Assembly (NCBI GenBank): GCA_016792565.1
Contig: JAEUMK010000025.1
Coordinates: 1 to 64,000, forward strand
Reading direction: 5' to 3'
Origin: Alphaproteobacteria bacterium
GTDB lineage: Bacteria; Pseudomonadota; Alphaproteobacteria; Micropepsales; Micropepsaceae
Length of the DNA stretch: 64,000 nt
In this document: one piece after another, positions 1-64,000 of the stretch
How the letters are laid out: every line of letters starts with the position of its first letter
Position numbering within the stretch: position 1 is the stretch's first letter
Notes under the pieces: model-generated
Database searches by the model: none
The model's input: the letters and a program-made list of their open reading frames with translations, nothing else
What the model was told of the DNA's origin: nothing
Position numbers and translations under genes: made by a program

Positions 1-1193
1 GCACGACCGCCAATCTGACGCGCGGCGTCGTCAACCAGATGACGCTGATCGTCCAGCTGACGCAGGCCGAGCCAGGGACCGCGAAGCGCCAGGACCTCGC
101 GGCGCGGGCGTCCGGCGCCTACGACATGTCGGTCGCCTACCTGCCCGGCGAGACCCTGCCCGCCGAACCCGGCACCACCGACACCCAGGTCGGCGAGCAG
201 ATCGGCAAGGAGCTGGACGCCCGGTTCGCCGAGCCGCACTGGTACGACGCCAAGCGCTTCGGCGAGTTCGTCGATTTGCGGGTCGTGGTGGACGACGGCG
301 GCGTGCTGCGCTTCCTCATCGAGCGCAAGCGCTTCATCAACATCAACATGCATCTGTTCCCGATCTGGTCGGGGGTCTTCTCGCTGATCCTGCTGGGCGT
401 CGCGATCCTCTTCCTGCGCAACCAGATCCGCCCGATCCAGCGCCTGGCGATGGCGGCCGAGGCGTTCGGGCGCGGCCGCGACGTGCCGGACTTCAAGCCC
501 GCCGGGGCGACCGAAGTGCGCCGCGCCGCCATCGCCTTCATCGCCATGAAGCAGCGCATCGCCCGCCAGATGGCGCAGCGCACCGAGATGCTGGCCGGGG
601 TGAGCCACGACCTGCGCACGCCGCTGACCCGCATGAAGCTGGAACTCGCCATGATGGGCGACGATCCGGCGACCGCCGACCTGCGCAGCGACGTCGCCGA
701 GATGGAGCGGATGCTGAACGAGTATCTCGCCTTCGCGCGCGGCGAAGGCGGCGAGCAGTCCGGCCCCGCCGACATCGCCGAGCTGCTGCGCGAGATCGCC
801 GACGACGCGCGGCGCCAGAAGGACGTACGGATCGACGTCACCTCCGACGGCGGCCTGGTCGTGCCGCTCAAGCGCAACGCGCTGAAGCGCTGCGTCGTCA
901 ACCTGGTGGAGAACGCGCTGAAATACGGCACGCGGACCGAAGTGTCGGCGCGGCGCGAGGGCGACCACCTGGTCATCGAGGTCGACGACGACGGCCCCGG
1001 CATTCCGCCCGAGCGGCGCCAGGAGGCGTTCCGGCCGTTCCGCCGCCTCGACGAGGGGCGCAATCTGGAAGCCGGCGGCGTCGGCCTCGGACTCGCCATC
1101 GCCCGCGACATCGCCCGCGGGCACGGCGGCGACATCCGTCTCGCCGACAGCCCGCTCGGCGGCCTCAAGGCGGTGGTGCGGATTCCGGTCTAG
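1..1193 (+). CDS. Sensor histidine kinase, EnvZ-type (5' end outside window)
   Basis: The reading frame is already open at base 3 and stays open to the TAG at 1191-1193, so the gene is cut by the window edge. The visible part shows a periplasmic segment, one transmembrane helix (WSGVFSLILLGVAILFL, about bases 367-417), a HAMP-like stretch starting RNQIRPIQRLA, and then a classic kinase core. This core has an H-box GVSHDLRTPLTRMK with the phospho-accepting His, an N-box NLVENALKYG, G1 DDDGPGIP, F-box FRPFRRLDEG and G2 GVGLGLAIA. This layout is that of EnvZ-family inner-membrane kinases, which autophosphorylate and pass the phosphate to an OmpR-like regulator. That partner would lie upstream and is not visible. 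The gene runs convergently into the TetR-type gene and their stop codons overlap by 4 bp. Confidence 0.93.
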   Translation, partial: TTANLTRGVVNQMTLIVQLTQAEPGTAKRQDLAARASGAYDMSVAYLPGETLPAEPGTTDTQVGEQIGKELDARFAEPHWYDAKRFGEFVDLRVVVDDGGVLRFLIERKRFININMHLFPIWSGVFSLILLGVAILFLRNQIRPIQRLAMAAEAFGRGRDVPDFKPAGATEVRRAAIAFIAMKQRIARQMAQRTEMLAGVSHDLRTPLTRMKLELAMMGDDPATADLRSDVAEMERMLNEYLAFARGEGGEQSGPADIAELLREIADDARRQKDVRIDVTSDGGLVVPLKRNALKRCVVNLVENALKYGTRTEVSARREGDHLVIEVDDDGPGIPPERRQEAFRPFRRLDEGRNLEAGGVGLGLAIARDIARGHGGDIRLADSPLGGLKAVVRIPV

Positions 1194-1780
1194 CGGTCCC
1201 AGCCCAGGCGCTTCGCCCAGCCTTCGGCCTCGCGCAGCCGCGTATCGAGCGCCGCCATGGTGCGCGACAGCCCCTCGTCGTCCTCGGCGAAGACGGCCAG
1301 CACCAGGAAAAGCGAACGTGACAGCGCCGCGATCCGCGCCGCCCCGGCCGCGCCGCCGGCGCCGAGCCCGGCGCGCTCCAGCGCCACGCGGGCGAACCGG
1401 GCGAGCGCCCCGAAGACCGGCGCGCCGGCGAGCGGACGGAAGCGATAGGCCGCCAGCATCGCGCCCAGGGCCGCGCGGCGGTCCTTCAGCGCGTCGAGCA
1501 CGTTCATCGCCGCGTCGAACAGACGGTCCTTGGGACTGAGCGAGGCCTCGGGCGGCGGCGCCTCCATCGAGGCCGCGACGCCGCCGGCGAGGATCGCCGC
1601 GGCGACGTGGGCCGGCGTCTCGAACAGCGCGTAGACCTCGCCGAGCGGCAGCGCGGCAGCCGCGGCAAGGTCGTCCAGCGTCGCGCTGCGCCACCGCCCC
1701 GCGGCGGCGAGGCGGAGCGCGCTGTCGATGATGGCCGAGCGCGGATCGGCGGGGGCGGTCTTGGACTTGCGGGGTGCCAT
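1190..1780 (-). CDS. TetR-family-like transcriptional regulator
   Basis: A 196-residue protein. After a basic start (MAPRKSK), residues of about 15-60 look like a TetR helix-turn-helix: IIDSALRLAAAGRWRSATLD, then LAAAAALPLGEVYALFETP, where the usual tail is LYYHF. The rest is a helical, Ala/Leu-rich ligand-type domain. The SPKDRLFDAAMNVLDALKDRR stretch resembles the COQ9-related TetR subgroup common in alphaproteobacteria. The ATG at 1778-1780 was chosen because the HTH begins shortly after it and the longer frame runs into proC. The stop overlaps the stop of the convergent histidine kinase. The ligand and targets are unknown, and a COQ9-like role is an alternative to DNA binding. Confidence 0.75.
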   Translation of the reverse strand: MAPRKSKTAPADPRSAIIDSALRLAAAGRWRSATLDDLAAAAALPLGEVYALFETPAHVAAAILAGGVAASMEAPPPEASLSPKDRLFDAAMNVLDALKDRRAALGAMLAAYRFRPLAGAPVFGALARFARVALERAGLGAGGAAGAARIAALSRSLFLVLAVFAEDDEGLSRTMAALDTRLREAEGWAKRLGWDR

Positions 1781-1803
1781 GCCGCCTTGTAGCGGCATTC
1801 GCG

Positions 1804-2610
1804 CTATTTGCCGAGGTCGCGCGCCCGTTTCACGGCGGCCTTCACCGCCTTCGCCATCAGCGCCGCCAGGCCCTTCTCGGCCATCAGCACGCCGAGCGCG
1901 GCTTCCGTGGTGCCGCCCGGACTGGTGACGTCGCGGCGGAGCTTTTCGGCCTGCTGGTCGGGCAGCGCCGCCAGCAGCGCGCCCGAGCCGACGATCGTCC
2001 GCCGCGCCAGACGCATCGCGAGGTCGGGCGCGAGGCCGGCCTCGATGCCAGCGGCGGCAAGGGCCTCGACCAGCAGGAAGACATAGGCGGGACCGGAGCC
2101 CGAGACCGCCGTGACGGCGTCGATGGGCGTCTCGTCCGCCAGCCACTCCAGATCGCCCGCCGCCCCCAGCAGCGCCCCGGCGAGGCGCCGCTGGGCCCCG
2201 GTGACCGCGCCATTGGCGGCCGCGACCGTGACGCCCGCACCGATCGAGGCCGGGAGATTGGGCATGGCCCGCACGATGGCGGCGCGCTCGCCCAGAAAGG
2301 ACTGCAGGCGGGCGAGCGAGACCCCGGCGGCGATGGAGACGAAGACCGGCTTCGCGGCGGCGTAGCGGGCGGCCTCGCGGGCGACGCCTTCGAGCATCTG
2401 CGGCTTCACCGCCAGCACCACCGCCGAGGGCGGCGCGACGGCGGCAGGCTTGGGGTTCAGCCGGCCGCCCGCCTTCTTCAGCGCCCGCGCAAAGGCGGGA
2501 TCGGGTTGCGGTTCGATGACCGCGATGGCGGGGCCGCGCCCCTCGGCGATCCAGCCGCGCGCCAGCGCCGCGCCCATGCGGCCCGCGCCGATCAGGAGGA
2601 TGGCGCTCAC
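1804..2610 (-). CDS. proC: Pyrroline-5-carboxylate reductase
   Basis: A 268-residue ProC, which reduces 1-pyrroline-5-carboxylate to L-proline with NAD(P)H, the last step of proline synthesis in the cytosol. The N-terminal Rossmann motif is ILLIGAGRMGAALARGW, the nucleotide-domain strand is VVLAVKPQ, and the MPNLPASIGAG segment is typical of the family. The C-terminal dimer and substrate region carries AVSGSGPAYVFLLVEAL and DVTSPGGTTEAAL. The start is a GTG at 2608-2610. It shares GTGA with the stop of the upstream YbjN gene, so the two are probably translationally coupled. Length is normal for the family. Confidence 0.95.
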   Translation of the reverse strand: MSAILLIGAGRMGAALARGWIAEGRGPAIAVIEPQPDPAFARALKKAGGRLNPKPAAVAPPSAVVLAVKPQMLEGVAREAARYAAAKPVFVSIAAGVSLARLQSFLGERAAIVRAMPNLPASIGAGVTVAAANGAVTGAQRRLAGALLGAAGDLEWLADETPIDAVTAVSGSGPAYVFLLVEALAAAGIEAGLAPDLAMRLARRTIVGSGALLAALPDQQAEKLRRDVTSPGGTTEAALGVLMAEKGLAALMAKAVKAAVKRARDLGK

Positions 2611-3116
2611 GCCTCGCCGCGGCAGTCGAGGATCGCGGCGGCGATCGCGTCCTCGGCCGACTTGCCGCCCCACAGGACGAACTGGAAGGCGGGATAGAAG
2701 CGCTCGCAGGAATCGATCGCGGCGCGCAGCATCTGCTCGCACTGTCCGGCGGTCGCGCGCGCCTGCCCGCCCAGCGGCACGGCGAGGCGATAGAGGATCG
2801 TCCCGTCGGCCGGCGACAGGTCGAAATGCCCGAGCCACAGCCGCTCGTTCATCAGCGAGAGCAGGATGCAGAGCTCGCCGCGCCTGGGACGCGGCGCGCG
2901 GAAGTCGAAGGTCGCCGCGAGGGTGAGCGCCTCGTGTCCTTCGCTGAGCGTGAAGGCGAGATTGTAGTCGCACCACGACCCGCTGACGCAGACCGCGAGA
3001 TCGCCGTCGCCGCAGCGCTCGAACGGCCATTCGTGATCGGCGACCAGCTGCTCGATGAGATCGATGGGATTCTCGGGCGCGGCGTCGGCCGCCATCAGCA
3101 GGGCGGTCATCGGCAT
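2607..3116 (-). CDS. YbjN domain-containing protein
   Basis: A 169-residue soluble protein without a signal peptide. It begins with a short helix (IDLIEQLVADHEWPFERCGDG). The strand-rich YbjN fold follows: LAVCVSGSWCDYNLAFTL, then a FDFRAP strand, the helix ELCILLSLMNERLWLGHFDL, and a C-terminal helix with CERFYPAFQFVLWGGKSAEDA. YbjN-domain proteins resemble type III secretion chaperones in fold and are often placed beside proC in alphaproteobacteria, but their molecular role is not established. The gene sits directly upstream of proC with a 4-bp GTGA overlap, so the pair forms one transcription unit. The family call rests on overall pattern and context. Confidence 0.82.
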   Translation of the reverse strand: MPMTALLMAADAAPENPIDLIEQLVADHEWPFERCGDGDLAVCVSGSWCDYNLAFTLSEGHEALTLAATFDFRAPRPRRGELCILLSLMNERLWLGHFDLSPADGTILYRLAVPLGGQARATAGQCEQMLRAAIDSCERFYPAFQFVLWGGKSAEDAIAAAILDCRGEA

Positions 3117-3250
3117 TCCGGGGCGGTGAATCGGGCGCTGGGCATGAACCGAGCAAGACGCAGCCGCGCCGGACGAGTCAACGATTCGCGCGGGGAGCGC
3201 GAAAAACGAATCGTGGATAACGCCGCTCGCGTTGTTGCAGGCGCGCCGCG

Positions 3251-3511
3251 TCAGCGCGCCTTGAGCGCCGCGAGTTCGGCCTCGAGCGCCGCGATGCGCC
3301 CGGCCAGCGCCTCGTTCTCCTCGCGCGCCTTGACGGCCATCGCCTTCACCGCCTCGAAGGCGTCGCGGTTGACGAGGTCCATCTGGCCGAGCAGGCGCTC
3401 GGCCTGGCCGCGCACGATCGCCTCGACCTCCTGCTGGAGGCCACGCGCGGCGCCCGCCGCATTGGTCGCCATCTTGGCGATTTCGTCGAGGAAGCGGTTC
3501 GAGGTCTGCAT
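3251..3511 (-). CDS. ubiK: UbiK-family accessory factor (BMFP coiled-coil protein)
   Basis: An 86-residue helical protein matching the UbiK (formerly YqiC/BMFP) pattern. The N-terminal amphipathic helix is NRFLDEIAKMATNAAGAARG, the next is QEVEAIVRGQAERLLGQMDLVNRDAFE, and a C-terminal coiled coil ends ALAGRIAALEAELAALK. Family members act as membrane-associated accessory factors for the UbiJ/ubiquinone biosynthesis complex, and membrane-fusogenic activity has been described for BMFP. It is divergent from lgt, a common alphaproteobacterial arrangement. A 134-bp gap separates it from the YbjN gene, so it may be transcribed alone. Confidence 0.85.
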   Translation of the reverse strand: MQTSNRFLDEIAKMATNAAGAARGLQQEVEAIVRGQAERLLGQMDLVNRDAFEAVKAMAVKAREENEALAGRIAALEAELAALKAR

Positions 3512-3626
3512 GGCATCCTTATAGCCCAGCGCACGGATGCGTGAAACCGCTTCCGGGCTCCGGCCCGCTGCTTGACTCGGCGCGCCCGGCGCAACACACC
3601 CTCGGCGGACCCGAGGAACGCGCCCG

Positions 3627-4472
3627 ATGCTGCAGATCCTGCCCGCTTTGTTGATCCCCTATCCCCAGATCGACCCGGTGCTGATCGAGATCGGACCCTT
3701 CGCGCTGCGCTGGTACGCGCTCGCCTATGTCGCGGGCATCCTGCTCGGCTGGTGGTATGCGGTCCGCCTGGTGCGGAGCGAGCGGTTGTGGCGCGCCTGG
3801 GGCGGCCCGCCCGCCACGCCGCCGCAGATCGACGACTTCATCCTGTGGGCGACGCTCGGCATCATCCTCGGCGGACGGCTCGGCTACATCTTCTTCTACG
3901 GCCTCGTCTACGAGCCGGCCCTCTACGCCGACCCGATGCAGTGGGTGAAGATCTGGGAAGGCGGGATGTCGTTCCACGGCGGCATGATCGGGGTGATCGT
4001 CGCGGTCGTCGCCTTCGCCCGCGCCAAGGGCATCGACATGGTGCGCTTCGGCGACGTCGTCGCCAGCGTCGTGCCGATCGGCCTGTTCACCGGACGCATC
4101 GCCAATTTCGTCAACGGCGAATTGTGGGGCAAGGTGACGGACGTGCCCTGGGCGATGGTGTTTCCGGGAACCGACGGCATGCCGCGCCACCCCAGCCAGA
4201 TCTACGAGGCGCTGCTGGAAGGCGTCGTGCTGTTCGTCATCCTGCGGCTGATGGCGACGCGGCTGCGCGCCTTCGACCGGCCGGGCGCCATCGTCGCGGC
4301 GTTCCTGTTCTTCTACGGGCTCTTCCGCATCGTCGGCGAGATCTACCGCGACAGCAACCAGCTGATCGCCGGCGGCGCCTTCTCGATGGGCCAGGCGCTG
4401 AGCGCCGCGATGTGGCTGGGCGCCGCCTTCTTCGCCTGGTGGGCCTTCGCGCACCGGCCAAAGACCGCATGA
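3627..4472 (+). CDS. lgt: Prolipoprotein diacylglyceryl transferase
   Basis: A 281-residue polytopic inner-membrane enzyme that transfers diacylglycerol from phosphatidylglycerol to the lipobox cysteine of prolipoproteins. Seven or so hydrophobic segments can be traced. The Lgt signature region is present as GLFTGRIANFVNGELWGKVT, with the essential Arg and Asn of the family. The GGMSFHGGMIG motif holds the conserved His, RHPSQIYEALLEG is conserved, and the C-terminal arm ends GEIYRDSNQ. The ATG at 3627 gives a normal-length protein. Its TGA overlaps the ATG of the next gene (ATGA at 4469-4472), starting a run of four coupled genes. The lipoprotein encoded three genes later is a plausible substrate. 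Confidence 0.97.
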   Translation: MLQILPALLIPYPQIDPVLIEIGPFALRWYALAYVAGILLGWWYAVRLVRSERLWRAWGGPPATPPQIDDFILWATLGIILGGRLGYIFFYGLVYEPALYADPMQWVKIWEGGMSFHGGMIGVIVAVVAFARAKGIDMVRFGDVVASVVPIGLFTGRIANFVNGELWGKVTDVPWAMVFPGTDGMPRHPSQIYEALLEGVVLFVILRLMATRLRAFDRPGAIVAAFLFFYGLFRIVGEIYRDSNQLIAGGAFSMGQALSAAMWLGAAFFAWWAFAHRPKTA

Positions 4473-5509
4473 GCGATTTCGCCCGTCACCTGGCGGGCCT
4501 GATCCGCGCCGACGGGCCGCTGCGGCTCGACCGCTTCATGGGCCTCGCCAACGCCCACTATTACGCGACCCGCGATCCGCTGGGCGCGGCGGGCGACTTC
4601 ACCACCGCGCCGGAGGTGAGCCAGCTCTTCGGCGAGATGATCGGCCTCGCGCTGGTCGATCACTGGGAACGCAGCGGCGCCCCGTCGCGCATCCGCCTGG
4701 TCGAGCTTGGTCCCGGCCGCGGCACGCTGATGGCCGACCTGCTGCGCGCCGCGCGGGTGCGTCCCGCCTTCGGCGCGGCGGCCCATGTGACGCTGGTCGA
4801 AACCAGCCCCGCGCTGCGCGCGCGCCAGGCGGCGGCGCTGGCCGGCACAGAACGGCTGGACTGGGCCGAGGCCTTCGAAACGGTCGCCGCCGATGCGCCG
4901 CTCTATCTCGTCGCCAACGAGTTCTTCGACGCGCTGCCGATCCGGCAATTCGTGCGCTCGCACGGACGCTGGCACGAGCGCTTCGTCGGGATCGGCGCCG
5001 ACGGGGCCTTCGGCTTCACCCTGTCGCCGGCGCTCGGTCCGGCGGAGGGCGCGGGCGGCGACGGCATCGTCGAGGTCAACGAGCCGGCCCGCGCCGTCGC
5101 GGCGGCGATCGGCGCGTGGCTGAACCGGACGGGCGGCCTCGCGCTGGCCATCGACTATGGCCATGCGCGCAGCGCCCCCGGCGACACGCTGCAGGCGGTC
5201 AGGGCCCACCGCTTCGCCGATCCGCTGGCCGAACCGGGTGAGGCGGACCTGACCGCTCATGTCGATTTCGAGGCGCTGGCCCGCGCCGCCGGGGCAACCG
5301 CGCACGGCCCCGCCGCACAGGGCGACTGGCTTCGCGCCCTCGGCATCGATGCCCGCGCCGCCGCCCTCGCCCGCGCCCGCCCGGACAGGGCCGAAACGCT
5401 GGCCTCGGGCCTCGCGCGGCTGACCGACCCCGCCGAGATGGGAACGCTCTTCAAGGCGATGGCGCTCACTGGACCCGGCGGTCCTCTTCCCGCAGGCTTC
5501 GGGTCATGA
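4469..5509 (+). CDS. MidA/NDUFAF7-type SAM-dependent methyltransferase
   Basis: A 346-residue protein starting MSDFARHLAGLIRADGPLRL at the ATG overlapping the lgt stop. Hallmarks of the MidA/NDUFAF7 family are visible: the YYATRDPLGAAGDFTTAPEVS loop near residue 30, a SAM-binding motif VELGPGRGTLMADLLRA, VETSPALRARQ, the conserved NEFFDALPIRQF, and later AIDYGH. The mitochondrial homologue methylates an arginine of a complex I subunit, so a role in respiratory-complex assembly is a reasonable inference. The bacterial substrate is not known. Placement between lgt and pgeF is frequent in alphaproteobacteria, and both junctions are ATGA overlaps. Confidence 0.9.
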   Translation: MSDFARHLAGLIRADGPLRLDRFMGLANAHYYATRDPLGAAGDFTTAPEVSQLFGEMIGLALVDHWERSGAPSRIRLVELGPGRGTLMADLLRAARVRPAFGAAAHVTLVETSPALRARQAAALAGTERLDWAEAFETVAADAPLYLVANEFFDALPIRQFVRSHGRWHERFVGIGADGAFGFTLSPALGPAEGAGGDGIVEVNEPARAVAAAIGAWLNRTGGLALAIDYGHARSAPGDTLQAVRAHRFADPLAEPGEADLTAHVDFEALARAAGATAHGPAAQGDWLRALGIDARAAALARARPDRAETLASGLARLTDPAEMGTLFKAMALTGPGGPLPAGFGS

Positions 5510-6279
5510 TCCATCGGCGCGCCGCCTCGCTGGCCGGCCTTCCCGGCATCGCCCACGGCTTTTTCGGCCGCGCGGGCGGCGTCTCGGAAGGACTCTATGC
5601 AAGCCTCAATTGCGGCCTGGGCTCGCGCGACCGGCAGGCCAGCGTCGCGGCGAACCGGGCCCGCGCGGCGGCGGCGATCGGCATCGCGCCGCAGAACCTG
5701 TTGACCCTCTATCAGATCCACTCGCCCGAAGTGGTGACGGTGCGCGAGGCCTGGAGCGGACAGGGGCCGGAGGCCGACGGCATGGTGACGCGGACCCCGG
5801 GCATCGCGCTCGGCGTGCTCGCCGCCGACTGCACGCCGATCCTTTTCGCCGACGCCGCCGCCGGGGTGATCGGGGCCTGCCACGCCGGCTGGAAGGGGGC
5901 GCTCGCCGGGGTCGCCGAGGCGACCGTCGCGGCGATGCGGCGCGAGGGCGCGAGGGACATCGCGGCGGCGATCGGCCCGACGATCCGCCAGGCCTCGTAT
6001 GAGGTCGGCGCCGAGTTCCGCGACGCCTTCACGGCCCGCGACGCCGGTCATGCGCGCTGGTTCGCGCCGGGAAAGGCGGCGGACAAGTTCCAGTTCGACC
6101 TGCCCGGCTTCCTCACCGCCCGCCTCGGTGAAGCGGGCGTCACCCGAATCGAGGATTTGGCCGTCTGCACCTATGCCGACGGCGGCTATTTCAGCTATCG
6201 ACGCACGACCCATCGCGGCGAGCCCGACTACGGCCGCAACCTGTCCGCCATCGCCCTCGCGCCGGAACCCGCGCCATGA
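5506..6279 (+). CDS. pgeF: Peptidoglycan editing factor PgeF (YfiH family)
   Basis: A 257-residue YfiH/DUF152 protein. The conserved metal and active-site elements are visible: [19 protein letters not shown] near the start, [10 protein letters not shown] with the first His, [13 protein letters not shown] with the catalytic Cys, [12 protein letters not shown] with the second His, and [13 protein letters not shown]. PgeF removes misincorporated L-Ser from UDP-MurNAc-peptide precursors. Other members have laccase-like or purine-nucleoside-phosphorylase activity, so older annotations read polyphenol oxidase. It is coupled by ATGA overlaps to the methyltransferase before it and the lipoprotein after it. 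Confidence 0.93.
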
Positions 6280-7121
6280 TCCGCGCCGCCGTCCTCGCCC
6301 TCGCCGCCCTCGTCCTCGCCTCGTGCGGCGGACTGGAGGAGGCGACCGGCATGCGCGATCCCTTCGCCACGCCGCAGCCTTTCCGCGGCACCGGCAACCC
6401 CGAGATCGTCGGCGACGTGATGGGCGAGCGCGCCGTCTATGTCGGCGCGATCACGGGCCTCGCGCCCGCCGACGAGGCGACGCTGCGCAAGGCCATCGCG
6501 ACCAACGCGGCGGCGCTCGACGTGCTGGCCTCCGCCGACACCGTCCCGGCCGGGAGCCTGACGCTGAGCGGCGCGGCGACCTCCGGCGGCGCCGACTTCA
6601 CGCTGAGCGACGGCGGGACGGCGCTTGGCCGCTTCAGCGTCAGCGGCGATCTGGCGCTTGTCGCGGTCGGGGCGGCGCGGGCCCTCGCCGAGGCGATGGG
6701 CCGGCTCGGCAGTCCGCCGCCGCAGGAGGCGGCGGAGGCCGCGGCGGCGCGGCCGACGCCCGCCGCCCATGTCCGCGAGATCAAGACGCCCGAGAAGGGC
6801 CAGGCCGAGCCGCTGCGCCGCGCCGTAAGCGAGGGGCTGGCCCGGCTCGGCGTCCGCATGAAGGACGCGGCGGCCGAGGACACCTACGCCATCACCGGCG
6901 CGCTGACGCTCGGCCCCGACCAGGGCGGGCGCATGGAGGTCATCATCGTCTGGACCGTCTATGCCCCGGACGGGCGCAATCTGGGCATGGCGACCCAGGA
7001 GAACGCGCTGCCGACGCTCGACGTGCGCAGGAACTGGGCCGAGCAGGCGGCGCTCGCCGGCGGCGCGGCGGCGCGCTCGATCGCCGAAATCATGGCGAGC
7101 GATTTCGGCAAGGCGCGCTAA
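6276..7121 (+). CDS. Putative lipoprotein, function unknown
   Basis: A 281-residue protein that starts in the ATGA overlap with pgeF. It opens with a lipoprotein signal: hydrophobic [14 protein letters not shown] with a clear lipobox (LASC), so mature lipidation at about Cys16 by Lgt is expected. The mature part is Ala/Gly-rich with no transmembrane helix. A region around [20 protein letters not shown] looks like a flexible linker between two halves. The C-terminal half contains [20 protein letters not shown] and ends in [16 protein letters not shown] do not recognise a named domain. The protein is probably periplasmic and anchored to a membrane. Being last in the lgt operon is its only functional clue. 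Confidence 0.85.
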
Positions 7122-7225
7122 GGCCGCGCTTCCATTGCGGCCTGCCGACCGCTAAAAGCCGCTCGCGTCATTCAATCGTCATCTCTCGACAGGGGCGCGC
7201 CGTCCGGCCGGCGGCGTGTGGGGGC

Positions 7226-8158
7226 ATGAAACTTCTCGCGGGCAATTCCAACCGCACGCTCGCCGAAGGCATCGCCAAGGTGCTGGGGCACTCCCTGGTC
7301 AAGGCCAACGTCAAGCGCTTCGCCGACAACGAGGTCTTCGTCGAGATCCTGGAGAACGTGCGCGGCCAGGACGTGTTCGTGATCCAGTCGACGTCGTTCC
7401 CGGCGAACGACAATCTGATGGAATTGCTGATCATCATGGACGCGCTGCGCCGCGCCTCGGCCAAGCGCATCACCGCCGTGCTGCCCTATTTCGGCTACGC
7501 CCGCCAGGACCGAAAATCCGGCGGCCGCACGCCGATCTCGGCCAAGCTCGTCGCCAACCTGATCACCGAGGCCGGCGCCAACCGCGTGCTCACCGTCGAT
7601 CTCCACGCCGGGCAGATCCAGGGCTTCTTCGACATCCCGACCGACAATCTGTTCACCGCGCCGGTCTTCGACCGCGACATCACGCTGAAGATCGGCGTCA
7701 AGAACCTCACCATGGTCTCGCCCGACGTCGGCGGCGTGGTGCGCACCCGCGCCCTCGCCAAGCGCGTCAACGCCGACCTCGCGATCATCGACAAGCGCCG
7801 CGAGCGGGCGGGCGAATCGGAAGTGATGAACGTCATCGGCGACGTCGCCGGCCGCACCTGCATCCTGGTCGACGACATCGTCGATTCGGCCGGCACGCTG
7901 TGCAACGCCGCCGAGGCGCTGATGAAGAAGGGCGCCGAGCGCGTCTTCGCCTACGCCACCCATGCGGTCCTGTCGGGCGGCGCGGTCGAGCGGGTCTCGA
8001 AATCGGCGCTGGAGAGCCTGGTCGTCACCAATTCGATCGCCCCCACGCCCGACATGATCTCGTGCGCCAAGATCCGCATCCTCGACATCGCGCCGCTGCT
8101 CGGCGAGGCGATGCGGCGCATCACCAACGAGGAATCGGTCTCCAGCCTGTTCGACTGA
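7226..8158 (+). CDS. prs: Ribose-phosphate pyrophosphokinase
   Basis: A 310-residue PRPP synthetase that makes phosphoribosyl pyrophosphate from ribose 5-phosphate and ATP for nucleotide, His and Trp synthesis. It starts [20 protein letters not shown] at the ATG at 7226. It has the conserved [19 protein letters not shown] segment, the flexible loop [38 protein letters not shown], and the PRPP-binding loop [18 protein letters not shown]. The length is standard. A longer in-frame extension into the preceding gene was rejected because homology begins at this Met. It follows the lipoprotein gene after 104 bp and probably has its own promoter. Its product feeds apt, encoded further along. Confidence 0.97.
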
Positions 8159-8413
8159 GGCGGCCCGGTCCGATTCACGGAATGTTCCGCCGGCGCCGCC
8201 CCGGACGGCGGCGCGGAAACCGCGAATCCGGGAGGCGTTGCGGATCCGTCACCTTCGGGTTGCACACCCCCATCGCGTGCTGTAAAGAGCCCCACTTTCC
8301 GGGCTGCCTTCGCGCCGCCCGGTCCGGCATTCAGTTTGATGATGCGCGGCCAGCGCCCGTCCGTTCGATACGGATCAGAGGCGGCGTTCGCGCGTGAAAG
8401 GTGAGTTAGCGAG
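8159..8413. other. Intergenic region prs-rplY (255 bp)
   Basis: No convincing coding frame. Bases 8193-8214 form an 8-bp GC stem (GCGCCGCC / GGCGGCGC, 6-nt loop) without a T-run, so it is a weak terminator candidate for prs. A possible sigma-70-like promoter lies downstream: TTGCAC at about 8259, a 17-nt spacer, then TAAAGA. It would drive rplY-pth. Both are guesses from short motifs. Confidence 0.3.
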
Positions 8414-9109
8414 ATGGCTCAGGTTCGTCCCCTCAAGATCCAGGCGCGCGAGCGCACCGGCACCGGCGGCGCCCGTGCGACGCGCCGTGCGGGCCTCGTG
8501 CCGGGCGTCGTCTATGGCGGCAAGGACGCCCCGGCGCCCATCGCGATCGAAACCCGCGAGCTGGAGAAGGCGATCACCGGCGGCGGCCGCTTCACCTCGT
8601 CGCTGTTCGAGGTCGAGATCGGCGGCGCCAAGACCCGCGTCGTGCCGCGCGCCGTGCAGTTCGACCCGGTCACCGACCGCCCCGTGCATTTCGACCTGTT
8701 CCGCCTCGAGAGCGGCTCGAAGGTCTCGCTGTTCATCCCCGTGCGCTTCGTCAACCACGAAGCCTCGCCCGGCCTGAAGCGCTCCGGCGTCCTGAACGTG
8801 GTGCGCCACGAGGTCGAGCTGATCTGCCCGGCCGACAATATCCCGACCGAGCTGGTCGGCGACCTGACCGGCCTCAACTTCAACGACTCGCTTCACATCT
8901 CGGCCTTCAAGCTGCCCGAAGGCGTGACCCCGGCGATCCGCAACCGCGACTTCACGATCGCCTCGATCGCCCCGCCGTCGGTCAAGGGCCTCGAAGAGGA
9001 AGCCCCGGCTGCCGAGGGCGAAGCCGCCCCCGCCGCCAAGGCGCCTGCCGGCAAGGCGGCGCCCGCCGCCAAGGCCGCCGCGCCGGCCGCCCCCGCCAAG
9101 AAGAAGTAA
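8414..9109 (+). CDS. rplY: 50S ribosomal protein L25/general stress protein Ctc
   Basis: A 231-residue long-form L25 (CTC/TL5 type), which binds 5S rRNA in the large subunit. The N-terminal L25 domain covers about residues 1-95: KIQARERTGTGGARATRRAG, VPGVVYGGKDAP, FDPVTDRPVHFDLFRLESG. A C-terminal beta domain follows to about residue 195. The last 35 or so residues are a low-complexity Ala/Pro/Lys tail (EGEAAPAAKAPAGKAAPAAK and on) that ends in KKK and is probably disordered. The start MAQVRPLKIQ is the usual one. The gene is followed by pth, the standard rplY-pth pairing, and then by ychF. Confidence 0.96.
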   Translation: MAQVRPLKIQARERTGTGGARATRRAGLVPGVVYGGKDAPAPIAIETRELEKAITGGGRFTSSLFEVEIGGAKTRVVPRAVQFDPVTDRPVHFDLFRLESGSKVSLFIPVRFVNHEASPGLKRSGVLNVVRHEVELICPADNIPTELVGDLTGLNFNDSLHISAFKLPEGVTPAIRNRDFTIASIAPPSVKGLEEEAPAAEGEAAPAAKAPAGKAAPAAKAAAPAAPAKKK

Positions 9110-9115
9110 GGCCGC

Positions 9116-9133
9116 CGCGGACGCGCGTCCGCG
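9116..9133. repeat. 18-bp perfect palindrome between rplY and pth
   Basis: CGCGGACGC followed directly by its reverse complement GCGTCCGCG, starting a few bases after the rplY stop. There is no T-run after it, so it is not a canonical terminator. It could act as an mRNA-processing or stability element between the two genes. Confidence 0.5.
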
Positions 9134-9154
9134 CCGCCCGCCGGGGGCTGACCC

Positions 9155-9811
9155 ATGCTGCTGCTCGTCGGTCTCGGCAATCCCGGCCGCGACTATGCGG
9201 GGCATCGCCACAATGTCGGCTTCATGGCGGTGGACGCGATCGCCGCGCGCCACCGCTTCGCGCCCTGGAAGAAGCAGTTCAAGGCCGAGACCGCCGAGGG
9301 CTTTCTCGACTCGCCCAGGGGCCGCGTGAAGGTGCTGGCGCTGAAACCCCAGACCTACATGAACCTGTCGGGCGAAGCGGTGCAGGCGGCGGCGCATTTC
9401 TATCGCATCGATCCCGCCGACATCGCCGTGCTCTATGACGAACTGGATCTCGCGGCCGGCAAGATCCGCGTGAAGACCGGCGGCGGCGCGGCCGGCCACA
9501 ACGGGATCCGTTCGATCGCCGGGGCGCTCGGGCCGGACTTCCGCCGCATCCGCATCGGCATCGCCCATCCCGGCGACAAGACCCGCGTCACCGGCCATGT
9601 GCTGGGCAATTTCACCAAGGACGACCAGGCCTGGCTCGCGCCGCTGCTCGACGCCGTCGCCGAGGCCGCGCCGTTCCTGGCGGCTGCCGACGACGTCGGC
9701 TTCATGAACAAGGTCGCGGTGCTGCGCGGCGAGCCGCCAGAGAAAGCCGAGAAGCCCAAAGCCGAAAAGCCGAAGGCCGAGAAGCCGGTCCCCAAGGACC
9801 CGTCGTCGTGA
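9155..9811 (+). CDS. pth: Peptidyl-tRNA hydrolase
   Basis: A 218-residue Pth, which releases peptides from peptidyl-tRNAs that drop off ribosomes. The N-terminus LLVGLGNPGRDYAGHRHNVG contains the conserved Asn and the catalytic His. Further family motifs are LKPQTYMNLSGEAV, VLYDELDLAAGKIRVK and GGGAAGHNGIRSI. The enzyme core ends near residue 190. A charged tail follows with three near-identical KAEKP units (bases about 9745-9790), which is an unusual low-complexity extension. The gene lies 45 bp after rplY, across a palindrome, and is probably co-transcribed with it. Confidence 0.96.
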   Translation: MLLLVGLGNPGRDYAGHRHNVGFMAVDAIAARHRFAPWKKQFKAETAEGFLDSPRGRVKVLALKPQTYMNLSGEAVQAAAHFYRIDPADIAVLYDELDLAAGKIRVKTGGGAAGHNGIRSIAGALGPDFRRIRIGIAHPGDKTRVTGHVLGNFTKDDQAWLAPLLDAVAEAAPFLAAADDVGFMNKVAVLRGEPPEKAEKPKAEKPKAEKPVPKDPSS

Positions 9812-9891
9812 CCGCCCCGGCTCTCGCCGTCGCGGACGCCAAGGCCGGCGATGACACTTCATACGACTCATTGAACGAAGGCGCCTGAATC

Positions 9892-10989
9892 ATGGGCTTC
9901 AAATGCGGCATCGTCGGACTGCCCAATGTCGGCAAGTCGACGCTCTTCAACGCGCTGACGCAGACCGCCGCGGCGCAGGCGGCGAACTATCCCTTCTGCA
10001 CCATCGAGCCCAATGTCGGCGAGGTCGCGGTGCCCGACCCGCGGCTTGAGACGCTGGCCCGCATCGCCAAGTCGCAGAACGTCGTGCCGACGCGCATCTC
10101 GTTCGTCGACATCGCCGGACTGGTGCGCGGCGCCTCGAAGGGCGAGGGCCTCGGCAACCAGTTCCTCGGCAATATCCGCGAGGTCGATGCGATCGTGCAT
10201 GTCCTGCGCTGCTTCGAGGACGGCGACGTCACCCATGTCGAGGGCCGCATCGACCCGATCGCCGACGCCGAGACGATCGACACCGAGCTGATGCTCGCCG
10301 ATCTCGACAGCCTGGAGAAGCGCATCGTCCCGCTGGAGAAGAAGGCCAAGGGCGGCGACAAGGAGGCGATCGCCCTCGCCGCGCTGATGACCAAGGCGCT
10401 GGTGCTGCTGCGCGAGGGCCGCGCGGCGCGCGAGGCGAAGCTGGACCCGGAGGAGGCCGCGCCCTTCTCGCAGCTCGGCCTCATCACCTCCAAGCCGGTG
10501 CTCTATGTCTGCAATGTCGACGAGGCCTCGGCCGCGACCGGCAACGCCTTCTCGGCCCGCGTCGAGGAGATGGCGAAGGCCCAGGGCGCCGAATGCGTCG
10601 TCTTCTCCGCCAAGATCGAATCGGAGATCGCCGTACTGCCGTTCGAGGAGCGGGGCGACTACCTGGAGGCGGCGGGCCTGCCCGAGGCCGGCCTCGACCG
10701 CATGATCCGCGCCGGCTACCACCTGCTCGGCCTCATCACCTATTTCACGGTGGGTCCGAAGGAGGCGCGCGCCTGGACGATCGTGAAGGGCACCAAGGCG
10801 CCCAAGGCCGCCGGCGTGATCCACACCGATTTCGAGAAGGGCTTCATCCGCGCCGAGACCACCGCCTTCGACGATTTCGTCGCGGCCGGCGGCGAAGCGG
10901 GCGCCAAGGAAGCCGGCAAGATGCGCCTGGAAGGCAAGGACTACGTCGTCAAGGACGGCGACATCCTGATGTTCCGGTTCAATACGTAA
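9892..10989 (+). CDS. ychF: Redox-regulated ATPase YchF (Obg-family)
   Basis: A 365-residue YchF/OLA1 P-loop protein. The P-loop is GLPNVGKSTLFNALT (residues about 8-22), the switch region is DIAGLVRGASKGEGLGNQFL, and the base-recognition strand is YVCNVDE. Asn replaces the Lys of NKxD, as expected for an ATP-preferring member. A coiled-coil insertion follows the G domain. The C-terminal TGS domain carries the LITYFTVGPKEARAWTI, GVIHTDFEKGFIRAE and YVVKDGDILMFRFN elements. The protein interacts with ribosomes and translation, and its role in stress responses is still debated. It is the usual neighbour of pth. Confidence 0.97.
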   Translation: MGFKCGIVGLPNVGKSTLFNALTQTAAAQAANYPFCTIEPNVGEVAVPDPRLETLARIAKSQNVVPTRISFVDIAGLVRGASKGEGLGNQFLGNIREVDAIVHVLRCFEDGDVTHVEGRIDPIADAETIDTELMLADLDSLEKRIVPLEKKAKGGDKEAIALAALMTKALVLLREGRAAREAKLDPEEAAPFSQLGLITSKPVLYVCNVDEASAATGNAFSARVEEMAKAQGAECVVFSAKIESEIAVLPFEERGDYLEAAGLPEAGLDRMIRAGYHLLGLITYFTVGPKEARAWTIVKGTKAPKAAGVIHTDFEKGFIRAETTAFDDFVAAGGEAGAKEAGKMRLEGKDYVVKDGDILMFRFNT

Positions 10990-10998
10990 CCCGCGCCA

Positions 10999-11460
10999 TC
11001 ATTTCTTCTTCCGCGCCGCCGCCGCCGCTTCGTGCATCGCCACGTAGCGCTCCATCGGCACGCGCGCGATCGCCTGCCCCACCAGGTCGAGCGGCAGGTC
11101 GTCCAGCTTCCTGAACCGCACGCACCCCGCGCCCATGTCGAACCGCTTGCCGGTGGCGCGGTAGGCGGTCTCGAACCAGCTCTGCATCGCCGGGTCCATG
11201 TAGGCGGCGACCAGATGCAGCGCCATCGCAGTCTTGGGTGCGGCGATCGCCGCCAGCATCAACGGCTGCTTGTTGTAGGTCTTTGGAAAGCGCGACAGCG
11301 GCACGACATAGCTGATCATGCCGCCGACAAGTTCTTCATAGCCCTCGGGCAGGTTGGCGCGAATGGTCTCGCGCACCGCCTTCAGCGCCGCTCGCCTGTC
11401 TTCCGGCAGTTTCCCGAAAAAGGCTTCAACCGCGTCCTCGCCCGCCGCCTTGCCCGCCAC
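10999..11460 (-). CDS. DUF1801 (YdhG-like) protein
   Basis: A protein of about 153 residues if it starts at the GTG at 11458-11460; a TTG a little upstream is an alternative, and no ATG fits. The N-terminus EAFFGKLPEDRRAALKAVRETI is the helix typical of DUF1801 proteins. It is followed by GMISYVVPLSRFPKTYNKQP, a helix around ALHLVAAYMDP, FDMGAGCVRFRKLDDLPLDL and a Lys-rich end. DUF1801 proteins are small cytosolic alpha/beta proteins distantly related to frataxin-like folds, with no settled function. The gene converges on ychF (9-bp gap) and is divergent from the dienelactone-hydrolase cassette. Confidence 0.78.
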   Translation of the reverse strand: MAGKAAGEDAVEAFFGKLPEDRRAALKAVRETIRANLPEGYEELVGGMISYVVPLSRFPKTYNKQPLMLAAIAAPKTAMALHLVAAYMDPAMQSWFETAYRATGKRFDMGAGCVRFRKLDDLPLDLVGQAIARVPMERYVAMHEAAAAARKKK

Positions 11461-11602
11461 TTTGCGCTCCCCAAGTTTCGGCCCCAAGCATGTCCGATGC
11501 ACCCCGCCTCCGCCAGCCCGGCGCGACAGCTTGTGCCTTGCGCGCCGCGCCGCCGCCGCGAGAAACTGGCGGGCAAGACAACATCCGGACCGAGGACACG
11601 CC

Positions 11603-12280
11603 ATGGGCCACTTCATCGACTTGACCGCCTCCGACGGCTTCACCTTCGCCGCCTATCACGTCGAGCCCAGGGCCAAGCGGCGCGGCGGGCTGATCGTCGT
11701 GCAGGAGATCTTCGGCGTGAACGCCGACATCCGCGCGACCGCCGAGGATTTCGCGGCGCTCGGCTACGAGGTGCTGGCGCCCTCGATGTACGACCGCGTG
11801 AAGAAGGGCCTCCAGATCGACAGCCACAGCCCCGAGGCGCTGGCCGAGGCGGTGCCGATCGCCCAGGCGAACGGGCTGGAGAAGCCCGTGATCGACCTGC
11901 AGGCCTGCGTGGACTACCTGAAAAGCCGCGGCCCGGTCTTCGTCACCGGCTTCTGCTATGGCGGCTCGGCCTCGTGGATCGCCGCGACCCAGGTCGAGGG
12001 CGTGGCGGCGGCGAGCTGCTATTACGGCTCGCTGCTGCCCAATCTCGCGCACCTGAAGCCGAAATGCCCGGTCATCGCCCATTTCGGCGCCACCGATCCC
12101 TTCATCCCCATGGAGAACGTCGAGCGCTTCAGGTCCGAACAGCCGAATGTTCCGGTCCATCTCTACGACGCCGGCCACGGCTTCTTCACGCGCGGCGGCA
12201 TGGCCCATGACGAGGCGGCGATGAAGCTGTCGCTGGAGCGCACGCTCGCGCTCTTCGACGGCGCGGCGGCGGCGGCATGA
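11603..12280 (+). CDS. Dienelactone hydrolase family protein (first copy)
   Basis: A 225-residue alpha/beta hydrolase of the dienelactone hydrolase family. The catalytic triad is visible: Cys in VTGFCYGGSASW, Asp in HFGATDPFIPMENV and His in YDAGHGFF. The GLIVVQEIFGVNADIRATAE segment near residue 30 is the usual family signature. Family members hydrolyse dienelactones in aromatic degradation, but most chromosomal copies have unknown ester or lactone substrates. It starts the cassette, and its stop overlaps the next ATG (ATGA at 12277-12280). It is paralogous to the protein at 13209-13922. Confidence 0.92.
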   Translation: MGHFIDLTASDGFTFAAYHVEPRAKRRGGLIVVQEIFGVNADIRATAEDFAALGYEVLAPSMYDRVKKGLQIDSHSPEALAEAVPIAQANGLEKPVIDLQACVDYLKSRGPVFVTGFCYGGSASWIAATQVEGVAAASCYYGSLLPNLAHLKPKCPVIAHFGATDPFIPMENVERFRSEQPNVPVHLYDAGHGFFTRGGMAHDEAAMKLSLERTLALFDGAAAAA

Positions 12281-12741
12281 TCGACATCTGGTTCGAGGAC
12301 CTGCCCGAGGGCCGGACGCTCGATCTCGGCGAGCGCCTGGTGACGCGCGAGGAGATCGTCGCCTTCGCGACCGAGTTCGACCCCCAGCCGCACCATCTCG
12401 ACGACGAGGCGGCGGCGAAGTCGATCCTCGGCGGGCTGTCGGCCAGCGGCTGGCACACCTGCGCGATGATGATGCGGATGCTGGTCGACGGCCTCGCCAT
12501 CCGCGCCGCCTCGATGGGCTCGCCCGGCATCGAGGAGGTGCGCTGGATGCGCCCGGTGCGCCCCGGCGACGTGCTGCGCATGAAGGGCGAGGTGAAGGCG
12601 GCGCGGGTGTCGAAGTCGCGCCCCGAAATGGGCATCGTCGACATCGAATGGACGCTGCACAACCAGCGCGAACAGGTCGCCTGGATGAAGGCGACCGGGC
12701 TCTACGGCGTGCGCCATCCGGCGGCCGGAGGCTCTGCGTGA
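12277..12741 (+). CDS. MaoC-like hydratase/dehydratase (first copy)
   Basis: A 154-residue single hot-dog domain. The catalytic R-hydratase-like Asp/His pair sits in FATEFDPQPHHLDDEAA. The following GLSASGWHTCAMMMRM helix and the VRWMRPVRPGD strand are typical of MaoC-domain acyl-thioester hydratases and thioesterase-like enzymes. The substrate is probably a CoA thioester, an inference from the family. The gene overlaps the upstream DLH gene by 4 bp and touches the next MaoC gene in a TGATG junction, so the proteins are probably made in fixed proportion. The two MaoC proteins may pair as a heterodimer. Confidence 0.9.
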   Translation: MIDIWFEDLPEGRTLDLGERLVTREEIVAFATEFDPQPHHLDDEAAAKSILGGLSASGWHTCAMMMRMLVDGLAIRAASMGSPGIEEVRWMRPVRPGDVLRMKGEVKAARVSKSRPEMGIVDIEWTLHNQREQVAWMKATGLYGVRHPAAGGSA

Positions 12742-13205
12742 TGTGGTGGGAAGACATCGAACTCGGCGTCACGACGCAGCTCGGGGCCTACACCTTCACC
12801 GAGGCGGAGATGGTCCGCTTCTCGCGCGCCTACGATCCCCAGCCCTTCCACATCGACCCGGAGGCGGCCAAGGCCTCGTTCTATGGCGGCATCATCGCCA
12901 GCGGCTGGCACGTCGCCTCGGTGTGGATGAAGCTGATGATCGCCAGCTCGCAGAAGCGCGCCGCCGAGGCGGGCGAGCGCCGCACCGGCGGCGTCTCGCC
13001 GGGGTTCCTCAACCTGCGCTGGATCAAGCCGACGCGGCCCGGCATGACGCTGCACTACGACAGCACGACGCACGAGAAGATCGCGCTGAAGTCACGCCCC
13101 GACCTCGGCCTCGTGCGCTCGCTCAACATGGCGGTGGACGACAACGGCGAAACGGTGATGAGCTTCACCGGCCAGGGCTTCTGGCCGCGCCGTCCGAAGG
13201 AGTAG
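12741..13205 (+). CDS. MaoC-like hydratase/dehydratase (second copy)
   Basis: A 154-residue hot-dog protein paralogous to the preceding gene. It has the same layout: MWWEDIELGVTTQLG, then the catalytic pair in FSRAYDPQPFHIDPEAA, the IIASGWHVASVWMKL helix and the LRWIKPTRPGM strand, ending GQGFWPRRPKE. The ATG at 12741 shares one base with the upstream TGA (TGATG). A GTG at 12738 is the only close alternative. An acyl-CoA hydratase role is inferred from the family, and the true substrate is unknown. Confidence 0.9.
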   Translation: MWWEDIELGVTTQLGAYTFTEAEMVRFSRAYDPQPFHIDPEAAKASFYGGIIASGWHVASVWMKLMIASSQKRAAEAGERRTGGVSPGFLNLRWIKPTRPGMTLHYDSTTHEKIALKSRPDLGLVRSLNMAVDDNGETVMSFTGQGFWPRRPKE

Positions 13206-13208
13206 CCC

Positions 13209-13922
13209 ATGCCGATGATCCTCGTGCGCTCCGTCAGGGACGGCTATGCCTTCCGCGCCTATCACGCGCCGGCCAAGGGCGCGCGCAAGGGCGGCCTGGT
13301 GCTGGTCCAGGAGATCTTCGGCGTCACCGATCACATCCGCCAGCTCTGCGACGAATACGCCGCCGACGGCTACGAGGTGCTGGCGCCCTCGCTCTACGAC
13401 CGCCAGGAGCGCGGCTTCGAGGCCGACTACACGCCCGAAGGGATCGCCGAGGCGATGAAGCTGCGCGACGGGCACGACATGGCCGACTCGGTCGGCGATG
13501 TGCAGTCCTGCATCGACCGCTTCCGCGACGCGTCGAGCGATCCGGTCTATGTCACCGGCTATTGCTATGGCGGCTCGGTCGCCTGGGTCGCCGCCTGCCG
13601 CTGCAAGTACCTGGCGGCGGCATCCGGCTACTACGGCCGGGCCATCGTCGATTATCTGGACGAGACGCCGCGCTGCCCGGTGATGCTGCATTTCGGCAAG
13701 ACCGACGCCTCGATCCCGCCCGACTGGGTCGATCGCATCGAGGCGGCGCACCCGGAAGTCCAGGTGTTCCGCTACGACGCCGGGCACGGCTTCAATTCGG
13801 ACCGCCGCAAGGACTACGACATGACGAGCGCGGAACTGGCGCGTCAGCGCACGCTGGCGCATTTCGCCGCCCACCGCACGACGCCGCCGCCGCGGCGCGA
13901 CCAGTTCGGCAATCCGGTCTGA
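13209..13922 (+). CDS. Dienelactone hydrolase family protein (second copy)
   Basis: A 237-residue DLH-family alpha/beta hydrolase closely similar to the first copy. It has GLVLVQEIFGVTDHIRQLCD, the nucleophile Cys in VTGYCYGGSVAW, Asp in HFGKTDASIPPDWV and His in YDAGHGFNSD. The C-terminal tail (FAAHRTTPPPRRDQFGNPV) is longer than in the first copy. It lies 3 bp after the second MaoC gene, closing a DLH-MaoC-MaoC-DLH cassette that looks like a duplicated pair. It could act on the product of the MaoC enzymes, but no aromatic-degradation genes are nearby. Confidence 0.92.
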   Translation: MPMILVRSVRDGYAFRAYHAPAKGARKGGLVLVQEIFGVTDHIRQLCDEYAADGYEVLAPSLYDRQERGFEADYTPEGIAEAMKLRDGHDMADSVGDVQSCIDRFRDASSDPVYVTGYCYGGSVAWVAACRCKYLAAASGYYGRAIVDYLDETPRCPVMLHFGKTDASIPPDWVDRIEAAHPEVQVFRYDAGHGFNSDRRKDYDMTSAELARQRTLAHFAAHRTTPPPRRDQFGNPV

Positions 13923-13941
13923 CAGGCTTCAGGAGCGCGCC

Positions 13942-15687
13942 ATGAGGTGGCTAGCGGTTCTCGGTTTCGCCCTTCTCGCCGCCTCGACATCCAGAGCCGC
14001 CGCCGCGCAAAATTGCGCGGCGATGTGGCAAGGCGCATTTAGCGGCGCGCTCGCCTGCGAGCCCTACACGCCTTCGACGGCGGCGGACGGCGCAACCTTC
14101 TACGTCGAGACCGGCGGCTCGGCCTCTGACGATGTGAAGAAGGCGGTGCTCGATATCGCGGCCGACGCCTTTGTCGCCGCGAAGGCGGTCTATTCGCAGT
14201 GGGGCGCACTCGCCCCCGTGGTCTTCATCGCGGTGAAGGACAACCACCCGTCCTACAACGCCAACACCGCTGCGATCTGGGGCCTCGCCATCGTCGACAA
14301 GCGGCGCCCGGGCGAAGCCTGTCCGGTCGTGCTGTACCCGGCGATGGGCGACGCGGCGGACGGACAGCGGGTCCGCCAGCTCGTGGCGCACGAGCTCTGG
14401 CACTGCTTCCAGTTCGACAATCTGCGCGCCCAGCTCAACGGCGACCCGCCGCCCGGCGTCCAGCAATACTGGACCGATATTACAATGTGGTGGGCGGAAG
14501 GATCGGCCGACTATTTCGCGAATCTCGTCTTTCCGGCGGCGAATCTCGAGCGCAACGGCCAGACGCGTTTCGACTTCAAGAAGCCGCTCCATCTCCAGTC
14601 CGGCGCCGGCGCCTATGGCGTATCGCTCTTCTTCCAGTCCATGGGCAACACCAACAGCCCCGAAGCGGTCGTCGCCTTCCTGAAGGCGCTGCCGGCCAAC
14701 GGGAACCAGGACGCCCAGCGCGCGGCGCTCGCCGCCTATGGCGGGCTCAATACCGACTTCCACATCTTCGCGAAGGAAGTTCTCAACAACGAACTGATGG
14801 ACAGCGACGGCAAGCCCGTGGCGATCGACTTCACCGGCGACCAGCGCCAGACGGAACTGGACGAGGGCACGACGCGCATCGCCATGGACATGAAGCCCTT
14901 CGTGATCCGCCCCTACGTGTTCAAGCTGGAGAAGGGCCGGCTCTACACCTTTCCCGGCCTCGGGAAGCTCGCCTTCGACGAGCACATGAAGGCGTCCTAC
15001 CGCTTCGAGAACGTCTGGTACGAGGCGAACAGCGATCTCAAGATCGACACGCGCTGCGAGGGCATGCCGGTCAGCGACGTCCTTCTGCTTTTCACGCGCA
15101 CGGACGATTCCGCGGGCGGCGAAACGGCGGGGCAGACGCCCGCCGAAATGGACGTCAAGGCCGAGACGAGCGAATGCCCCTGCGACGCCATGGAGGCTGT
15201 GCCTGCGTGCTACGCCGGCAACTGGCTGCTGGACAACAACGCGATCGCGCTCGCGATGGCCGACACGCAGGCAAAGATGAAGTTCGATGGCCTCTCCGGC
15301 GCGATCCGGGCGCAGATCGGCGCCGGCGGAAAACTGACGCTGCGGCTCGCCGACTGGACACTCCTGTGGAAGCGGGCGAACGAGAACGACAGCGATACCC
15401 TGAAGAGCCTCAAGCTCGTGTTCAGCGGCGAGTTCGAAGGCTTCATGGGCAAGGCCAAGAGCGGCAAGATGTGCTTCATTCCGACCGCCGACCGGACCAA
15501 GCTGTTCTATGAGGCGATGGTTTCCTATTGGGGCATGTCGGACGAAATGGGCGCGGCGCTCACCAATCCGATGAGCGAGCCGATGACGGCGACCGAGGCC
15601 GACTTCAACTGCGTCGGCGACGAGATTTTCTATTCGTTCCCCGTCAACGGGAAGACCTTTCAGGGCCGCCTGACGCGCGAACCCTAG
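13942..15687 (+). CDS. Secreted protein with gluzincin-type HELWH motif
   Basis: A 581-residue protein with a Sec signal peptide (RWLAVLGFALLAASTSRAAA, cleavage near AAA-QNC). In the first third, VAHELWHCFQ places a zinc-metallopeptidase HExxH at residues 150-154. A Glu follows 32 residues later in MWWAEGSADYFAN (Glu186). This spacing fits a gluzincin peptidase, the pattern of peptidase-MA-like proteins. The long C-terminal part (about 250-581) has no motif I know. It includes a Cys-rich stretch (ETSECPCDAMEAVPACYAG) and beta-rich segments suggestive of a carrier or binding domain. The protein is likely periplasmic or extracellular. It follows the DLH cassette by 19 bp but is probably independent. 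Confidence 0.8.
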   Translation: MRWLAVLGFALLAASTSRAAAAQNCAAMWQGAFSGALACEPYTPSTAADGATFYVETGGSASDDVKKAVLDIAADAFVAAKAVYSQWGALAPVVFIAVKDNHPSYNANTAAIWGLAIVDKRRPGEACPVVLYPAMGDAADGQRVRQLVAHELWHCFQFDNLRAQLNGDPPPGVQQYWTDITMWWAEGSADYFANLVFPAANLERNGQTRFDFKKPLHLQSGAGAYGVSLFFQSMGNTNSPEAVVAFLKALPANGNQDAQRAALAAYGGLNTDFHIFAKEVLNNELMDSDGKPVAIDFTGDQRQTELDEGTTRIAMDMKPFVIRPYVFKLEKGRLYTFPGLGKLAFDEHMKASYRFENVWYEANSDLKIDTRCEGMPVSDVLLLFTRTDDSAGGETAGQTPAEMDVKAETSECPCDAMEAVPACYAGNWLLDNNAIALAMADTQAKMKFDGLSGAIRAQIGAGGKLTLRLADWTLLWKRANENDSDTLKSLKLVFSGEFEGFMGKAKSGKMCFIPTADRTKLFYEAMVSYWGMSDEMGAALTNPMSEPMTATEADFNCVGDEIFYSFPVNGKTFQGRLTREP

Positions 15688-15693
15688 CCGCCG

Positions 15694-16794
<1,101 letters not shown>

Positions 16795-16798
16795 CGGC

Positions 16799-17329
16799 TC
16801 AGTGCCCTTCGAAATCGATCAGCGTGAGGACGGTCTTGCCCATCGCCTCGATGCGCTGGCGGCCGCCGAGTTCGGGCAGGTCCACGATGAACGAGCAGCC
16901 GATCACCTTGCCCCCCGCCCGCTCGATCAGCTTGATGCCGGCCTCGCAGGTGCCGCCGGTGGCGATGAGGTCGTCGACGATCAGGACGTTCTCGCCGGGC
17001 TTCACCGCGTCCTCGTGGATCTCGACGATGTCCTGTCCGTATTCCAGGTCGTAGGATTGCTGGATCGTCTTGAACGGCAGCTTGCCCTTCTTGCGGATCG
17101 GCACGAAGCCGATCGACAGCTGGTGGGCGATCGCCCCGCCGATGATGAAGCCGCGCGCCTCGATGCCCGCCACCTTGTCGATGCGCACGCCCGCGAAGGG
17201 CTGCACCATCAGGTCGATGGTCGTGCGGAAGGCGCGCGCATCGCCCATCAGCGTCGTCACGTCGCGGAACATGATGCCGGGCTTGGGATAGTCCGGGATC
17301 GTGCGGATGGCGCCGCGCAGGTCGAACAT
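16799..17329 (-). CDS. apt: Adenine phosphoribosyltransferase
   Basis: A 176-residue Apt that converts adenine and PRPP to AMP. It starts [19 protein letters not shown], the standard Apt opening. It has [25 protein letters not shown], the RKKGKLP loop and the PRPP-binding motif [20 protein letters not shown]. It sits between mtnP, whose reaction releases adenine from methylthioadenosine, and mtnA, which takes the other product. The operon therefore recycles both halves of MTA. The spacing is 14 bp from mtnP and 4 bp to mtnA. Confidence 0.97.
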
Positions 17330-17343
17330 GGGGTGTCTCCGGT

Positions 17344-18219
<876 letters not shown>

Positions 18220-18304
18220 CGCATGTGTTCCACGATTTCAGAAGAGGGCGCGTTTTATCACGCGCCGCCCCCCGCGCAAGAAGAACGGCAGGCCGTGGCG
18301 ACCC

Positions 18305-18871
18305 TCAGCGGCCCGGCGGCCGGGGCGTGCGCAGGAACAGCATGAAGAGCGCGAGCGGCCGCTTGAAGGCCAGCAGATAGGCGACGTGCAGGCCGACAAG
18401 CAGCGCGAGCAGGTTGCCGGCCGTCTCGTGGATCTCCTCCAGCACGCCGCCGTCGTGGTCCCTCTCGCGCCGCTCGCCGGCCGGCGACGCGTAGGTCTCG
18501 TCGTCGTCGTCCGCCAGCGCCGCCGGGATCGCCGCGGCGGCGGCGAGGCCCAGCGTGCGGCCGCGGTCCATGACCAGGCCGGTCGAGGTCACGGCGATCA
18601 GGCTGAGCGCGATGGCGAGCAGCAAGGTCCGGCTGATCGCCGGGTGGGTGGCGAGGTTGCCGAGCCGCAGGCCCTCGAAGTGCGGATAAAAGCGGAAGAG
18701 GCCGAGCTGCGGCGCACCGCCGAAGGCCAGCGCCAGGCGGATCAGCAGCACCGCCGCGACGCCATAGCCGAGCCAGGCATGCACGACGCCCGCCTCGCCC
18801 GTCAGATAGGCGGCCGTGGCGAGCACGGCGAGGCCGGCATGCATCCATCGCAGCCTGAAGAGCGCATTCAT
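18305..18871 (-). CDS. Cytochrome b561-like membrane protein
   Basis: A 188-residue protein with four hydrophobic helices: around residues 9-30, 35-55, 75-95 and near the C-terminus (AGNLLALLVGLHVAYLLAF). Histidines at helix positions (RWMHAGL, VVHAWLGYG, EEIHETAGN, GLHVAY) fit the two-haem pattern of bacterial cytochrome b561 or Ni/Fe-hydrogenase-b-type proteins. A soluble loop (LADDDDETYASPAGERRE) links helices 3 and 4. It probably transfers electrons from quinol to a c-type cytochrome or another acceptor. The Met at 18871 (MNALFRLRW) was chosen because homology starts there; an upstream Met at 18892 is possible. Confidence 0.82.
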   Translation of the reverse strand: MNALFRLRWMHAGLAVLATAAYLTGEAGVVHAWLGYGVAAVLLIRLALAFGGAPQLGLFRFYPHFEGLRLGNLATHPAISRTLLLAIALSLIAVTSTGLVMDRGRTLGLAAAAAIPAALADDDDETYASPAGERRERDHDGGVLEEIHETAGNLLALLVGLHVAYLLAFKRPLALFMLFLRTPRPPGR

Positions 18872-18970
18872 CGCGGATGTCCTGTCTGCCTGCATCGCCG
18901 GGCTGGCGGGCATGGCGCGGAATAGCGGCCGGATGCCCGCGCAGCTTTGATGTGGATCAGCGCCGGGGGC

Positions 18971-19001
18971 AAACGAAAACGGCGGCCCTCGGGGCCGCCG
19001 T
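18971..19001 (-). terminator. Rho-independent terminator of the bc1 operon
   Basis: On the minus strand, ACGGCGGCCC pairs with GGGCCGCCGT (10 bp, 3-nt loop) and is followed by TTTTCGTTT. It lies about 27 bp after the petC stop. Confidence 0.85.
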
Positions 19002-19027
19002 CTTGCATCCGCCGTCCGGCGCGCCGG

Positions 19028-19828
19028 TCAGTGGTCGACGTTGCGCCACACCCGGCGGTAGGACAGGAACAGAAGGCCGGTGAGGATGCCCAGGAAGAGG
19101 ATGGCGCCGAAGCCGATGCGCTTGCGCGCCTCCATCTTGGGTTCGGCCGCCCACATCAGGAATGCCGAAACGTCCCTGGAGTACTGCTCGACGGTGCGCG
19201 GCACGCCGGCCTCGGCGTACTCCACCTGATCGTCGCTCATCGGCTTGGGCATCGCGATGATGCCGCCCGGGAAGTAGGGATTGTAGTTGCCGCCCTCGGG
19301 AACCGTGACGCCCTCGGGCACTTCATGGTCGTAGCCGGTCAGCAGGGCGTGGATGTAGTCGGCGCCGCCCTCGCGGGCCTTGGCGATCAGCGAGAGGTCC
19401 GGCGGCATCAGGCCATAGGCGCTCTTCAGCGTCGCCTTCTGGTCGGGCTGGGACTGGTAGGGGAAGCGGTCCGCCAGCGTGCCCTTGCGGGTCGCCGGCT
19501 GGCCGGCCTCGTCGAGGATCGGGATCTCGACCTCGGCGGCAAGCGCCTTGGCCTCGGCCTCGGTGAACTCGGGGCCGCCCGGATCCTTGAGGTTGCGGTA
19601 GGCGATCAGGTGCAGGCCGTGACAGGAGGCGCAGACCTCCTTGTAGACCTGGAAACCGCGCTTGAGCTGGTTGCGGTCGAACGTGCCGAAGACGCCGTTG
19701 AAGCTCCAGTCGATGGCCTCGGGATGGGCGGCGGTGCTGGCCGCCAGGGCGCCAGGCATTGCGCCGGGCATCGCAGCGGCGGCGAGCGCGAGGGCAGAAG
19801 CCAGAACGATCTTTCTCATGGGGTCCAC
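19028..19828 (-). CDS. petC: Cytochrome c1 of the bc1 complex
   Basis: A 266-residue cytochrome c1. It has a signal peptide (IVLASALALAAAAMPGAMPG), then a mature domain with WSFNGVFGTFDRNQLKRGFQ and the haem-binding CASCHGLHLIAYRNL. The axial Met is probably in the IIAMPKPMSDDQVEY region. A C-terminal membrane anchor (IGFGAILFLGILTGLLFLSYRR) holds it in the inner membrane with the haem in the periplasm. It carries electrons from the Rieske centre to cytochrome c. It is the last gene of petABC, 6 bp after petB. The start may be the Met at 19828 or the one three codons later. Confidence 0.96.
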   Translation of the reverse strand: MDPMRKIVLASALALAAAAMPGAMPGALAASTAAHPEAIDWSFNGVFGTFDRNQLKRGFQVYKEVCASCHGLHLIAYRNLKDPGGPEFTEAEAKALAAEVEIPILDEAGQPATRKGTLADRFPYQSQPDQKATLKSAYGLMPPDLSLIAKAREGGADYIHALLTGYDHEVPEGVTVPEGGNYNPYFPGGIIAMPKPMSDDQVEYAEAGVPRTVEQYSRDVSAFLMWAAEPKMEARKRIGFGAILFLGILTGLLFLSYRRVWRNVDH

Positions 19829-19834
19829 CGCTCC

Positions 19835-21178
19835 TTACACGCGGCTCTCGGGCGCCGCGGCGGCACCCGCAGGAGCGCCCGCCGCGCCGCCCTTCTTGGC
19901 GAGGACCGCCTTGGCGATGCTCTCGGGCAGCGCGCGCGGCGTCTCGAACAGGCCGAGCAGCGGCATGATGATGATGAAGAACGCGAAGTAGTACGCGGTG
20001 CCGATCTGCGACAGGTGCGTGATGTTGAAGCCGGTCGCCGCGCCGTCGGCGTCGACCCCGGTCTGCAGCAGCACCGAGCCGGCGGGCTGCAGCCCGGCCC
20101 AGCTGAGGATCGCGTAGTTCACCACGAAGATCCAGAAGCACCACCAGTAGACCGGGCGGTAGCGCGCCGAACGGACCTTGGAGGTGTCGAGCCAGGGCAC
20201 GATGAACAGGATCGCGATCGCGCCCAGCATGGTCAGCACGCCGAGCAGCTTGGAATCGAGGAACAGGATGTTGAAGTCCATCGCCCGCAGCATCGCGTAG
20301 AAGGCGCCGAGATACCATTCGGGCGCGATATGCGCGGGCGTCTTCAGCGGATCGGCCTCGACATAGTGGTCGACGTGGCCGAACAGGTTCGGCGCGTAGA
20401 AGACCACGGCGGCAAAGGCGATCGTGAACAGCGCGATCACGAAATAGTACTTCGCCGTGTAGTAGGGCATCAGCGGGACGGTGTCCTGCGGGCCCTTGGG
20501 GTCGATGCCGGTCGGATTGTTGTTGCCGACGTGATGCAGGGCCCAGACGTGCAGCACCGAGATGCCCAGGATCACGAAGGGCAGCAGATAGTGCAGCGAG
20601 AAGAAGCGCTGCAGCGTCGGATTGTCGACCGAGTAGCCGCCCCACAGCCACTGCGTGAAGTCGGTGCCGAGCAGCGCGCCGAGCAGATTGGTGATCACGT
20701 TGGCGCCCCACAGCGACATCTGCGACCAGGGCAGCGTGTAGCCGAGGAAGGCGGTCGCCATCATGACGAGGAAGATCAGGACCCCGAGGATCCACAGGAC
20801 CTCGCGCGGGTCCTTGTACGAGCCGTAGTAGAGGCCGCGGAAGATATGGACATAGACGGCGATGAAGAAGAACGACGCGCCGTTCATGTGGATGTAGCGC
20901 AGCAGCCAGCCGTAGTTCACGTCGCGCATGATGTACTCGACGCTGTTGAAGGCCAGCGCCGAGTTCGGCACGAAGTGCATCGCCAGCACGATGCCGGTCA
21001 CGATCTGAACCACCAGGCAGTAGAACAGTATCGCGCCGAACGTATAGGCGTAGTTGAGGTTCTTGGGCGTCGGGAACGACAGGAGGTTGTCGTTCGCGAA
21101 GCGCAGGATCGGCAGCCGCGCATCGAGCCAGCGCGTCAGGCCGTTCGAGGGCGTGTAGGTGGAATGACCCGAGGCCAT
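19835..21178 (-). CDS. petB: Cytochrome b of the bc1 complex
   Basis: A 447-residue polytopic cytochrome b with eight helices. The paired haem-ligand histidines are in the second and fourth helices ([10 protein letters not shown] and [29 protein letters not shown]). The Qo-site PEWY motif is in [19 protein letters not shown], and the [16 protein letters not shown] cd-helix is standard. The tail after about residue 425 is an Ala/Gly/Pro-rich extension ([17 protein letters not shown]) not needed for the fold. It is the quinol-oxidising and quinone-reducing core subunit, in the order Rieske-cyt b-cyt c1. Confidence 0.98.
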
Positions 21179-21194
21179 GTGCGGAACCCTTCGC

Positions 21195-21716
21195 TTAGCC
21201 GATGCTGATGAGCGTGTCGGAGACGAACTTGTACGGCGGAACCGGGAGGTTCAGCGGCGCAGGCCCGCTCAGGATACGGCCCGAAGCGTCGTAGACCGAG
21301 CCGTGGCAGGCGCACAGATAGCCGCCCGGCTGGCCGACATTGTCGCGATTGGGAATGCAGCCCAGATGGGTGCAGATGCCGATCACCACCAGCCACTCCG
21401 CCTTCTGGACGCGCTCCTGGTCGGCCTGCGGGTCCTTGAGCTTGGCGTTGGGTATGGCGCGGACCTGCTCGACCTCCTCCGGCGTGCGGCGGCGCACCCA
21501 GGTGGGCTTGCCCTGCCACATCACGGTGATCTGCTGGCCCGGCTGGATCGGCGCCAGGTCGACCTCGGTGGTGGCCAGCGCCTGAGTCGCGGCGCTCGGG
21601 TTCATCTGGTCGATGAACGGCCACGCGGTCACCGCGACGCCGGCGGCGGCGGCGGTGCCTGAAAAGACATATAGAAAGTCACGGCGCGTCGCGTCGTCGT
21701 GCTGCTGTGCTGACAC
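21195..21716 (-). CDS. petA: Ubiquinol-cytochrome c reductase Rieske iron-sulfur subunit
   Basis: A 173-residue Rieske protein. A twin-arginine signal-anchor near the N-terminus ([12 protein letters not shown], then a hydrophobic helix VAVTAWPF) matches Tat-dependent insertion. The [2Fe-2S] cluster ligands are in CTHLGCIPN and CACHGSVYD, and the [12 protein letters not shown] segment follows. The mature domain sits in the periplasm and shuttles electrons to cytochrome c1. It is the first gene of the petABC operon. The start [14 protein letters not shown] gives a normal-length product. Confidence 0.97.
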
Positions 21717-22026
21717 GGGCTGGAACCCCTAAAATCTCACTACCCCGGGCAGGGGCATACATCGCGGCAAAACGGATTTCGACTGAAATCTTGATGGCCG
21801 CGCCGCTTCTTGCGCGCCGGAGGCGGTAACGCAACGGAAACCGGGCGCCGGCGGCGGCGGCGCTTCGACAGGACGGGCCGATTGGAGTATGGGCGGGGCC
21901 GGGCGGGCCGAATCCCCGCCGGCGGCGCCTGCCGCCGGGCGGGGGCGGCTTTCCGGCCCGCTTTGGCCTCGATTCCGCCGCCGGCGCCCGCCGCGGCGGC
22001 GCTTCACATGGATGAGGATGCCTGCG
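21717..22026. other. Divergent intergenic region petA / secreted protein (310 bp)
   Basis: This region must hold the petABC promoter (minus) and that of the gene at 22027 (plus). I see only a short inverted repeat GATTTC-GACT-GAAATC near 21776-21791 and a long GC-rich, Pro/Arg-coding-like stretch without a credible start. No operator or promoter can be named with confidence. Confidence 0.4.
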
Positions 22027-22569
22027 ATGAGTCTCCCTGGCCTGATCGGACGCGGCGCGGTCTTCGCGGCCGCGCTGAGCGCGAGCGCCGCCGCTGAAGG
22101 CGTCACGATCGCCGACTTCGCGGGCCAGTGGGTCGGCAAGGTGACGGTCGAGACGCTGGGCCCGTCCGACTTTCCGACCTCGGTGCGCGATTCGGGCGTC
22201 ACGCTGACGCCGGACGCCGCCGGCGGCTTCACCCTGGAGTGGTCGACCGCCAAGCGCGAAAAGGGCGACCCGGAAGACCCGATCGAGACCGTTCAGGACA
22301 CCCAGGTCGTCTTCGTTCCGGCCGCGACCGGCGGGCGCTGGCGCGCCGAGGGCGCCGATCCGGCGGCGGGCGCGCCGCTCTGGCTCGCCCGGCTCGAGGA
22401 GAACACGCTCGTCGTCAGCGGCTTCGTGGTGACCGCGGCGGGCGAGGCCGAACTCCAGACCTATCGCCGGACGCTGGAAGACGGCGCGCTCGGCCTCAGC
22501 TATACGCGCGTCGTCGATGGCGTGACGACGCGGCGGGCCTCCGGCGCGCTCACCCGTTTCGCGCCTTAG
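22027..22569 (+). CDS. Putative secreted protein, function unknown
   Basis: A 180-residue protein with a signal peptide (LPGLIGRGAVFAAALSASAAA, cleavage near AAA-EG). The mature part starts GVTIADFAGQWVGKVTVETLG and alternates strand-like segments, including FTLEWSTAKREKGDPEDP and DTQVVFVPAATGGRWRAEG. It ends with a repeat-like YTRVVDGVTTRRASG. It resembles small lipocalin-like or META-like beta-barrel proteins in general pattern, but I cannot name a family. The ATG at 22027 was chosen for the TGAGGA ribosome-binding site 8 bases upstream; ATGs at 22012 and 22018 are alternatives. It lies 12 bp before the TerC-family gene and is probably co-transcribed with it. Confidence 0.72.
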   Translation: MSLPGLIGRGAVFAAALSASAAAEGVTIADFAGQWVGKVTVETLGPSDFPTSVRDSGVTLTPDAAGGFTLEWSTAKREKGDPEDPIETVQDTQVVFVPAATGGRWRAEGADPAAGAPLWLARLEENTLVVSGFVVTAAGEAELQTYRRTLEDGALGLSYTRVVDGVTTRRASGALTRFAP

Positions 22570-22581
22570 GTCCTGCGCTCC

Positions 22582-23211
22582 ATGTTCGACTTCATTTCCG
22601 CCTCGGAACTCAGCGCCCTGTGGCAGGTGCTGATCATCGATCTGGTGCTGGCCGGCGACAACGCCATCGTGGTCGGTCTCGCCGCCGCCAGCGTCGCGCC
22701 GGAACTGCGCCGCAAGGTCATCGTCCTCGGCATCGCGGTCGCCGTGATCATGCGCATCGGCTTCGCCGTGGTGACCGTCCAGCTGCTGGAGGTGCCGGGC
22801 GTCAAGCTGGTGGGCGGCGCGCTGCTGCTCTGGGTGTGCTGGCGCTTCCTCGACGATCTGCTGAAGCCGCCCCATCGCATTCCCGACCTCGACGCCCCCG
22901 AGCGGCCCGGCCGCCACGGCGAGCACCGGCTGGGACGCGCGATCCTGCAGATCGCGCTGGCCGACCTTTCGATGTCGCTCGACAACGTGCTGGCGGTCGC
23001 CAGCGCGGCCGGCGGCCACGAATGGGTGCTGGTGCTCGGTCTCATCGTCTCGATCGTGCTGATGGCCATCGCCGCGACGCTGATCGCCGGCCTGCTGGAG
23101 AAGCACCGCTGGATCGGCTGGATCGGCCTCGCGGTGATCGTCTATGTCGCGGTCAAGATGGTCTGGGAGGGTTTCGCCGACTTCGGCTGGGTCGGCCACT
23201 GGCCGATCTGA
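22582..23211 (+). CDS. TerC-family (YjbE-type) integral membrane protein
   Basis: A 209-residue membrane protein with about seven hydrophobic helices. The family's paired acidic motifs are clear: DLVLAGDNAIVVGLAAA in the first helix and ADLSMSLDNVLAVASAAGG in the middle. TerC/YjbE/MeeF proteins take part in metal-ion efflux or the metalation of secreted proteins, with manganese best supported. The ion here is inferred, not seen. Only 12 bp separate it from the upstream secreted-protein gene, which leaves no room for a yybP-ykoY-type riboswitch directly in front of it. The P-type ATPase follows 36 bp downstream. Confidence 0.92.
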   Translation: MFDFISASELSALWQVLIIDLVLAGDNAIVVGLAAASVAPELRRKVIVLGIAVAVIMRIGFAVVTVQLLEVPGVKLVGGALLLWVCWRFLDDLLKPPHRIPDLDAPERPGRHGEHRLGRAILQIALADLSMSLDNVLAVASAAGGHEWVLVLGLIVSIVLMAIAATLIAGLLEKHRWIGWIGLAVIVYVAVKMVWEGFADFGWVGHWPI

Positions 23212-23247
23212 GGTGATCGGCCTGCGGCGCCGGGCTATGGATGCGCC

Positions 23248-25728
23248 ATGACCGATCGCCGGATTCCCGCGGAGCTGGAGTTGGATCTGCGCGCCGCTGC
23301 AGCCGGCCTCGGCGAGGCGGACGTGGCGCTTCGCCGCAACCGCTTCGGCTACAACGACATCCTCACCCCCGCCCCCCACGGCTGGCTCCACATCGCCCGC
23401 GATACCGCGCGCGATCCTATGGTCTGGTTCCTCATCGCCGTCGCGATCCTCTTCCTGGCGATCGGCAATCGGACCGAGGCGCTGATCCTAGCCATCGCGC
23501 TCGCGCCTCTGATCGGCATGGACGCATTCCTGCACCGGCGCACGCAGGCTTCGACACGGGGCCTCGCCACACGCCTCGCGGCGCGCGCCGTCGCCATTCG
23601 CGACGGAAAGCGCCTCGAACTGCCCGCACGCGACCTCGTACCCGGCGACCTCGTCGAGCTTGGGACAGGCGACTTCGTGCCGGCCGATGGCGTCATCGTC
23701 GGCGCCGAAGGCTTGCAGATTGACGAGTCCTCGCTGACCGGCGAAGCGGCTCCGGTTCGCAAGAGTCCGTTCGCAGGCAACGCGGCCGAGTCGCTGGTCG
23801 CCGGTCGTCACTGGGCTCTCGCCGGCACCCGGCTACTTGCCGGACGGGGGTGCGTCCGGCTTGTCTTCACGGGCCCGCAGACGCTCTACGGCGGGATTGC
23901 CCGGACAGCGGTTGCAGGCGGCGAGCAGAAGACGCCGCTCCAGTCGGCCATCCTCGACCTCGTCGGCCGACTGCTGATCGCGGCACTCGCACTCTGCGTT
24001 CTGCTTGCGGCGATCCGCCTGGTCCAGGGATATGGCTGGGTCGATGCGCTGCTCAGCGCCCTGACGCTCGCCATAGCCGCGCTGCCGGAGGAGTTTCCCG
24101 TCGTCTTCTCGGTGTTCCTCGGCGTCGGCGTCTATCGCCTCGCCCGGCGGCAGGCATTGGTGCGTCGCGCGGTCGCTGTCGAAGCCATCGGCCGCACCAC
24201 CTGCATCTGCACCGACAAGACCGGCACAATGACCGAAGGCCGCCTTGCATTGGACCGCCTGCTGCCCGCAGGCGGCCAGACGGAGCGGAGTCTGCTACGC
24301 TGGGCCGCGCGCGCCGCGCGCCCCGAAAGCGGCGACCCGGTCGACCGGCTGCTGATCGGCGCCGCCGGACTGGACGAGGCCATCGAGCGGCTGGCCGTCC
24401 ACCCCTTCACCGAGCAGCGCCGTCGCGAGACGGCGATTGTCCGTTTGCCCAACGGCGAAACCTGGGCGATCGCCAAAGGCGCTCCGGAGACGATCTTCGC
24501 GCTCTGCAGCGACGCGCCGGCCCAAATCGAACGCTGGACGCAGTTGGCGGAAGCCGATGCCCATCTCGGACACAAGGTGATCGCGTGCGCTGCGCGACAG
24601 CTGGCAGCCGGAGAGCACAAGGCCGTCGAGCCCAGCGGGGGCTACGCGATCTTCGGGCTGGTGACCTTTGAGGATCCCCTGCGTGACGGCGTGCACAGCG
24701 CGATCGCCGAGTGCCGGGCGGCCGGCATCCGCGTCGTGATGGTGACCGGCGACCACCGGGCGACCGCCGGCGCCATCGCGCGGGCGGCCGGGCTGGGCGG
24801 CGCGCTGCCCTCGATCGCCGAGGCCGACGCACTGGGGAGCCACGGCACGATCGATGCCGCGATGCTGACGGGCATCGACGTTGTGGCGCGCGCGACACCC
24901 GCGCAGAAGCTCGAGCTTGTTCGGGCGCTGCAGCGGGACGGCCATATCGTGGCGGTGACTGGCGATGGGGTGAACGATGTCCCCGCTCTCAAGAGCGCCG
25001 ACATCGGTATCGCGATGGGCGGGCGCGGCACGCAGAGCGCCCGAGAGGTCGCCGCCATCGTTCTCCTCGACGACAGTTTCCGGACCATCGTGCGGGCGAT
25101 CGCAGAGGGCCGCCAGCTGTTCCGCAACCTGCAGCTCGCATTCGCCTATCTGCTGATGATCCACATCCCGCTGGTCCTCACGGCGGCGATCGTGCCTCTG
25201 TCCGGGCAGCCCCTGCTCTATCTGCCCATCCACATAGTCTGGCTGGAACTTGTGATCCATCCGACCGCCATGCTGGTGTTCCAGGAACTGCCTGGGACTG
25301 AGCGCTTGGAACATCGGCAAACCTCTGCGGGCGCGCGGTTCTTCGACCGTGCGGCCTGGGCGGCGATCGTCTTCGGCGGTCTTGCCCTCACGGCGGCCGT
25401 CCTGGGCGCGTACTGGTTCGGCGCGCGCGGGACGGGCGATACGGATGCCGCGAGATCTCTGGCGCTCGGCACGCTGTTGGCGGGCAGCGCCGGCATTACG
25501 GCAGGCCTCAGCCGGCTGGAGACACCGGCGTCATGGCTGGTGCCGGCCATCTCGACGGCGGCGCTCGGCGCGGCGCTCCAAGTGCCGGACTTCGCGCACG
25601 CTCTTCATCTACAGTCTCTTTCTGGCGCAGGCTGGGCCATACTGGCCGTCGTTGCGGCCGTCGCCTATGCGGCGGCGGCGTGGACTCGCCGTTCGATGTC
25701 CTTTCACGGCGTGCCGGCGGGGATCTAG
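23248..25728 (+). CDS. P2-like cation-translocating P-type ATPase
   Basis: An 826-residue ion pump. An N-terminal cation-ATPase segment (LGEADVALRRNRFGYNDI) precedes the first helix pair (MVWFLIAVAILFLAI). The actuator domain carries the ESSLTGEAAPVRK loop and helix 4 reads LPEEFPVVFSVF. The phosphorylation motif CTDKTGTMTEG has its Asp at residue 323. The hinge TGDGVNDVPALKSADIGIAMG and the C-terminal helices follow. Helix 4 has PEEFP where Ca2+ pumps have PEGLP, so calcium specificity should not be assumed. No metal-binding CxxC is present, which argues against the heavy-metal P1B class. Codon third positions look less GC-biased than in flanking genes. It pairs with a stress protein downstream. 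Confidence 0.93.
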   Translation: MTDRRIPAELELDLRAAAAGLGEADVALRRNRFGYNDILTPAPHGWLHIARDTARDPMVWFLIAVAILFLAIGNRTEALILAIALAPLIGMDAFLHRRTQASTRGLATRLAARAVAIRDGKRLELPARDLVPGDLVELGTGDFVPADGVIVGAEGLQIDESSLTGEAAPVRKSPFAGNAAESLVAGRHWALAGTRLLAGRGCVRLVFTGPQTLYGGIARTAVAGGEQKTPLQSAILDLVGRLLIAALALCVLLAAIRLVQGYGWVDALLSALTLAIAALPEEFPVVFSVFLGVGVYRLARRQALVRRAVAVEAIGRTTCICTDKTGTMTEGRLALDRLLPAGGQTERSLLRWAARAARPESGDPVDRLLIGAAGLDEAIERLAVHPFTEQRRRETAIVRLPNGETWAIAKGAPETIFALCSDAPAQIERWTQLAEADAHLGHKVIACAARQLAAGEHKAVEPSGGYAIFGLVTFEDPLRDGVHSAIAECRAAGIRVVMVTGDHRATAGAIARAAGLGGALPSIAEADALGSHGTIDAAMLTGIDVVARATPAQKLELVRALQRDGHIVAVTGDGVNDVPALKSADIGIAMGGRGTQSAREVAAIVLLDDSFRTIVRAIAEGRQLFRNLQLAFAYLLMIHIPLVLTAAIVPLSGQPLLYLPIHIVWLELVIHPTAMLVFQELPGTERLEHRQTSAGARFFDRAAWAAIVFGGLALTAAVLGAYWFGARGTGDTDAARSLALGTLLAGSAGITAGLSRLETPASWLVPAISTAALGAALQVPDFAHALHLQSLSGAGWAILAVVAAVAYAAAAWTRRSMSFHGVPAGI

Positions 25729-25758
25729 CCGCAGCGCCCGACACAAGTGGAGCCGCCG

Positions 25759-26199
25759 ATGTTCAAGTCGATCCTCGTGCCCATCGACATCGCCCACGAA
25801 AGCAGCTGGCGCTTCGCGATCCCCGAGGCTGTGGAATTGGCGCGCGCGTCGGGCGGGCGGCTGACGATCGTTACGATCGTGCGCGAGCTATCTGCATTGT
25901 TCGAGAGCGCCCATCTCGCCTTTCAGCTGGAGCGCATGGTGTCCGACGCCCGGGCCCGACTGAGGACCATCATCGCCTCAATCGAGACCGCCGGCGTGCC
26001 GCTCTCGCAAGACGTGAAGTTTGGAAGCATCGGCCCCGAGATCTTGCGCGCCGCCGCCGAGCAGGCGGCCGACCTGATAGTCATGGAGTCGCATAGGCCG
26101 GAAATGCTCGACTATGTGATCGGACCCAATGCCGCCCACGTAGCGCGGCACGCGATCTGCTCGGTTCTGGTTCTGCGCAAGGCCGCTGCCCCAGACTGA
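25759..26199 (+). CDS. Universal stress protein (UspA family)
   Basis: A 146-residue single Usp domain starting MFKSILVPIDIAHESSWRFA, the standard opening with the first beta strand and the nucleotide-site Asp. DLIVMESHRPEMLDYVIGPNAAHVARHA matches the nucleotide-binding region, where the usual form is G-x2-G-x9-G-S. Here the glycine/serine pattern is degraded (GPNAAHV), so ATP binding is uncertain. It ends CSVLVLRK. The gene begins 30 bp after the P-type ATPase stop. ATPase-Usp pairing recurs in stress-adapted bacteria and suggests the Usp modulates or accompanies the pump. The ATG at 25759 is preferred over a GTG four codons upstream. Confidence 0.9.
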   Translation: MFKSILVPIDIAHESSWRFAIPEAVELARASGGRLTIVTIVRELSALFESAHLAFQLERMVSDARARLRTIIASIETAGVPLSQDVKFGSIGPEILRAAAEQAADLIVMESHRPEMLDYVIGPNAAHVARHAICSVLVLRKAAAPD

Positions 26200-26218
26200 C
26201 GGCGGCGCGGGACAGGCT

Positions 26219-27145
26219 TCAGAGCTTGTCCCACTCCACCTCGACGAAGGACGGGTCGCCGGGTTCGAGCAGCACCTGAAGATACTGGCCGCGCCGCATG
26301 CGCGCGATGTGCGCGTGCGGCACCGGCAGCGTCACCGACATGCGATAGGAATCGCGCGCCTTCGGCGAGACGAACAGGTCGATGTCGTAGGTTCCGTCCG
26401 GATTGGGCTGCAGCGCCTCGATCCGGGCGCGGCCGCCCTCGCGGCCGGCGGCGGGCTGCGGCGCAGGCGCCGCGATCTCGCGGCGGTCATCGGCCGCATC
26501 CGGTGCGTCGCCGGTGCCGCGCATGGCGGCCGCCGCGCTGGCCCCGGCGAGGCCGGCCATGCCGAGCCCCATCTCGACGAGGCGGCGCAGTTCGGGCGAG
26601 AGCTGGGCGAGATCGGCCGACTTGCCGCCGACCGTCACCGCGACGCCGCCCATCGCCGCCTGCCCGGCTCCGCCCTCGGCCTCGTCCCAGGCGATGAAGA
26701 CATTGGTCTCGTTCGCCGGATCGACATAGACCGGCACGCGGGCGCCCTGCAGCGGCGCCATGTCGAACAGCGAGGCGACCCGCGTCGCCTTGTGCTCGCG
26801 CGCCGGGCGGCCCGGTTCCTCGATCCGAAGCACGACATGGATCACGCGCGACGGCAGTCCGCCGCCCATCCGCACCGTCATCGAGGACGGCGTCGCGGCG
26901 ATCACCGTCGCCTCCGCCCGCCGCCCGGTGGTGCGCAGCGCCGTGTCGCCGCCGCGCACCGCTCGGCGCACACTGCGGAAGGTCATGACGATGGTCGAGA
27001 TCAGGACGATCGGAAACAGCACCGCATAGCCGCCGATCACCCACCCATAGTAGGGGCTGAAAGGCGACAGCGTGCTCATGCCGACCGAGAATCCGATCGC
27101 CAGGACCAGGATGAGCGGAATGCCGATCGCCAAGGGTCGCAGCAT
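26219..27145 (-). CDS. Membrane protein of unknown function
   Basis: A 308-residue protein. Two N-terminal transmembrane helices (LAIGIPLILVLAIGFSV and VIGGYAVLFPIVLISTIVM) are followed by a soluble region. One part (about residues 75-165) resembles DUF3592-type domains: ATVIAATPSS and VYVDPANETNVFIAWDE. A flexible Ala/Pro/Asp-rich linker (GTGDAPDAADDRREIAAPAP) separates it from a C-terminal beta-rich part with IEALQPNPDGTYDIDLFV and SYRMSVTLPVPHAHI, ending FVEVEWDKL. No enzyme motif is visible. It is convergent with the Usp gene (19-bp gap) and divergent from a small lipoprotein gene. The ATG at 27145 fits the first helix; longer GTG starts would be poor. Confidence 0.72.
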   Translation of the reverse strand: MLRPLAIGIPLILVLAIGFSVGMSTLSPFSPYYGWVIGGYAVLFPIVLISTIVMTFRSVRRAVRGGDTALRTTGRRAEATVIAATPSSMTVRMGGGLPSRVIHVVLRIEEPGRPAREHKATRVASLFDMAPLQGARVPVYVDPANETNVFIAWDEAEGGAGQAAMGGVAVTVGGKSADLAQLSPELRRLVEMGLGMAGLAGASAAAAMRGTGDAPDAADDRREIAAPAPQPAAGREGGRARIEALQPNPDGTYDIDLFVSPKARDSYRMSVTLPVPHAHIARMRRGQYLQVLLEPGDPSFVEVEWDKL

Positions 27146-27269
27146 GTGGGAACTCGCAGAGCCGTGGACGGGACGTCTAGGATTCCCCGCGGCCGGCCGA
27201 AACGCCACCCCTTTCGCGCCATCGCCACACACGGCACATAGTGTCTGCGCGACGAGGGAGACGACCGCC

Positions 27270-27665
27270 ATGAAGACTGCAACCATCCTTGCCCCGGCCG
27301 CGGCCGTGATGGCGCTGGCACTCGCGGGCTGCGGCTCGACCCGGAACGCGGCGACGGCTGCCGGACCGCAGAGCTGCTTCAACGCGGCGCTGGTGTCCAA
27401 CTACGCCGTTGTCGACCGCGAGACGGTCAACCTCCGGGTCGGGGCGGGCGAGTACTATCAGATCAAGCTGCTGGGCGTTTGCCCGGACATCAAATGGTCG
27501 GACGCCATCGCCCTGGAATCGGTCGGCAGTTCGCAGGTCTGCACCGGCCTCGCTCTGACCATCCACGCCCCCGGCCCGACCGGCCCGCAGCAATGCGCCG
27601 CCGATTCGATCCGCCGCCTCGGCGCCGACGAAGTGGCGGCGCTGCCGGCCGGTCAGAAGCCGTAA
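27270..27665 (+). CDS. Small lipoprotein, DUF6491-like
   Basis: A 131-residue protein with a lipoprotein signal: KTATILAPAAAVMALALAGC, lipobox LAGC. The mature domain has SCFNAALVSNYAVVDRETVN followed by RVGAGEYYQIKLLGVCPDIKW and a second conserved Cys in SSQVCTGL and in GPQQCAADS. This pattern (an opening Cys, a yYxixLlg.Cpdi segment, then two more Cys) resembles DUF6491-type periplasmic proteins, which I recall only as a small uncharacterised family. Its four mature cysteines could form disulfides. The stop is 3 bp from the convergent citrate-synthase-like gene. Confidence 0.7.
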   Translation: MKTATILAPAAAVMALALAGCGSTRNAATAAGPQSCFNAALVSNYAVVDRETVNLRVGAGEYYQIKLLGVCPDIKWSDAIALESVGSSQVCTGLALTIHAPGPTGPQQCAADSIRRLGADEVAALPAGQKP

Positions 27666-27668
27666 GGC

Positions 27669-28763
27669 TCACGCCGCCTCCGGCCTCGCGCCGTCATAGA
27701 GCGCCTCGGGCCGGATCAGACGTCCGGCGCGGGCGTGGTGCTCCATCGCGTGCGCCGTCCAGCCCGCCACCCGCCCCACCGCGAAGAGCGGCGTGAAGAG
27801 CGCGCGCGGCAGGCCGAGCGCATCGAGCAGGAGCGCGGTGTAGAACTCGACATTGGTGTCGAGCGGCCGCTCGGGATGACGGGCTTTCAGCTGCGCCCGC
27901 GCCTCCCGCTCCACCTCCAGCGCGAAGGCGAGGCGCGGCGTCGCGGGGGCGAGACGCTCCAGCGCCGCCTTGAGCACGTCGGCGCGCGGATCCCGGGTCC
28001 GATAGATGCGATGGCCGAATCCCATCAGCCGCTCGCCGCGCTCCAGCGCCGCCGCGATCCACGGCGCGATGGCGGTCCGGTCTCCGATCTCGTCCATCAT
28101 GTCGAGCACCGGCCCCGGCGCGCCGCCGTGCAGCGGCCCGGACAGCGCGCCATAGGCGGCCGTCACCGCCGAGACGAGGCTCGCCCGGGTCGCCGTCACC
28201 ACCCGGCAGGCGAAGGTCGAGGCGTTCATGCCGTGATCGCTGACCGTCGTCAGATAGGCGTCGAGGGCCCGCGCCTCGGCCGGCGAAGGCGGCGCGCCGC
28301 GCAGCATCCGCAGCATGTCGGCGGCATGGCCGAGCGCCGGATCGGGGGCGAGCGGCGCGCGCCCGGCGCGCAGCGCCTCCAGCGTGGCGATGAGAACCGG
28401 CACCGCCGCCACGATCGCCGCCGCAGCGCTTGGGCCATCGGCGATGTCCAGCGCGGCGAGCGCGGCGCGCAGGCCGTCGACCGGCCCGAGGCGGACGAGC
28501 GAAGGGCAGATGTGCAGCGCCTGCTCGAACGCGGCGGCGCGCAGACGTCCGAACGTCGCCGGCTCCACCGCCTCGGCCCGCGGGTCGGCGATGCGCCACA
28601 GCCCCGCCGCCACGGCCTCGAAAGTGAGGGTTTCCGCCAGGCGCTCGACGGAGAGACCGGCGATCACCAGAACGCCGTTCTCGCCGTCCACCAGGCTGAG
28701 CGCCGTCACGGCGGCGGGGATTCCGTCGAGACCGATCGAACGGCCGGTGAGGGGCATGTTCAT
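27669..28763 (-). CDS. Citrate synthase family protein (no DNA-binding domain)
   Basis: A 364-residue citrate-synthase-like enzyme. The substrate motifs are SGPLHGGAPGPVLDMMDEI (His212) and GFGHRIYRTRDPRADVLK (His251). The third catalytic position, normally Asp in NVDFY, reads NVEFYTAL (Glu306). Such an Asp-to-Glu change lowers activity in the pig enzyme, so the reaction may be altered or the preferred acyl-CoA may differ. The usual C-terminal GWTAHAMEH is present. It could be a citrate or 2-methylcitrate synthase. The start at 28763 (MNMPLTGRS) gives the usual N-terminal TGRSIGLDGI. It is divergent from the HTH-citrate synthase, with which it shares a 64-bp intergenic region. Confidence 0.85.
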   Translation of the reverse strand: MNMPLTGRSIGLDGIPAAVTALSLVDGENGVLVIAGLSVERLAETLTFEAVAAGLWRIADPRAEAVEPATFGRLRAAAFEQALHICPSLVRLGPVDGLRAALAALDIADGPSAAAAIVAAVPVLIATLEALRAGRAPLAPDPALGHAADMLRMLRGAPPSPAEARALDAYLTTVSDHGMNASTFACRVVTATRASLVSAVTAAYGALSGPLHGGAPGPVLDMMDEIGDRTAIAPWIAAALERGERLMGFGHRIYRTRDPRADVLKAALERLAPATPRLAFALEVEREARAQLKARHPERPLDTNVEFYTALLLDALGLPRALFTPLFAVGRVAGWTAHAMEHHARAGRLIRPEALYDGARPEAA

Positions 28764-28812
28764 GGGTTTTCTCCTTGCAGCGCGGCGAGACTCACGCGAT
28801 TCTAGAAAGCAC

Positions 28813-28838
28813 TCAATATTGACGAGCATGATCAATAT
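28813..28838. promoter_or_regulatory. AT-rich inverted repeats at the divergent citrate-synthase start (candidate operator)
   Basis: TCAATATTGA at 28813-28822 is a perfect 10-bp palindrome. Its right part, ATATTGA (28816-28822), pairs with TCAATAT (28832-28838) across a 9-base spacer, covering the start codon of the HTH-citrate synthase. The block is AT-rich in a very GC-rich context. This would be a natural binding site for the HTH domain encoded immediately downstream. Confidence 0.5.
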
Positions 28839-30054
28839 GAATGATGGCCCGTCCGCCCTCTACATGACCGCGCAGGAGGCGGCGGCGACGCTTTCCGTCT
28901 CGCCGGCCACGATCTACGCCTATGTGAGCCGCGGCATGATCCGCTCCGAGGCCTCGTCCGACGGGCGCGCCAAGCGCTACCGCGCCGACGACGTGCGCGC
29001 CCTGAAAGACCGCCGCGCCCCGCCCGAAGCCCGCCTGCCGATCGAGTCGTCCAGTCCGCTGGCGCTCGACTCGGCGATCTGCCTGATCACCCCGGACGGC
29101 CCCTTCTATCGCGGCGCTTCGGCGGTGGATCTGTCGGCCAAGGCGAGCTTCGAGCATGTCGCGACGCTGCTCTGGGACAGCGCCGATGGCGATCCCTTCG
29201 CCGAACGCGGTCTGGAGGCGCTGTGGGCGGCGCTCGCCGGCGCTGCCGCTGCGCTGGAGGGCCGCCCCTTCATCGATCGCGCCGCCGCTCTGATGGCGCT
29301 GGCGGCGAGCGGCGATCCCGCCGCCTTCAACGGCACGGCCGCAGGCGGCGCGGCGATCGGCGCGCGGGCCGTGCGCATCCTCGCGGCGCTGGCCGCCGGA
29401 CGAACGCCGTCGCGCGATCCCGTCCACCGCACCCTGGCCGCAGCTTGGGCGCCCGGCCATCGCCATGCCGCCGACCTCATCCGGCGCGCCCTGGTGCTGA
29501 TCGCCGACCACGAACTCAACGCCTCGACCTTTGCGGCCCGCGTCGCGGTCTCGACCGGAACGTCGATCTACGATGCGCTCGCCGCCGCGCTGGCGACGCT
29601 GAAGGGTCCGCGCCATGGCGGCGCCTCGGCCCGCGCCGCTCGCTTCGTCGCCCAGATCGACGCCGATGCGCCCGAACGCGCCATCAAGGATCTGCGCAGC
29701 GGCGGCGAGCGCCTGCCCGGCTTCGGCCATCCGCTCTACCGTGCCGCCGATCCGCGCGCCGTGGCGCTGCTGAAGGCGCTGGCGGCGGCCGGCGCCGACC
29801 GGCGCCTGACCGAGGGCGTGGTGCTTGCCGCGCACGAGATCGCGGGCGTCGATCCCAATATCGATTACGCCTTCGCGGTGCTGTCTCACCACCTCGGCCT
29901 GCCGCCGGAAACCGGGCTGACGCTTTTCGCCATCGGGCGCACCGCCGGATGGACCGCCCATGCGATAGAACAGCGCGCGACCGGCCGCCTGATCCGCCCG
30001 CGCGCCCGCTACACCGGCCCGGCGCCGCGCGCCCCGTCCACAAACGCGCCATAA
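28828..30054 (+). CDS. Citrate synthase with N-terminal MerR-type helix-turn-helix
   Basis: A 408-residue fusion. Residues of about 12-55 form a MerR-like HTH with the start of a wing: MTAQEAAATLSVSPATIYAY, then SRGMIRSEASSDGRAKRYRADDVRALK. This region is unlike any metabolic enzyme N-terminus. The rest is a citrate synthase core with GPRHGGASARAARF (His263), GFGHPLYRAADPRAVAL (His301) and NIDYAFAV (Asp346), so all three catalytic residues are present. The C-terminus GWTAHAIEQRATGRLIRPRA is also family-like. Such DNA-binding citrate synthases are known in proteobacterial genomes, but their regulatory role is unsettled. It is divergent from the second, HTH-free paralogue. An inner ATG at 28837 is an alternative start. 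Confidence 0.88.
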   Translation: MINMNDGPSALYMTAQEAAATLSVSPATIYAYVSRGMIRSEASSDGRAKRYRADDVRALKDRRAPPEARLPIESSSPLALDSAICLITPDGPFYRGASAVDLSAKASFEHVATLLWDSADGDPFAERGLEALWAALAGAAAALEGRPFIDRAAALMALAASGDPAAFNGTAAGGAAIGARAVRILAALAAGRTPSRDPVHRTLAAAWAPGHRHAADLIRRALVLIADHELNASTFAARVAVSTGTSIYDALAAALATLKGPRHGGASARAARFVAQIDADAPERAIKDLRSGGERLPGFGHPLYRAADPRAVALLKALAAAGADRRLTEGVVLAAHEIAGVDPNIDYAFAVLSHHLGLPPETGLTLFAIGRTAGWTAHAIEQRATGRLIRPRARYTGPAPRAPSTNAP

Positions 30055-30076
30055 TAGCGGGCGACAAGGATCCGCT

Positions 30077-31219
30077 ATGCTCGGCCGGCTCGCCTTCTTT
30101 CTGCTGCTTGCGACGCTCGGCCTCGGCGCGGCGGCGCTGGCGTTCGACTGGCGCGTGACGCTGCCGCCGGCGCTGGCGGACGCGATCGGCTGGCGCGCGG
30201 GGATGAGCGAGGAGGGGATCGTCGAGGCGGATACGCGCTGGTATCTGAACGATGCCAAGGCGATGCAGCTGATTGCCGACGCGGTGGCGCGCGAAGACAG
30301 CGGCGACGCCGCGCTCTTCCTCGATATCGCGCGCAAGCTGAACATCCCGCTCGCCGGCGGCCTGGAGGCCGCCGCGCTGGCGCTGGAAGCGCGCGAGGAC
30401 AGCCTGGAGACGCAGTTCGCCGACTACCTCGCCGGCTTCGTCAGCGGCGAGGGCGAGACGCTCGCCGGCCTGGGCGGCGCGATCACCTCCGACCTCACGG
30501 TCTATGGCGACATCCGCGACATCGTCGTGGAGGGCGGCAAGATGATCGCCGGCGAAGACTATTCCGCCTTCATCCTCGGCCTCTCGACCGTCGGCCTCGC
30601 GGCGACCGCCGGCACGATCGCGACCGGCGGTGGCGGCATCGTCGTCAAGGCCGGACTGTCGTTCGTGAAGTTCGCCAAGCGCTCGGGCCACCTCACCGCC
30701 GCCTTCGCCGCCCGGCTCACGCGCCTTGCCGGCGAGGCGATCGACATGCCGGCCCTCAAACAGGCGCTGCGGCGGGTCAATCCCGCCGATCCGGTCGGTT
30801 CGTGGGCGGCGCTGGCGACCTACGCCCGCACCGTGAAGGGCGCGCGACTCTTCGACCTGCTCGGCAAGATGGAGGACATCCGCGCCGCCGTCGGCACCGC
30901 CGAGGCGCTGCGCATCCTCAAGCGCGTCGAGACCCTGGAGGAGATCGACGACCTGCACGGCCTCGCCAAGGTCGCGGGCAAGCGCACGCGCGGCGTCATG
31001 GAGCTGACCGGCAAGACCTCGCTGCGCGCCATCAAGTACACCGCCAACGTGCTTCAGATCCTCTTCGAATACGTCTGGGCTCTTGTCCTGTGGATCGCCG
31101 GACTTCTGGCGGCGGTCGCGCTGCGCGTGGCGGTCTCGGCCTGGCGGCTGGGGCGCACGGCGTGGCGCTTCGCCCGGCGGCGGGGCGGCGCGCGGCTTGC
31201 CGCGACGGCGAGGTTGTGA
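30077..31219 (+). CDS. Membrane-associated protein of unknown function
   Basis: A 380-residue protein. It has an N-terminal hydrophobic helix (LGRLAFFLLLATLGLGAAALAF) with the soluble part outside it. A central Gly/Ala-rich hydrophobic stretch (about residues 168-200: FILGLSTVGLAATAGTIATG, then GGGIVVKAGLSFVKFA) looks able to insert in a membrane. The C-terminal helix ILFEYVWALVLWIAGLLAAV is followed by an Arg-rich tail. Between them is a helical region with GKMEDIRAAVGTAEALRILK. No catalytic motif is visible. The amphipathic Gly-rich segment recalls pore-forming or membrane-perturbing proteins, which is a weak inference. It follows the HTH-citrate synthase by 22 bp and probably belongs to its transcription unit. 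Confidence 0.75.
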   Translation: MLGRLAFFLLLATLGLGAAALAFDWRVTLPPALADAIGWRAGMSEEGIVEADTRWYLNDAKAMQLIADAVAREDSGDAALFLDIARKLNIPLAGGLEAAALALEAREDSLETQFADYLAGFVSGEGETLAGLGGAITSDLTVYGDIRDIVVEGGKMIAGEDYSAFILGLSTVGLAATAGTIATGGGGIVVKAGLSFVKFAKRSGHLTAAFAARLTRLAGEAIDMPALKQALRRVNPADPVGSWAALATYARTVKGARLFDLLGKMEDIRAAVGTAEALRILKRVETLEEIDDLHGLAKVAGKRTRGVMELTGKTSLRAIKYTANVLQILFEYVWALVLWIAGLLAAVALRVAVSAWRLGRTAWRFARRRGGARLAATARL

Positions 31220-31262
31220 CACGCTTCGTGCCATAATAATCGACGGCCACAGGGGGAACGCG

Positions 31263-31898
31263 ATGGCGGGTCTTTGGGTGTGGGGCGTGGCGCTGGCCGC
31301 CTATGGTCTGTTCCTCGCCTGGTATGTGAACTGGCGGGGCGCCATCGCCCCCGCCGAGGTCGAGCGCCTGATCGACGCCATCAAGGCGGCCAATCCGGAG
31401 GCCGGCGCCCGCAACGAGATGGGCGCGCTCCGCCGCTTTCTGGAAACCGACGACGGTCGCGAGTTCTTCATGCTGAACCTCGTGAAGCTGGCCGACGGCG
31501 AAGTGCCCGATCCGGCGACCGGCGCGCCCCGGCCGGCCCGCGCCGTGATGGAAGGCTATACGAAGATGTTCCTGCCGGCCCTGCTGCGCAAAGCCGGTCA
31601 TCCCGCCATCGCGGCGCGCAAGATCGGTCCCTATTTCGACGCCTGGGGCGTCGAGCCCGATCCGGGCTGGTCGATCGTCGGCTACATGCGCTATCGCAGC
31701 CGCCGCGACATGGCCAGGCTGGTCGCCGATCCGCGCTTCGGCGGCGCGCACGACTTCAAGTTCGCGGCGATGCCCAAGACCTTCTCGTTCCCGACCCGGC
31801 CGATGATCCTGACGCTGGCCAGCCCGCGCATTACGGTGGGCCTGGCGCTCGGCTGCCTCGCCGCGCTGGCGCAGAACGCCATCGCCCTTCTCGCCTGA
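31263..31898 (+). CDS. Membrane-anchored DUF1330-like protein
   Basis: A 211-residue protein. An N-terminal transmembrane helix (GLWVWGVALAAYGLFLAWYV) is followed by a soluble domain. LEREAFFMLNLVKL-type sequence (REFFMLNLVKLADG), then IVGYMRYRSRRDMARLVADP, resembles a dimeric alpha-beta barrel of the DUF1330 or ABM type. Those domains often act as small monooxygenases or isomerases, but no catalytic residue can be pointed out. A second hydrophobic helix (ITVGLALGCLAALAQNAIALLA) closes the protein. It lies 43 bp after the previous membrane protein. Confidence 0.68.
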   Translation: MAGLWVWGVALAAYGLFLAWYVNWRGAIAPAEVERLIDAIKAANPEAGARNEMGALRRFLETDDGREFFMLNLVKLADGEVPDPATGAPRPARAVMEGYTKMFLPALLRKAGHPAIAARKIGPYFDAWGVEPDPGWSIVGYMRYRSRRDMARLVADPRFGGAHDFKFAAMPKTFSFPTRPMILTLASPRITVGLALGCLAALAQNAIALLA

Positions 31899-31915
31899 GC
31901 GCCTCTTCATCATGG

Positions 31916-31931
31916 TTAAGCCGGCGTTAAC
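31916..31931. promoter_or_regulatory. CtrA-type box TTAA-N7-TTAAC
   Basis: TTAA at 31916-31919, seven bases (GCCGGCG), then TTAAC at 31927-31931. This matches the full consensus of the alphaproteobacterial cell-cycle regulator CtrA. It lies 315 bp upstream of the phoH start and 17 bp past the stop of the gene at 31263-31898. It also overlaps a hairpin that could act as a terminator, so a double use of the sequence is possible. Confidence 0.5.
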
Positions 31932-31947
31932 CGCGCCGGCGCAGTCT
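31920..31947 (+). terminator. Possible terminator hairpin (weak)
   Basis: GCCGGCG pairs with CGCCGGC (31920-31926 and 31934-31940, 7-nt loop), followed by a poor T-tract (GCAGTCTTTC). It would end the transcription unit of the membrane proteins at 30077-31898. It competes with a GGTTAA/TTAACC hairpin, since the CtrA-like box overlaps it. Confidence 0.35.
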
Positions 31948-32245
31948 TTCCGCATGGCGTCGCCGAACTGACGAAAATTCTTTGCGGCGGTGCAGCGTCC
32001 CTCGGCTAATTTCGAAGGACGAGTTGATTCGGATCCTTCAGTCCGGGTCCGAGCTTACGAGGGGAGACGCCCCAGGGTGACGGAACGCGCCGGCGGCCTT
32101 GCCGAGCTTCCATCCGACCGGTTCCCGGCCCACGGCCGCGCGGACCCTGGCGTCCTTCACCGCACCATCACCCCTTTCCGCCCGCGGCAGAGCATCGCCG
32201 CGCGCGGCTTGTTGCGTCGGTTCTCACCCATGAAAGGACGACACG
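31941..32245 (+). other. Long phoH leader with two hairpins; possible sRNA or cis-element
   Basis: The 347 bp between the DUF1330-like gene and phoH have no convincing coding frame. After the CtrA-like box and weak terminator, an 8-bp stem-loop TCGGATCC / GGGTCCGA (32029-32036, 32045-32052, one G-T pair) is followed by GGGG-AGACG-CCCC (32061-32073). The remainder is GC-rich without strong structure. I see no match to 6S, SRP or SAM-II RNA signatures. A Shine-Dalgarno sequence (GAAAGGACG) precedes the phoH ATG. Confidence 0.35.
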
Positions 32246-33001
32246 ATGGCGAAGCGGGCAACGCGTGAAAAGACGCGGAGCTATGAAGACCGGTCCAAGT
32301 CCAAGGTCAGGGCGCTGTTTCCCGAAAAGCCCGCCTGGTCCCCGCTCGATCGCGAAGGCACGGAAGCCCGCGACAAATCCTATGTCCGCAACATCCGCCC
32401 GTGCAGCGACAACCAGCGCCTGCTGCTGGAGGCCATCGACAAGAAGAACGTCGTCGTGGCGCTCGGCCCGGCCGGCACCGGCAAGACCTATCTCGCCATC
32501 GCCAAGGCGGTGGAGGCCTTCGAGGCGGGCCGCATCGGCCGCATCATCCTGACCCGGCCGGCGGTCGAGGCGGGCGAGAATCTGGGCTTCCTGCCCGGCG
32601 CGCTGGAGGACAAGCTCGCCCCCTATCTGCGCCCGCTCTACGATGCGCTCTCCGACCGGCTCGGCGCCAAGCGGCTGAAGCTGCTGCTGTCGGACGGTTC
32701 GATCGAGATCGCCCCCATCGCCTACATGCGCGGCCGCACCCTCAACAACGCCTTCATCGTCATCGACGAGGTGCAGAACTGCACCTACGGCCAGATCAAG
32801 ATGATGCTGACCCGGCTCGGCTGGCACTCGACCATGGTGCTGACCGGCGATCCCGACCAGAGCGATCTGCTGCCGGGCCTCTCGGGCCTCGCCACGGTCG
32901 GCGACAAGCTGTCGACGCTGGAGGATGTCGGCGTCATCCGCCTCGGCGACCGCGACATCGTCCGCCACCCGCTGGTCGCGGGGATGCTGACGGTCCTCTG
33001 A
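32246..33001 (+). CDS. phoH: PhoH family ATPase
   Basis: A 251-residue protein with a Lys/Arg-rich N-terminal segment ([20 protein letters not shown]) and then a PhoH domain. The Walker A is [18 protein letters not shown], the [19 protein letters not shown] region is diagnostic, and Walker B is [17 protein letters not shown] with a [10 protein letters not shown] sensor motif. PhoH proteins are P-loop ATPases, probably RNA-related helicase-like enzymes, whose cellular role remains poorly defined. The start is supported by a GGACG sequence 7 bp upstream. A strong bidirectional terminator follows. The gene is not next to an ybeY-like gene, which is the more usual PhoL context. Confidence 0.93.
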
Positions 33002-33025
33002 AGGCTGCGCCTGGCGCAAATGCAA

Positions 33026-33053
33026 AAACGGGCAGCCGCGAGGCTGCCCGTTT
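33026..33053. terminator. Bidirectional terminator between phoH and the small secreted gene
   Basis: AAACGGGCAGCC and GGCTGCCCGTTT form a perfect 12-bp stem with a GCGA loop, flanked by A and T tracts on both sides. It serves the convergent phoH (+) and the gene at 33075-33416 (-). Confidence 0.9.
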
Positions 33054-33074
33054 CGCGTGTCGCGGCGGCAGCGG

Positions 33075-33416
33075 TCAGTAGACCACGCCGTCGTAGTAGT
33101 AGTAGCCGTCCGAGCAGATGCAGGGCTCGCCGAGCGGCGCATAGCCGTCCATGTAGCAGTAATCGACGCTCGTCACGAAGCAGCGGTCCGAGACCGTCAC
33201 CTGGCCCATGGTCTGCGGCTTGGACTGGCGGCCCTTGGTGAAGTTGCTGCCCGCCTTGGAGAAGCCCTTGGCGTCCTTGGGCAGCGCGCCTTCCTCGATC
33301 TGCGGATTGGGAATCATCGGGCCGCCGGTCAGCGAATCGGCCGCCATGGCCGGCAGAGCCGCAAACGCCACCGCGGCCGCCAGGACGGCGCGGCCGAACT
33401 TGTCAGAAATCATCAT
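33075..33416 (-). CDS. Small secreted Cys/Tyr-rich protein, unknown
   Basis: A 113-residue protein with a Sec signal peptide (GRAVLAAAVAFAALPAMA, cleavage near AMA-AD). The mature N-terminal half is Gly/Pro/Lys-rich. The C-terminal half has four cysteines (SDRCFVTSVDYCYMDGY and PLGEPCICSDGYYYY) and a dense cluster of tyrosines, ending DGVVY. The Cys pattern suggests disulfide bonds in the periplasm or outside the cell. I recognise no family. The ribosome-binding site GGGGAGAC lies a few bases before the Met at 33416; the Met at 33413 is also possible. It is divergent from a Crp-type regulator, and three CRP-like palindromes lie in the shared 249-bp region. Confidence 0.68.
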   Translation of the reverse strand: MMISDKFGRAVLAAAVAFAALPAMAADSLTGGPMIPNPQIEEGALPKDAKGFSKAGSNFTKGRQSKPQTMGQVTVSDRCFVTSVDYCYMDGYAPLGEPCICSDGYYYYDGVVY

Positions 33417-33510
33417 AGAGTGTCTCCCCTCACGGCGCGGCCCCAGCCTGTCGCTGCGTCACTACTCGCGCAGAAAACGTTGCGCCCGAAAAGACTTAGC
33501 CGCGCATCGG

Positions 33511-33532
33511 GGTTGCGCGAAGTGACGCAACC
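33511..33532. repeat. Inverted repeat GGTTGCG-N8-CGCAACC
   Basis: A 7-bp perfect inverted repeat (33511-33517 and 33526-33532, 8-base spacer) in the divergent region upstream of the crp-like gene. It lies on the side of the secreted-protein promoter and is a possible operator for an unknown regulator. Confidence 0.4.
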
Positions 33533-33544
33533 TGCGCGGGAAAA

Positions 33545-33560
33545 TGTGCGCTGGCGCACA
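33545..33560. promoter_or_regulatory. CRP-like palindrome, site 1 (TGTGC-N6-GCACA)
   Basis: A 16-bp perfect palindrome, TGTGCGCTGGCGCACA, a variant of the CRP half-site TGTGA. It lies 106 bp before the crp-like start codon and 129 bp before the divergent secreted-protein start. Confidence 0.5.
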
Positions 33561-33573
33561 TCTTGACCTCGTT

Positions 33574-33589
33574 TGTGATCTGCGTCACA
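33574..33589. promoter_or_regulatory. CRP binding site, site 2 (TGTGA-N6-TCACA)
   Basis: A perfect match to the CRP consensus, TGTGATCTGCGTCACA. It is centred 29 bp from site 1 and 54 bp from site 3, upstream of the crp-like gene. The recognition helix encoded downstream has the Arg-Glu...Arg residues that read TGTGA in the known CRP. Confidence 0.7.
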
Positions 33590-33627
33590 TTAATTTCCGG
33601 GCAATTCAGGCTTTCTCAAGGCGCGAC

Positions 33628-33643
33628 TGTGATTTGGCTCACG
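33628..33643. promoter_or_regulatory. CRP-like site 3 (TGTGA-N6-TCACG)
   Basis: One half-site is consensus (TGTGA at 33628-33632) and the other differs by one base (TCACG). It sits 22 bp before the crp-like start, a place where binding would block transcription or translation start. This fits negative autoregulation. Confidence 0.55.
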
Positions 33644-33665
33644 GTCGAGGGGAGAGGGCGGACAC

Positions 33666-34448
33666 ATGCTGGAATCCAACACCATGACGGCGAACGAGAC
33701 GGGCCACACCGATCACGCCGCCTATGACACATCGCACAGCCACGAAGGCCGGGCGGCGCTGGCCGAGTTCCCGCTGTTCCGCGGCGCGGCGGCGGCGACC
33801 CACGAGATGATCTTCCGCCACGCCAATCTGCGGCGCTGCAACGCGGACGAGGAGATCCTCAGCCGCGACGAGCAGGCAGGCGACGTCTACTTCGTCCTCA
33901 AGGGCGAGGTGCGGATCGTCAACTACTCGGCCTCGGGCCGCGAGGTCGCCTATGCGATCATTCCCGCCGGCGGCTATTTCGGCGAATTGTCGGCCATCGA
34001 CGGCCGTCCGCGCTCGGCCAACGTGCTGGCGGTCGACGACTGCCTGCTGGCGACGCTGACGCCGGGCGCCTTCAAGGAGGTGCTCGCCTCCGACCCCGCC
34101 ATCGCGGCGCGGGTGATGGAGAAGCTGGTGCGCATCATCCGCTCGGCGGACGACCGCATCCTCGATCTGGCGACGCTGTCGGCCTATCAGCGCGTCTATG
34201 TCGAGCTGCTGCGGATGAAGAAGCCCGATCCCGTGCGTCCCAATTCGTGGCTGATCTACCCGCTGCCGACCCAGGCGCAGATCGCGGCGCTCGCCTCGAC
34301 GACGCGCGAGACGGTCGCCCGCGTCCTCTCGCAGCTCAACCACGACCACATCGCGGAGCGCAAATCGAAGACGCTCTACATCCGCGAGCTGGCGAAGCTC
34401 CAGGCGCTCGCCGCCAAGAGCCAGTCCGAGACCGGCAAGCCGAACTGA
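33666..34448 (+). CDS. Crp/Fnr-family transcriptional regulator, Crp-like
   Basis: A 260-residue regulator. The cyclic-nucleotide domain has YFVLKGEVRIVNYSASGRE and the phosphate-binding cassette FGELSAIDGRPRSAN. Glu107, Arg116 and Ser117 match the cAMP-contacting residues of E. coli CRP, with one residue fewer between them. A dimer helix follows. The C-terminal HTH has TQAQIAALASTTRETVARVL, with Arg214-Glu215...Arg219 in the recognition helix as in CRP. No cysteine cluster is present, so it is not an FNR oxygen sensor. The first 30 residues are His/Thr-rich and extra to the family. CRP consensus sites in its own upstream region suggest autoregulation. The start may also be an inner Met at residue 7. 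Confidence 0.9.
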   Translation: MLESNTMTANETGHTDHAAYDTSHSHEGRAALAEFPLFRGAAAATHEMIFRHANLRRCNADEEILSRDEQAGDVYFVLKGEVRIVNYSASGREVAYAIIPAGGYFGELSAIDGRPRSANVLAVDDCLLATLTPGAFKEVLASDPAIAARVMEKLVRIIRSADDRILDLATLSAYQRVYVELLRMKKPDPVRPNSWLIYPLPTQAQIAALASTTRETVARVLSQLNHDHIAERKSKTLYIRELAKLQALAAKSQSETGKPN

Positions 34449-34473
34449 CGCCCCCCGCTCGTCGGCATTGCTG

Positions 34474-34510
34474 ATCCCCGGCGCATTGCCCCATGCGCCG
34501 GGGATTTCTT
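34474..34510 (+). terminator. Rho-independent terminator after the crp-like gene
   Basis: ATCCCCGGCGCAT pairs with ATGCGCCGGGGAT (13 bp, 6-nt loop), followed by TTTCTTTT. Confidence 0.9.
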
Positions 34511-34557
34511 TTCCCGCCGTGTTCACAGGACGATGCGCCATGCCTTAGGGTCGCCGC

Positions 34558-35610
34558 ATGACCCTGCCGCCCTACCCCATCCAGCCCGCCGACACGCCCT
34601 GGCCCGAGCGCGACTGGCCGCGCGGCGCCCTGCCCGCCAGCGCCGACGCCGCCAGGCTGAGCGCCCTGCTCGACCGGGCCTTCGATCCCGCCGCGCACCA
34701 GGCGATGGGCGAGACCCATGCCTTCCTCGCCGTCCAGCGCGGCCGCATCGTCGCCGAGCGCTATGCCGGCCACGGCCATTCGGCGACGTCGACCTATCCG
34801 TCCTGGTCGATGGCCAAGAGCATCACGCAGCTGCTGATCGGCTTCCTCGCCGCCGAGGGGGCGATCGACGTGGATGCGCCGCTGGCCGCGCCGGAATGGC
34901 AGGGCAAGGACGACCCGCGCGCCGCGCTGACCTGGACGCAGCTGCTGCACATGTCGAGCGGCCTGGAGTTCCGCGAGGACTATGTCGACGGCGCCGTCAG
35001 CGACACGATGGAAATGCTGTTCGCCAGCGGCAAGGCCGACATGGGCGCCTTCGCCGCCAACAAGCCGCTGGCCCACTGGCCGGACACCGTCTTCAACTAT
35101 GCCAGCGGCACCAGCAACATCCTCGCCCGGGCGCTGGGCGCCATCGTCGGCGGCGGCGAGGCGGGGATGCGCGCCTTCATGGAGAAGCGCCTGTTCGCGC
35201 CGCTGGCCATCGCCCGCACGATCCCGAAATTCGACGGCGCCGGCACCTTCATCGGTTCCTCCTACTGCTTCATGCCGGCCGAGGACTTCGCCCGCATCGG
35301 CCTGCTGGCGCTGCGCGGCGGGGTGTGGGCCGGCGCGCGCCTGCTGCCCGAGAGCTGGATCGACTTCGCCCGCACCCCGGGACCGGCGCAGCCCGAGGAC
35401 GGACGCGGCTACGGCGCGCATTGGTGGCTGGAGATGTTCTCGCCCGGCGGCTTCTCGATGAACGGCTATGCCGGGCAGTGGGTCGCCTGCTGTCCGCACC
35501 GCGATCTCATCGTGGTGCGCCACGGCAATTCGGTGAACGAAGCCGGCGTGCTGCGCCAGGACGCGGCCTATGGCTGGCTGGTCGAGGCGATGGCCTGTTT
35601 CGGCGCCTGA
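34558..35610 (+). CDS. Serine hydrolase (class C beta-lactamase/penicillin-binding fold)
   Basis: A 350-residue serine hydrolase. The SxxK motif is SMAKS in PSWSMAKSITQ (Ser84-Lys87). The YxN-like motif is YAS (Tyr181) in FNYASGTSN, and a C-terminal HxG-type segment is VVRHGNS. There is no obvious signal peptide (MTLPPYPIQPADTPWP is soluble), so the enzyme may be cytosolic, like EstB-type esterases. The substrate (ester, amide or peptide) is unknown. The family is broad, and activity on beta-lactams should not be assumed. It follows the crp-like gene across a terminator and converges on the histidine phosphatase with a 6-bp gap. Confidence 0.88.
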   Translation: MTLPPYPIQPADTPWPERDWPRGALPASADAARLSALLDRAFDPAAHQAMGETHAFLAVQRGRIVAERYAGHGHSATSTYPSWSMAKSITQLLIGFLAAEGAIDVDAPLAAPEWQGKDDPRAALTWTQLLHMSSGLEFREDYVDGAVSDTMEMLFASGKADMGAFAANKPLAHWPDTVFNYASGTSNILARALGAIVGGGEAGMRAFMEKRLFAPLAIARTIPKFDGAGTFIGSSYCFMPAEDFARIGLLALRGGVWAGARLLPESWIDFARTPGPAQPEDGRGYGAHWWLEMFSPGGFSMNGYAGQWVACCPHRDLIVVRHGNSVNEAGVLRQDAAYGWLVEAMACFGA

Positions 35611-35616
35611 CGCCGC

Positions 35617-36273
35617 TCAGGCCGCCTGCTCTTTGCCGCGGCCGCGGATGCGGGCGCCCAGGCGCCGGATGCGGCCCGGTTTCTTCGGCGCCGGCGCGCC
35701 ATGAGCCGGCGTGTCGCGCTCGTAGACGACGGTGTTCCAGAACCGCGCGCGATGGGCGCCGGAGACCTTGCGCCAGCCGCGCAGGCCGAGCGTACGGCCC
35801 AGAATGGCGTTGAAATAGCCGTGCGCCACCAGCACCGCGATGCCGTCGCGCTCCGCCGCCCCGGCCAGGAGATCGGCCGCCTTGCGCGCCCGATGCTTCG
35901 ACTGGCCGTAGCTTTCGATGCCCGGCTTGAAGCCGCCATGCCAGGCGACGCGGGCCACCACCGCCCAGGCCGGGGCCTTCAGGCGCAGGGCGGGCAGCTT
36001 GGGCGAGGCGAGCGGGGATTCGGTGAAGAGCGGCGTCGAGACAAGTTCCGCCGAGGGCAGGAGCCGGCGGGCGCTGTCGATCGAACGCTGCAGCTCGCTG
36101 GCGAAGATGCGCGTCGCCCCGGAGACCAGCGCCACCAGCTCGTCCGGCGGCGCGCTGCCCTGTTCGAGCCCGGCCGCCTGATAGTCGTCGATGTAGCGGG
36201 CGAAGGCCGCGTGGCCGATCCAGCGGCTGCGGCCCATCGCCGGACGGCCGTGACGGATAAGGACGATTCTCAT
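35617..36273 (-). CDS. Histidine phosphatase family protein
   Basis: A 218-residue phosphoglycerate-mutase-like phosphatase. It opens with MRIVLIRHGRPAMGRSRW, where the RHG motif supplies the catalytic phospho-His. FASELQRSIDSARRLL is the conserved Arg segment, and VLVAHGYFNAILGRTLG supplies the second His. The C-terminal tail is Arg/Lys-rich (PAPKKPGRIRRLGARIRGRG). The substrate is unknown, since this large group covers sugar-phosphate, SixA-type and nucleotide phosphatases. The ATG at 36273 sits at the start of the fold; a longer frame reaching 36516 was rejected. The gene is convergent with the serine hydrolase. Confidence 0.9.
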   Translation of the reverse strand: MRIVLIRHGRPAMGRSRWIGHAAFARYIDDYQAAGLEQGSAPPDELVALVSGATRIFASELQRSIDSARRLLPSAELVSTPLFTESPLASPKLPALRLKAPAWAVVARVAWHGGFKPGIESYGQSKHRARKAADLLAGAAERDGIAVLVAHGYFNAILGRTLGLRGWRKVSGAHRARFWNTVVYERDTPAHGAPAPKKPGRIRRLGARIRGRGKEQAA

Positions 36274-36397
36274 CGGCCGCACCATACCGACGCGCGGCCC
36301 GGACGCCAGTGCGTCGCGCACCGGACCGAAGACGAAGACGACGCGATCGGCGGAAGGCCGGGCGGGACCGGATCGCCGCCGGCCCCGCCCGCGCCGC

Positions 36398-36820
36398 TTA
36401 CTGCGGCGAGCCTTCCGGCGGGGTCTCGCCGCCGTGACGGCGGCCGTGGCCGCGTCCCATCTTCTCGCGGATCGCCTGGCGCTCCGCCTCGGTGACCTTG
36501 CCGTCGCCGTCGGCATCGGCCCGCTTCAGCCGCGCCTCGGCCTGGGCCGCCATCTCCTCGGCGGTGATCTTGCCGTCGCCGTCGGCGTCCGGGCGGTCGA
36601 ACAGGCGCGGCGCCTCGTCCGGCGTCAGGACGCCGTCGCCGTTCTTGTCGAGCCGCTTCATGCGTTCCGCCGAGGCCGCCCGCACCGTCTCGACGGTGAT
36701 GTTGCCGTCGGCGTCGAGCATGGCCTTGCCGGGCCCGCGGCCTTCGCCGTGCTCGTGCGCGATGGCGGCAAGCGGCAGGGCGACCAGAATGCCCGCCAGC
36801 GCCAGATATCTCGTCTTCAT
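36398..36820 (-). CDS. Secreted EF-hand calcium-binding protein
   Basis: A 140-residue protein with a signal peptide (KTRYLALAGILVALPLAAIA). The His-rich start of the mature protein is HEHGEGRGPG. One degenerate and three full EF-hand loops follow: DADGNITVE, DKNGDGVLTPDE, DADGDGKITAEE and DADGDGKVTEAE. A Gly/His/Pro-rich tail (GRGHGRRHGGETPPEGSPQ) ends the protein. It probably binds Ca2+ in the periplasm; the partner is unknown. The GGAGACATCA sequence before the Met supports the start at 36820. It is divergent from the SDR gene. Confidence 0.88.
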   Translation of the reverse strand: MKTRYLALAGILVALPLAAIAHEHGEGRGPGKAMLDADGNITVETVRAASAERMKRLDKNGDGVLTPDEAPRLFDRPDADGDGKITAEEMAAQAEARLKRADADGDGKVTEAERQAIREKMGRGHGRRHGGETPPEGSPQ

Positions 36821-36961
36821 TGATGTCTCCAAGGGTTTCCCAGCCCGCATCGTGGCCATTCAACGCGCCGGGCGCCGTTCTCCGTCGGCCCGCCGGTCTT
36901 GACGCCCCGACCGCGCCGGTCTTTGTCGGCCGGACGACGCAGCAAACGGGGAGCGCGGGAC

Positions 36962-37750
36962 ATGCGGCTGGACGGCAAGGTGGCGATCGTCACCGGATCG
37001 GCGACGGGAATCGGCGCGGCGGTCGCCGAGAAGCTGGCGGCGCGCGGCGCCAGCGTGATCATCAACTACACCAAGAGCCGCGCCGAGGCCGAGGCGACCC
37101 AGGCCGCGATCCAGAAGATCGGCGCCCAGTCGCGGATCGTCCAGGCCGACGTCTCCAGCGACGCGGACTGCCGCCGCCTGGCGCGCGAGACGCTCGACGC
37201 CTTCGGCCGCATCGACATCCTGGTCAACAATGCCGGCACCACCAAGATCGTCGACCACGCCGACCTGGAAGGCCTGACCGCCGAGGACTGGCACTGGATC
37301 TACGGCGTCAACGTCGTCGGCGCGTTCCAGATGATCCGCGCCTGCGCCCCGGCGATGAAGGCGCAGGGCTACGGCGCGGTGGTGAACGTCTCCTCGATCG
37401 CCGGCGTCGCCGGGATCGGCTCGTCGGTCGCCTATGCCGCCTCGAAGGGCGCCATGAACACGATGACCATCGACCTCGCCCGCGCCCTGGCGCCCGAGAT
37501 CCGCGTCAACGCCGTCTGCCCCGGCTTCGTCGGCACGCGCTGGTTCAAGGACGCGCTCGGCCAGGACGTGCACGACAAGATGGTGGCGATGCAGGAGAAG
37601 ATCACCCCGCTGCGCCGGGCCGGCATGCCCGACGACGTCGCCGATGCCGTCGTCTTCTTCTGCGCCGAGGGGGCGCAGCACATCACCGGCGAGTTCCTGA
37701 TGACCGACGCCGGACTGCACCTTTCGTTGACACCCCTGTCCCAGCGCTGA
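36962..37750 (+). CDS. SDR-family oxidoreductase
   Basis: A 262-residue short-chain dehydrogenase. The dinucleotide motif VAIVTGSATGIGAAVAEKL is followed by IINYTKSRAEAEATQA. Further motifs are DVSSDADCRR, ILVNNAGTTKIVD and the catalytic Ser and Tyr-x3-Lys region (VNVSSIAGV, then AYAASKGAMNTMT). The PGFVGTRWF and ITGEFLMTDAGLHL ends fit 3-ketoacyl reductase-like or glucose dehydrogenase-like members. NAD(P)H-dependent reduction of a carbonyl is expected, but the substrate cannot be given. It is divergent from the EF-hand gene and followed by a terminator. Confidence 0.92.
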   Translation: MRLDGKVAIVTGSATGIGAAVAEKLAARGASVIINYTKSRAEAEATQAAIQKIGAQSRIVQADVSSDADCRRLARETLDAFGRIDILVNNAGTTKIVDHADLEGLTAEDWHWIYGVNVVGAFQMIRACAPAMKAQGYGAVVNVSSIAGVAGIGSSVAYAASKGAMNTMTIDLARALAPEIRVNAVCPGFVGTRWFKDALGQDVHDKMVAMQEKITPLRRAGMPDDVADAVVFFCAEGAQHITGEFLMTDAGLHLSLTPLSQR

Positions 37751-37754
37751 GCAG

Positions 37755-37807
37755 GAAATGCCTGTTCTTTAGGCAGCGAGAAACGCTGTCCTGTTTTTAG
37801 GCATTTC
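37755..37807 (+). terminator. Terminator region with nested hairpins after the SDR gene
   Basis: An inner stem GGCAGCG-AGAAA-CGCTGTC (37772-37790, one G-T pair) is followed by CTGTTTTTAG. The outer bases GAAATGCCT (37755-37763) pair with AGGCATTTC (37799-37807) around it. The similar segments CCTGTTCTTTAGGCA and CCTGTTTTTAGGCA flank the inner hairpin. Confidence 0.65.
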
Positions 37808-38000
37808 TGTCACCGAAAGGACACGTTTTTCCGCATCGCAGCAATTGTGTTTTCCTGAAAACCGCCAAAACTCAACCGGCCGACACTGCAATGCAGCGCG
37901 GTCTTGGGTGCGGGAGCGAAAGCCCCCTGGCGTCCGAGCTCAGCGTCTTCAGGAAGACCGGCCACCGGAAACGGGGCCGGACACAACACGAGGTGATGCG

Positions 38001-38678
38001 ATGAAGAAGTTCCTTCTGACGGCCGTCGGGGCCGCCGCCCTGTGCGCCGGCTCCGCTGCCGCGGACGAGCCCTGGACCATTTCGGGCTCGGTCGCCGCGA
38101 CCAGCAACTACATGTTCCGGGGCATCACGCAGACGCTGGACGATCCGGCGATCCAGGCGGGCGTCACCTTCGCCCACGAGAGCGGCTTCTATGCCGGCTT
38201 CTGGGGGTCGAACATCAATTTCGGCGACGCCGAGGCGGACCTCGAGATCGACGGCTTCATCGGCTATGGCGGCTCGTTCACCGACAGCCTGAGCTACGAC
38301 ATCAACTTCGTCTACTACGCCTATCCCGGATCGCCCGGCGAATGGGACTACGACTTCATGGAGTTCGGCGCCGGCCTGAAATACAGCTTCGAGGGCGGCG
38401 CGATCGGCGTGAAGGCGGCCTACTCGCCGGCCTTCTTCGGCGACACCGGCGACGCCTTCTGGCTGGGCGGCAACGCCTCGATCTCGATCGTCGACTGGCT
38501 CGCCATCAGCGGCAATGTCGGCAAGCAATGGCTGGACGACGAGACGCTGGACTATGTCCACTACGATATCGGCCTGACCGCGACGGTGGAGAACGTGTCG
38601 TTCGACCTGCGCTGGATCGCGACCGACATCGACGGCGACGACGACGAGATCGTCGGCACGGTCTCCTTCGCGTTCTGA
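38001..38678 (+). CDS. TorF-family putative porin (first copy)
   Basis: A 225-residue outer-membrane beta-barrel protein with a Sec signal (KKFLLTAVGAAALCAGSAAA, cleavage near AAA-DE). The family start is visible: WTISGSVAATSNYMFRGITQ, then HESGFYAGFWGSN, YSPAFFGDTGDAFW and VHYDIGLTATVENVS, ending in a terminal Phe (VSFAF) as in outer-membrane proteins. The strands alternate polar and aromatic residues. TorF/Gcw_chp proteins are thought to be porins and their solutes are unknown. It is followed by a strong terminator and a paralogue 297 bp downstream. The long 5' gap after the SDR terminator (about 190 bp) should hold its promoter. Confidence 0.88.
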   Translation: MKKFLLTAVGAAALCAGSAAADEPWTISGSVAATSNYMFRGITQTLDDPAIQAGVTFAHESGFYAGFWGSNINFGDAEADLEIDGFIGYGGSFTDSLSYDINFVYYAYPGSPGEWDYDFMEFGAGLKYSFEGGAIGVKAAYSPAFFGDTGDAFWLGGNASISIVDWLAISGNVGKQWLDDETLDYVHYDIGLTATVENVSFDLRWIATDIDGDDDEIVGTVSFAF

Positions 38679-38701
38679 GGGGTTTCGCAGGCGCGTCAGG
38701 C

Positions 38702-38733
38702 GGCGGCCCGGGAGCGATCCCGGGCCGCCTTCT
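38702..38733 (+). terminator. Terminator between the two TorF genes
   Basis: GGCGGCCCGGGA pairs with TCCCGGGCCGCC (12 bp, GCGA loop) and is followed by TTCT. The T-run is short but the stem is very strong. Confidence 0.8.
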
Positions 38734-38764
38734 GCCGGTCTGAGGCTTTCGGGCAACGGGGCCC

Positions 38765-38786
38765 TGTGCAAGACCGCACGATGTGA
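38765..38786. promoter_or_regulatory. CRP-like half-sites upstream of the second TorF gene (weak)
   Basis: TGTGC-N6-GCACG at 38765-38780 has both half-sites off consensus by one base, and a separate TGTGA occurs at 38782-38786. This is weak evidence that the Crp-like regulator also acts here. Confidence 0.25.
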
Positions 38787-38887
38787 CGCAAACGACACAG
38801 TGTTCGCGCGAGTTCCGTTTGATTTCCGCCGGAAAAGGCTCGATCACTCGTTCTGCTGGAATTGGCGCCGGACGGGGCCGCGGGGGC

Positions 38888-38904
38888 GTAAGCTTCGATT
38901 AACC
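38888..38904. promoter_or_regulatory. CtrA-like box GTAA-N7-TTAACC upstream of the second TorF gene
   Basis: GTAA (38888-38891), 7 bases, TTAACC (38899-38904). It has one mismatch to the CtrA consensus and lies about 72 bp before the start codon, a suitable place for a promoter-bound activator. Confidence 0.4.
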
Positions 38905-38975
38905 GTCTTGGCGTTTCTGACGATGTGGCCGTCCGCGACCGATCGGCGCGGTGGTGTGAAAACAGGAGTGAAACG

Positions 38976-39689
38976 ATGAAGCGCCTTCTCTTGTCGGCTG
39001 CCTGCGCGGCCTCTCTGACCGCCGGCATCGCCGCCGCCGAGTCGCCCTGGTCGGTCGCCGGCACGTTCGGCATCGTCAGCGACTACATGTTCCGCGGCCA
39101 GTCGCAGACCAACCACGACGCCGCGCTGCAGGCCAGCATCACCGTCAGCCACGAGAGCGGCTTCTATGCCGGCCTCTGGGGCTCGAACGTCGATTTCGGC
39201 AACGACACCGATTTCGAACTCGACATCTATGGCGGCTATGCCGGATCGATCGACGACAACACGTCCTTCGATATCGGCCTCGCCTATTACTCGTACCCGA
39301 ACGCCCCGGACGGCACCGAGTACGACTATTTCGAGATGCTGGGCACCGTCACCTATTCGATGGACGCCTTCTCGATCTACGGGAAGATGGCCTATTCGCC
39401 GGAGTTCTTCGGTGACACCGGCGCGGCGTTCTGGCTCGGCACGGGCGTCGGCTACCAGATCTCGGACGACTTCAAGGCGACCGCGAACATCGGCTACCAG
39501 TGGATCGAGGACAACGCCTTCGCCGGCATCGACGACTACTTCCACTACGATCTCGGCGTGACGGCGACCTACGGCATCCTGTCGATCGACCTGCGCTATT
39601 TCGGCACCGACGTGGAAGAGATCGCCTGCTACGGCGGCACGGACCTGTGCGACGAGCGCTTCGTCGGCTCGGCCATCCTGAACTTCTGA
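38976..39689 (+). CDS. TorF-family putative porin (second copy)
   Basis: A 237-residue paralogue of the protein at 38001. Its signal peptide is KRLLLSAACAASLTAGIAAA. It shares SDYMFRGQSQT, HESGFYAGLWGSNVDFG, MAYSPEFFGDTGAAFW and a FHYDLGVTATYG strand, and ends SAILNF. It differs by two extra cysteines near the end (EIACYGGTDLCDERF), which may form a loop disulfide. A beta-barrel outer-membrane protein is expected. AGGAG (AACAGGAGTGAAACG) precedes the Met at 38976 and supports the start. It is flanked by terminators on both sides, so it is a separate unit. Confidence 0.88.
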   Translation: MKRLLLSAACAASLTAGIAAAESPWSVAGTFGIVSDYMFRGQSQTNHDAALQASITVSHESGFYAGLWGSNVDFGNDTDFELDIYGGYAGSIDDNTSFDIGLAYYSYPNAPDGTEYDYFEMLGTVTYSMDAFSIYGKMAYSPEFFGDTGAAFWLGTGVGYQISDDFKATANIGYQWIEDNAFAGIDDYFHYDLGVTATYGILSIDLRYFGTDVEEIACYGGTDLCDERFVGSAILNF

Positions 39690-39713
39690 TCCGCGTCATC
39701 GCGGCGAAGCGGC

Positions 39714-39740
39714 AAGGCCCGGCGCAAGCCGGGCCTTCGT
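39714..39740. terminator. Bidirectional terminator after the TorF genes
   Basis: AAGGCCCGGC pairs with GCCGGGCCTT (39714-39723, 39728-39737, GCAA loop), between the convergent TorF gene and the FAD oxidase gene. Confidence 0.8.
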
Positions 39741-39756
39741 CGTTCCGGGCCTCGCC

Positions 39757-41016
39757 TCAGAGCCGGTCCTTCAGCGCATACCAGGCCATGCCGAGGGCCA
39801 GCAGCGGGGCGCGCAGCAGACGCCCGCCCGGGAAGGCCCGGTGCTTCACCCGGGCGAAGACGTCGAAGCGCTCCAGCGTGCCCCGCGCCGCCTCGGCCAG
39901 AAGCTGCCCCGCCAGCGTCGCGGTCGCCACGCCCTGGCCGGAGAAGCCGTGCGCGAAGAGAATGCTCGGCCCATTCCAGCCGAAATGCGGCATGCGCGAA
40001 ATCGTGACGCCGACCGGCCCGCCCCAGGCATAGTCGATGGCGACGTCCTTGAGCTGCGGAAAGACCCGGTGGATCGGCCGGGCGACGAAGGCCTTGAGAT
40101 CGCGCGGATAGCGCGCCGTGTAGGTTTCGCCGCCGCCGAACAGCAGCCGGTGGTCGGCGGTGACGCGATAGTAGTCGACCGCGAACTTGGTGTCGGCGAC
40201 AGCCGCGCCCGAGGGGATCAGCGCCCGTGCCGCCGCTTCGCCCAGCGGCGCCGTCACCCCGATGAAGGAATTGATCGGCAACGCCCGGGCGCCCGCTGCG
40301 GGGTCGAGATCGCCGAGCCAGGTGTCGCAGGCAAGAATGACGTGCTGCGCCGTCACCGTCCCGCTCGCCGTGCGGACGGCGGCGCCCCCCGGCGCGGGCG
40401 CGACGGCGAGGGCGCGCGTCGCCTCGTGAATGGCGGCGCCCGCCCGTTCGGCCGCCGCCGCGAGGCCGCGCGCATACGAGAGCGCATGAAGATGGCCGCC
40501 GCCCGGATCGAAGACGGCGCCGTGATAGCGCGTCGAGGCGATCCAGCGCGCGGTCTCGGCCCTGTCGAGCCAGGTCGTCTCGTAGCCATAGACCGCCCGC
40601 ATATGCGCGGCGTGGGCCTCCAGCGCGGGCGCCTCGCGCGGCTTCCAGGCGGCGTGGATGAGACCGTCCTTCAGGTCGCAATCGATGGCGTGATCGGCGA
40701 TGAGCCGCCGCACCAGCGCCTTCGCTTCCTCGGCGAGCGCCCAGAAGCGCCGCGCCTCGTCCGCGCCGAAGCGCTTTTCCAGCCAGTCCTGATCCTGGCG
40801 CTGGCCGGAATGGATCTGCCCGCCATTGCGGCCCGACGCCCCGGCCCCGACCGCTGCGGCTTCCAGCAGCACCGTCTTCAGCCCCGCCTGCGCGCAGTGA
40901 AGCGCCGCCGAGAGGCCGGCATAGCCGCCGCCGACGACACAGACATCGGCGGCCAGATCGCCCGCCAGGGGCGGCCTGTGGGGGGCGGGGCGGGCGGTCG
41001 CTTCATACCAGGTCAT
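39757..41016 (-). CDS. FAD-dependent amine/D-amino-acid oxidase-like protein (PuuB/DadA type)
   Basis: A 419-residue FAD enzyme. The N-terminal dinucleotide motif VCVVGGGYAGLSAALHCAQ and the second FAD motif VGAGASGRNGGQIHSGQRQD are the hallmark of gamma-glutamylputrescine oxidase-like and glycine-oxidase-like enzymes. Later motifs are DLKDGLIHAA, VDYYRVTADHRLLFGGGE and the C-terminal HGFSGQGVATATLAG. It probably oxidises an amine or imino acid, giving an aldehyde or ketone plus NH3 and H2O2. The substrate is not shown by the sequence. The start is the ATG at 41016 (MTWYEATARP); a GTG nine bases upstream is possible. It is divergent from the DUF3126 gene. Confidence 0.9.
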   Translation of the reverse strand: MTWYEATARPAPHRPPLAGDLAADVCVVGGGYAGLSAALHCAQAGLKTVLLEAAAVGAGASGRNGGQIHSGQRQDQDWLEKRFGADEARRFWALAEEAKALVRRLIADHAIDCDLKDGLIHAAWKPREAPALEAHAAHMRAVYGYETTWLDRAETARWIASTRYHGAVFDPGGGHLHALSYARGLAAAAERAGAAIHEATRALAVAPAPGGAAVRTASGTVTAQHVILACDTWLGDLDPAAGARALPINSFIGVTAPLGEAAARALIPSGAAVADTKFAVDYYRVTADHRLLFGGGETYTARYPRDLKAFVARPIHRVFPQLKDVAIDYAWGGPVGVTISRMPHFGWNGPSILFAHGFSGQGVATATLAGQLLAEAARGTLERFDVFARVKHRAFPGGRLLRAPLLALGMAWYALKDRL

Positions 41017-41110
41017 GGACGCCACTCTTGACCGGAACCGCTGCGCGCTTCAAATGCGGCCCCAATCAGGGTCCGCAACGGGCCGCACCCGACGACAAGG
41101 AAGCAAGGCC

Positions 41111-41329
41111 ATGGACCGCAAGGACATGATGCGCGTGGAGACCTATCTGCGCGACACGTTCCGCAACGAGGCGATCAATTTGCGCCCGCGCGCCAACCTC
41201 AAGGATTCGGTCGAGGTCTATCTCGGCTCCGACTTCCTCGGCGTCGTCTCCGAGGACATCGAGGACGGCGAGACGAGCTACCAGTTCAACATGGCGATCC
41301 TCGACATCGACCTGCCCGAGAAGAAGTAG
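41111..41329 (+). CDS. DUF3126 family small protein
   Basis: A 72-residue acidic protein matching DUF3126: MRVETYLRDTFRNEAINLRP, then the conserved KDSVEVYLGSDFLGVVSED and YQFNMAILDIDLPEKK. The family is restricted to alphaproteobacteria and has no known function. It is expected to be a compact alpha/beta cytosolic protein. GGCC before ATG gives only a weak ribosome-binding site; AAGGAAGCAAGGCC a little upstream contains AGGAAG. It is 3 bp from the convergent membrane-protein gene. Confidence 0.85.
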   Translation: MDRKDMMRVETYLRDTFRNEAINLRPRANLKDSVEVYLGSDFLGVVSEDIEDGETSYQFNMAILDIDLPEKK

Positions 41330-41332
41330 CCC

Positions 41333-42067
41333 TCAGCCGGGCGGCGCCTCCAGCCGGGTCAGCAGCGCCTTCACCGCGTCGTCGATGTCCTTCCAGTTGC
41401 GCAGCCGCCCGCCGCGGAAGCTGTAGATCGCCGTGAGGCCCTCGCCCCACGCCATCTCGCGCAGGCACAGACCGCCGATGTCGTGCTCCTTGTCGTCGGC
41501 CGAGCAGATCACCACGGCGAACTCGCCGCCGTCGAGCTCGCGCGTAAAGACCTTCTGGTCGACATAGCCTGAGTCTTCGGCCATCTGCATCACGGTGAGG
41601 CCGAAGTAGTCGTAAGGCGGCTTCAGCGGATCGGCGTTGCGCCGGTAGATGCGCTCGAAGCGGTCGCGCTCGGAAAGTTCGGGCGCCCCGGCCTTCAGGA
41701 TCAGCGCCACCACCGGCGAGTGCCGCGAGACGTCGCGCAGCCCCTCGTCGTCGGCATCGGCATAGCCGTGCATGTCGGGCAGGAAGGCCTGCAGCTCGAT
41801 CTCGCTGGCGGGACCGGCGCGGCGCTGCGCCGGCAGGCGGATATAGTTGCCAGGGATGGCGAAGCGCCGCGTGCCCAGCGTCACCGCGACCGGCGCCTGC
41901 TCGCTGGTCGGGCGCACCGCGGCGCCGGTCAGTTCGTCGAGGCCGGGTCCCACGTAGAGATAGAGGATCACCGCGCCGATCGCCGCCGTGATGGCGAACA
42001 GGATCAGCGGATAGAGCCAGCCCGGCCGTTCCTCGGGCTCGTCGGCGGCGCGTCGGTCGTCCGTCAT
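41333..42067 (-). CDS. Membrane protein of unknown function
   Basis: A 244-residue protein with a short acidic cytoplasmic N-terminus (TDDRRAADEPEERPGW), one transmembrane helix (LYPLILFAITAAIGAVILYLYV) and a large soluble domain. That domain contains TLGTRRFAIPGNYIRLPAQR, then DRFERIYRRNADPLKPPYDY and CSADDKEHDIGGLCLREMAW. It ends in KDIDDAVKALLTRLEAPPG. A recurring short tract of strands suggests a beta-rich periplasmic domain. I know no named family. It is convergent with the DUF3126 gene and divergent from the secreted protein at 42170. Confidence 0.72.
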   Translation of the reverse strand: MTDDRRAADEPEERPGWLYPLILFAITAAIGAVILYLYVGPGLDELTGAAVRPTSEQAPVAVTLGTRRFAIPGNYIRLPAQRRAGPASEIELQAFLPDMHGYADADDEGLRDVSRHSPVVALILKAGAPELSERDRFERIYRRNADPLKPPYDYFGLTVMQMAEDSGYVDQKVFTRELDGGEFAVVICSADDKEHDIGGLCLREMAWGEGLTAIYSFRGGRLRNWKDIDDAVKALLTRLEAPPG

Positions 42068-42169
42068 GGATCGCAGCGGGCCTTTCACGCGTTTCAATCC
42101 GGGACGCCGCCGATGGTCCCCGCCTTGCAGCGGCCGCGCCGACACGCCTTTTGCCCCAAGGATACGGTC

Positions 42170-42457
42170 ATGCGCAAATCCGCCGCCCTCATCGCCGTGC
42201 TGCTGCTGACCGTCCCGTCCGTTTCGGCGGCGGTCGACAAGTCGGGCGGACGTCCCTCGGTCAATCCGTGCGACGCCAGCGCCGACGCCTGCGGCGGCGC
42301 CGCACCGAAGACCGAGGAAGAGATCCACGGCATGTCGGAGCCGATGGTCATCTTCCTCGACGCCGAGGGCAACACGCTGGTGCGGATGCCTCTGTCGAAG
42401 TTCCGCAAGGCCGAGCCGGACGCCAAGCTGCCGCCCGACCTGGAGAGCCTGAGATAG
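42170..42457 (+). CDS. Small secreted protein, unknown
   Basis: A 95-residue protein with a signal peptide (RKSAALIAVLLLTVPSVSAA, cleavage near SAA-VD). The mature part has two cysteines (SVNPCDASADACGG) and a short acidic/hydrophobic segment MSEPMVIFLDAEGNTLVRMP that resembles a beta hairpin. No family is recognised. It is probably periplasmic. The ATG at 42170 follows GGATACGGTC, which contains a modest GGA. It is separated from the next membrane-protein gene by 85 bp. Confidence 0.68.
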   Translation: MRKSAALIAVLLLTVPSVSAAVDKSGGRPSVNPCDASADACGGAAPKTEEEIHGMSEPMVIFLDAEGNTLVRMPLSKFRKAEPDAKLPPDLESLR

Positions 42458-42542
42458 GGCCGATGTCCCGTTTCGGCACGCCAAGGCGCGGCGCGCCCTG
42501 TGCATCGCAAGGCGCGAAAGACGTCAGCACGCCGGGGGCCGC

Positions 42543-42860
42543 ATGCGCGAAGGGCTGATACTCCTGATGGTGGTCGCCACCGGTTTCGTGGCATCGGGCC
42601 TGATCGCCAGCCTCTACATGCTGCTCAGCGGCCAGCGCGAATACTCGCCCAAGGCCGAGACCGACGCCGGACGCCTGGCGGCGGTCGGCCTGACGATCTT
42701 CACCGGCCCGTCGATCCTGGCCTTCGGCGCCTTCCGCCGCCAGAGCGAACCGCCGCCGCCCGGCTATCGCATCGCCATCCTGCTGCTGGTGACCTTCTGG
42801 AGCTACGTGCTCGGCCTCCTGATCGTCAGCATCGCGCTGAAGCTGCCTTCGCCGTTCTAG
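42543..42860 (+). CDS. Small integral membrane protein, unknown
   Basis: A 105-residue protein with three hydrophobic helices: LILLMVVATGFVASGLIASLYMLL, VGLTIFTGPSILAFGAF and ILLLVTFWSYVLGLLIVSIALKL. Short polar links include SGQREYSPKAETDAGR and FRRQSEPPPPGYR. It resembles small conserved membrane proteins of alphaproteobacteria, but I cannot name a family. It lies 101 bp before the aminotransferase gene, which has its own leader. Confidence 0.7.
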   Translation: MREGLILLMVVATGFVASGLIASLYMLLSGQREYSPKAETDAGRLAAVGLTIFTGPSILAFGAFRRQSEPPPPGYRIAILLLVTFWSYVLGLLIVSIALKLPSPF

Positions 42861-42961
42861 CCGCGCCGCACACCCTGTCGGCGCGCAGGGCGGCGCGCTA
42901 AGATGCGGCTTCGGGATCGGCCGGCCGCTTCGGGCCGGAGGCCATGCGGAGACAGACGGAC

Positions 42962-44281
42962 ATGACGGCGCTGACCACCAACCAGCTTGAGGCGTTCTGG
43001 CTGCCCTTCACGCCGAACACCGAGTTCAAGCGCCGCCCGCGCATCGTCTCGCGCGCCGAGGGCATGTACTATTTCGACCAGGACGGCCGCCGCGTGCTCG
43101 ACGCGGCCGCCGGCCTGTGGTGCGCCAATGCCGGCCATTGCCGCGCCCCGATCGTCAAGGCGATCCAGGACGCCGCCGCGACGCTCGACTTCGCGCCATC
43201 CTTCCAGTTCGGCCACCCCAAGGCGTTCGAGGCGGCGGTCAAGATCGCGGCGCTGGCGCCCGGCGATCTCAACCACGTCTTCTTCACCAACTCAGGTTCG
43301 GAATCGACCGACACGGCGGTCAAGATCGCCGTCGCCTGGCACCGGGCGCGCGGCGAAGGCACGCGCACCCGCATCATCGGCCGCGAGCGCGCCTATCACG
43401 GCGTCGGCATGGCCGGCATCTCGGCCGGCGGCATGGTCAACAACAAGCGCTGGTTCAACGCCCTCGCCTTCCAGGCCGACCACCTGCCGGCGACCTACAG
43501 CCGCGCCGAGCAGGCCTTCACCAACGGCCAGCCCGAATGGGGCGCCCATCTGGCGGACGAGCTGGAGAAGCTGGTCGCCCTGCACGACGCCTCGACCATC
43601 GCCGCGGTGATCGTCGAGCCGATGGCGGGTTCGACCGGCGTGCTGCCGCCGCCCAAGGGCTATCTCGACCGGCTGCGCGCCATCACCAGGAAGCACGGCA
43701 TCCTCCTGATCTTCGACGAGGTCATCACCGGCTTCGGGCGCCTCGGCGCCGCCTTCGCGGCCGAGCGCTTCGGCGTGACGCCCGACATGATCACCTTCGC
43801 CAAGGGCGTGACCTCGGGCGCGGTGCCGATGGGCGGCGTCGTCATCGACAAGGCGATCTACGAGCAGTTCATGACCGGCCCGGACCATGCGATCGACATG
43901 TTCCACGGCTACACGTATTCGGGCCATCCGCTGGCCGCCGCCGCCGCCTGCGCGACCATCGACCTCTACCGCGACGAGGGCCTGTTCCAGCGCTCGGCCG
44001 AACTGGAGCCCTATTTCGGCGCCGCCGTGCACAGCCTCAAGGGCGTGCGCCACGTCGCCGACATCCGCAATGTCGGCCTCGCGGCGGCGATCGACCTCGA
44101 CCCCATCGAGGGCGCGCCGGGCAAGCGCGGCTTCGAGACGATGAAGACCATGTTCTTCGACAAGGACGTGATGTTCCGCGTCTCGGGCGACACGCTCGCC
44201 TTCTCGCCGCCGCTGATCGCCGAGAAGAGCCATGTCGACGAGATGTTCGGCAAGCTCGCCGAGGCCCTTGCTGCGGCATGA
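42962..44281 (+). CDS. Class-III omega-amino acid:pyruvate aminotransferase
   Basis: A 439-residue PLP enzyme. It begins TNQLEAFWLPFTPNTEFKRR, a characteristic start of beta-alanine/omega-amino-acid:pyruvate transaminases. It has RVLDAAAGLWCANAGHCRAP, FTNSGSESTDTAVKIA, RERAYHGVGMAG, LIFDEVITGFGR with the PLP-contacting Asp, and ITFAKGVTSGAVPMGGV with the catalytic Lys. It moves amino groups from omega-amino acids or amines to pyruvate, giving alanine. The exact substrate is not shown. Alanine dehydrogenase follows 97 bp downstream and would return the pyruvate. The ATG at 42962 is preferred because GGAGAC lies upstream; the Met at 42944 is less likely. Confidence 0.93.
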   Translation: MTALTTNQLEAFWLPFTPNTEFKRRPRIVSRAEGMYYFDQDGRRVLDAAAGLWCANAGHCRAPIVKAIQDAAATLDFAPSFQFGHPKAFEAAVKIAALAPGDLNHVFFTNSGSESTDTAVKIAVAWHRARGEGTRTRIIGRERAYHGVGMAGISAGGMVNNKRWFNALAFQADHLPATYSRAEQAFTNGQPEWGAHLADELEKLVALHDASTIAAVIVEPMAGSTGVLPPPKGYLDRLRAITRKHGILLIFDEVITGFGRLGAAFAAERFGVTPDMITFAKGVTSGAVPMGGVVIDKAIYEQFMTGPDHAIDMFHGYTYSGHPLAAAAACATIDLYRDEGLFQRSAELEPYFGAAVHSLKGVRHVADIRNVGLAAAIDLDPIEGAPGKRGFETMKTMFFDKDVMFRVSGDTLAFSPPLIAEKSHVDEMFGKLAEALAAA

Positions 44282-44377
44282 CGCCCGGCCTGCGGGCGTG
44301 GGAATCGTTCCGGGGCGCGTGCTAGGCTGAGCCCCAAACGCGGCGCGCCGGCGGCGCGCCTTCTTCAGGAGATTTCC

Positions 44378-45496
44378 ATGCTCATCGGCGTTCCCAAGGA
44401 GATCAAGGTCCACGAGTACCGCATCGGCATGACGCCTTCGGCGGTGCGCGAGCTGATCGTCCACGGTCACAAGGTGATGGTGCAGAAGGGCGGCGGCGCG
44501 GCGATCGGCCTGACCGACGAGATGTACAGGGGCGTCGGCGCGGAGATCGTCGACGGTCCGGCCGAGATCTTCGCCCGCGCCGACATGATCGTGAAGGTCA
44601 AGGAGCCCCAGCCCTCCGAGACCGCGATGCTGCGCGAGGGCCAGGTGCTGTTCACCTATCTCCACCTCGCGCCGGACGAGGAGCAGACCGAGGCGCTGCT
44701 GAAGTCCGGCTGCATCGCCATCGCCTACGAGACCGTGACCGACATCCGCGGCGGGTTGCCGCTGCTCGCGCCGATGTCGGAAGTGGCGGGGCGCATGTCG
44801 ATCCAGGCCGGCGCGCATTGCCTGGAGGTGACGCAGGGCGGCCGCGGCATGCTGCTGGGCGGCGTCCCCGGCGTGCCGGCCGCCAAGGTCGTCATCATCG
44901 GCGGCGGCGTCGTCGGCGCCAACGCGGCCCGCATGGCGATGGGGCTGGAGGCCCATGTCACGGTCATCGACAAGTCGCTGCCGCGCCTCGCCGAACTCGA
45001 CCAGCAGTTCGGCGCCAAGCTGAACACGATCTACTCGACCTACGACGCGATCGAGGAACACGTCCTCGCCGCCGACCTGGTGGTCGGCGCGGTGCTGGTG
45101 CCGGGGGCCGAGGCGCCCAAGCTGATCACCCGCGACATGGTGCGCCAGATGAAGCCGGGCTCGGTCATCGTCGACGTCGCCATCGACCAGGGCGGCTGCG
45201 CCGAGACCGCGCACGCGACCACCCATGCCGAGCCGACCTATGTGGTGGACGGCGTGGTGCACTACTGCGTCGCCAACATGCCGGGCGGCGTCGCGCGGAC
45301 CTCGACCTTCGCGCTCAACAACGCGACGCTGCCCTTCACGGTGCAGCTCGCCGACAAGGGCTACGCCCGGGCGATGAAGGAGAACGCGCACCTCAAGGCC
45401 GGGCTCAACGTCCATCGCGGCAAGCTGACCTACGCCGCCGTCGGCGAGGCGCAGAACCTGCCCACCATCACCGCCGATCAGGCGCTGGCGGGCTAG
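44378..45496 (+). CDS. ald: Alanine dehydrogenase
   Basis: A 372-residue enzyme that reversibly oxidises L-alanine to pyruvate and ammonia with NAD+. It starts [20 protein letters not shown] and contains [16 protein letters not shown], then [14 protein letters not shown]. The NAD-binding [20 protein letters not shown] and [19 protein letters not shown] follow, with [20 protein letters not shown] near the end. Paired with the aminotransferase upstream, it can regenerate pyruvate and release ammonia, completing amine breakdown. An AGGAGATTTCC sequence sits before the ATG and supports the start. Confidence 0.97.
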
Positions 45497-46030
45497 GTGG
45501 CGCGGAACGGGCGAGAGCCGGATCTCGACATGTATGGCCGGCCTGTCGTCCGCGAGGGCGCGGGCGAGGTGCCCGCCGGCATCGGGGGCTGGCTCGTGCT
45601 GCCGCTGATCGGCCTGGTCGGTACGCTTCTCCTGACGCTGGCCAATCTGGTTCTGCTGACGCTGGAGATGGACGCGGCCCTCATCGAGGCCCTTGTCAAC
45701 GCCGAAGAACCCCCGCTCACCACTCTGCGCGCCGCCGCCGTCGTCTCGCTCCTCGCGGGGTTCGCGATCATCGGCACAGCGGCCTCGGCGCTCTACCAGT
45801 TCCTGCGCAAGAAGCGGACTTTGCCCGGCGCGATGACCGTGCACTATCTGGCGCTCATCGCCGCCTGCGCGTGCGAGTACTACGCGTCCGGCCTGATCGA
45901 GAGCATCGCGCCCGGCCAGGGCGATGTCGAAGAGAGCCAGAAATGGCTGATCCGCGCGATGGTCGGCGGCGCCATCTGGACCGCCTATTTCTGGCGGTCG
46001 GAGCGCGTTCGCAAGACCTTCGTCAACTGA
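45497..46030 (+). CDS. DUF2569-like membrane protein
   Basis: A 177-residue protein. GIGGWLVLPLIGLVGTLLL, then ALIEALVNAEEPPLTTLRAA, two more helices (VVSLLAGFAIIGTAASALYQF and MTVHYLALIAACACEYYAS), a final helix with GGAIWTAYFWRSERVRKTFV, and an acidic loop between them all fit DUF2569, a family of four-helix inner-membrane proteins. Function is unknown. Its GTG at 45497 directly abuts the alanine dehydrogenase stop. An ATG at 45530 would trim 11 residues and is also plausible. The stop touches that of the convergent CinA-type gene. Confidence 0.8.
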   Translation: MARNGREPDLDMYGRPVVREGAGEVPAGIGGWLVLPLIGLVGTLLLTLANLVLLTLEMDAALIEALVNAEEPPLTTLRAAAVVSLLAGFAIIGTAASALYQFLRKKRTLPGAMTVHYLALIAACACEYYASGLIESIAPGQGDVEESQKWLIRAMVGGAIWTAYFWRSERVRKTFVN

Positions 46031-46528
46031 TCAGGGCGCGGCCTCCAGCGTCTCCGCCAGCAGCGCCAGCGTCGCTTCGGCGAAGCGCCACATGTTCTCC
46101 ACCCGGTCGTCGAGGCCGGTGCGCAGCGTGCGCACCGCGCAGACCGGGCCGGCGACCGCCATGCAGGTGTGGCCCGAGGGATCGCCGTAGGGGTTGCCGC
46201 CCGGCCCCGCCGCGCCGGTCTCCGACAGGCCCCAGGTGACGCCGCCATGCTTGCGCCGGATCGTCTCGGCGAGGATCTCGGCATAGGGCTCGGAACTGGA
46301 GCGGATGCCGCGCCCGCGCAGCTCGTCGAACGAGAGTTCGAGCAGGCCGCGCACCGCGCGCGCCGAATAGGTGACCGCCCCACCCGCGAAATAGGCCGAG
46401 GCGCCCGGTACGGCGAGCAGCGCGGCGGAGACGAGCCCGCCCGCCGAGGTCTCGCCGACCGCGATCTTCTCGCCGCGCGCCTTCAGCAATGCGCCGGCGC
46501 GCGCGCCCATGCTCAGGAGGTCGCGCAT
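46031..46528 (-). CDS. CinA C-terminal domain protein (nicotinamide-nucleotide amidase, PncC-like)
   Basis: A 165-residue stand-alone CinA C-terminal domain. It contains VGETSAGGLVSAALLAVPG, where the usual motif is ESCTGG, then YFAGGAVTYSARAVRGLL and WGLSETGAAGPGGNPYGDPS. It deamidates nicotinamide mononucleotide to nicotinate mononucleotide in NAD recycling. The other half of CinA, the molybdopterin-binding domain, is encoded separately at 63564 on the same strand, so the two functions are split here. It lies 3 bp downstream of the secreted protein gene, which likely shares its transcript. Confidence 0.88.
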   Translation of the reverse strand: MRDLLSMGARAGALLKARGEKIAVGETSAGGLVSAALLAVPGASAYFAGGAVTYSARAVRGLLELSFDELRGRGIRSSSEPYAEILAETIRRKHGGVTWGLSETGAAGPGGNPYGDPSGHTCMAVAGPVCAVRTLRTGLDDRVENMWRFAEATLALLAETLEAAP

Positions 46529-46531
46529 GCT

Positions 46532-47077
46532 TCAGCCCGGAAAGGTCTGGACGCCGAGCTTGTAGAAGCCGCCGCCCTCGGCGTCCTTCACGATGCAGGC
46601 CATGCTCTCCATGCCCTGCACATAGCAGAAGATCGGCGCCTTGGAGTCGCGCACCTTGGTGTAGGCCGCCCGGTCGATGCCCTCTTCGGGATAGAAGGCG
46701 AAATCGCCGAGGACCGGACTCTCCGCGCCTTCGGCCCACTCGGGCAGATCGCCGGTGGTCGCGAAGGCCGGCTGCGCGGTGTCGATCCACGACTTCAGCG
46801 CCGCTTCGAGGTCCTTCGGCGTCGCCATGCCGGCCAGCACCATCACGAACTCGGCCGGATAGACCTCGTAGTAGGCGGCCGCGCCGGTCTCGTCGCGGAT
46901 GACCAGAGCCGCCATCGCCGTCTCGCATTTGGAGCCGCTGGCGAAGGCCTCGATCGTGACGCCCTTGCCGGCGCTCTCCCACACGCTGTCGGCGCTGGCG
47001 GTGCATTTCTCCGCCGCGACGGCAGGCGCCGCGAAAAGCGCCGCGCCCATGAGCGTGGCGGCGATGGTCTTCAACAT
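46532..47077 (-). CDS. Putative secreted protein, unknown
   Basis: A 181-residue protein with a signal peptide (LKTIAATLMGAALFAAPAVA, cleavage near VAA-EKC). The mature part starts KCTASADSVWESAGKGVTIE and has four Cys: KCT, SKCETA, FCYVQ and MACIV. Hydrophobic strand-like segments (AAYYEVYPAEFVMVLAGM) alternate with acidic loops, and a long SWIDTAQPAFATTGDLPEWA stretch lies in the middle. No family is recognised. It is probably periplasmic. It is transcribed with the PncC-like gene (3-bp gap) and is divergent from a serine hydrolase. Confidence 0.7.
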   Translation of the reverse strand: MLKTIAATLMGAALFAAPAVAAEKCTASADSVWESAGKGVTIEAFASGSKCETAMAALVIRDETGAAAYYEVYPAEFVMVLAGMATPKDLEAALKSWIDTAQPAFATTGDLPEWAEGAESPVLGDFAFYPEEGIDRAAYTKVRDSKAPIFCYVQGMESMACIVKDAEGGGFYKLGVQTFPG

Positions 47078-47186
47078 GGATAGTCTCCCCGGATGAGTCC
47101 GCCGCCTGGCCCGGGCGGCGCGCGACCTCAGAAGACCGTGATCGGCGTGGCTTTTCAATGGCGGGCGAGAGGTTAGTCTCATCCTC

Positions 47187-48302
47187 ATGTCCCTCATCCT
47201 CCCGACGCTCCGCCGCCGCACCGTCCTCGCCGGCCTCGCCGCCGCGCCGCTCGCCGCCGCGCTTGGCGGCCGCGCCCGCGCCGCCGATGACGGCCTCGTC
47301 GCCGCCGCCGTCGCCGAAAGTGGCGCGCCGGCCATCGCCGCCGCCGTGTTCGACGCGGAGACGACGCTGTTCCTGGAGGCCGCCGGGGTTCGCGCGGCCG
47401 GGGCCGAGGCCGCCGTCACGACCGGCGATTTCTGGCACCTGGGCTCCAACACCAAGGCGATGACCGCCCTCCTCCACGCCCGGCTGGTCGAGCAGGGGCG
47501 CATGGCGCAAGGCGCAACGCTCGCCGAGCTGTTGCCCGACATCGCGCTCGATGCCGCCTATGCGGCGCTCAAGCCCGAGGACCTGATGGCTCATGCCGCC
47601 GGGCTCGGCGACGAGCCGGTGCTGGGCCGCGCCTGGCTGCTGACCGCCCGCGCCGACACGCGCTCCCTGCCCGAGCAGCGCATGGCGCTCGCGGCCGCGG
47701 CGCTCGGCGCGCCGCCGGCCTTTCCCGAGCGCGGCTTCCACTACGCCAACATCAATTTCGTCGTCATGGGCGCGATCCTCGAACGGGCGACCCGACGCTC
47801 TTGGGAAGACCTCATGCGCGACGAGCTGTTCGGCCCGCTCGGCATGGCTTCGGCCGGCTTCGGCGCGCCGCAGGGCGACCAGCCCTGGGGCCATGCCTTC
47901 GGCGTCGCCGTCGAGCCGCGCATGATGGGGGCCGACAACCCGCCCGCGCTCGGTCCCGCCGGCACGGTTCATTCAGGTCTTGAGGACTACGCGAAGTTCC
48001 TGCGCCTCTTCATGACCGATGGCGGCGGCTACGTCTCGGCCGAGGCGATGGCCCGCATCGCGACCGCGCCGGTCGAGGGCGACGGCGCCTATCGCTGGGG
48101 CTGGATGGTCTATGGCCAGCGGCCCTGGGCGACGGGACCGGCGCTCGCCCACGAGGGCTCCAACACGATGTGGCACGCCATCGCGCTGGTCGCGCCGCTG
48201 CGCCGGATCGCCATCGTCGCGGCCAGCAACGACCATGACAAGGGCGGCCCGGCGGTCCAGAAACTGGCGCTGGAGCTGGTCCGGCGCTTCGCCCCTGGCT
48301 GA
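47187..48302 (+). CDS. Exported serine hydrolase (class C beta-lactamase/PBP fold)
   Basis: A 371-residue serine hydrolase. It begins with a twin-arginine-like or Sec signal (LRRRTVLAGLAAAPLAAALG). The SxxK motif is SNTK (Ser87-Lys90), the YxN motif is YANIN in GFHYANINFVVMG, and the HxG-type motif is HEGSN. It is expected to be a periplasmic esterase or peptidase-like hydrolase. Beta-lactamase activity cannot be deduced. It resembles the protein at 34558 in fold but not in export signal. A long Ala-rich strand AAAVAESGAPAIAAAVFDAE opens the mature region. It is convergent with the nitroreductase gene (4-bp gap). Confidence 0.88.
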   Translation: MSLILPTLRRRTVLAGLAAAPLAAALGGRARAADDGLVAAAVAESGAPAIAAAVFDAETTLFLEAAGVRAAGAEAAVTTGDFWHLGSNTKAMTALLHARLVEQGRMAQGATLAELLPDIALDAAYAALKPEDLMAHAAGLGDEPVLGRAWLLTARADTRSLPEQRMALAAAALGAPPAFPERGFHYANINFVVMGAILERATRRSWEDLMRDELFGPLGMASAGFGAPQGDQPWGHAFGVAVEPRMMGADNPPALGPAGTVHSGLEDYAKFLRLFMTDGGGYVSAEAMARIATAPVEGDGAYRWGWMVYGQRPWATGPALAHEGSNTMWHAIALVAPLRRIAIVAASNDHDKGGPAVQKLALELVRRFAPG

Positions 48303-48306
48303 GCTT

Positions 48307-48900
48307 CTAGCCCCGCCAGCGCGTCACCAAGCCGGCAAGATCGGGACGCGGCCGGTCCTCCAGCGGCGCGGCGGGCGTGCCGAGATAGACGAAGCCGGCG
48401 ATCCGTTCGTGGGCCTCAAGGCCGAGCAGCGGCCGGACTCGTTCGTCATAGGCCGGCCATTCGGACAGCCACGAGCCGGCGAAGCCCTGCGCATGGGCGG
48501 CCAGCAGCAACGCCAGGCAGGAGGCGCCGGCCGAGAGCACCTGCTCCCATTCGGGCACCTTGGCGTTGCCCTCGGCCCGGCTGATCACCGCCACCACGAC
48601 GGGGGCGCGCAGGAAGCGGCGGCGCTCGGCCTCCACCAGTTCCGCGATGGCCGCCGGATTGGCCGCCTGGAACAGCGCCGCCAGACGCTCGCCGAAATCG
48701 GCCCGACCCTCGCCCTCGAAGACGACGAAGCGCCAGGGCGCGAGCTTGCCGTGGTCGGGCACCCGGGTCGCGGCGGTCAGGATGATGTCCAGCTGGGCCG
48801 CCGACGGCCCCGGTCCGGTCATCGCCTTGGCCGAGCCCGAGCGGCGGGTCAGCAGGAGGTCGAGCGGGCCGGCATCGGCGACGTTGAGGGGGGCGGTCAT
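48307..48900 (-). CDS. Nitroreductase family protein
   Basis: A 197-residue FMN enzyme of the YdjA-like nitroreductase group. Visible features: LDLLLTRRSGSAKAMTGPGP (FMN-contacting Arg/Ser), ATRVPDHGKLAPWRFVVFEG, then APVVVAVISRAEGNAKVPEW. The GASCLALLLAAHAQGFAGSW helix and IAGFVYLGTPAAPLEDRPRP end follow. It uses NAD(P)H to reduce nitro or quinone-like compounds, but the native substrate is unknown. The length and motif order are normal for the short, YdjA-type subgroup. It is divergent from the small ORF at 49049. Confidence 0.92.
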   Translation of the reverse strand: MTAPLNVADAGPLDLLLTRRSGSAKAMTGPGPSAAQLDIILTAATRVPDHGKLAPWRFVVFEGEGRADFGERLAALFQAANPAAIAELVEAERRRFLRAPVVVAVISRAEGNAKVPEWEQVLSAGASCLALLLAAHAQGFAGSWLSEWPAYDERVRPLLGLEAHERIAGFVYLGTPAAPLEDRPRPDLAGLVTRWRG

Positions 48901-49048
48901 GGGGACGGTCCGTCTTGTGCTGGGCCCGATGTGGCACCGGCGGCGCGAAAAGCCAAATTTGTCGAAACTGTCATCAGGTTCTTTGTGGATTTATCAGGAC
49001 TCTGGCGTAATCTTGTCATGCAGCGAAGCAACGGGGCGGGGGCGCTCG

Positions 49049-49216
49049 ATGGGCTGGATTGCAGTTGCGTTGTTTCTGGTAGCTGTGTTCGCGGTGGTCT
49101 CCACCTCGAGCCAGCGTTCGTCCTGGTCGCGGCGGCAGAGCCGGCTGGAAACGGCCTTCTTCCGGGCGCGCGGCCAGCGCATGACCTCGAACGGCATCCG
49201 GGGCGAGCGCTTCTGA
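49049..49216 (+). CDS. Possible small membrane protein ending in a triplicated repeat
   Basis: A 55-residue frame with one hydrophobic helix (WIAVALFLVAVFAVVSTSS) followed by a basic tail (SSWSRRQSRLETAFFRARG, then QRMTSNGIRGERF). The last seven codons, including the stop, coincide with the first of three perfect 21-bp repeats. This is an odd layout for a random ORF. No ribosome-binding site better than GGGGGCGCTC is visible. It may be a small membrane peptide or spurious. A membrane-embedded small protein would be a natural use of this gap between the nitroreductase and Nudix genes. Confidence 0.5.
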   Translation: MGWIAVALFLVAVFAVVSTSSQRSSWSRRQSRLETAFFRARGQRMTSNGIRGERF

Positions 49217-49258
49217 ATCCGGGGCGAGCGCTTCTGAATCCGGGGCGAGCGCTTCTGA
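49196..49258 (+). repeat. Three perfect tandem 21-bp repeats, each ending in TGA
   Basis: Identical units at 49196-49216, 49217-49237 and 49238-49258. Each unit starts ATCCGGGGCGAGC, ends GCTTCTGA and has the length of seven codons. The first unit encodes the C-terminus of the small ORF at 49049, the others repeat its stop codon twice in frame, and then the Nudix gene begins 20 bp later. Confidence 0.95.
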
Positions 49259-49277
49259 CGCTGTTCCGGCGTTCCCG

Positions 49278-49871
49278 ATGACCTCGCGGCGCGGACCCTT
49301 CGTCGTCCATGGCGCCCGGACGGTCTATGACAATCCCTGGATCACGCTGACCGACCACGACGTCTCCGTCGCCTCGGGCCGGCGCTTTTCCTACACCGTC
49401 GTCGGCTTCCGCAGGCGCGCCGCGGGCGTCGTGCCGCTGCATGAGGACGGGACCGTCACGCTGGTCGGCCAGCACCGCTTCCCGCTCGACGCCTATTCCT
49501 GGGAACTGCCCGAAGGCGGCGTCGAGCCGGACGAGACGCCGCTACAGGCGATGCAGCGCGAACTCGCCGAGGAGGCGAGCCTCGCCGCCGCCGACTGGCG
49601 GCAGATCCTGCGCCTGCACCTCTCCAATTCGGTGACCGACGAGGAGGCCTTCGTCTATCTGGCGCTCGGCCTCACCCCGGCCTCGGGCGAGCCCGACGAC
49701 ACCGAGGAGCTGGCGGTTCGCCGCCTCCCCTTCGCCGAGGCGCTGGCGATGGCCGCCGACGGGCGGATCACCGATTCCATCTCGGTGGCCGCCCTCCTCC
49801 GGGTCCATCACATGGCCGTCAACCGCGAGCTGCCGGGCGGTCTTAACGATCTTCTGGCCGCGCCGCGCTAG
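49278..49871 (+). CDS. Nudix hydrolase (ADP-ribose pyrophosphatase-like)
   Basis: A 197-residue Nudix protein. The Nudix box is GGVEPDETPLQAMQRELAEE, followed by ASLAA. The usual final glycine of the EExGU motif is replaced (EEAS), while the metal-binding Glu residues are intact. The Pro/strand arrangement before the box (TVTLVGQHRFPLDAYSWELP) is typical of ADP-ribose and NDP-sugar pyrophosphatases. The reaction is hydrolysis of a nucleoside diphosphate linked to another moiety. It starts 20 bp after the triplicate repeat. The CysE gene begins 92 bp downstream. Confidence 0.9.
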   Translation: MTSRRGPFVVHGARTVYDNPWITLTDHDVSVASGRRFSYTVVGFRRRAAGVVPLHEDGTVTLVGQHRFPLDAYSWELPEGGVEPDETPLQAMQRELAEEASLAAADWRQILRLHLSNSVTDEEAFVYLALGLTPASGEPDDTEELAVRRLPFAEALAMAADGRITDSISVAALLRVHHMAVNRELPGGLNDLLAAPR

Positions 49872-49962
49872 GATGGGCGGCAATTCGCCCCTTTTCGCGG
49901 GGGGCCGGGCTGCCTACATCCCCTGTGGGCATCACGCGAAAACGCGGATGGGGAGAGAGACC

Positions 49963-50790
49963 ATGACCGTCGCCGCCGAACGCATCGCCAGTCTCGACCC
50001 CGTCTGGTCGGGCCTGCGCGCCGAGGCCGAAGCCATCGCCGCCGGCGAGCCGATGCTGGCGAGCTTCGTCCACGCCTCGATCCTCGCCCACGCAAGGCTG
50101 GAGGACGCCCTCTCCTTCCATCTCGCCAACAAGCTGGCCGACGCCGACATGGGCGCGATGAAGATTCGCGACACCTTCCAGGCCGCCTTCGCCGCCGCCC
50201 CCGAGATCGGCCAGGCGGTGCGCGCCGACCTCGCCGCGATCCGCGAACGCGACCCCGCCTCGCGCGGCTTCGTGCAGCCCTTCCTCTTCTTCAAGGGCTT
50301 CCAGGCCCTTCAGGCCTACCGCATCGCCCACTGGCTCTGGCATGCCAACCGGGTGTGGATGTCTCTCTATTTCCAGAGCCGGATCTCCGAGACCTTCGGC
50401 GCCGACATCCACCCCGCCGCCCGCATCGGCCGCGGCGTCTTCATCGACCATGCGACCGGCATCGTGATCGGCGAGACCGCCGTGGTCGAGGACGACGTCT
50501 CGATGCTGCATGGCGTGACGCTGGGCGGCACCGGCAAGGAGCGCGGCGACCGCCACCCCAAGGTGCGCCAGGGCGTGATGATCGGCGCCAACGCCTCGAT
50601 CATCGGCAATATCGAGATCGGCGCCCATAGCCGGGTCGGCGCGGGCAGCGTGGTGCTTCAGGCGGTGCCCGCGAACTGCACCGTCGCGGGCGTGCCCGCC
50701 AAGGTCGTCGGCTGCGCCGGCTGCGGCAATCCGAGCCACGCCATGAACCAGAACTTCCTCGACCAGATCGTCTCGGATTTCGACATCTGA
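49963..50790 (+). CDS. cysE: Serine O-acetyltransferase
   Basis: A 275-residue enzyme that acetylates L-serine with acetyl-CoA, the first step of cysteine synthesis. It has the N-terminal helical domain (SILAHARLEDALSFHLANKL and RDPASRGFVQPFLFFKGFQA, then YRIAHWLWHANR). The left-handed beta-helix hexapeptide region follows: ADIHPAARIGRGVFIDHATG, VVEDDVSMLHGVTLGGTGKE with the catalytic His, and RVGAGSVVLQAVP. It is normal in length. The ATG at 49963 was chosen over an upstream in-frame Met at 49873 because of the GGGGAGAGA sequence 8 bases before it. It converges on the alpha/beta hydrolase gene. Confidence 0.95.
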   Translation: MTVAAERIASLDPVWSGLRAEAEAIAAGEPMLASFVHASILAHARLEDALSFHLANKLADADMGAMKIRDTFQAAFAAAPEIGQAVRADLAAIRERDPASRGFVQPFLFFKGFQALQAYRIAHWLWHANRVWMSLYFQSRISETFGADIHPAARIGRGVFIDHATGIVIGETAVVEDDVSMLHGVTLGGTGKERGDRHPKVRQGVMIGANASIIGNIEIGAHSRVGAGSVVLQAVPANCTVAGVPAKVVGCAGCGNPSHAMNQNFLDQIVSDFDI

Positions 50791-50802
50791 CGGCGCGGCG
50801 CC

Positions 50803-51582
50803 TCAGCGCGCCAGGAACGCCAGCACCGCCGCCTTCGTGCCCTTGTCGCCGACCGCGCTCATGTGGTCGCGGCCGGGAATGATGCGCATCGCCGCGCCGG
50901 GGATCGCCGCCGCCAGCGCGTCCGGCGGCCCGGTGACGGTATCGTTCTCGCCGCAGACGACGAGCACCGGGCGGGCGATCCGCGCCAGCCCGCCCGCATC
51001 GAACGCCGTGCGCGGCCGCCGCCAGCAGGCGGCGAGCGCCACCCGGTCCTGCTTCTGCTGGTCGGCGAAGAGACGGAATGCCTTGGCCCCGCGGTCGGCG
51101 ATGGTCTCCGGGTCGTCGGCGAGCAGCGCGTCGGGGACGGCCGGCGCGAAGTCGGGCGGTTCCAGGTAGTTGCGGCCGAGCCCGGCCAGGACGGCGCGGT
51201 CCACGCGGGACGGCGCATCCAGCAGCAGCCGGATCGCCACCATCGCCCCCATCGAGTAGCCGACCACGTCGGCGCGGGCGACGCCGCAGGCCTCCAGCAC
51301 CTGGACGCAGTCGCGGGCCAGCAGGCCCTCGTCGTAGTCGGCGGCGGCGTGGCTGCGCTCGCTCTCGCCGTGGCCGCGATGGTCGAAGGCGACGACCCGC
51401 CGCCCCGCCTCGGCGAAGGCGCGGTACCAGCCCGTCGCCTTCCAGTTGGTCTGGCGGCTGGAGGCGAAGCCATGGACCAGAAGGACCGGCGGCCCCCGTT
51501 CCGGTCCGGCGGCGGGAATGTCGTCATAGGCGAGCGCCAGCGTTCCGCCATGCGCCCGCGCCACTTCCAGCGATCTCGTCAT
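50803..51582 (-). CDS. Alpha/beta hydrolase
   Basis: A 259-residue alpha/beta hydrolase fold enzyme. VLLVHGFASSRQTNWKATGW is the oxyanion/HG region. The nucleophile elbow is GYSMGAMVAIRL, followed by the acid residue region (VLVVCGENDTVTGPPDAL, Asp) and a C-terminal His in IPGRDHMSAVGDKGT. An RVVAFDHRGHGESERSH strand typical of esterases and C-C hydrolases is present. The substrate is unknown. It is 12 bp from convergent cysE and divergent from the M20 amidohydrolase. Confidence 0.92.
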   Translation of the reverse strand: MTRSLEVARAHGGTLALAYDDIPAAGPERGPPVLLVHGFASSRQTNWKATGWYRAFAEAGRRVVAFDHRGHGESERSHAAADYDEGLLARDCVQVLEACGVARADVVGYSMGAMVAIRLLLDAPSRVDRAVLAGLGRNYLEPPDFAPAVPDALLADDPETIADRGAKAFRLFADQQKQDRVALAACWRRPRTAFDAGGLARIARPVLVVCGENDTVTGPPDALAAAIPGAAMRIIPGRDHMSAVGDKGTKAAVLAFLAR

Positions 51583-51686
51583 GTCCCCTCCGGCCTTGTG
51601 CGAGAATACATCGCCTGGGGCCGCCGCACCCCTTTTCAGCGCAGTCGTCCGGGCCGATGATGGCCCATCGATCGGAGGATGACGGC

Positions 51687-52946
51687 ATGGACGTGGAAGC
51701 CCTCAAGCGCGACGCCTGCGCCGCCATCGACGCGATGGCGGGCGATCTGGTCGCGGTCTCGCACTACATCCACGCCAATCCCGAACTCGCCTTCAAGGAG
51801 GAAAAGGCCGCCGCCCGCCTCACCGCCGAGGTCGAACGCGCCGGCCTCACCGTCGAACGCGGCGCCTACGGCGTCGGCACCGCCTTCGCCAGCGCCTTCG
51901 GCAAGCCGGGCGCGCCCGAGGTCGGCATCCTGTCGGAATACGACGCCCTGCCCGGAATCGGCCATGCCTGCGGCCACAACGTCATCGCGACGATCGGCCT
52001 TGGCGCCGCCCTCGGCCTGGCGAAGCTGGGGGCGCGTCTGCCGGGGCGCGTGCGCTATCTGGGCACCCCGGCCGAGGAAGCCGGCGGCGGCAAGGAGTTC
52101 ATGGCGCAGAAGGGCGCGTTCGACGGGCTCGACGCCGCCATGATGGTCCATTCGGCCGGCTTCGACATCGAGACCATGCCCTGCATCTGCGTGGCGACCG
52201 TCGACGTCGTCTATGAAGGCGTGCCGGCGCACGCCTCGGCGATGCCGCACAAGGGCGTCAACGCCCTGGACGCCCTGGTCCTCGCCTATCAGGGCATCGC
52301 CGCGCTGCGCCAGCACATCCGCCAGAGCGAGCGGCTGCACGGCATCATCACCGATGGTGGCCAGGCGGCCAACATCGTGCCGGCCCGGGCGGCGGGCCAG
52401 TGGTTCGTCCGCGCCCCCGACGCCGCCTCGCTCGCCCGCCTCAAGACGCGCGTCGAAGGCTGCTTCCAGGCCGGGGCCTTCGCGACCGGCGCCAAGGTCG
52501 ATATCCAGTGGGCGGCGGTCGACTATCTCGACCTCAAGACGAGCTGGCCGCTGGCGAAGTCCTATCGCCGCAACGCCGAGGCGCTGGGCCGGACCTTCGT
52601 CGACCTCGACACCCTCCCGGCCGGCATGGCGGGCTCGACCGACATGGGCAATGTCAGCCACCGCGTCCCCTCGATCCACCCGATGATCGCCGGCGGCCCG
52701 GCCAATGTCGTGATCCACCACCCCGATTTCGCCGCCCACGCCGTCAGCCCCAAGGGCGACCGGGCGGCGATCGACGGCGCCAAGGCGCTGGCCATGACCT
52801 CGATCGACCTTTTCTGCGACGCCCGGTTGCGGGCCGACACCCGAGCCGCCTTCGAGGCGAGCGCCGGGGAGAGCCGTGCGGCGCTCGCGAAAGCCTTCAA
52901 TTCCGCCGCCCCGATGGAGGCGATCGGGGGCTGCGGCTGCCGCTAG
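51687..52946 (+). CDS. M20 family amidohydrolase/peptidase
   Basis: A 419-residue M20D-like enzyme related to amidohydrolases such as AbgB and PM20D2. It has LVAVSHYIHANPELAFKEEK, ILSEYDALPGIGHACGHN with metal-binding Asp and His, and GTPAEEAGGGKEFMAQKGA, with the metal-bridging acidic pair. A dimerisation region begins VDVVYEGVPAHASAMPHKGV, then TDGGQAANIVPARAAGQWF. It ends SIDLFCDARL and then a Cys-containing tail (IGGCGCR). It probably hydrolyses an N-acyl or p-aminobenzoyl-amino-acid amide; the substrate is unknown. GGAGGA precedes the ATG at 51687 and supports the start. An upstream Met would reach into the divergent hydrolase gene. Confidence 0.9.
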   Translation: MDVEALKRDACAAIDAMAGDLVAVSHYIHANPELAFKEEKAAARLTAEVERAGLTVERGAYGVGTAFASAFGKPGAPEVGILSEYDALPGIGHACGHNVIATIGLGAALGLAKLGARLPGRVRYLGTPAEEAGGGKEFMAQKGAFDGLDAAMMVHSAGFDIETMPCICVATVDVVYEGVPAHASAMPHKGVNALDALVLAYQGIAALRQHIRQSERLHGIITDGGQAANIVPARAAGQWFVRAPDAASLARLKTRVEGCFQAGAFATGAKVDIQWAAVDYLDLKTSWPLAKSYRRNAEALGRTFVDLDTLPAGMAGSTDMGNVSHRVPSIHPMIAGGPANVVIHHPDFAAHAVSPKGDRAAIDGAKALAMTSIDLFCDARLRADTRAAFEASAGESRAALAKAFNSAAPMEAIGGCGCR

Positions 52947-53122
52947 TCCCCGCCCGGCGGCACAAGTCCTTGCCGGACCGGGCAAAAGGGGGGGCCGCCC
53001 TGCCCCCAAAAAGACACAACTCGCCCCTTGTCTTCGCGTTCGCGTAAAGACATCTTGCGCCGCAAATCGCCGCAGGCGTTACGGCCCACCCGGATCGGGG
53101 CGGGCTCGGGGGATATTTCTGA
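52947..53122. other. Intergenic region M20 - glycosyltransferase (176 bp)
   Basis: No coding sequence or strong hairpin is visible. The glycosyltransferase start is preceded by GGGGGATATTTCTGA. Confidence 0.4.
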
Positions 53123-54637
53123 ATGTCGCAGCTGATCATGACACAGCTGAGCACCGGTTCGGCGCTCTGGTCGCAGGTCAACGACCTGCTCGTTCTGGGA
53201 GCCTGGTGCTTCTTCGTGCTGGCGCTGGTCATCGTCTGCGGGCTGGGGCTGCACCTGCTGACCCTGACGGCGATGTTCGCGGCGAACCGCGGCAAGGGCG
53301 CGGCGCTCCAGGCGAAATACGCCGCCCTGCCGCTGCCGGCCGAACCGCCGCGCGTGCTGATCCAGCTGCCGACCTTCAACGAGTCCGGCGTCGTGGAGCG
53401 GGCGCTGGAGGCGGCGGCGGCGATCGACTGGCCGCGCGACCGGCTGCGCATCCAGCTGCTCGACGATTCCACCGACGGCACGGTCGATATCGCCCGCGCC
53501 AAGGTGGAGGCGCTGAAGGCGCGCGGCGTCGATGCCGAGGTGATCCACCGGACCAACCGCGAGGGCTTCAAGGCCGGCGCGCTGAAGAACGGGCTGCTCT
53601 ACGACGATTGCGAATTCGTCGCCATCTTCGACGCCGACTTCATCCCTCCCACCGACATCCTGAAGCGCACCATCCCGACGCTCGCGAACGATTCGAGCCT
53701 CGCCTACGTGCAGACCCGCTGGGACCACATCAACGAAGGCGCCAATCTTCTCACCCGCGCCCAGTCGCTGATGCTCGACGCCCATTTCGCGGTCGAGCAG
53801 GCGGCGCGCAACTGGTCGGGCCTCTTCATGCCGTTCAACGGCACCGGCGGCGTCTGGCGCCGCAAGGCGATCGACGACGCCGGCGGCTGGGAAGGCGACA
53901 CGCTGACCGAGGACATCGATCTGGCGATCCGCGCCGCGATGAAGGGCTGGTCGACCGCCTTCCTGCCGTCGGTCGCCATTCCCGGCGAACTGCCCGAGAA
54001 CGTGCCCGCCTGGCGCCAGCAGCAGTTCCGCTGGACCAAGGGCTTCACCCAGGTCGCGCTCAAGCTGCTGCCGCAGGTCTATCGCTCGGACCGCCTGACC
54101 TTCTGGCAGAAATTCGCCATGACCTTCCAGCTCTTCCAGGGCTGGGCCTATCCGGCCGGCGCGCTGGCGCTGTTCTCGGCCCTCGCCGCCATGGTGCTGA
54201 CCTCGACCCAGCCCTGGGGCATCTTCTTCCTCGGCGTCTTCTCGACCGCCTTCGGCGGCTTCGCGGTCTTCGCGATGACCCTGGCCGGCCAGCTTCAGCT
54301 GAAGCGCAAGGTCGGGCTGCGCACGCTGGTCTCGTTCTTCACGATGCTGGCGCTGAACGGCGGCCTGACGCTCTCCAACACCCGTTCGATCTGGGAAGCC
54401 GTGCGCGGCACGCCCTCGGCCTTCGTGCGCACCCCCAAGGGCCGGGACGCCGAACTCGACAAGGCGCGTCCCACCAAGGGCCATAGCGGCCTCGGCGAGC
54501 TCTTCCTCGCGGTCGGCGCGATCGCGGTGGCGATCTGGGACGAGGCCTGGTACTCGCCCTTCTTCGCACTGACCGTGTTCGGTCTCGCCCTGGTCGGCTC
54601 GGCGACGCTCACCGCCCGTCTCGCCCGCCAGGCGTGA
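53123..54637 (+). CDS. Processive family-2 glycosyltransferase (cellulose/mannan-synthase-like)
   Basis: A 504-residue membrane glycosyltransferase. An N-terminal helix (LLVLGAWCFFVLALVIVCGL) precedes a GT2 catalytic domain with PRVLIQLPTFNESGVVERAL, LLDDSTDGTVDIAR (nucleotide-contacting Asp), VAIFDADFIPPTD (DxD) and LTEDIDLAIRAAMKGW (TED). The processivity motif follows as QQQFRWTKGFTQVALKLL (QxxRW). Four C-terminal helices follow. The motif set is that of CSLA/BcsA-type beta-glycan synthases, which extrude beta-mannan, glucan or similar chains through the membrane. The sugar cannot be read from the sequence. No bcsB-like or cyclic-di-GMP-binding PilZ domain is visible, which argues against classical bacterial cellulose synthase. 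Confidence 0.9.
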   Translation: MSQLIMTQLSTGSALWSQVNDLLVLGAWCFFVLALVIVCGLGLHLLTLTAMFAANRGKGAALQAKYAALPLPAEPPRVLIQLPTFNESGVVERALEAAAAIDWPRDRLRIQLLDDSTDGTVDIARAKVEALKARGVDAEVIHRTNREGFKAGALKNGLLYDDCEFVAIFDADFIPPTDILKRTIPTLANDSSLAYVQTRWDHINEGANLLTRAQSLMLDAHFAVEQAARNWSGLFMPFNGTGGVWRRKAIDDAGGWEGDTLTEDIDLAIRAAMKGWSTAFLPSVAIPGELPENVPAWRQQQFRWTKGFTQVALKLLPQVYRSDRLTFWQKFAMTFQLFQGWAYPAGALALFSALAAMVLTSTQPWGIFFLGVFSTAFGGFAVFAMTLAGQLQLKRKVGLRTLVSFFTMLALNGGLTLSNTRSIWEAVRGTPSAFVRTPKGRDAELDKARPTKGHSGLGELFLAVGAIAVAIWDEAWYSPFFALTVFGLALVGSATLTARLARQA

Positions 54638-54642
54638 CGCGG

Positions 54643-54666
54643 CCCGCCGAAGGGCGGGTCTGCGTG
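54643..54666 (+). terminator. Weak terminator-like hairpin after the glycosyltransferase
   Basis: CCCGCC-GAAG-GGCGGG (54643-54658), followed by TCTGCGTGA. The T-run is poor, so this is a weak candidate. Confidence 0.35.
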
Positions 54667-54756
54667 AAGCTTTCGTGAAATCCGAAATCCGCTAAGCGGG
54701 CGTTCACCGGGCTCGCGGATCGTGGCCCCGCAATCAAGCGAGCGGGCGGGGCGCGC

Positions 54757-55947
54757 ATGTATTCGGTGGCGGTGCCGGGCGGACGGGCGCCCGGTCTGGA
54801 CGATTTCGCGGATCGGGTGACGCCCGTCGGGCCGCGCCTGCTCTGCCAGGATCTCTATCGCCGCTTCTCGGCCGACCCCGACCTCCTGTCGGTGCCGGTG
54901 GTCGATGGCGGCATGCCGCTCGGCCTCGTCCATCGCGGCGACTTCATGATGCGTCTCGCCCATCACTTCGGCCGCGCGCTCTACGCCAAGAAGCCGGTCA
55001 CGGTGCTGATGGACCCCGATCCGCTGACCCTCGAGCGCACGGTGGCGCTGGAGAGCGTCAAGGCGACGATCGCCGGCAGCCGGCCCTGCGCGCTGATCAA
55101 GGGCTTCATCATCACCGATGGCGGCCGCTACGCCGCGCTGGGGACGGCGCTGTCGCTGATCCGCCACTCGCTGGCGCAGGCCGAGCAGCACGCGGCCGAA
55201 CTCGCCGCCGCCCTCGATGCGGCGCGCCGGGCGGGCGCCGCGAAGTCGGCCTTCCTGGCGACCATGAGCCACGAGCTGCGCACCCCGCTCAACGCGGTGA
55301 TCGGGTTTTCGGACCTCATCGCCGAGCAGGCCATCGGCCCCATCGACGAAGGCTATGTCGGTTATGCCAGGGCGATCAGGGAAGGCGGCGATCATCTCCT
55401 GTCCATCGTCACCGACGTGCTGGACTTCGCCAAGGTCGAGAGCGGCGAAGTGGAACTCCACGAGGAAGTCTTCGATCTGCGCGAGGAGATCGAACGCGCC
55501 GCCCGCATCCTGGGGCCCCAGTCCGCCCGGCGGCAGGTCGCGCTGGACGTAGTGCCGGGCGGCCCGGCGACGCTGCTCGCCGATCCGCGCCTGACCCGCC
55601 AGATGCTGCTGAACCTTGCCGGCAACGCCGTGAAGTTCACGCCCGCCGGCGGCCATGTGCGCCTTTCCTGCGGGATGGATGCGGACGGCGCGGCGTTCTT
55701 CGCCGTCGCCGACGAGGGCTGCGGCATGGACGAAGCCGAGATCGAGATCGCCCTCCAGCCCTTCCGCCAGATCGATAACGGCCTCACCCGCCTTCACGAA
55801 GGCACCGGGCTCGGCCTGCCGCTGGTGAAGGCCTACGCCGAGGCGCATGGCGGCACGCTGGCGCTGGCGAGCCGCAAGGGCGCCGGGACGACGGCCCGGG
55901 TCGCGTTTCCGGAGCGCCGCAGCGCCGCCGCCGAACGCGCCGCCTGA
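54757..55947 (+). CDS. Soluble sensor histidine kinase with N-terminal CBS-like region
   Basis: A 396-residue kinase without transmembrane helices. The N-terminal 130 residues (FSADPDLLSVPVVDGGMPLG, then VHRGDFMMRLAHHFGRALYA) resemble a CBS-like or GGDEF-free sensory module. The H-box is FLATMSHELRTPLNAVIGFS, then LLSIVTDVLDFAKVESGEV, the N-box NLAGNAVKFTPAGGHV, G1 VADEGCGMDEAEIEIALQPF and the G2 loop GTGLGLPLVKAYAEAHGG. It probably works in the cytosol and phosphorylates an unknown receiver not encoded nearby. The N-terminal signal (nucleotide or other ligand) is a guess. The gene lies alone between the glycosyltransferase and the TonB receptor. Confidence 0.88.
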   Translation: MYSVAVPGGRAPGLDDFADRVTPVGPRLLCQDLYRRFSADPDLLSVPVVDGGMPLGLVHRGDFMMRLAHHFGRALYAKKPVTVLMDPDPLTLERTVALESVKATIAGSRPCALIKGFIITDGGRYAALGTALSLIRHSLAQAEQHAAELAAALDAARRAGAAKSAFLATMSHELRTPLNAVIGFSDLIAEQAIGPIDEGYVGYARAIREGGDHLLSIVTDVLDFAKVESGEVELHEEVFDLREEIERAARILGPQSARRQVALDVVPGGPATLLADPRLTRQMLLNLAGNAVKFTPAGGHVRLSCGMDADGAAFFAVADEGCGMDEAEIEIALQPFRQIDNGLTRLHEGTGLGLPLVKAYAEAHGGTLALASRKGAGTTARVAFPERRSAAAERAA

Positions 55948-55994
55948 GGCGCCGCCGGGACGACGCGCCGCCCGACAGGGCATCCGGCAAAGGA

Positions 55995-56020
55995 AAAGGG
56001 CGGCCTCGCGGCCGCCCTTT
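55995..56020. terminator. Bidirectional terminator between the sensor kinase and the TonB receptor
   Basis: AAAGGGCGGCC pairs with GGCCGCCCTTT (11 bp, TCGC loop), flanked by A and T runs. Confidence 0.88.
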
Positions 56021-56044
56021 CGCGTTGTGCGCCGTCCGGGTCCG

Positions 56045-59000
56045 TCAGAACTCGTAGCGGACGCCGATCTGGATCTGCCAGTAGGAGCTGTCGGCGACGG
56101 ACTCGCGCGCCCCGACCGCCGGCAGGGTGTTGACGTTGTAGCTGTAGCAGCTCGTCGCCTGCGTGCAGCCGCCGACGCCGCTGGCCACGATGCTGGTGTT
56201 CAGCACGTTCGCCGTCGGCGGGAAGGTGATGCTGGTGAACCGGCCCCAGTTCTTGTTGAGCAGGTTGGTCAGGTTGAAGATGTCGAGCTCCAGCGTGACC
56301 TTGTGGTCTTCCCAGATGGTGACGTCCTGCTCGAGGCTCATGTCGATGCGGCTGGACCACGGCCCGAAGAACTCGTTGCGGGGAGCGATCGATCCGGCAT
56401 GCTCGATAAGGCCGGTGCGCTGGAGATACGAGGTGAAGTTCGCCAGCTGGGCCGGCGTCGTGCCGGCGGCATAGACGACGCGCGGGTCGGACGTCAGCGC
56501 GATGTTGCCGCTGGCATCGACCTGCGGCACGTAGAACAGGTTGGCGCCGTTCTGCTGGTTGGTGCCGAAATTGCCGTTCGCGCCGCTGGCGAAGGTGTAG
56601 CTGAAGGGCTGACCCGACATGCGCACCGCGAAGAAGTTCAGCCGCGTCTCGTAGCCGTCGAAGAACGAGTAGTTCAGGCCGAGATTCATCGTGTAGCGGT
56701 GACGGCGCTCGAAGTCCGAACGGGCCAGCTCGGGATCGTTCAGGTTCGTGTAGGCGCGGTTGGTGAGGTTCGAGTTGGCGACCGACGAGGTGCCGCCGCC
56801 GATGTCCTTCACGTCCGACCACGTATAGCCCATCGACAGGTCGATGCCGCCGTCGCCTTCGAAGACTTCCCAGTACTTCTTGGCCGCCAGCACGATGTAC
56901 TGCGCCTCGCCCGCGTCGACGTTGGTGAGGACGATGTCGCGGAAGCCGCTGCCCGTGCCGGACGGACGGCCGGTCCTGAGGTCATAGCGCTTGCGGCCGA
57001 GATCGGCATCGGGGGCCGGCGTGTCGAAGGCGTTGACCGCCGCCGTGTTCGCCGGGTCGGTCTGGCGCAGGTCGCGCCAGAACAGCTGGTCGAGGCCCTT
57101 CATGTAGAGGTACTCGACCGTGAACTGGTAGCCGGCCCAGTCGCCGTCGAGACCCAGATTGAAGCGCCACGTCGAGGGCATCTTGAAGTTGGGGTCGAGC
57201 GCGTTGACCGTGCCGCCGCCGGCCCGCGTGGTGAGCGCGTCCTGCAGGGCCTGGGGAACGGGGAACGGATCGAAATTGACCGGCGCGACGCCGAGGAAGT
57301 TCGCCGCCGGGAAGTTGATCGGGCTGCCCGAAGCGATCGGTCCGCCGGGCAGGCCCTGGATGACCGAGATGACCGTGCCGGAGTTCGAGTAGTTGTTCGA
57401 AATCCACACATTCGGCGCGCCGCCGGAATAGCGGCCGACGCCGCCGCGGGCGACCAGCGACAGATCCTCTTCCTCGGGGATCTCGAAATCGTAGGAGAAC
57501 GAGAAGCGCGGCAGGAAGATCGACTTGCCGTCGAGGTCCGAGGTGTTGGCGAAGCCGTAGGTCGACTCGAAGCCCGTGTTGAGCGGAATGAAGCCGTTCG
57601 ACGAGAACCAGTCGTAGCGGACGCCGGCCATGACCGAGAACTGGTCGTTCACGTCCCAGTCGTCCTGGATATAGACCGAATAGAGGTCGTAGCCCCAGAT
57701 CGCCGCGGCGTCGTCCGAATTGTTGCTGACCGCGTTCTGGTACTGGATCGACCAGGTGCCGGGCGTGACGTTCGTGCGGCTGTCCGCCGCCGAGGCGACG
57801 ATGCCGTTGGCGAAGTCGGTGAGCGAGTTGAAGCGGTAGGTGCCGCGCGCGCCCTGGACGAAGGCGTTGTAGATGTCGAGCTGCTTCAGCTCGGCGCCCG
57901 CCTTGATGACGTGCGCGTCCAGATCGTAGGTCGCCGTGAACTTATACTGGTCGAGCGTATAGTCCATGAAGTTGTAGTGGCGCGAGAAGTCGGGGCCGAA
58001 GACGATGTAGCTGTCGTCGGCATTGCCCGCGACGTTGTCGGCGCCGTCGGTACGCACCCACATCTCGGGGAACTCGTTGCCGCCCAGCGGGGTCTGGTTG
58101 CCCTTCACCTCGACATGGCCGTAGCGGAACTCCGTCGACAGCCTGTCGGTCCAGTCGGAGAAGAGCTGGAAAGTGTAGGTGTCGAGGTCTTCGGCATCCT
58201 TGTACCAGTTCGACGCGAGATAGAGGACGCCGGCGCCCGAAGCGCTGGAGACCGCCGGGGCGCGCTGCGTCGTCACCGACAGCGTGCCGCCGCGCACCCG
58301 CTGATACGACAGCTGGGCGCGGTGCTGGTCGGTGATGTTCCAGTTCAGCTTGGCGAACCAGCGCTCGTTCTCTTCGGTGTAGCCGCTGGCGAGGCCCAGC
58401 GGGTCGAAGCCCCACACCGTATTGGCGGTCGCGGTGACCGCATCGATGTCGGCCTGGCTGACGCCCGGCACCTGGAAGGTGAAGGTGTTGGCGGCGGCGC
58501 CCTCGCCCGGTCCGATGGAAATCGGGGTCACGCGCTCGATCTTGTCGTAGCCCAGGAAGAAGAACAGCGTGTCCTCGACGATCGCGCCGCCGAAGGTCGC
58601 GCCGTAGGTCTTTTCCTCGAACACCGGAGCGGTCGTCAGCTCCTTGCTCTTGGTGCCGCGCAGGCCGTCGTCCTTGAAGTAATAGTAGGCCGAGCCGTGG
58701 AAATCGTTCTCGCCCGACTTGGTGACGACGTTGATCACGCCGCCGCAGAAATCGTTGTATTCGGTGTCGTAGGGCGACACCGCGACCTGGATCTGCTTCG
58801 ACCAGTCGAACGGCAGCGGCGAGCGCGCCGTCGGATAGCCGCCGCGGTTGAGGCCGAAGCTGTCGTTCTGGGGCACGCCGTCGACGAGGAAGGCGTTGCA
58901 GCGCGGGTTGGCGCCGGCGATCGACAGGGGCGAGTCGGTGTCGCCGAAATCGATATAGGCGAGCGGGCTCTGCTGGACGACTTCCTTGATGTCGCGCGTG

Positions 59001-59467
59001 ACGGTCGGGATGTTCTTGATGCTGGTCGCATCGAACTGGGCGCCGACGCCGCGGGCGTCGATCGCCGGATTGGTGTCGCGCACGCCGATGACGGTCACTT
59101 CCTCGGAGGCGACGGTCGCGTCGGTCGAGGTCACCGTCACTTCAAGGCGCAGCGGCTCGCCGAGCGTCAGGTAGACGTCCTGGACCGCCGTCGGCTTGTA
59201 GCCCTCGGCCGTCACCGTCACCGTGTAGGGGCCGCCGACCGGCAGGCCGGAAGCGTTGAAGAAGCCGCCCTCGGACGAGGTGGTGGAATTGGTCTGGCCG
59301 GTCGCTTCGTTCCTGATCTGGATCGCCGCGCCGGGAACGGCGAAGCCGTCGGCATCGACGATCGTGCCGCGGATGCTGGACGACACCGCCTGCGCCATGG
59401 CCGGCACGGCCATCGCGAACGCGAGTACGGGCAGCGCCACGCCGCCAAAAAGGCTTGAATACTTCAT
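56045..59467 (-). CDS. Oar-like TonB-dependent receptor with carboxypeptidase-regulatory domain
   Basis: A 1140-residue outer-membrane receptor. A signal peptide (SLFGGVALPVLAFAMAVPAMAQ) precedes a CarboxypepD-like plug-adjacent domain of about 85 residues: IRGTIVDADGFAVPGAAIQI, NATGQ-type EATGQTNST and PYTVTVTAEGYKPTAVQDVY. The plug region contains NPAIDARGVGAQFDATSIKN and SPLSIAGANPRCNAFLVDGV. It is followed by a long beta-barrel of aromatic/polar strands, ending QIQIGVRYEF with the terminal aromatic. It resembles Oar/SusC-like receptors that import large or peptide substrates with TonB energy; the ligand is unknown. The start at 59467 gives the signal peptide directly; a longer frame was rejected. 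No lipoprotein partner is adjacent. Confidence 0.92.
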   Translation of the reverse strand: MKYSSLFGGVALPVLAFAMAVPAMAQAVSSSIRGTIVDADGFAVPGAAIQIRNEATGQTNSTTSSEGGFFNASGLPVGGPYTVTVTAEGYKPTAVQDVYLTLGEPLRLEVTVTSTDATVASEEVTVIGVRDTNPAIDARGVGAQFDATSIKNIPTVTRDIKEVVQQSPLAYIDFGDTDSPLSIAGANPRCNAFLVDGVPQNDSFGLNRGGYPTARSPLPFDWSKQIQVAVSPYDTEYNDFCGGVINVVTKSGENDFHGSAYYYFKDDGLRGTKSKELTTAPVFEEKTYGATFGGAIVEDTLFFFLGYDKIERVTPISIGPGEGAAANTFTFQVPGVSQADIDAVTATANTVWGFDPLGLASGYTEENERWFAKLNWNITDQHRAQLSYQRVRGGTLSVTTQRAPAVSSASGAGVLYLASNWYKDAEDLDTYTFQLFSDWTDRLSTEFRYGHVEVKGNQTPLGGNEFPEMWVRTDGADNVAGNADDSYIVFGPDFSRHYNFMDYTLDQYKFTATYDLDAHVIKAGAELKQLDIYNAFVQGARGTYRFNSLTDFANGIVASAADSRTNVTPGTWSIQYQNAVSNNSDDAAAIWGYDLYSVYIQDDWDVNDQFSVMAGVRYDWFSSNGFIPLNTGFESTYGFANTSDLDGKSIFLPRFSFSYDFEIPEEEDLSLVARGGVGRYSGGAPNVWISNNYSNSGTVISVIQGLPGGPIASGSPINFPAANFLGVAPVNFDPFPVPQALQDALTTRAGGGTVNALDPNFKMPSTWRFNLGLDGDWAGYQFTVEYLYMKGLDQLFWRDLRQTDPANTAAVNAFDTPAPDADLGRKRYDLRTGRPSGTGSGFRDIVLTNVDAGEAQYIVLAAKKYWEVFEGDGGIDLSMGYTWSDVKDIGGGTSSVANSNLTNRAYTNLNDPELARSDFERRHRYTMNLGLNYSFFDGYETRLNFFAVRMSGQPFSYTFASGANGNFGTNQQNGANLFYVPQVDASGNIALTSDPRVVYAAGTTPAQLANFTSYLQRTGLIEHAGSIAPRNEFFGPWSSRIDMSLEQDVTIWEDHKVTLELDIFNLTNLLNKNWGRFTSITFPPTANVLNTSIVASGVGGCTQATSCYSYNVNTLPAVGARESVADSSYWQIQIGVRYEF

Positions 59468-59858
59468 CGAGAGACCCCCACCGGTTTCGAGCCGGACGCG
59501 CATCGCGGCGATCGGCGCCATTGCTGGCGCTCACCGCGTGCCACCCCATTGCCAACGGTCTCTAACGGATATGTGACAGTTGCGTGAAACAGAACCGCTG
59601 AGTCTGTGGATAACCGGATTCGGGAACATGTGTGTCTTTCGCGCCGCAACATGATCCGATTCGCAGCTGCGGCAGACGGGGGCCCGGGCCGGCCCGCCGC
59701 CCGCCCCTACGTCGATGGGCCTGAAATCTGGCCGAATCGGCGGCGCCGGCCGGGCTTTCCGCACCGCGACCTTTCGCTGCCGTGTCGTGACCCGCTATGA
59801 CGGTCGGCGGGACGCGGGCCGCCAAGACGCCCGCGCCGGGAACAGGGACGAAACGACG
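59468..59858. other. Divergent intergenic region TonB receptor / acyl-CoA ligase (391 bp)
   Basis: This region holds the promoters of two divergent genes. I see no long inverted repeat or defined operator. A stretch at about 59572-59648 is relatively AT-rich and may carry -10 and -35 elements, but I cannot place them with confidence. The ligase start is at 59859, and no separate gene is supported here. Confidence 0.4.
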
Positions 59859-61559
59859 GTGCACTACGCGGAACTGAATGCGGCCTGGGCCGAGCTGACG
59901 GCGCCGGGCGCCCCCTTCGAAATCGCCGCGACCGAAGTGCGCGGCGTCGCGCTGCGCGGCTTCAGGAACGCCCCGCCGACGGTCCGCGAGGTCTGGCTTT
60001 CCACCCTGCCCTTCGCCGAGCGCGACTACCTCGTCTACGAGGGCGAGCGGCTGACCTACGGCCAGGCCCACGCCCTGGTCGGCGCGATCGCCGCCTGGAT
60101 GGCGAGCCGCGGCGTCCGCCACGGCGACCGGATCGCCATCGCCATGCGCAACTACCCCGAATGGATGTTGATCTACTGGGCCGCCGTCAGTTCCGGGATC
60201 GCCGTCGTCGGCATGAACGCCTGGTGGACCGCCGCCGAAATGGCCTACGGCTTCAAGGACGCCGGCCCCAGGATCGTCTTCGCCGACGCCGAGCGCCTCG
60301 CCCGCATGGCCGAGCAGCCGGGCATGGCCGGCGACGCGCTGGTGGTCGGCGTTCGCGCCGGAACCCTGCCGGCCGGCGCGATCGCCTGGTCCGAGGTCGT
60401 CGCCCGTCCCGGCACGCTGCCCGAGGTTGCGATCGATCCCGACGACGACGCCTGCATCTTCTACACCTCGGGCACCACGGGCTTTCCCAAGGGCGCGCAG
60501 CTCACCCATCGCGGCTGCGTCAACAACCTGATGAACATGATGTTCGCCGGCCAGGTGACGGCCCTCGCCACCCAGCGCGCCACCGGCCTCGCCGTCGATC
60601 CCGACGCGCCGCCGCCGGTGCCGGCGACGCTCGTCACCACGCCGCTCTTCCACGTCACCGCCAACAATTGCGGCGCCTATGCCACCACGGCGGCGGGCGG
60701 CAAGATGGTGCTGATGTATCGCTGGGATCCCGCCGAGGCGCTCAAGCTGATCGAGCGCGAGAGGGTGACCTCGGCGAGCGGCGTGCCGGTGATGGCGCGC
60801 GAGCTCGTCACCCATCCCGACTTCGCCAAGCACGACACCTCCAGCCTGCTCAGCGTCGGCGGCGGCGGCGCCCAGCTTCAGCCCGACCTGGTCGCCAAGA
60901 TCGACCAGACCGTCGCCACCGCCCGGCCCAACACCGGCTACGGCATGACCGAGACCTGCGGCATCATCACCTCGATCTCGGGCGATTTCTTCGTCGACAA
61001 GCCGGCGAGCTGCGGCCGCGCCATGCCGAGCTTCGAGGCCAAGGTGGTGGACGATCTCGGCGACGAGGTTGCCCCCGGCCAGCCGGGCGAACTGGTGGTG
61101 CGTGGCGCCTCGGTCATCAAGGGCTACATCAACCGCCCCGAGGCGACGGCCGACTCCATCCGCGACGGCTGGCTGCGCACCGGCGACGTCGCCCGCATCG
61201 ACGAGGACGGCTTCATCTTCCTGGTCGATCGCAAGAAGGACATGGTCCTGCGCGGCGGCGAGAACGTCTATTGCGTCGAGGTCGAGGCGGCGATCCACCA
61301 GAACCACGCCGTCGCCGAATGCTGCGTCTTCGGCGTGCCGGACGACCGGCTGGGCGAGGAGGTCGGCGCGGCCGTCGTGCTGCGCCCCGGCGAGGAACTG
61401 ACGCCGGACGAGCTGCGCGCCCACTGCGCCGCCCGCATCGCCCGCCACAAGATCCCGCGCTACATCTGGATCCTCGCCGAGCCGCTGCCGCGCAACGCCA
61501 GCGGCAAGTTCCTCAAGCGCGAACTGCGCGACAGGCTGAAGGTCGAGGACGCGGCCTGA
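59859..61559 (+). CDS. Class-I adenylate-forming acyl-CoA synthetase-like protein
   Basis: A 566-residue AMP-binding enzyme. The P-loop-like A3 motif is ACIFYTSGTTGFPKGAQLTH, then the substrate region TTPLFHVTANNCGAYATTAA and the ATP motif NTGYGMTETCGI. The hinge is GWLRTGDVARIDEDGFIFLV, followed by DRKKDMVLRGGENVYCVEVE and the catalytic Lys motif NASGKFLKREL. It activates a carboxylic acid with ATP to an acyl-adenylate and probably makes the acyl-CoA. The chain length is not shown. The start is a GTG at 59859 (VHYAELNAAW), supported by AGGGA ten bases upstream; longer frames enter non-homologous sequence. It is divergent from the TonB receptor gene. Confidence 0.92.
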   Translation: MHYAELNAAWAELTAPGAPFEIAATEVRGVALRGFRNAPPTVREVWLSTLPFAERDYLVYEGERLTYGQAHALVGAIAAWMASRGVRHGDRIAIAMRNYPEWMLIYWAAVSSGIAVVGMNAWWTAAEMAYGFKDAGPRIVFADAERLARMAEQPGMAGDALVVGVRAGTLPAGAIAWSEVVARPGTLPEVAIDPDDDACIFYTSGTTGFPKGAQLTHRGCVNNLMNMMFAGQVTALATQRATGLAVDPDAPPPVPATLVTTPLFHVTANNCGAYATTAAGGKMVLMYRWDPAEALKLIERERVTSASGVPVMARELVTHPDFAKHDTSSLLSVGGGGAQLQPDLVAKIDQTVATARPNTGYGMTETCGIITSISGDFFVDKPASCGRAMPSFEAKVVDDLGDEVAPGQPGELVVRGASVIKGYINRPEATADSIRDGWLRTGDVARIDEDGFIFLVDRKKDMVLRGGENVYCVEVEAAIHQNHAVAECCVFGVPDDRLGEEVGAAVVLRPGEELTPDELRAHCAARIARHKIPRYIWILAEPLPRNASGKFLKRELRDRLKVEDAA

Positions 61560-61625
61560 CGGGCGGTTGCCCCGATCGGCGGGCGATGAGACTCTGAGAC
61601 GGGCGCATCAGGGAGCGCGCGCACG

Positions 61626-62168
61626 ATGAAACTTCTGCTGACGGCCTTGATGCTGGCTGCCGCCGCCGAGAGCCTCTCGGTCCCGGCGGACCTCGTCCAG
61701 GGCGGCTGGCTCTATACCCGCGTGGACCAGGAAGCGCCCGCCCGGGCCATCGTCTTCGCCGAGGTGCCGCCCGGCGCCGCGCGCGGCCGCATCACGGTCG
61801 TCGAGCGCAGCGCGGCGGAAGACGGCGGCGAGCTGGCGCTCGGCATGTGGGGCTGGCGCACGGTCGAGGGCGGCGAGGGCGAGGTGCGCCTCGAAATCGT
61901 CGGCGAAGGCAGCACGCTGGATGCGACCCTCTCTCTTTTCTCGGCGGACGCAGGCTATGTCAGCCGCGATCCGGAGAGCGGCGAGGATATCGCCCGCCTG
62001 ACGCCGACGCCCTGCGACCTGCGCTTCGAGCGGTCGAACGAGACGGCCATCGAAGGCTGCGGCTGGGTCGAGGTCGCGGGCGAGATGCTGAAGAAGGCCT
62101 GGCTGCTGGAGGCCTGCCGGCCCGGCGGCGCGTGCTACCTGCTGGTACCCGAAGCGCTGCTGCCCTGA
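61626..62168 (+). CDS. Putative exported protein, unknown
   Basis: A 180-residue protein with a hydrophobic start (KLLLTALMLAAAAESLSVPA, likely a signal peptide). The rest has beta-like segments (LVQGGWLYTRVDQEAPARAI and ARGRITVVERSAAEDGGELA) and two Cys pairs near the end: PCDLRFER, EGCGWVEVAG and EACRPGGACYLL. No family is recognised. It may be a periplasmic binding or inhibitor-type protein. Its last 34 bp overlap the end of the convergent SOUL gene. It starts 66 bp after the ligase gene. Confidence 0.72.
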   Translation: MKLLLTALMLAAAAESLSVPADLVQGGWLYTRVDQEAPARAIVFAEVPPGAARGRITVVERSAAEDGGELALGMWGWRTVEGGEGEVRLEIVGEGSTLDATLSLFSADAGYVSRDPESGEDIARLTPTPCDLRFERSNETAIEGCGWVEVAGEMLKKAWLLEACRPGGACYLLVPEALLP

Positions 62169-62791
62169 TCGCGGTCCGCCGGCGAGCCTTGCAGGATTTC
62201 GATCTGGATTTCGTTGCGGCGGAACATCGGCAGCGTCCAGGGCGGATCGTAGCGGGCGACGACAGGCGCGCCGGCAGGCGTCATGCCCTTCGCCGCCAGC
62301 CAGCGTTCCAGCGCCTCGGTCTCCCGCCGGACCGCACCCTCGCCCGTCGTGCCGGCGAAGCGGACGACGGCCACATGGCGGCCGTCCTGGCGGCGCAGGA
62401 CGACCCTGGGATCGTTCGGGGTCGGCAGGGTGTCCAGCGTCCACTCGGCGGGCATCACAAAGCCGACGACCCACGCCGACCCGGCAGGCGCCTGCATGAC
62501 CGGCGCCGTCATCGCGATCTCCTGACCGTCCTGCGCCTGGGTGACCGGCGCCGTCATGGCGATCTCGGCCTTGGCGGTGTTGTTGCCGAATATGTAGTCG
62601 GCAAGGATGCGGAAGCCCGCATTCGCGGCGGCGCCGCGTTCGCCTTCGATCCGCGTCTCGGCGACGATCATCGGCTGGTAGGCCCTCACCTCGAACGGCG
62701 CCTCTGCGAGCACGACCCGATAGGCCGGTTCGGCCACGCTGGCGCACCCGGCAAGGGAGAGCAGCCCGGTGGCGGCGATCAGGCGGAACAT
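62135..62791 (-). CDS. SOUL/HBP-domain putative haem-binding lipoprotein
   Basis: A 218-residue protein. A lipoprotein signal (FRLIAATGLLSLAGC, lipobox LAGC) precedes a SOUL domain. It has FEVRAYQPMIVAETRIEGER, then ADYIFGNNTAKAEIAMTAPV with the repeat QEIAMTAPVMQ, and FVMPAEWTLDTLPTPNDPRV. The C-terminal end is GTTGEGAVRRETEALERWLA and YDPPWTLPMFRRNEIQIEI. SOUL-domain proteins bind haem or tetrapyrroles; here the likely place is the periplasmic side of a membrane. Haem binding is inferred, not shown by a clear His ligand. It overlaps the convergent gene by 34 bp. Confidence 0.9.
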   Translation of the reverse strand: MFRLIAATGLLSLAGCASVAEPAYRVVLAEAPFEVRAYQPMIVAETRIEGERGAAANAGFRILADYIFGNNTAKAEIAMTAPVTQAQDGQEIAMTAPVMQAPAGSAWVVGFVMPAEWTLDTLPTPNDPRVVLRRQDGRHVAVVRFAGTTGEGAVRRETEALERWLAAKGMTPAGAPVVARYDPPWTLPMFRRNEIQIEILQGSPADRDQGSSASGTSR

Positions 62792-62868
62792 GGCGTCTCC
62801 TCGCTAGTGCTAAAGGAGATACGCCCGCCCCGCGCCGCCGGATGGCGCGGCGTCGCCGCACGGCACGC

Positions 62869-62955
62869 TGGTGACCCCTGCCGGACTCGAACCGGCACGC
62901 CCTTTCGGACAGCAGATTTTAAGTCTGCGGCGTCTACCGGTTCCGCCAAGGGGTC
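62869..62955 (-). tRNA. tRNA-Leu (anticodon TAA)
   Basis: An 87-nt gene on the minus strand. The acceptor stem is GACCCCT/AGGGGTC, followed by a discriminator A and an encoded CCA. The D-arm has TGGCGGAACCGGTAGACGC, the anticodon loop is CTTAAAA (TAA) on a GCAGA/TCTGC stem, a long variable arm (TGTCCGAAAGGGCGT) marks a leucine type, and the T-arm GCCGGTTCGAGTCCGGC is standard. Confidence 0.95.
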
Positions 62956-63046
62956 GCGGCGCCCATGTCCGGCCATGGCGGGGGCGGCGTCAAGCGGCCG
63001 CTGCCGCCCGCCCGCCCGTTCGCCGCTTTGGCCGCTCGCTTCCCCC

Positions 63047-63076
63047 AAACGAAAGCGGCGGCCCGAAGGCCGCCGC
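63047..63076 (-). terminator. Terminator after the small secreted gene (minus strand)
   Basis: On the minus strand, GCGGCGGCC pairs with GGCCGCCGC (9 bp, TTCG loop), followed by TTTCGTTT. It ends the gene at 63103-63372. Confidence 0.85.
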
Positions 63077-63102
63077 GCCGTTCGCCGCAGGGGTGCGGAC
63101 GA

Positions 63103-63372
63103 TCAGACCTTGCCCTGCCACACCGGCCAGCAATTGGCCTTGCCGCCGGCCTTCAGCGATTCGTACAGCTTGAGCTGCGCGTCCTCGGCGGTCGAGCCGT
63201 CCTGCGTCGCCGTCGTGCCGGCTTCGCCGCCCGTGCACCAGACGTAGAACTGGTGCGTGCCGGCGGTCAGGTACACTTCGCGCGAGGAGTCGAGCGCCAG
63301 CGCGCCGGCCGTTCCGGCGGCCATCGCGGCGACCAGGGCCGCACCGGCGAGCGTCTTCTTCATGAGCGTCAT
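63103..63372 (-). CDS. Small secreted protein, unknown
   Basis: An 89-residue protein with a signal peptide (KKTLAGAALVAAMAAGTAGAL, cleavage near ALA-LD). The mature part has REVYLTAGTHQFYVWCTGGE, then DGSTAEDAQLKLYESLKAGG and ends ANCWPVWQGKV. Two cysteines (WCT and NCW) could form one disulfide. No family is recognised. The Met at 63372 follows GGGAGA and six bases (CTTAGG), a good ribosome-binding site; the Met at 63363 is an alternative. A terminator follows, then tRNA-Leu on the same strand. Confidence 0.68.
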   Translation of the reverse strand: MTLMKKTLAGAALVAAMAAGTAGALALDSSREVYLTAGTHQFYVWCTGGEAGTTATQDGSTAEDAQLKLYESLKAGGKANCWPVWQGKV

Positions 63373-63563
63373 CCTAAGTCTCCCGTTCGTTTGGTTGGGT
63401 GCGCCGTTGGCCGGCCGCTGTTGTGGTGCGCTTCCGTATGCCCGGTTTCGCGCCCGTTCGGGGCGTCCCGCGGCTACCCCGCGCATGAGTCTCTCGAAAG
63501 CGGCGCAAATTCACCAGATTTCGGCGGGCGAAACAAGAGAGCCGCCGCGCCGCGGCGCCCGAT

Positions 63564-64000
63564 TCAGGGGCTTTCCTCGTCGAACGGCTCGCCGCCGATG
63601 CCGATAAGCATCACCCGCACCGCCTCTGCCGCTTCGTCAAGGCGGGGGGGGTGGGGGGAGCGGAGGACCAGGCTGGCGCCGTACTTGCCGTCGCGGGCAA
63701 AGGGATACGACCCGATGGCGACGTCGGCAAAGCGGCTTTGAAGCGCCGCCAGGGCGGTTCCGAAGCGTCCCTCGGGCAAATACACGCCGATCGAGCGCGA
63801 CAGCATCCGCGCGCCCCCCTCCAGCAGCGGCAGCGCCCCTTCGAGCATGACGTGCATGACCCGCGGGATACCCGCCATCACGAAGACGTTCTCCATGCGG
63901 AAGCCGGGCGCCTTGGAGACCGGATTGGGGATGAGGCTGGCCCCCACCGGGGTCCGCGCCATGCGCTTGCGCGCCTCGGTGAACTCGCCCGGCGGATAGG
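63564..64000 (-). CDS. CinA N-terminal/molybdopterin-binding domain protein (5' end outside window)
   Basis: The frame is open to the window end. The visible 145 residues start YPPGEFTEARKRMARTPVGA, followed by SLIPNPVSKAPGFRMENVFV and MAGIPRVMHVMLEGALPLLE, the signature of competence/damage-inducible CinA N-terminal domains. The C-terminal region has RSIGVYLPEGRFGTALAALQ, then FADVAIGSYPFARDGKYGAS and ends in an acidic tail (GGEPFDEESP). The family is linked to nucleotide or molybdopterin binding with an ADP-ribose pyrophosphatase activity reported in some bacteria. There is no C-terminal amidase domain here; that is encoded separately at 46031. Confidence 0.85.
   Translation of the reverse strand, partial: YPPGEFTEARKRMARTPVGASLIPNPVSKAPGFRMENVFVMAGIPRVMHVMLEGALPLLEGGARMLSRSIGVYLPEGRFGTALAALQSRFADVAIGSYPFARDGKYGASLVLRSPHPPRLDEAAEAVRVMLIGIGGEPFDEESP

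Follow-up and report, generated by a model that had tools for sequence, protein, structure and literature searches.

The window, the whole 64,000-nucleotide stretch of DNA that was analysed, is part of contig C16 of a 3.07-Mb genome. The source genome belongs to the same genus as Alphaproteobacteria bacterium SO-S41 (AP024629), a slow-growing isolate from forest soil that has been described as a possible new order (PMC8297455). At the locus under study, a gene for a CRP-like regulator (crp) and a divergent open reading frame (ORF) are separated by a 249-bp spacer. The following features were identified:

32,246–33,001, + strand: PhoH-like gene (Pfam), upstream of crp in all five genus genomes
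33,075–33,416, − strand: divergent ORF of 113 aa, with a signal-like N-terminus and without a Pfam or NCBIfam family
33,511–33,532, no strand: inverted repeat GGTTGCG-N8-CGCAACC, at chance level in shuffles
33,545–33,560, no strand: CRP-type site 1, TGTGCGCTGGCGCACA, two mismatches to TGTGA-N6-TCACA, itself a near-perfect palindrome
33,574–33,589, no strand: CRP-type site 2, TGTGATCTGCGTCACA, no mismatches, perfect half-sites, an exact match with only one further instance genome-wide
33,606–33,616, + strand: conserved element TCAGGCTTTCT, candidate −10 region, poor match to TATAAT
33,628–33,643, no strand: CRP-type site 3, TGTGATTTGGCTCACG, one mismatch, ending 22 bp before the ATG at 33,666
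33,666–34,448, + strand: CRP-like regulator gene (crp), 260 aa, with cNMP_binding and HTH_Crp_2 domains (Pfam, NCBIfam)

The protein encoded by the divergent ORF is an orphan that contains cysteines and ends in YYYYDGVVY. Further downstream, two adjacent, similar-looking ORFs (38,001–38,678 and 38,976–39,689, both + strand) were observed, the first of which matches the model of a TorF-family putative porin.

The domain assignment of the regulator was based on Pfam matches to an N-terminal cyclic-nucleotide-binding domain (PF00027, E = 1e-18) and a C-terminal Crp-type helix-turn-helix (HTH; PF13545, E = 2.5e-10). Its closest full-length sequences in the PDB are E. coli CRP structures, and its score of 80 bits against NF008732, the NCBIfam equivalog model of E. 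coli CRP, lies below the cut-off of 266. An AlphaFold2 model built from a five-sequence alignment (mean pLDDT of 47) was too poor to search with. We found orthologues in all five genus genomes and in genera g3, g4, g5, and g7 of the family. All 19 orthologues share an identical recognition helix, TRETVARVL. In comparison with the reported RE(T/M)VGR motif (PMC10127613), RETVAR retains the DNA-contacting Arg, Glu, and Arg and replaces Gly with Ala in the 19 orthologues. The CRP recognition residues that the initial annotation had ascribed to the regulator are thus present and conserved.

The three palindromes described in that annotation were recovered at the positions listed above, with two, zero, and one mismatches to TGTGA-N6-TCACA. 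The site at 33,574–33,589 is indeed a perfect consensus, and the ATG at 33,666 agrees with the 22-bp distance given between the last site and the crp start. The genome-wide palindrome scan suggested as a check yielded two exact matches in 3.07 Mb. Allowing up to one mismatch, 19 sites were found, as compared with six for a reversed-pattern control. Fifteen of these 19 near-consensus sites are intergenic as judged by a simple codon-usage gene caller, against a window that is 90% coding (p ~ 2 × 10⁻¹²). Among 20,000 dinucleotide shuffles of 33,417–33,665, none contained a perfect site, and two sites with at most one mismatch occurred in 0.005%. The palindromes are therefore far more than random DNA of this kind would yield, one of the points on which the annotation had proposed that its reading be judged.

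All three sites are conserved upstream of crp in the five available genus genomes, the source included, all of which carry the gene (relatives 81–89% identical). Sites 1 and 2 are spaced by 29–30 bp and sites 2 and 3 by 52–55 bp. In the five-genome promoter alignment, 38 of 48 columns within the sites are invariant, versus 14 of 75 outside them (Fisher p = 2 × 10⁻¹¹), and site 3 is nearly identical across its full 16 bp in every genome. In G006, which represents a sister genus, two perfect sites accompany the orthologue; the first lies upstream and the second overlaps the start codon. For the orthologues of genera g4, g5, and g7, which have the same recognition helix, we did not find a near-consensus site within 400 bp upstream, and the putative autoregulation therefore appears to be limited to part of the lineage. 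In several g5 orthologues (upstream regions L040–L049), another conserved element, ATTAAGGCTTTCCATTC, precedes the start and takes the place of the TCAGGCTTTCT of genus g1. Across the family, the density of exact sites is ~0.70 per Mb in genomes with an orthologue and 0.24 in those without. This difference, summed by hand and without phylogenetic correction, fits the picture.

The autoregulation proposed in the initial annotation is well supported: this phylogenetic footprint and the recognition residues speak for it, as does the lack of a second RE-x3-R protein among the Crp/Fnr proteins found in the genome. We consider it likely that the gene encodes an autoregulated CRP-type regulator whose regulon includes cyclase genes.

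The arrangement of the promoter suggests how such control might work. The alignment of the five genomes has no gaps between site 2 and the element TCAGGCTTTCT, while the distance from the element to site 3 varies. A sigma-70 scan of the crp promoter detected no recognisable hexamers, and the −10 candidate is weak. The element may nevertheless represent the −10 region of a class II promoter, with a predicted start near 33,623. The regulator dimer would bind the TGTGA-N6-TCACA palindromes; its ligand-bound form on site 2, centred at about −41.5 (class II), would precede the weak −10 element at 33,611–33,616. Site 1, at about −70, would aid recruitment, and site 3, at about +13 and just past the predicted start, would limit transcription when the regulator is abundant. 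A low dose would then activate crp and a high dose would repress it, which is the logic reported for the E. coli gene. E. coli CRP activates crp via one site, represses it via another situated 40 bp past the start, and also acts as a repressor of cyaA (PMC3050693). We hold this combination of class II activation with repression from site 3 tentatively, at a little short of even confidence. The sequence itself shows the sites, their conservation, the recognition residues, and the recurrence of the palindrome at cyclase genes; binding, the ligand, the start, and the sign of regulation are inferred.

Its main rival is pure negative autoregulation, in which TTGACC (33,563–33,568) is the −35 element and the −10 lies at about 33,586–33,591, so that site 2 overlies the promoter, site 3 overlies the leader, and the regulator acts solely as its own repressor. 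The TTG at 33,563–33,565 is kept in all five genomes and is ungapped to site 2, and the proximity of site 3 to the crp start codon suits a repressor, as does a site likewise placed a few bases ahead of the called start of a Sel1-repeat gene. However, the would-be −10 (CACATT, CACAGT, CACATC, CACATA, or CACATG) is conserved only within site 2, and the conserved element downstream of site 2 is left without an explanation. We accordingly prefer activation plus repression and regard pure repression as rather unlikely.

The sites might instead be read by another Crp/Fnr paralogue, with the protein of the window binding elsewhere, since five or more further Crp-type HTH proteins are encoded in the genome. 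The helices of those found are VETVSR, RKTVNL, IETVSR, RAVVSR, and PETFSR; some resemble FNR (E-T-x-S-R) and the rest differ in other ways, and none of those read has Arg-Glu-x3-Arg. Among the Crp/Fnr proteins that were found, the RETVAR regulator alone has the CRP recognition triad, and because the others carry different helices, it is the best candidate for a reader of TGTGA. Binding by a paralogue thus seems improbable.

Even less probable is a reading in which the palindromes serve the divergent gene as operators and crp shares them only incidentally. In its favour, the two genes are divergent across the shared spacer, and the initial annotation had proposed control of this small secreted protein. 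No homologue of the ORF was found in the four other genus genomes, yet their crp promoters keep all three sites, which brings this reading close to refutation, and we rejected control of the ORF by the sites. The interval between PhoH and crp varies among the five genomes, holding the divergent ORF here and other sequence in the relatives; since the three sites are kept while the upstream gene content varies, they belong to crp. The ORF is lineage-specific and probably does not account for the sites. Chance occurrence in a GC-rich intergenic region, to which the looser two-mismatch pattern might point because it is at chance level across the entire window (nine observed versus 7.85 expected), is refuted for the trio by its clustering, its conservation in five species, and the intergenic shuffles, and can practically be dismissed.

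The inverted repeat GGTTGCG-N8-CGCAACC, also pointed out in the annotation, is present beside these sites, but ~22% of the shuffled versions of this region contain a 7-bp inverted repeat, and this one was not seen in the relatives. It was consequently rejected as a second operator.

Other genes with CRP-type sites were collected from pattern searches and the stretches around the matches only, read in the source genome and G001; selected sites were also checked in the remaining congeners and G006. The palindrome recurs before cyclic-nucleotide cyclase genes, a point that the initial annotation had missed. Sites of the TGTGATCCAAGTCGCA type lie ~100 bp upstream of a gene for a cyclase-RDD fusion in all five genomes (with two mismatches in G001), and TG[AC]GA-N6-TCACA-type sites occupy the spacer that separates a class III cyclase gene from a divergently oriented Hsp20 gene in all five, in a region where the flanks of the site are also well conserved. 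The fusion gene encodes, in one protein, a class III cyclase domain and an RDD membrane domain (L108:1699–3186). Sites were also detected at the Sel1-repeat gene in four of the five genomes (G000, G001, G003, and G004), at a MacA-like HlyD operon in G000, G001, G004, and G006, and at TonB-receptor genes. A C65 cyclase-like gene has a near-consensus site in the source genome, but none was found in the stretch of its G001 homologue, and the gene was dropped as a conserved target.

Class II spacing may extend to several of these targets. For the cyclase-RDD gene, a TA-N3-T hexamer whose A-N3-T is retained by all five species occurs at a single position, which matches the class II distance from the site, and similar spacing was seen by eye for a DUF2807 gene and in most of the genomes with the MacA operon. 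An automatic test of the MacA promoters gave no position common to all four rows. Since the test was made only after the pattern had been spotted, we regard the pattern as suggestive only.

A conserved block, highly structured and ending in a terminator-like feature, adjoins CRP-like sites in four genomes (L114:1370–1580 and L121:1365–1560, − strand; L150:1395–1600 and L153:1455–1660, + strand). It matched no Rfam family above the cut-off, the best sub-threshold match being the alphaproteobacterial sRNA ar14, and it is possibly an unnamed small RNA.

Our best reading of the target list is a small predicted regulon that includes cyclic-nucleotide synthesis. The conserved targets would constitute a compact regulon, and control of the cyclase genes would wire the regulator and second-messenger synthesis together. 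Six matches to class III cyclase-domain proteins were found in the genome; with several such proteins encoded, the source organism probably makes a cyclic nucleotide.

The initial annotation had also noted the Glu, Arg, and Ser of the cAMP pocket; the view that the pocket is intact holds for only half of it. Of the contacts to phosphate and ribose, the equivalents of Glu72 and Arg82 are present in 19 of 19 orthologues, and that of Ser83 in 18, with Thr in the remaining one. In contrast, the E. coli adenine contacts are replaced in all 19, Thr127 by Ala, Ser, or Cys and Ser128 by Asp. In E. coli CRP, the cAMP-induced shift starts from Thr127 and Ser128 (PMC10127613). The ligand is therefore uncertain, and cAMP is only a candidate. 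We consider it a rather speculative possibility that the family combines E. coli-type DNA reading with a rebuilt base pocket, another signal (cGMP, another nucleotide, or none), and direct control of cyclase genes. The replacement of the adenine contacts is the most interesting point left, and it makes the choice of ligand directly testable.

Among known systems, the FNR/FixK/FtrB-type regulators share the superfamily, and the NCBIfam FixK and FtrB models match the regulator weakly; its scores, however, lie far below the cut-offs of these models, and it does not have an FNR-type helix (E-x-x-S-R). A narrow search of partial literature found nothing on such a circuit in alphaproteobacteria. The likeness to the E. 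coli CRP/crp-cyaA circuit comprises the family by sequence, a recognition helix of the R180/E181/R185 type, and TGTGA-N6-TCACA sites both at its own promoter and near cyclase genes. The regulator is nevertheless distant from E. coli CRP (80 bits against a cut-off of 266) and has Thr127/Ser128 replaced. It differs further in having three sites at its own promoter, a small predicted regulon, and class III cyclases instead of the enterobacterial CyaA.

Clr of Sinorhizobium meliloti (cluster G) is comparable as a CRP relative from the alphaproteobacteria that responds to cyclic nucleotides, in a genome that encodes many class III cyclases, and in its class I/II promoter geometry (PMC10127613). However, Clr has no equivalent of E181, whereas the regulator described here keeps the E. 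coli-type recognition triad, and the TT motif of Clr corresponds to Ala/Ser/Cys-Asp in this family. The studied alphaproteobacterial model reads DNA differently from this regulator, for which the sequence by itself points to an E. coli-like CRP circuit that joins self-control with sites near cyclase genes, in an alphaproteobacterial lineage that has received little study.
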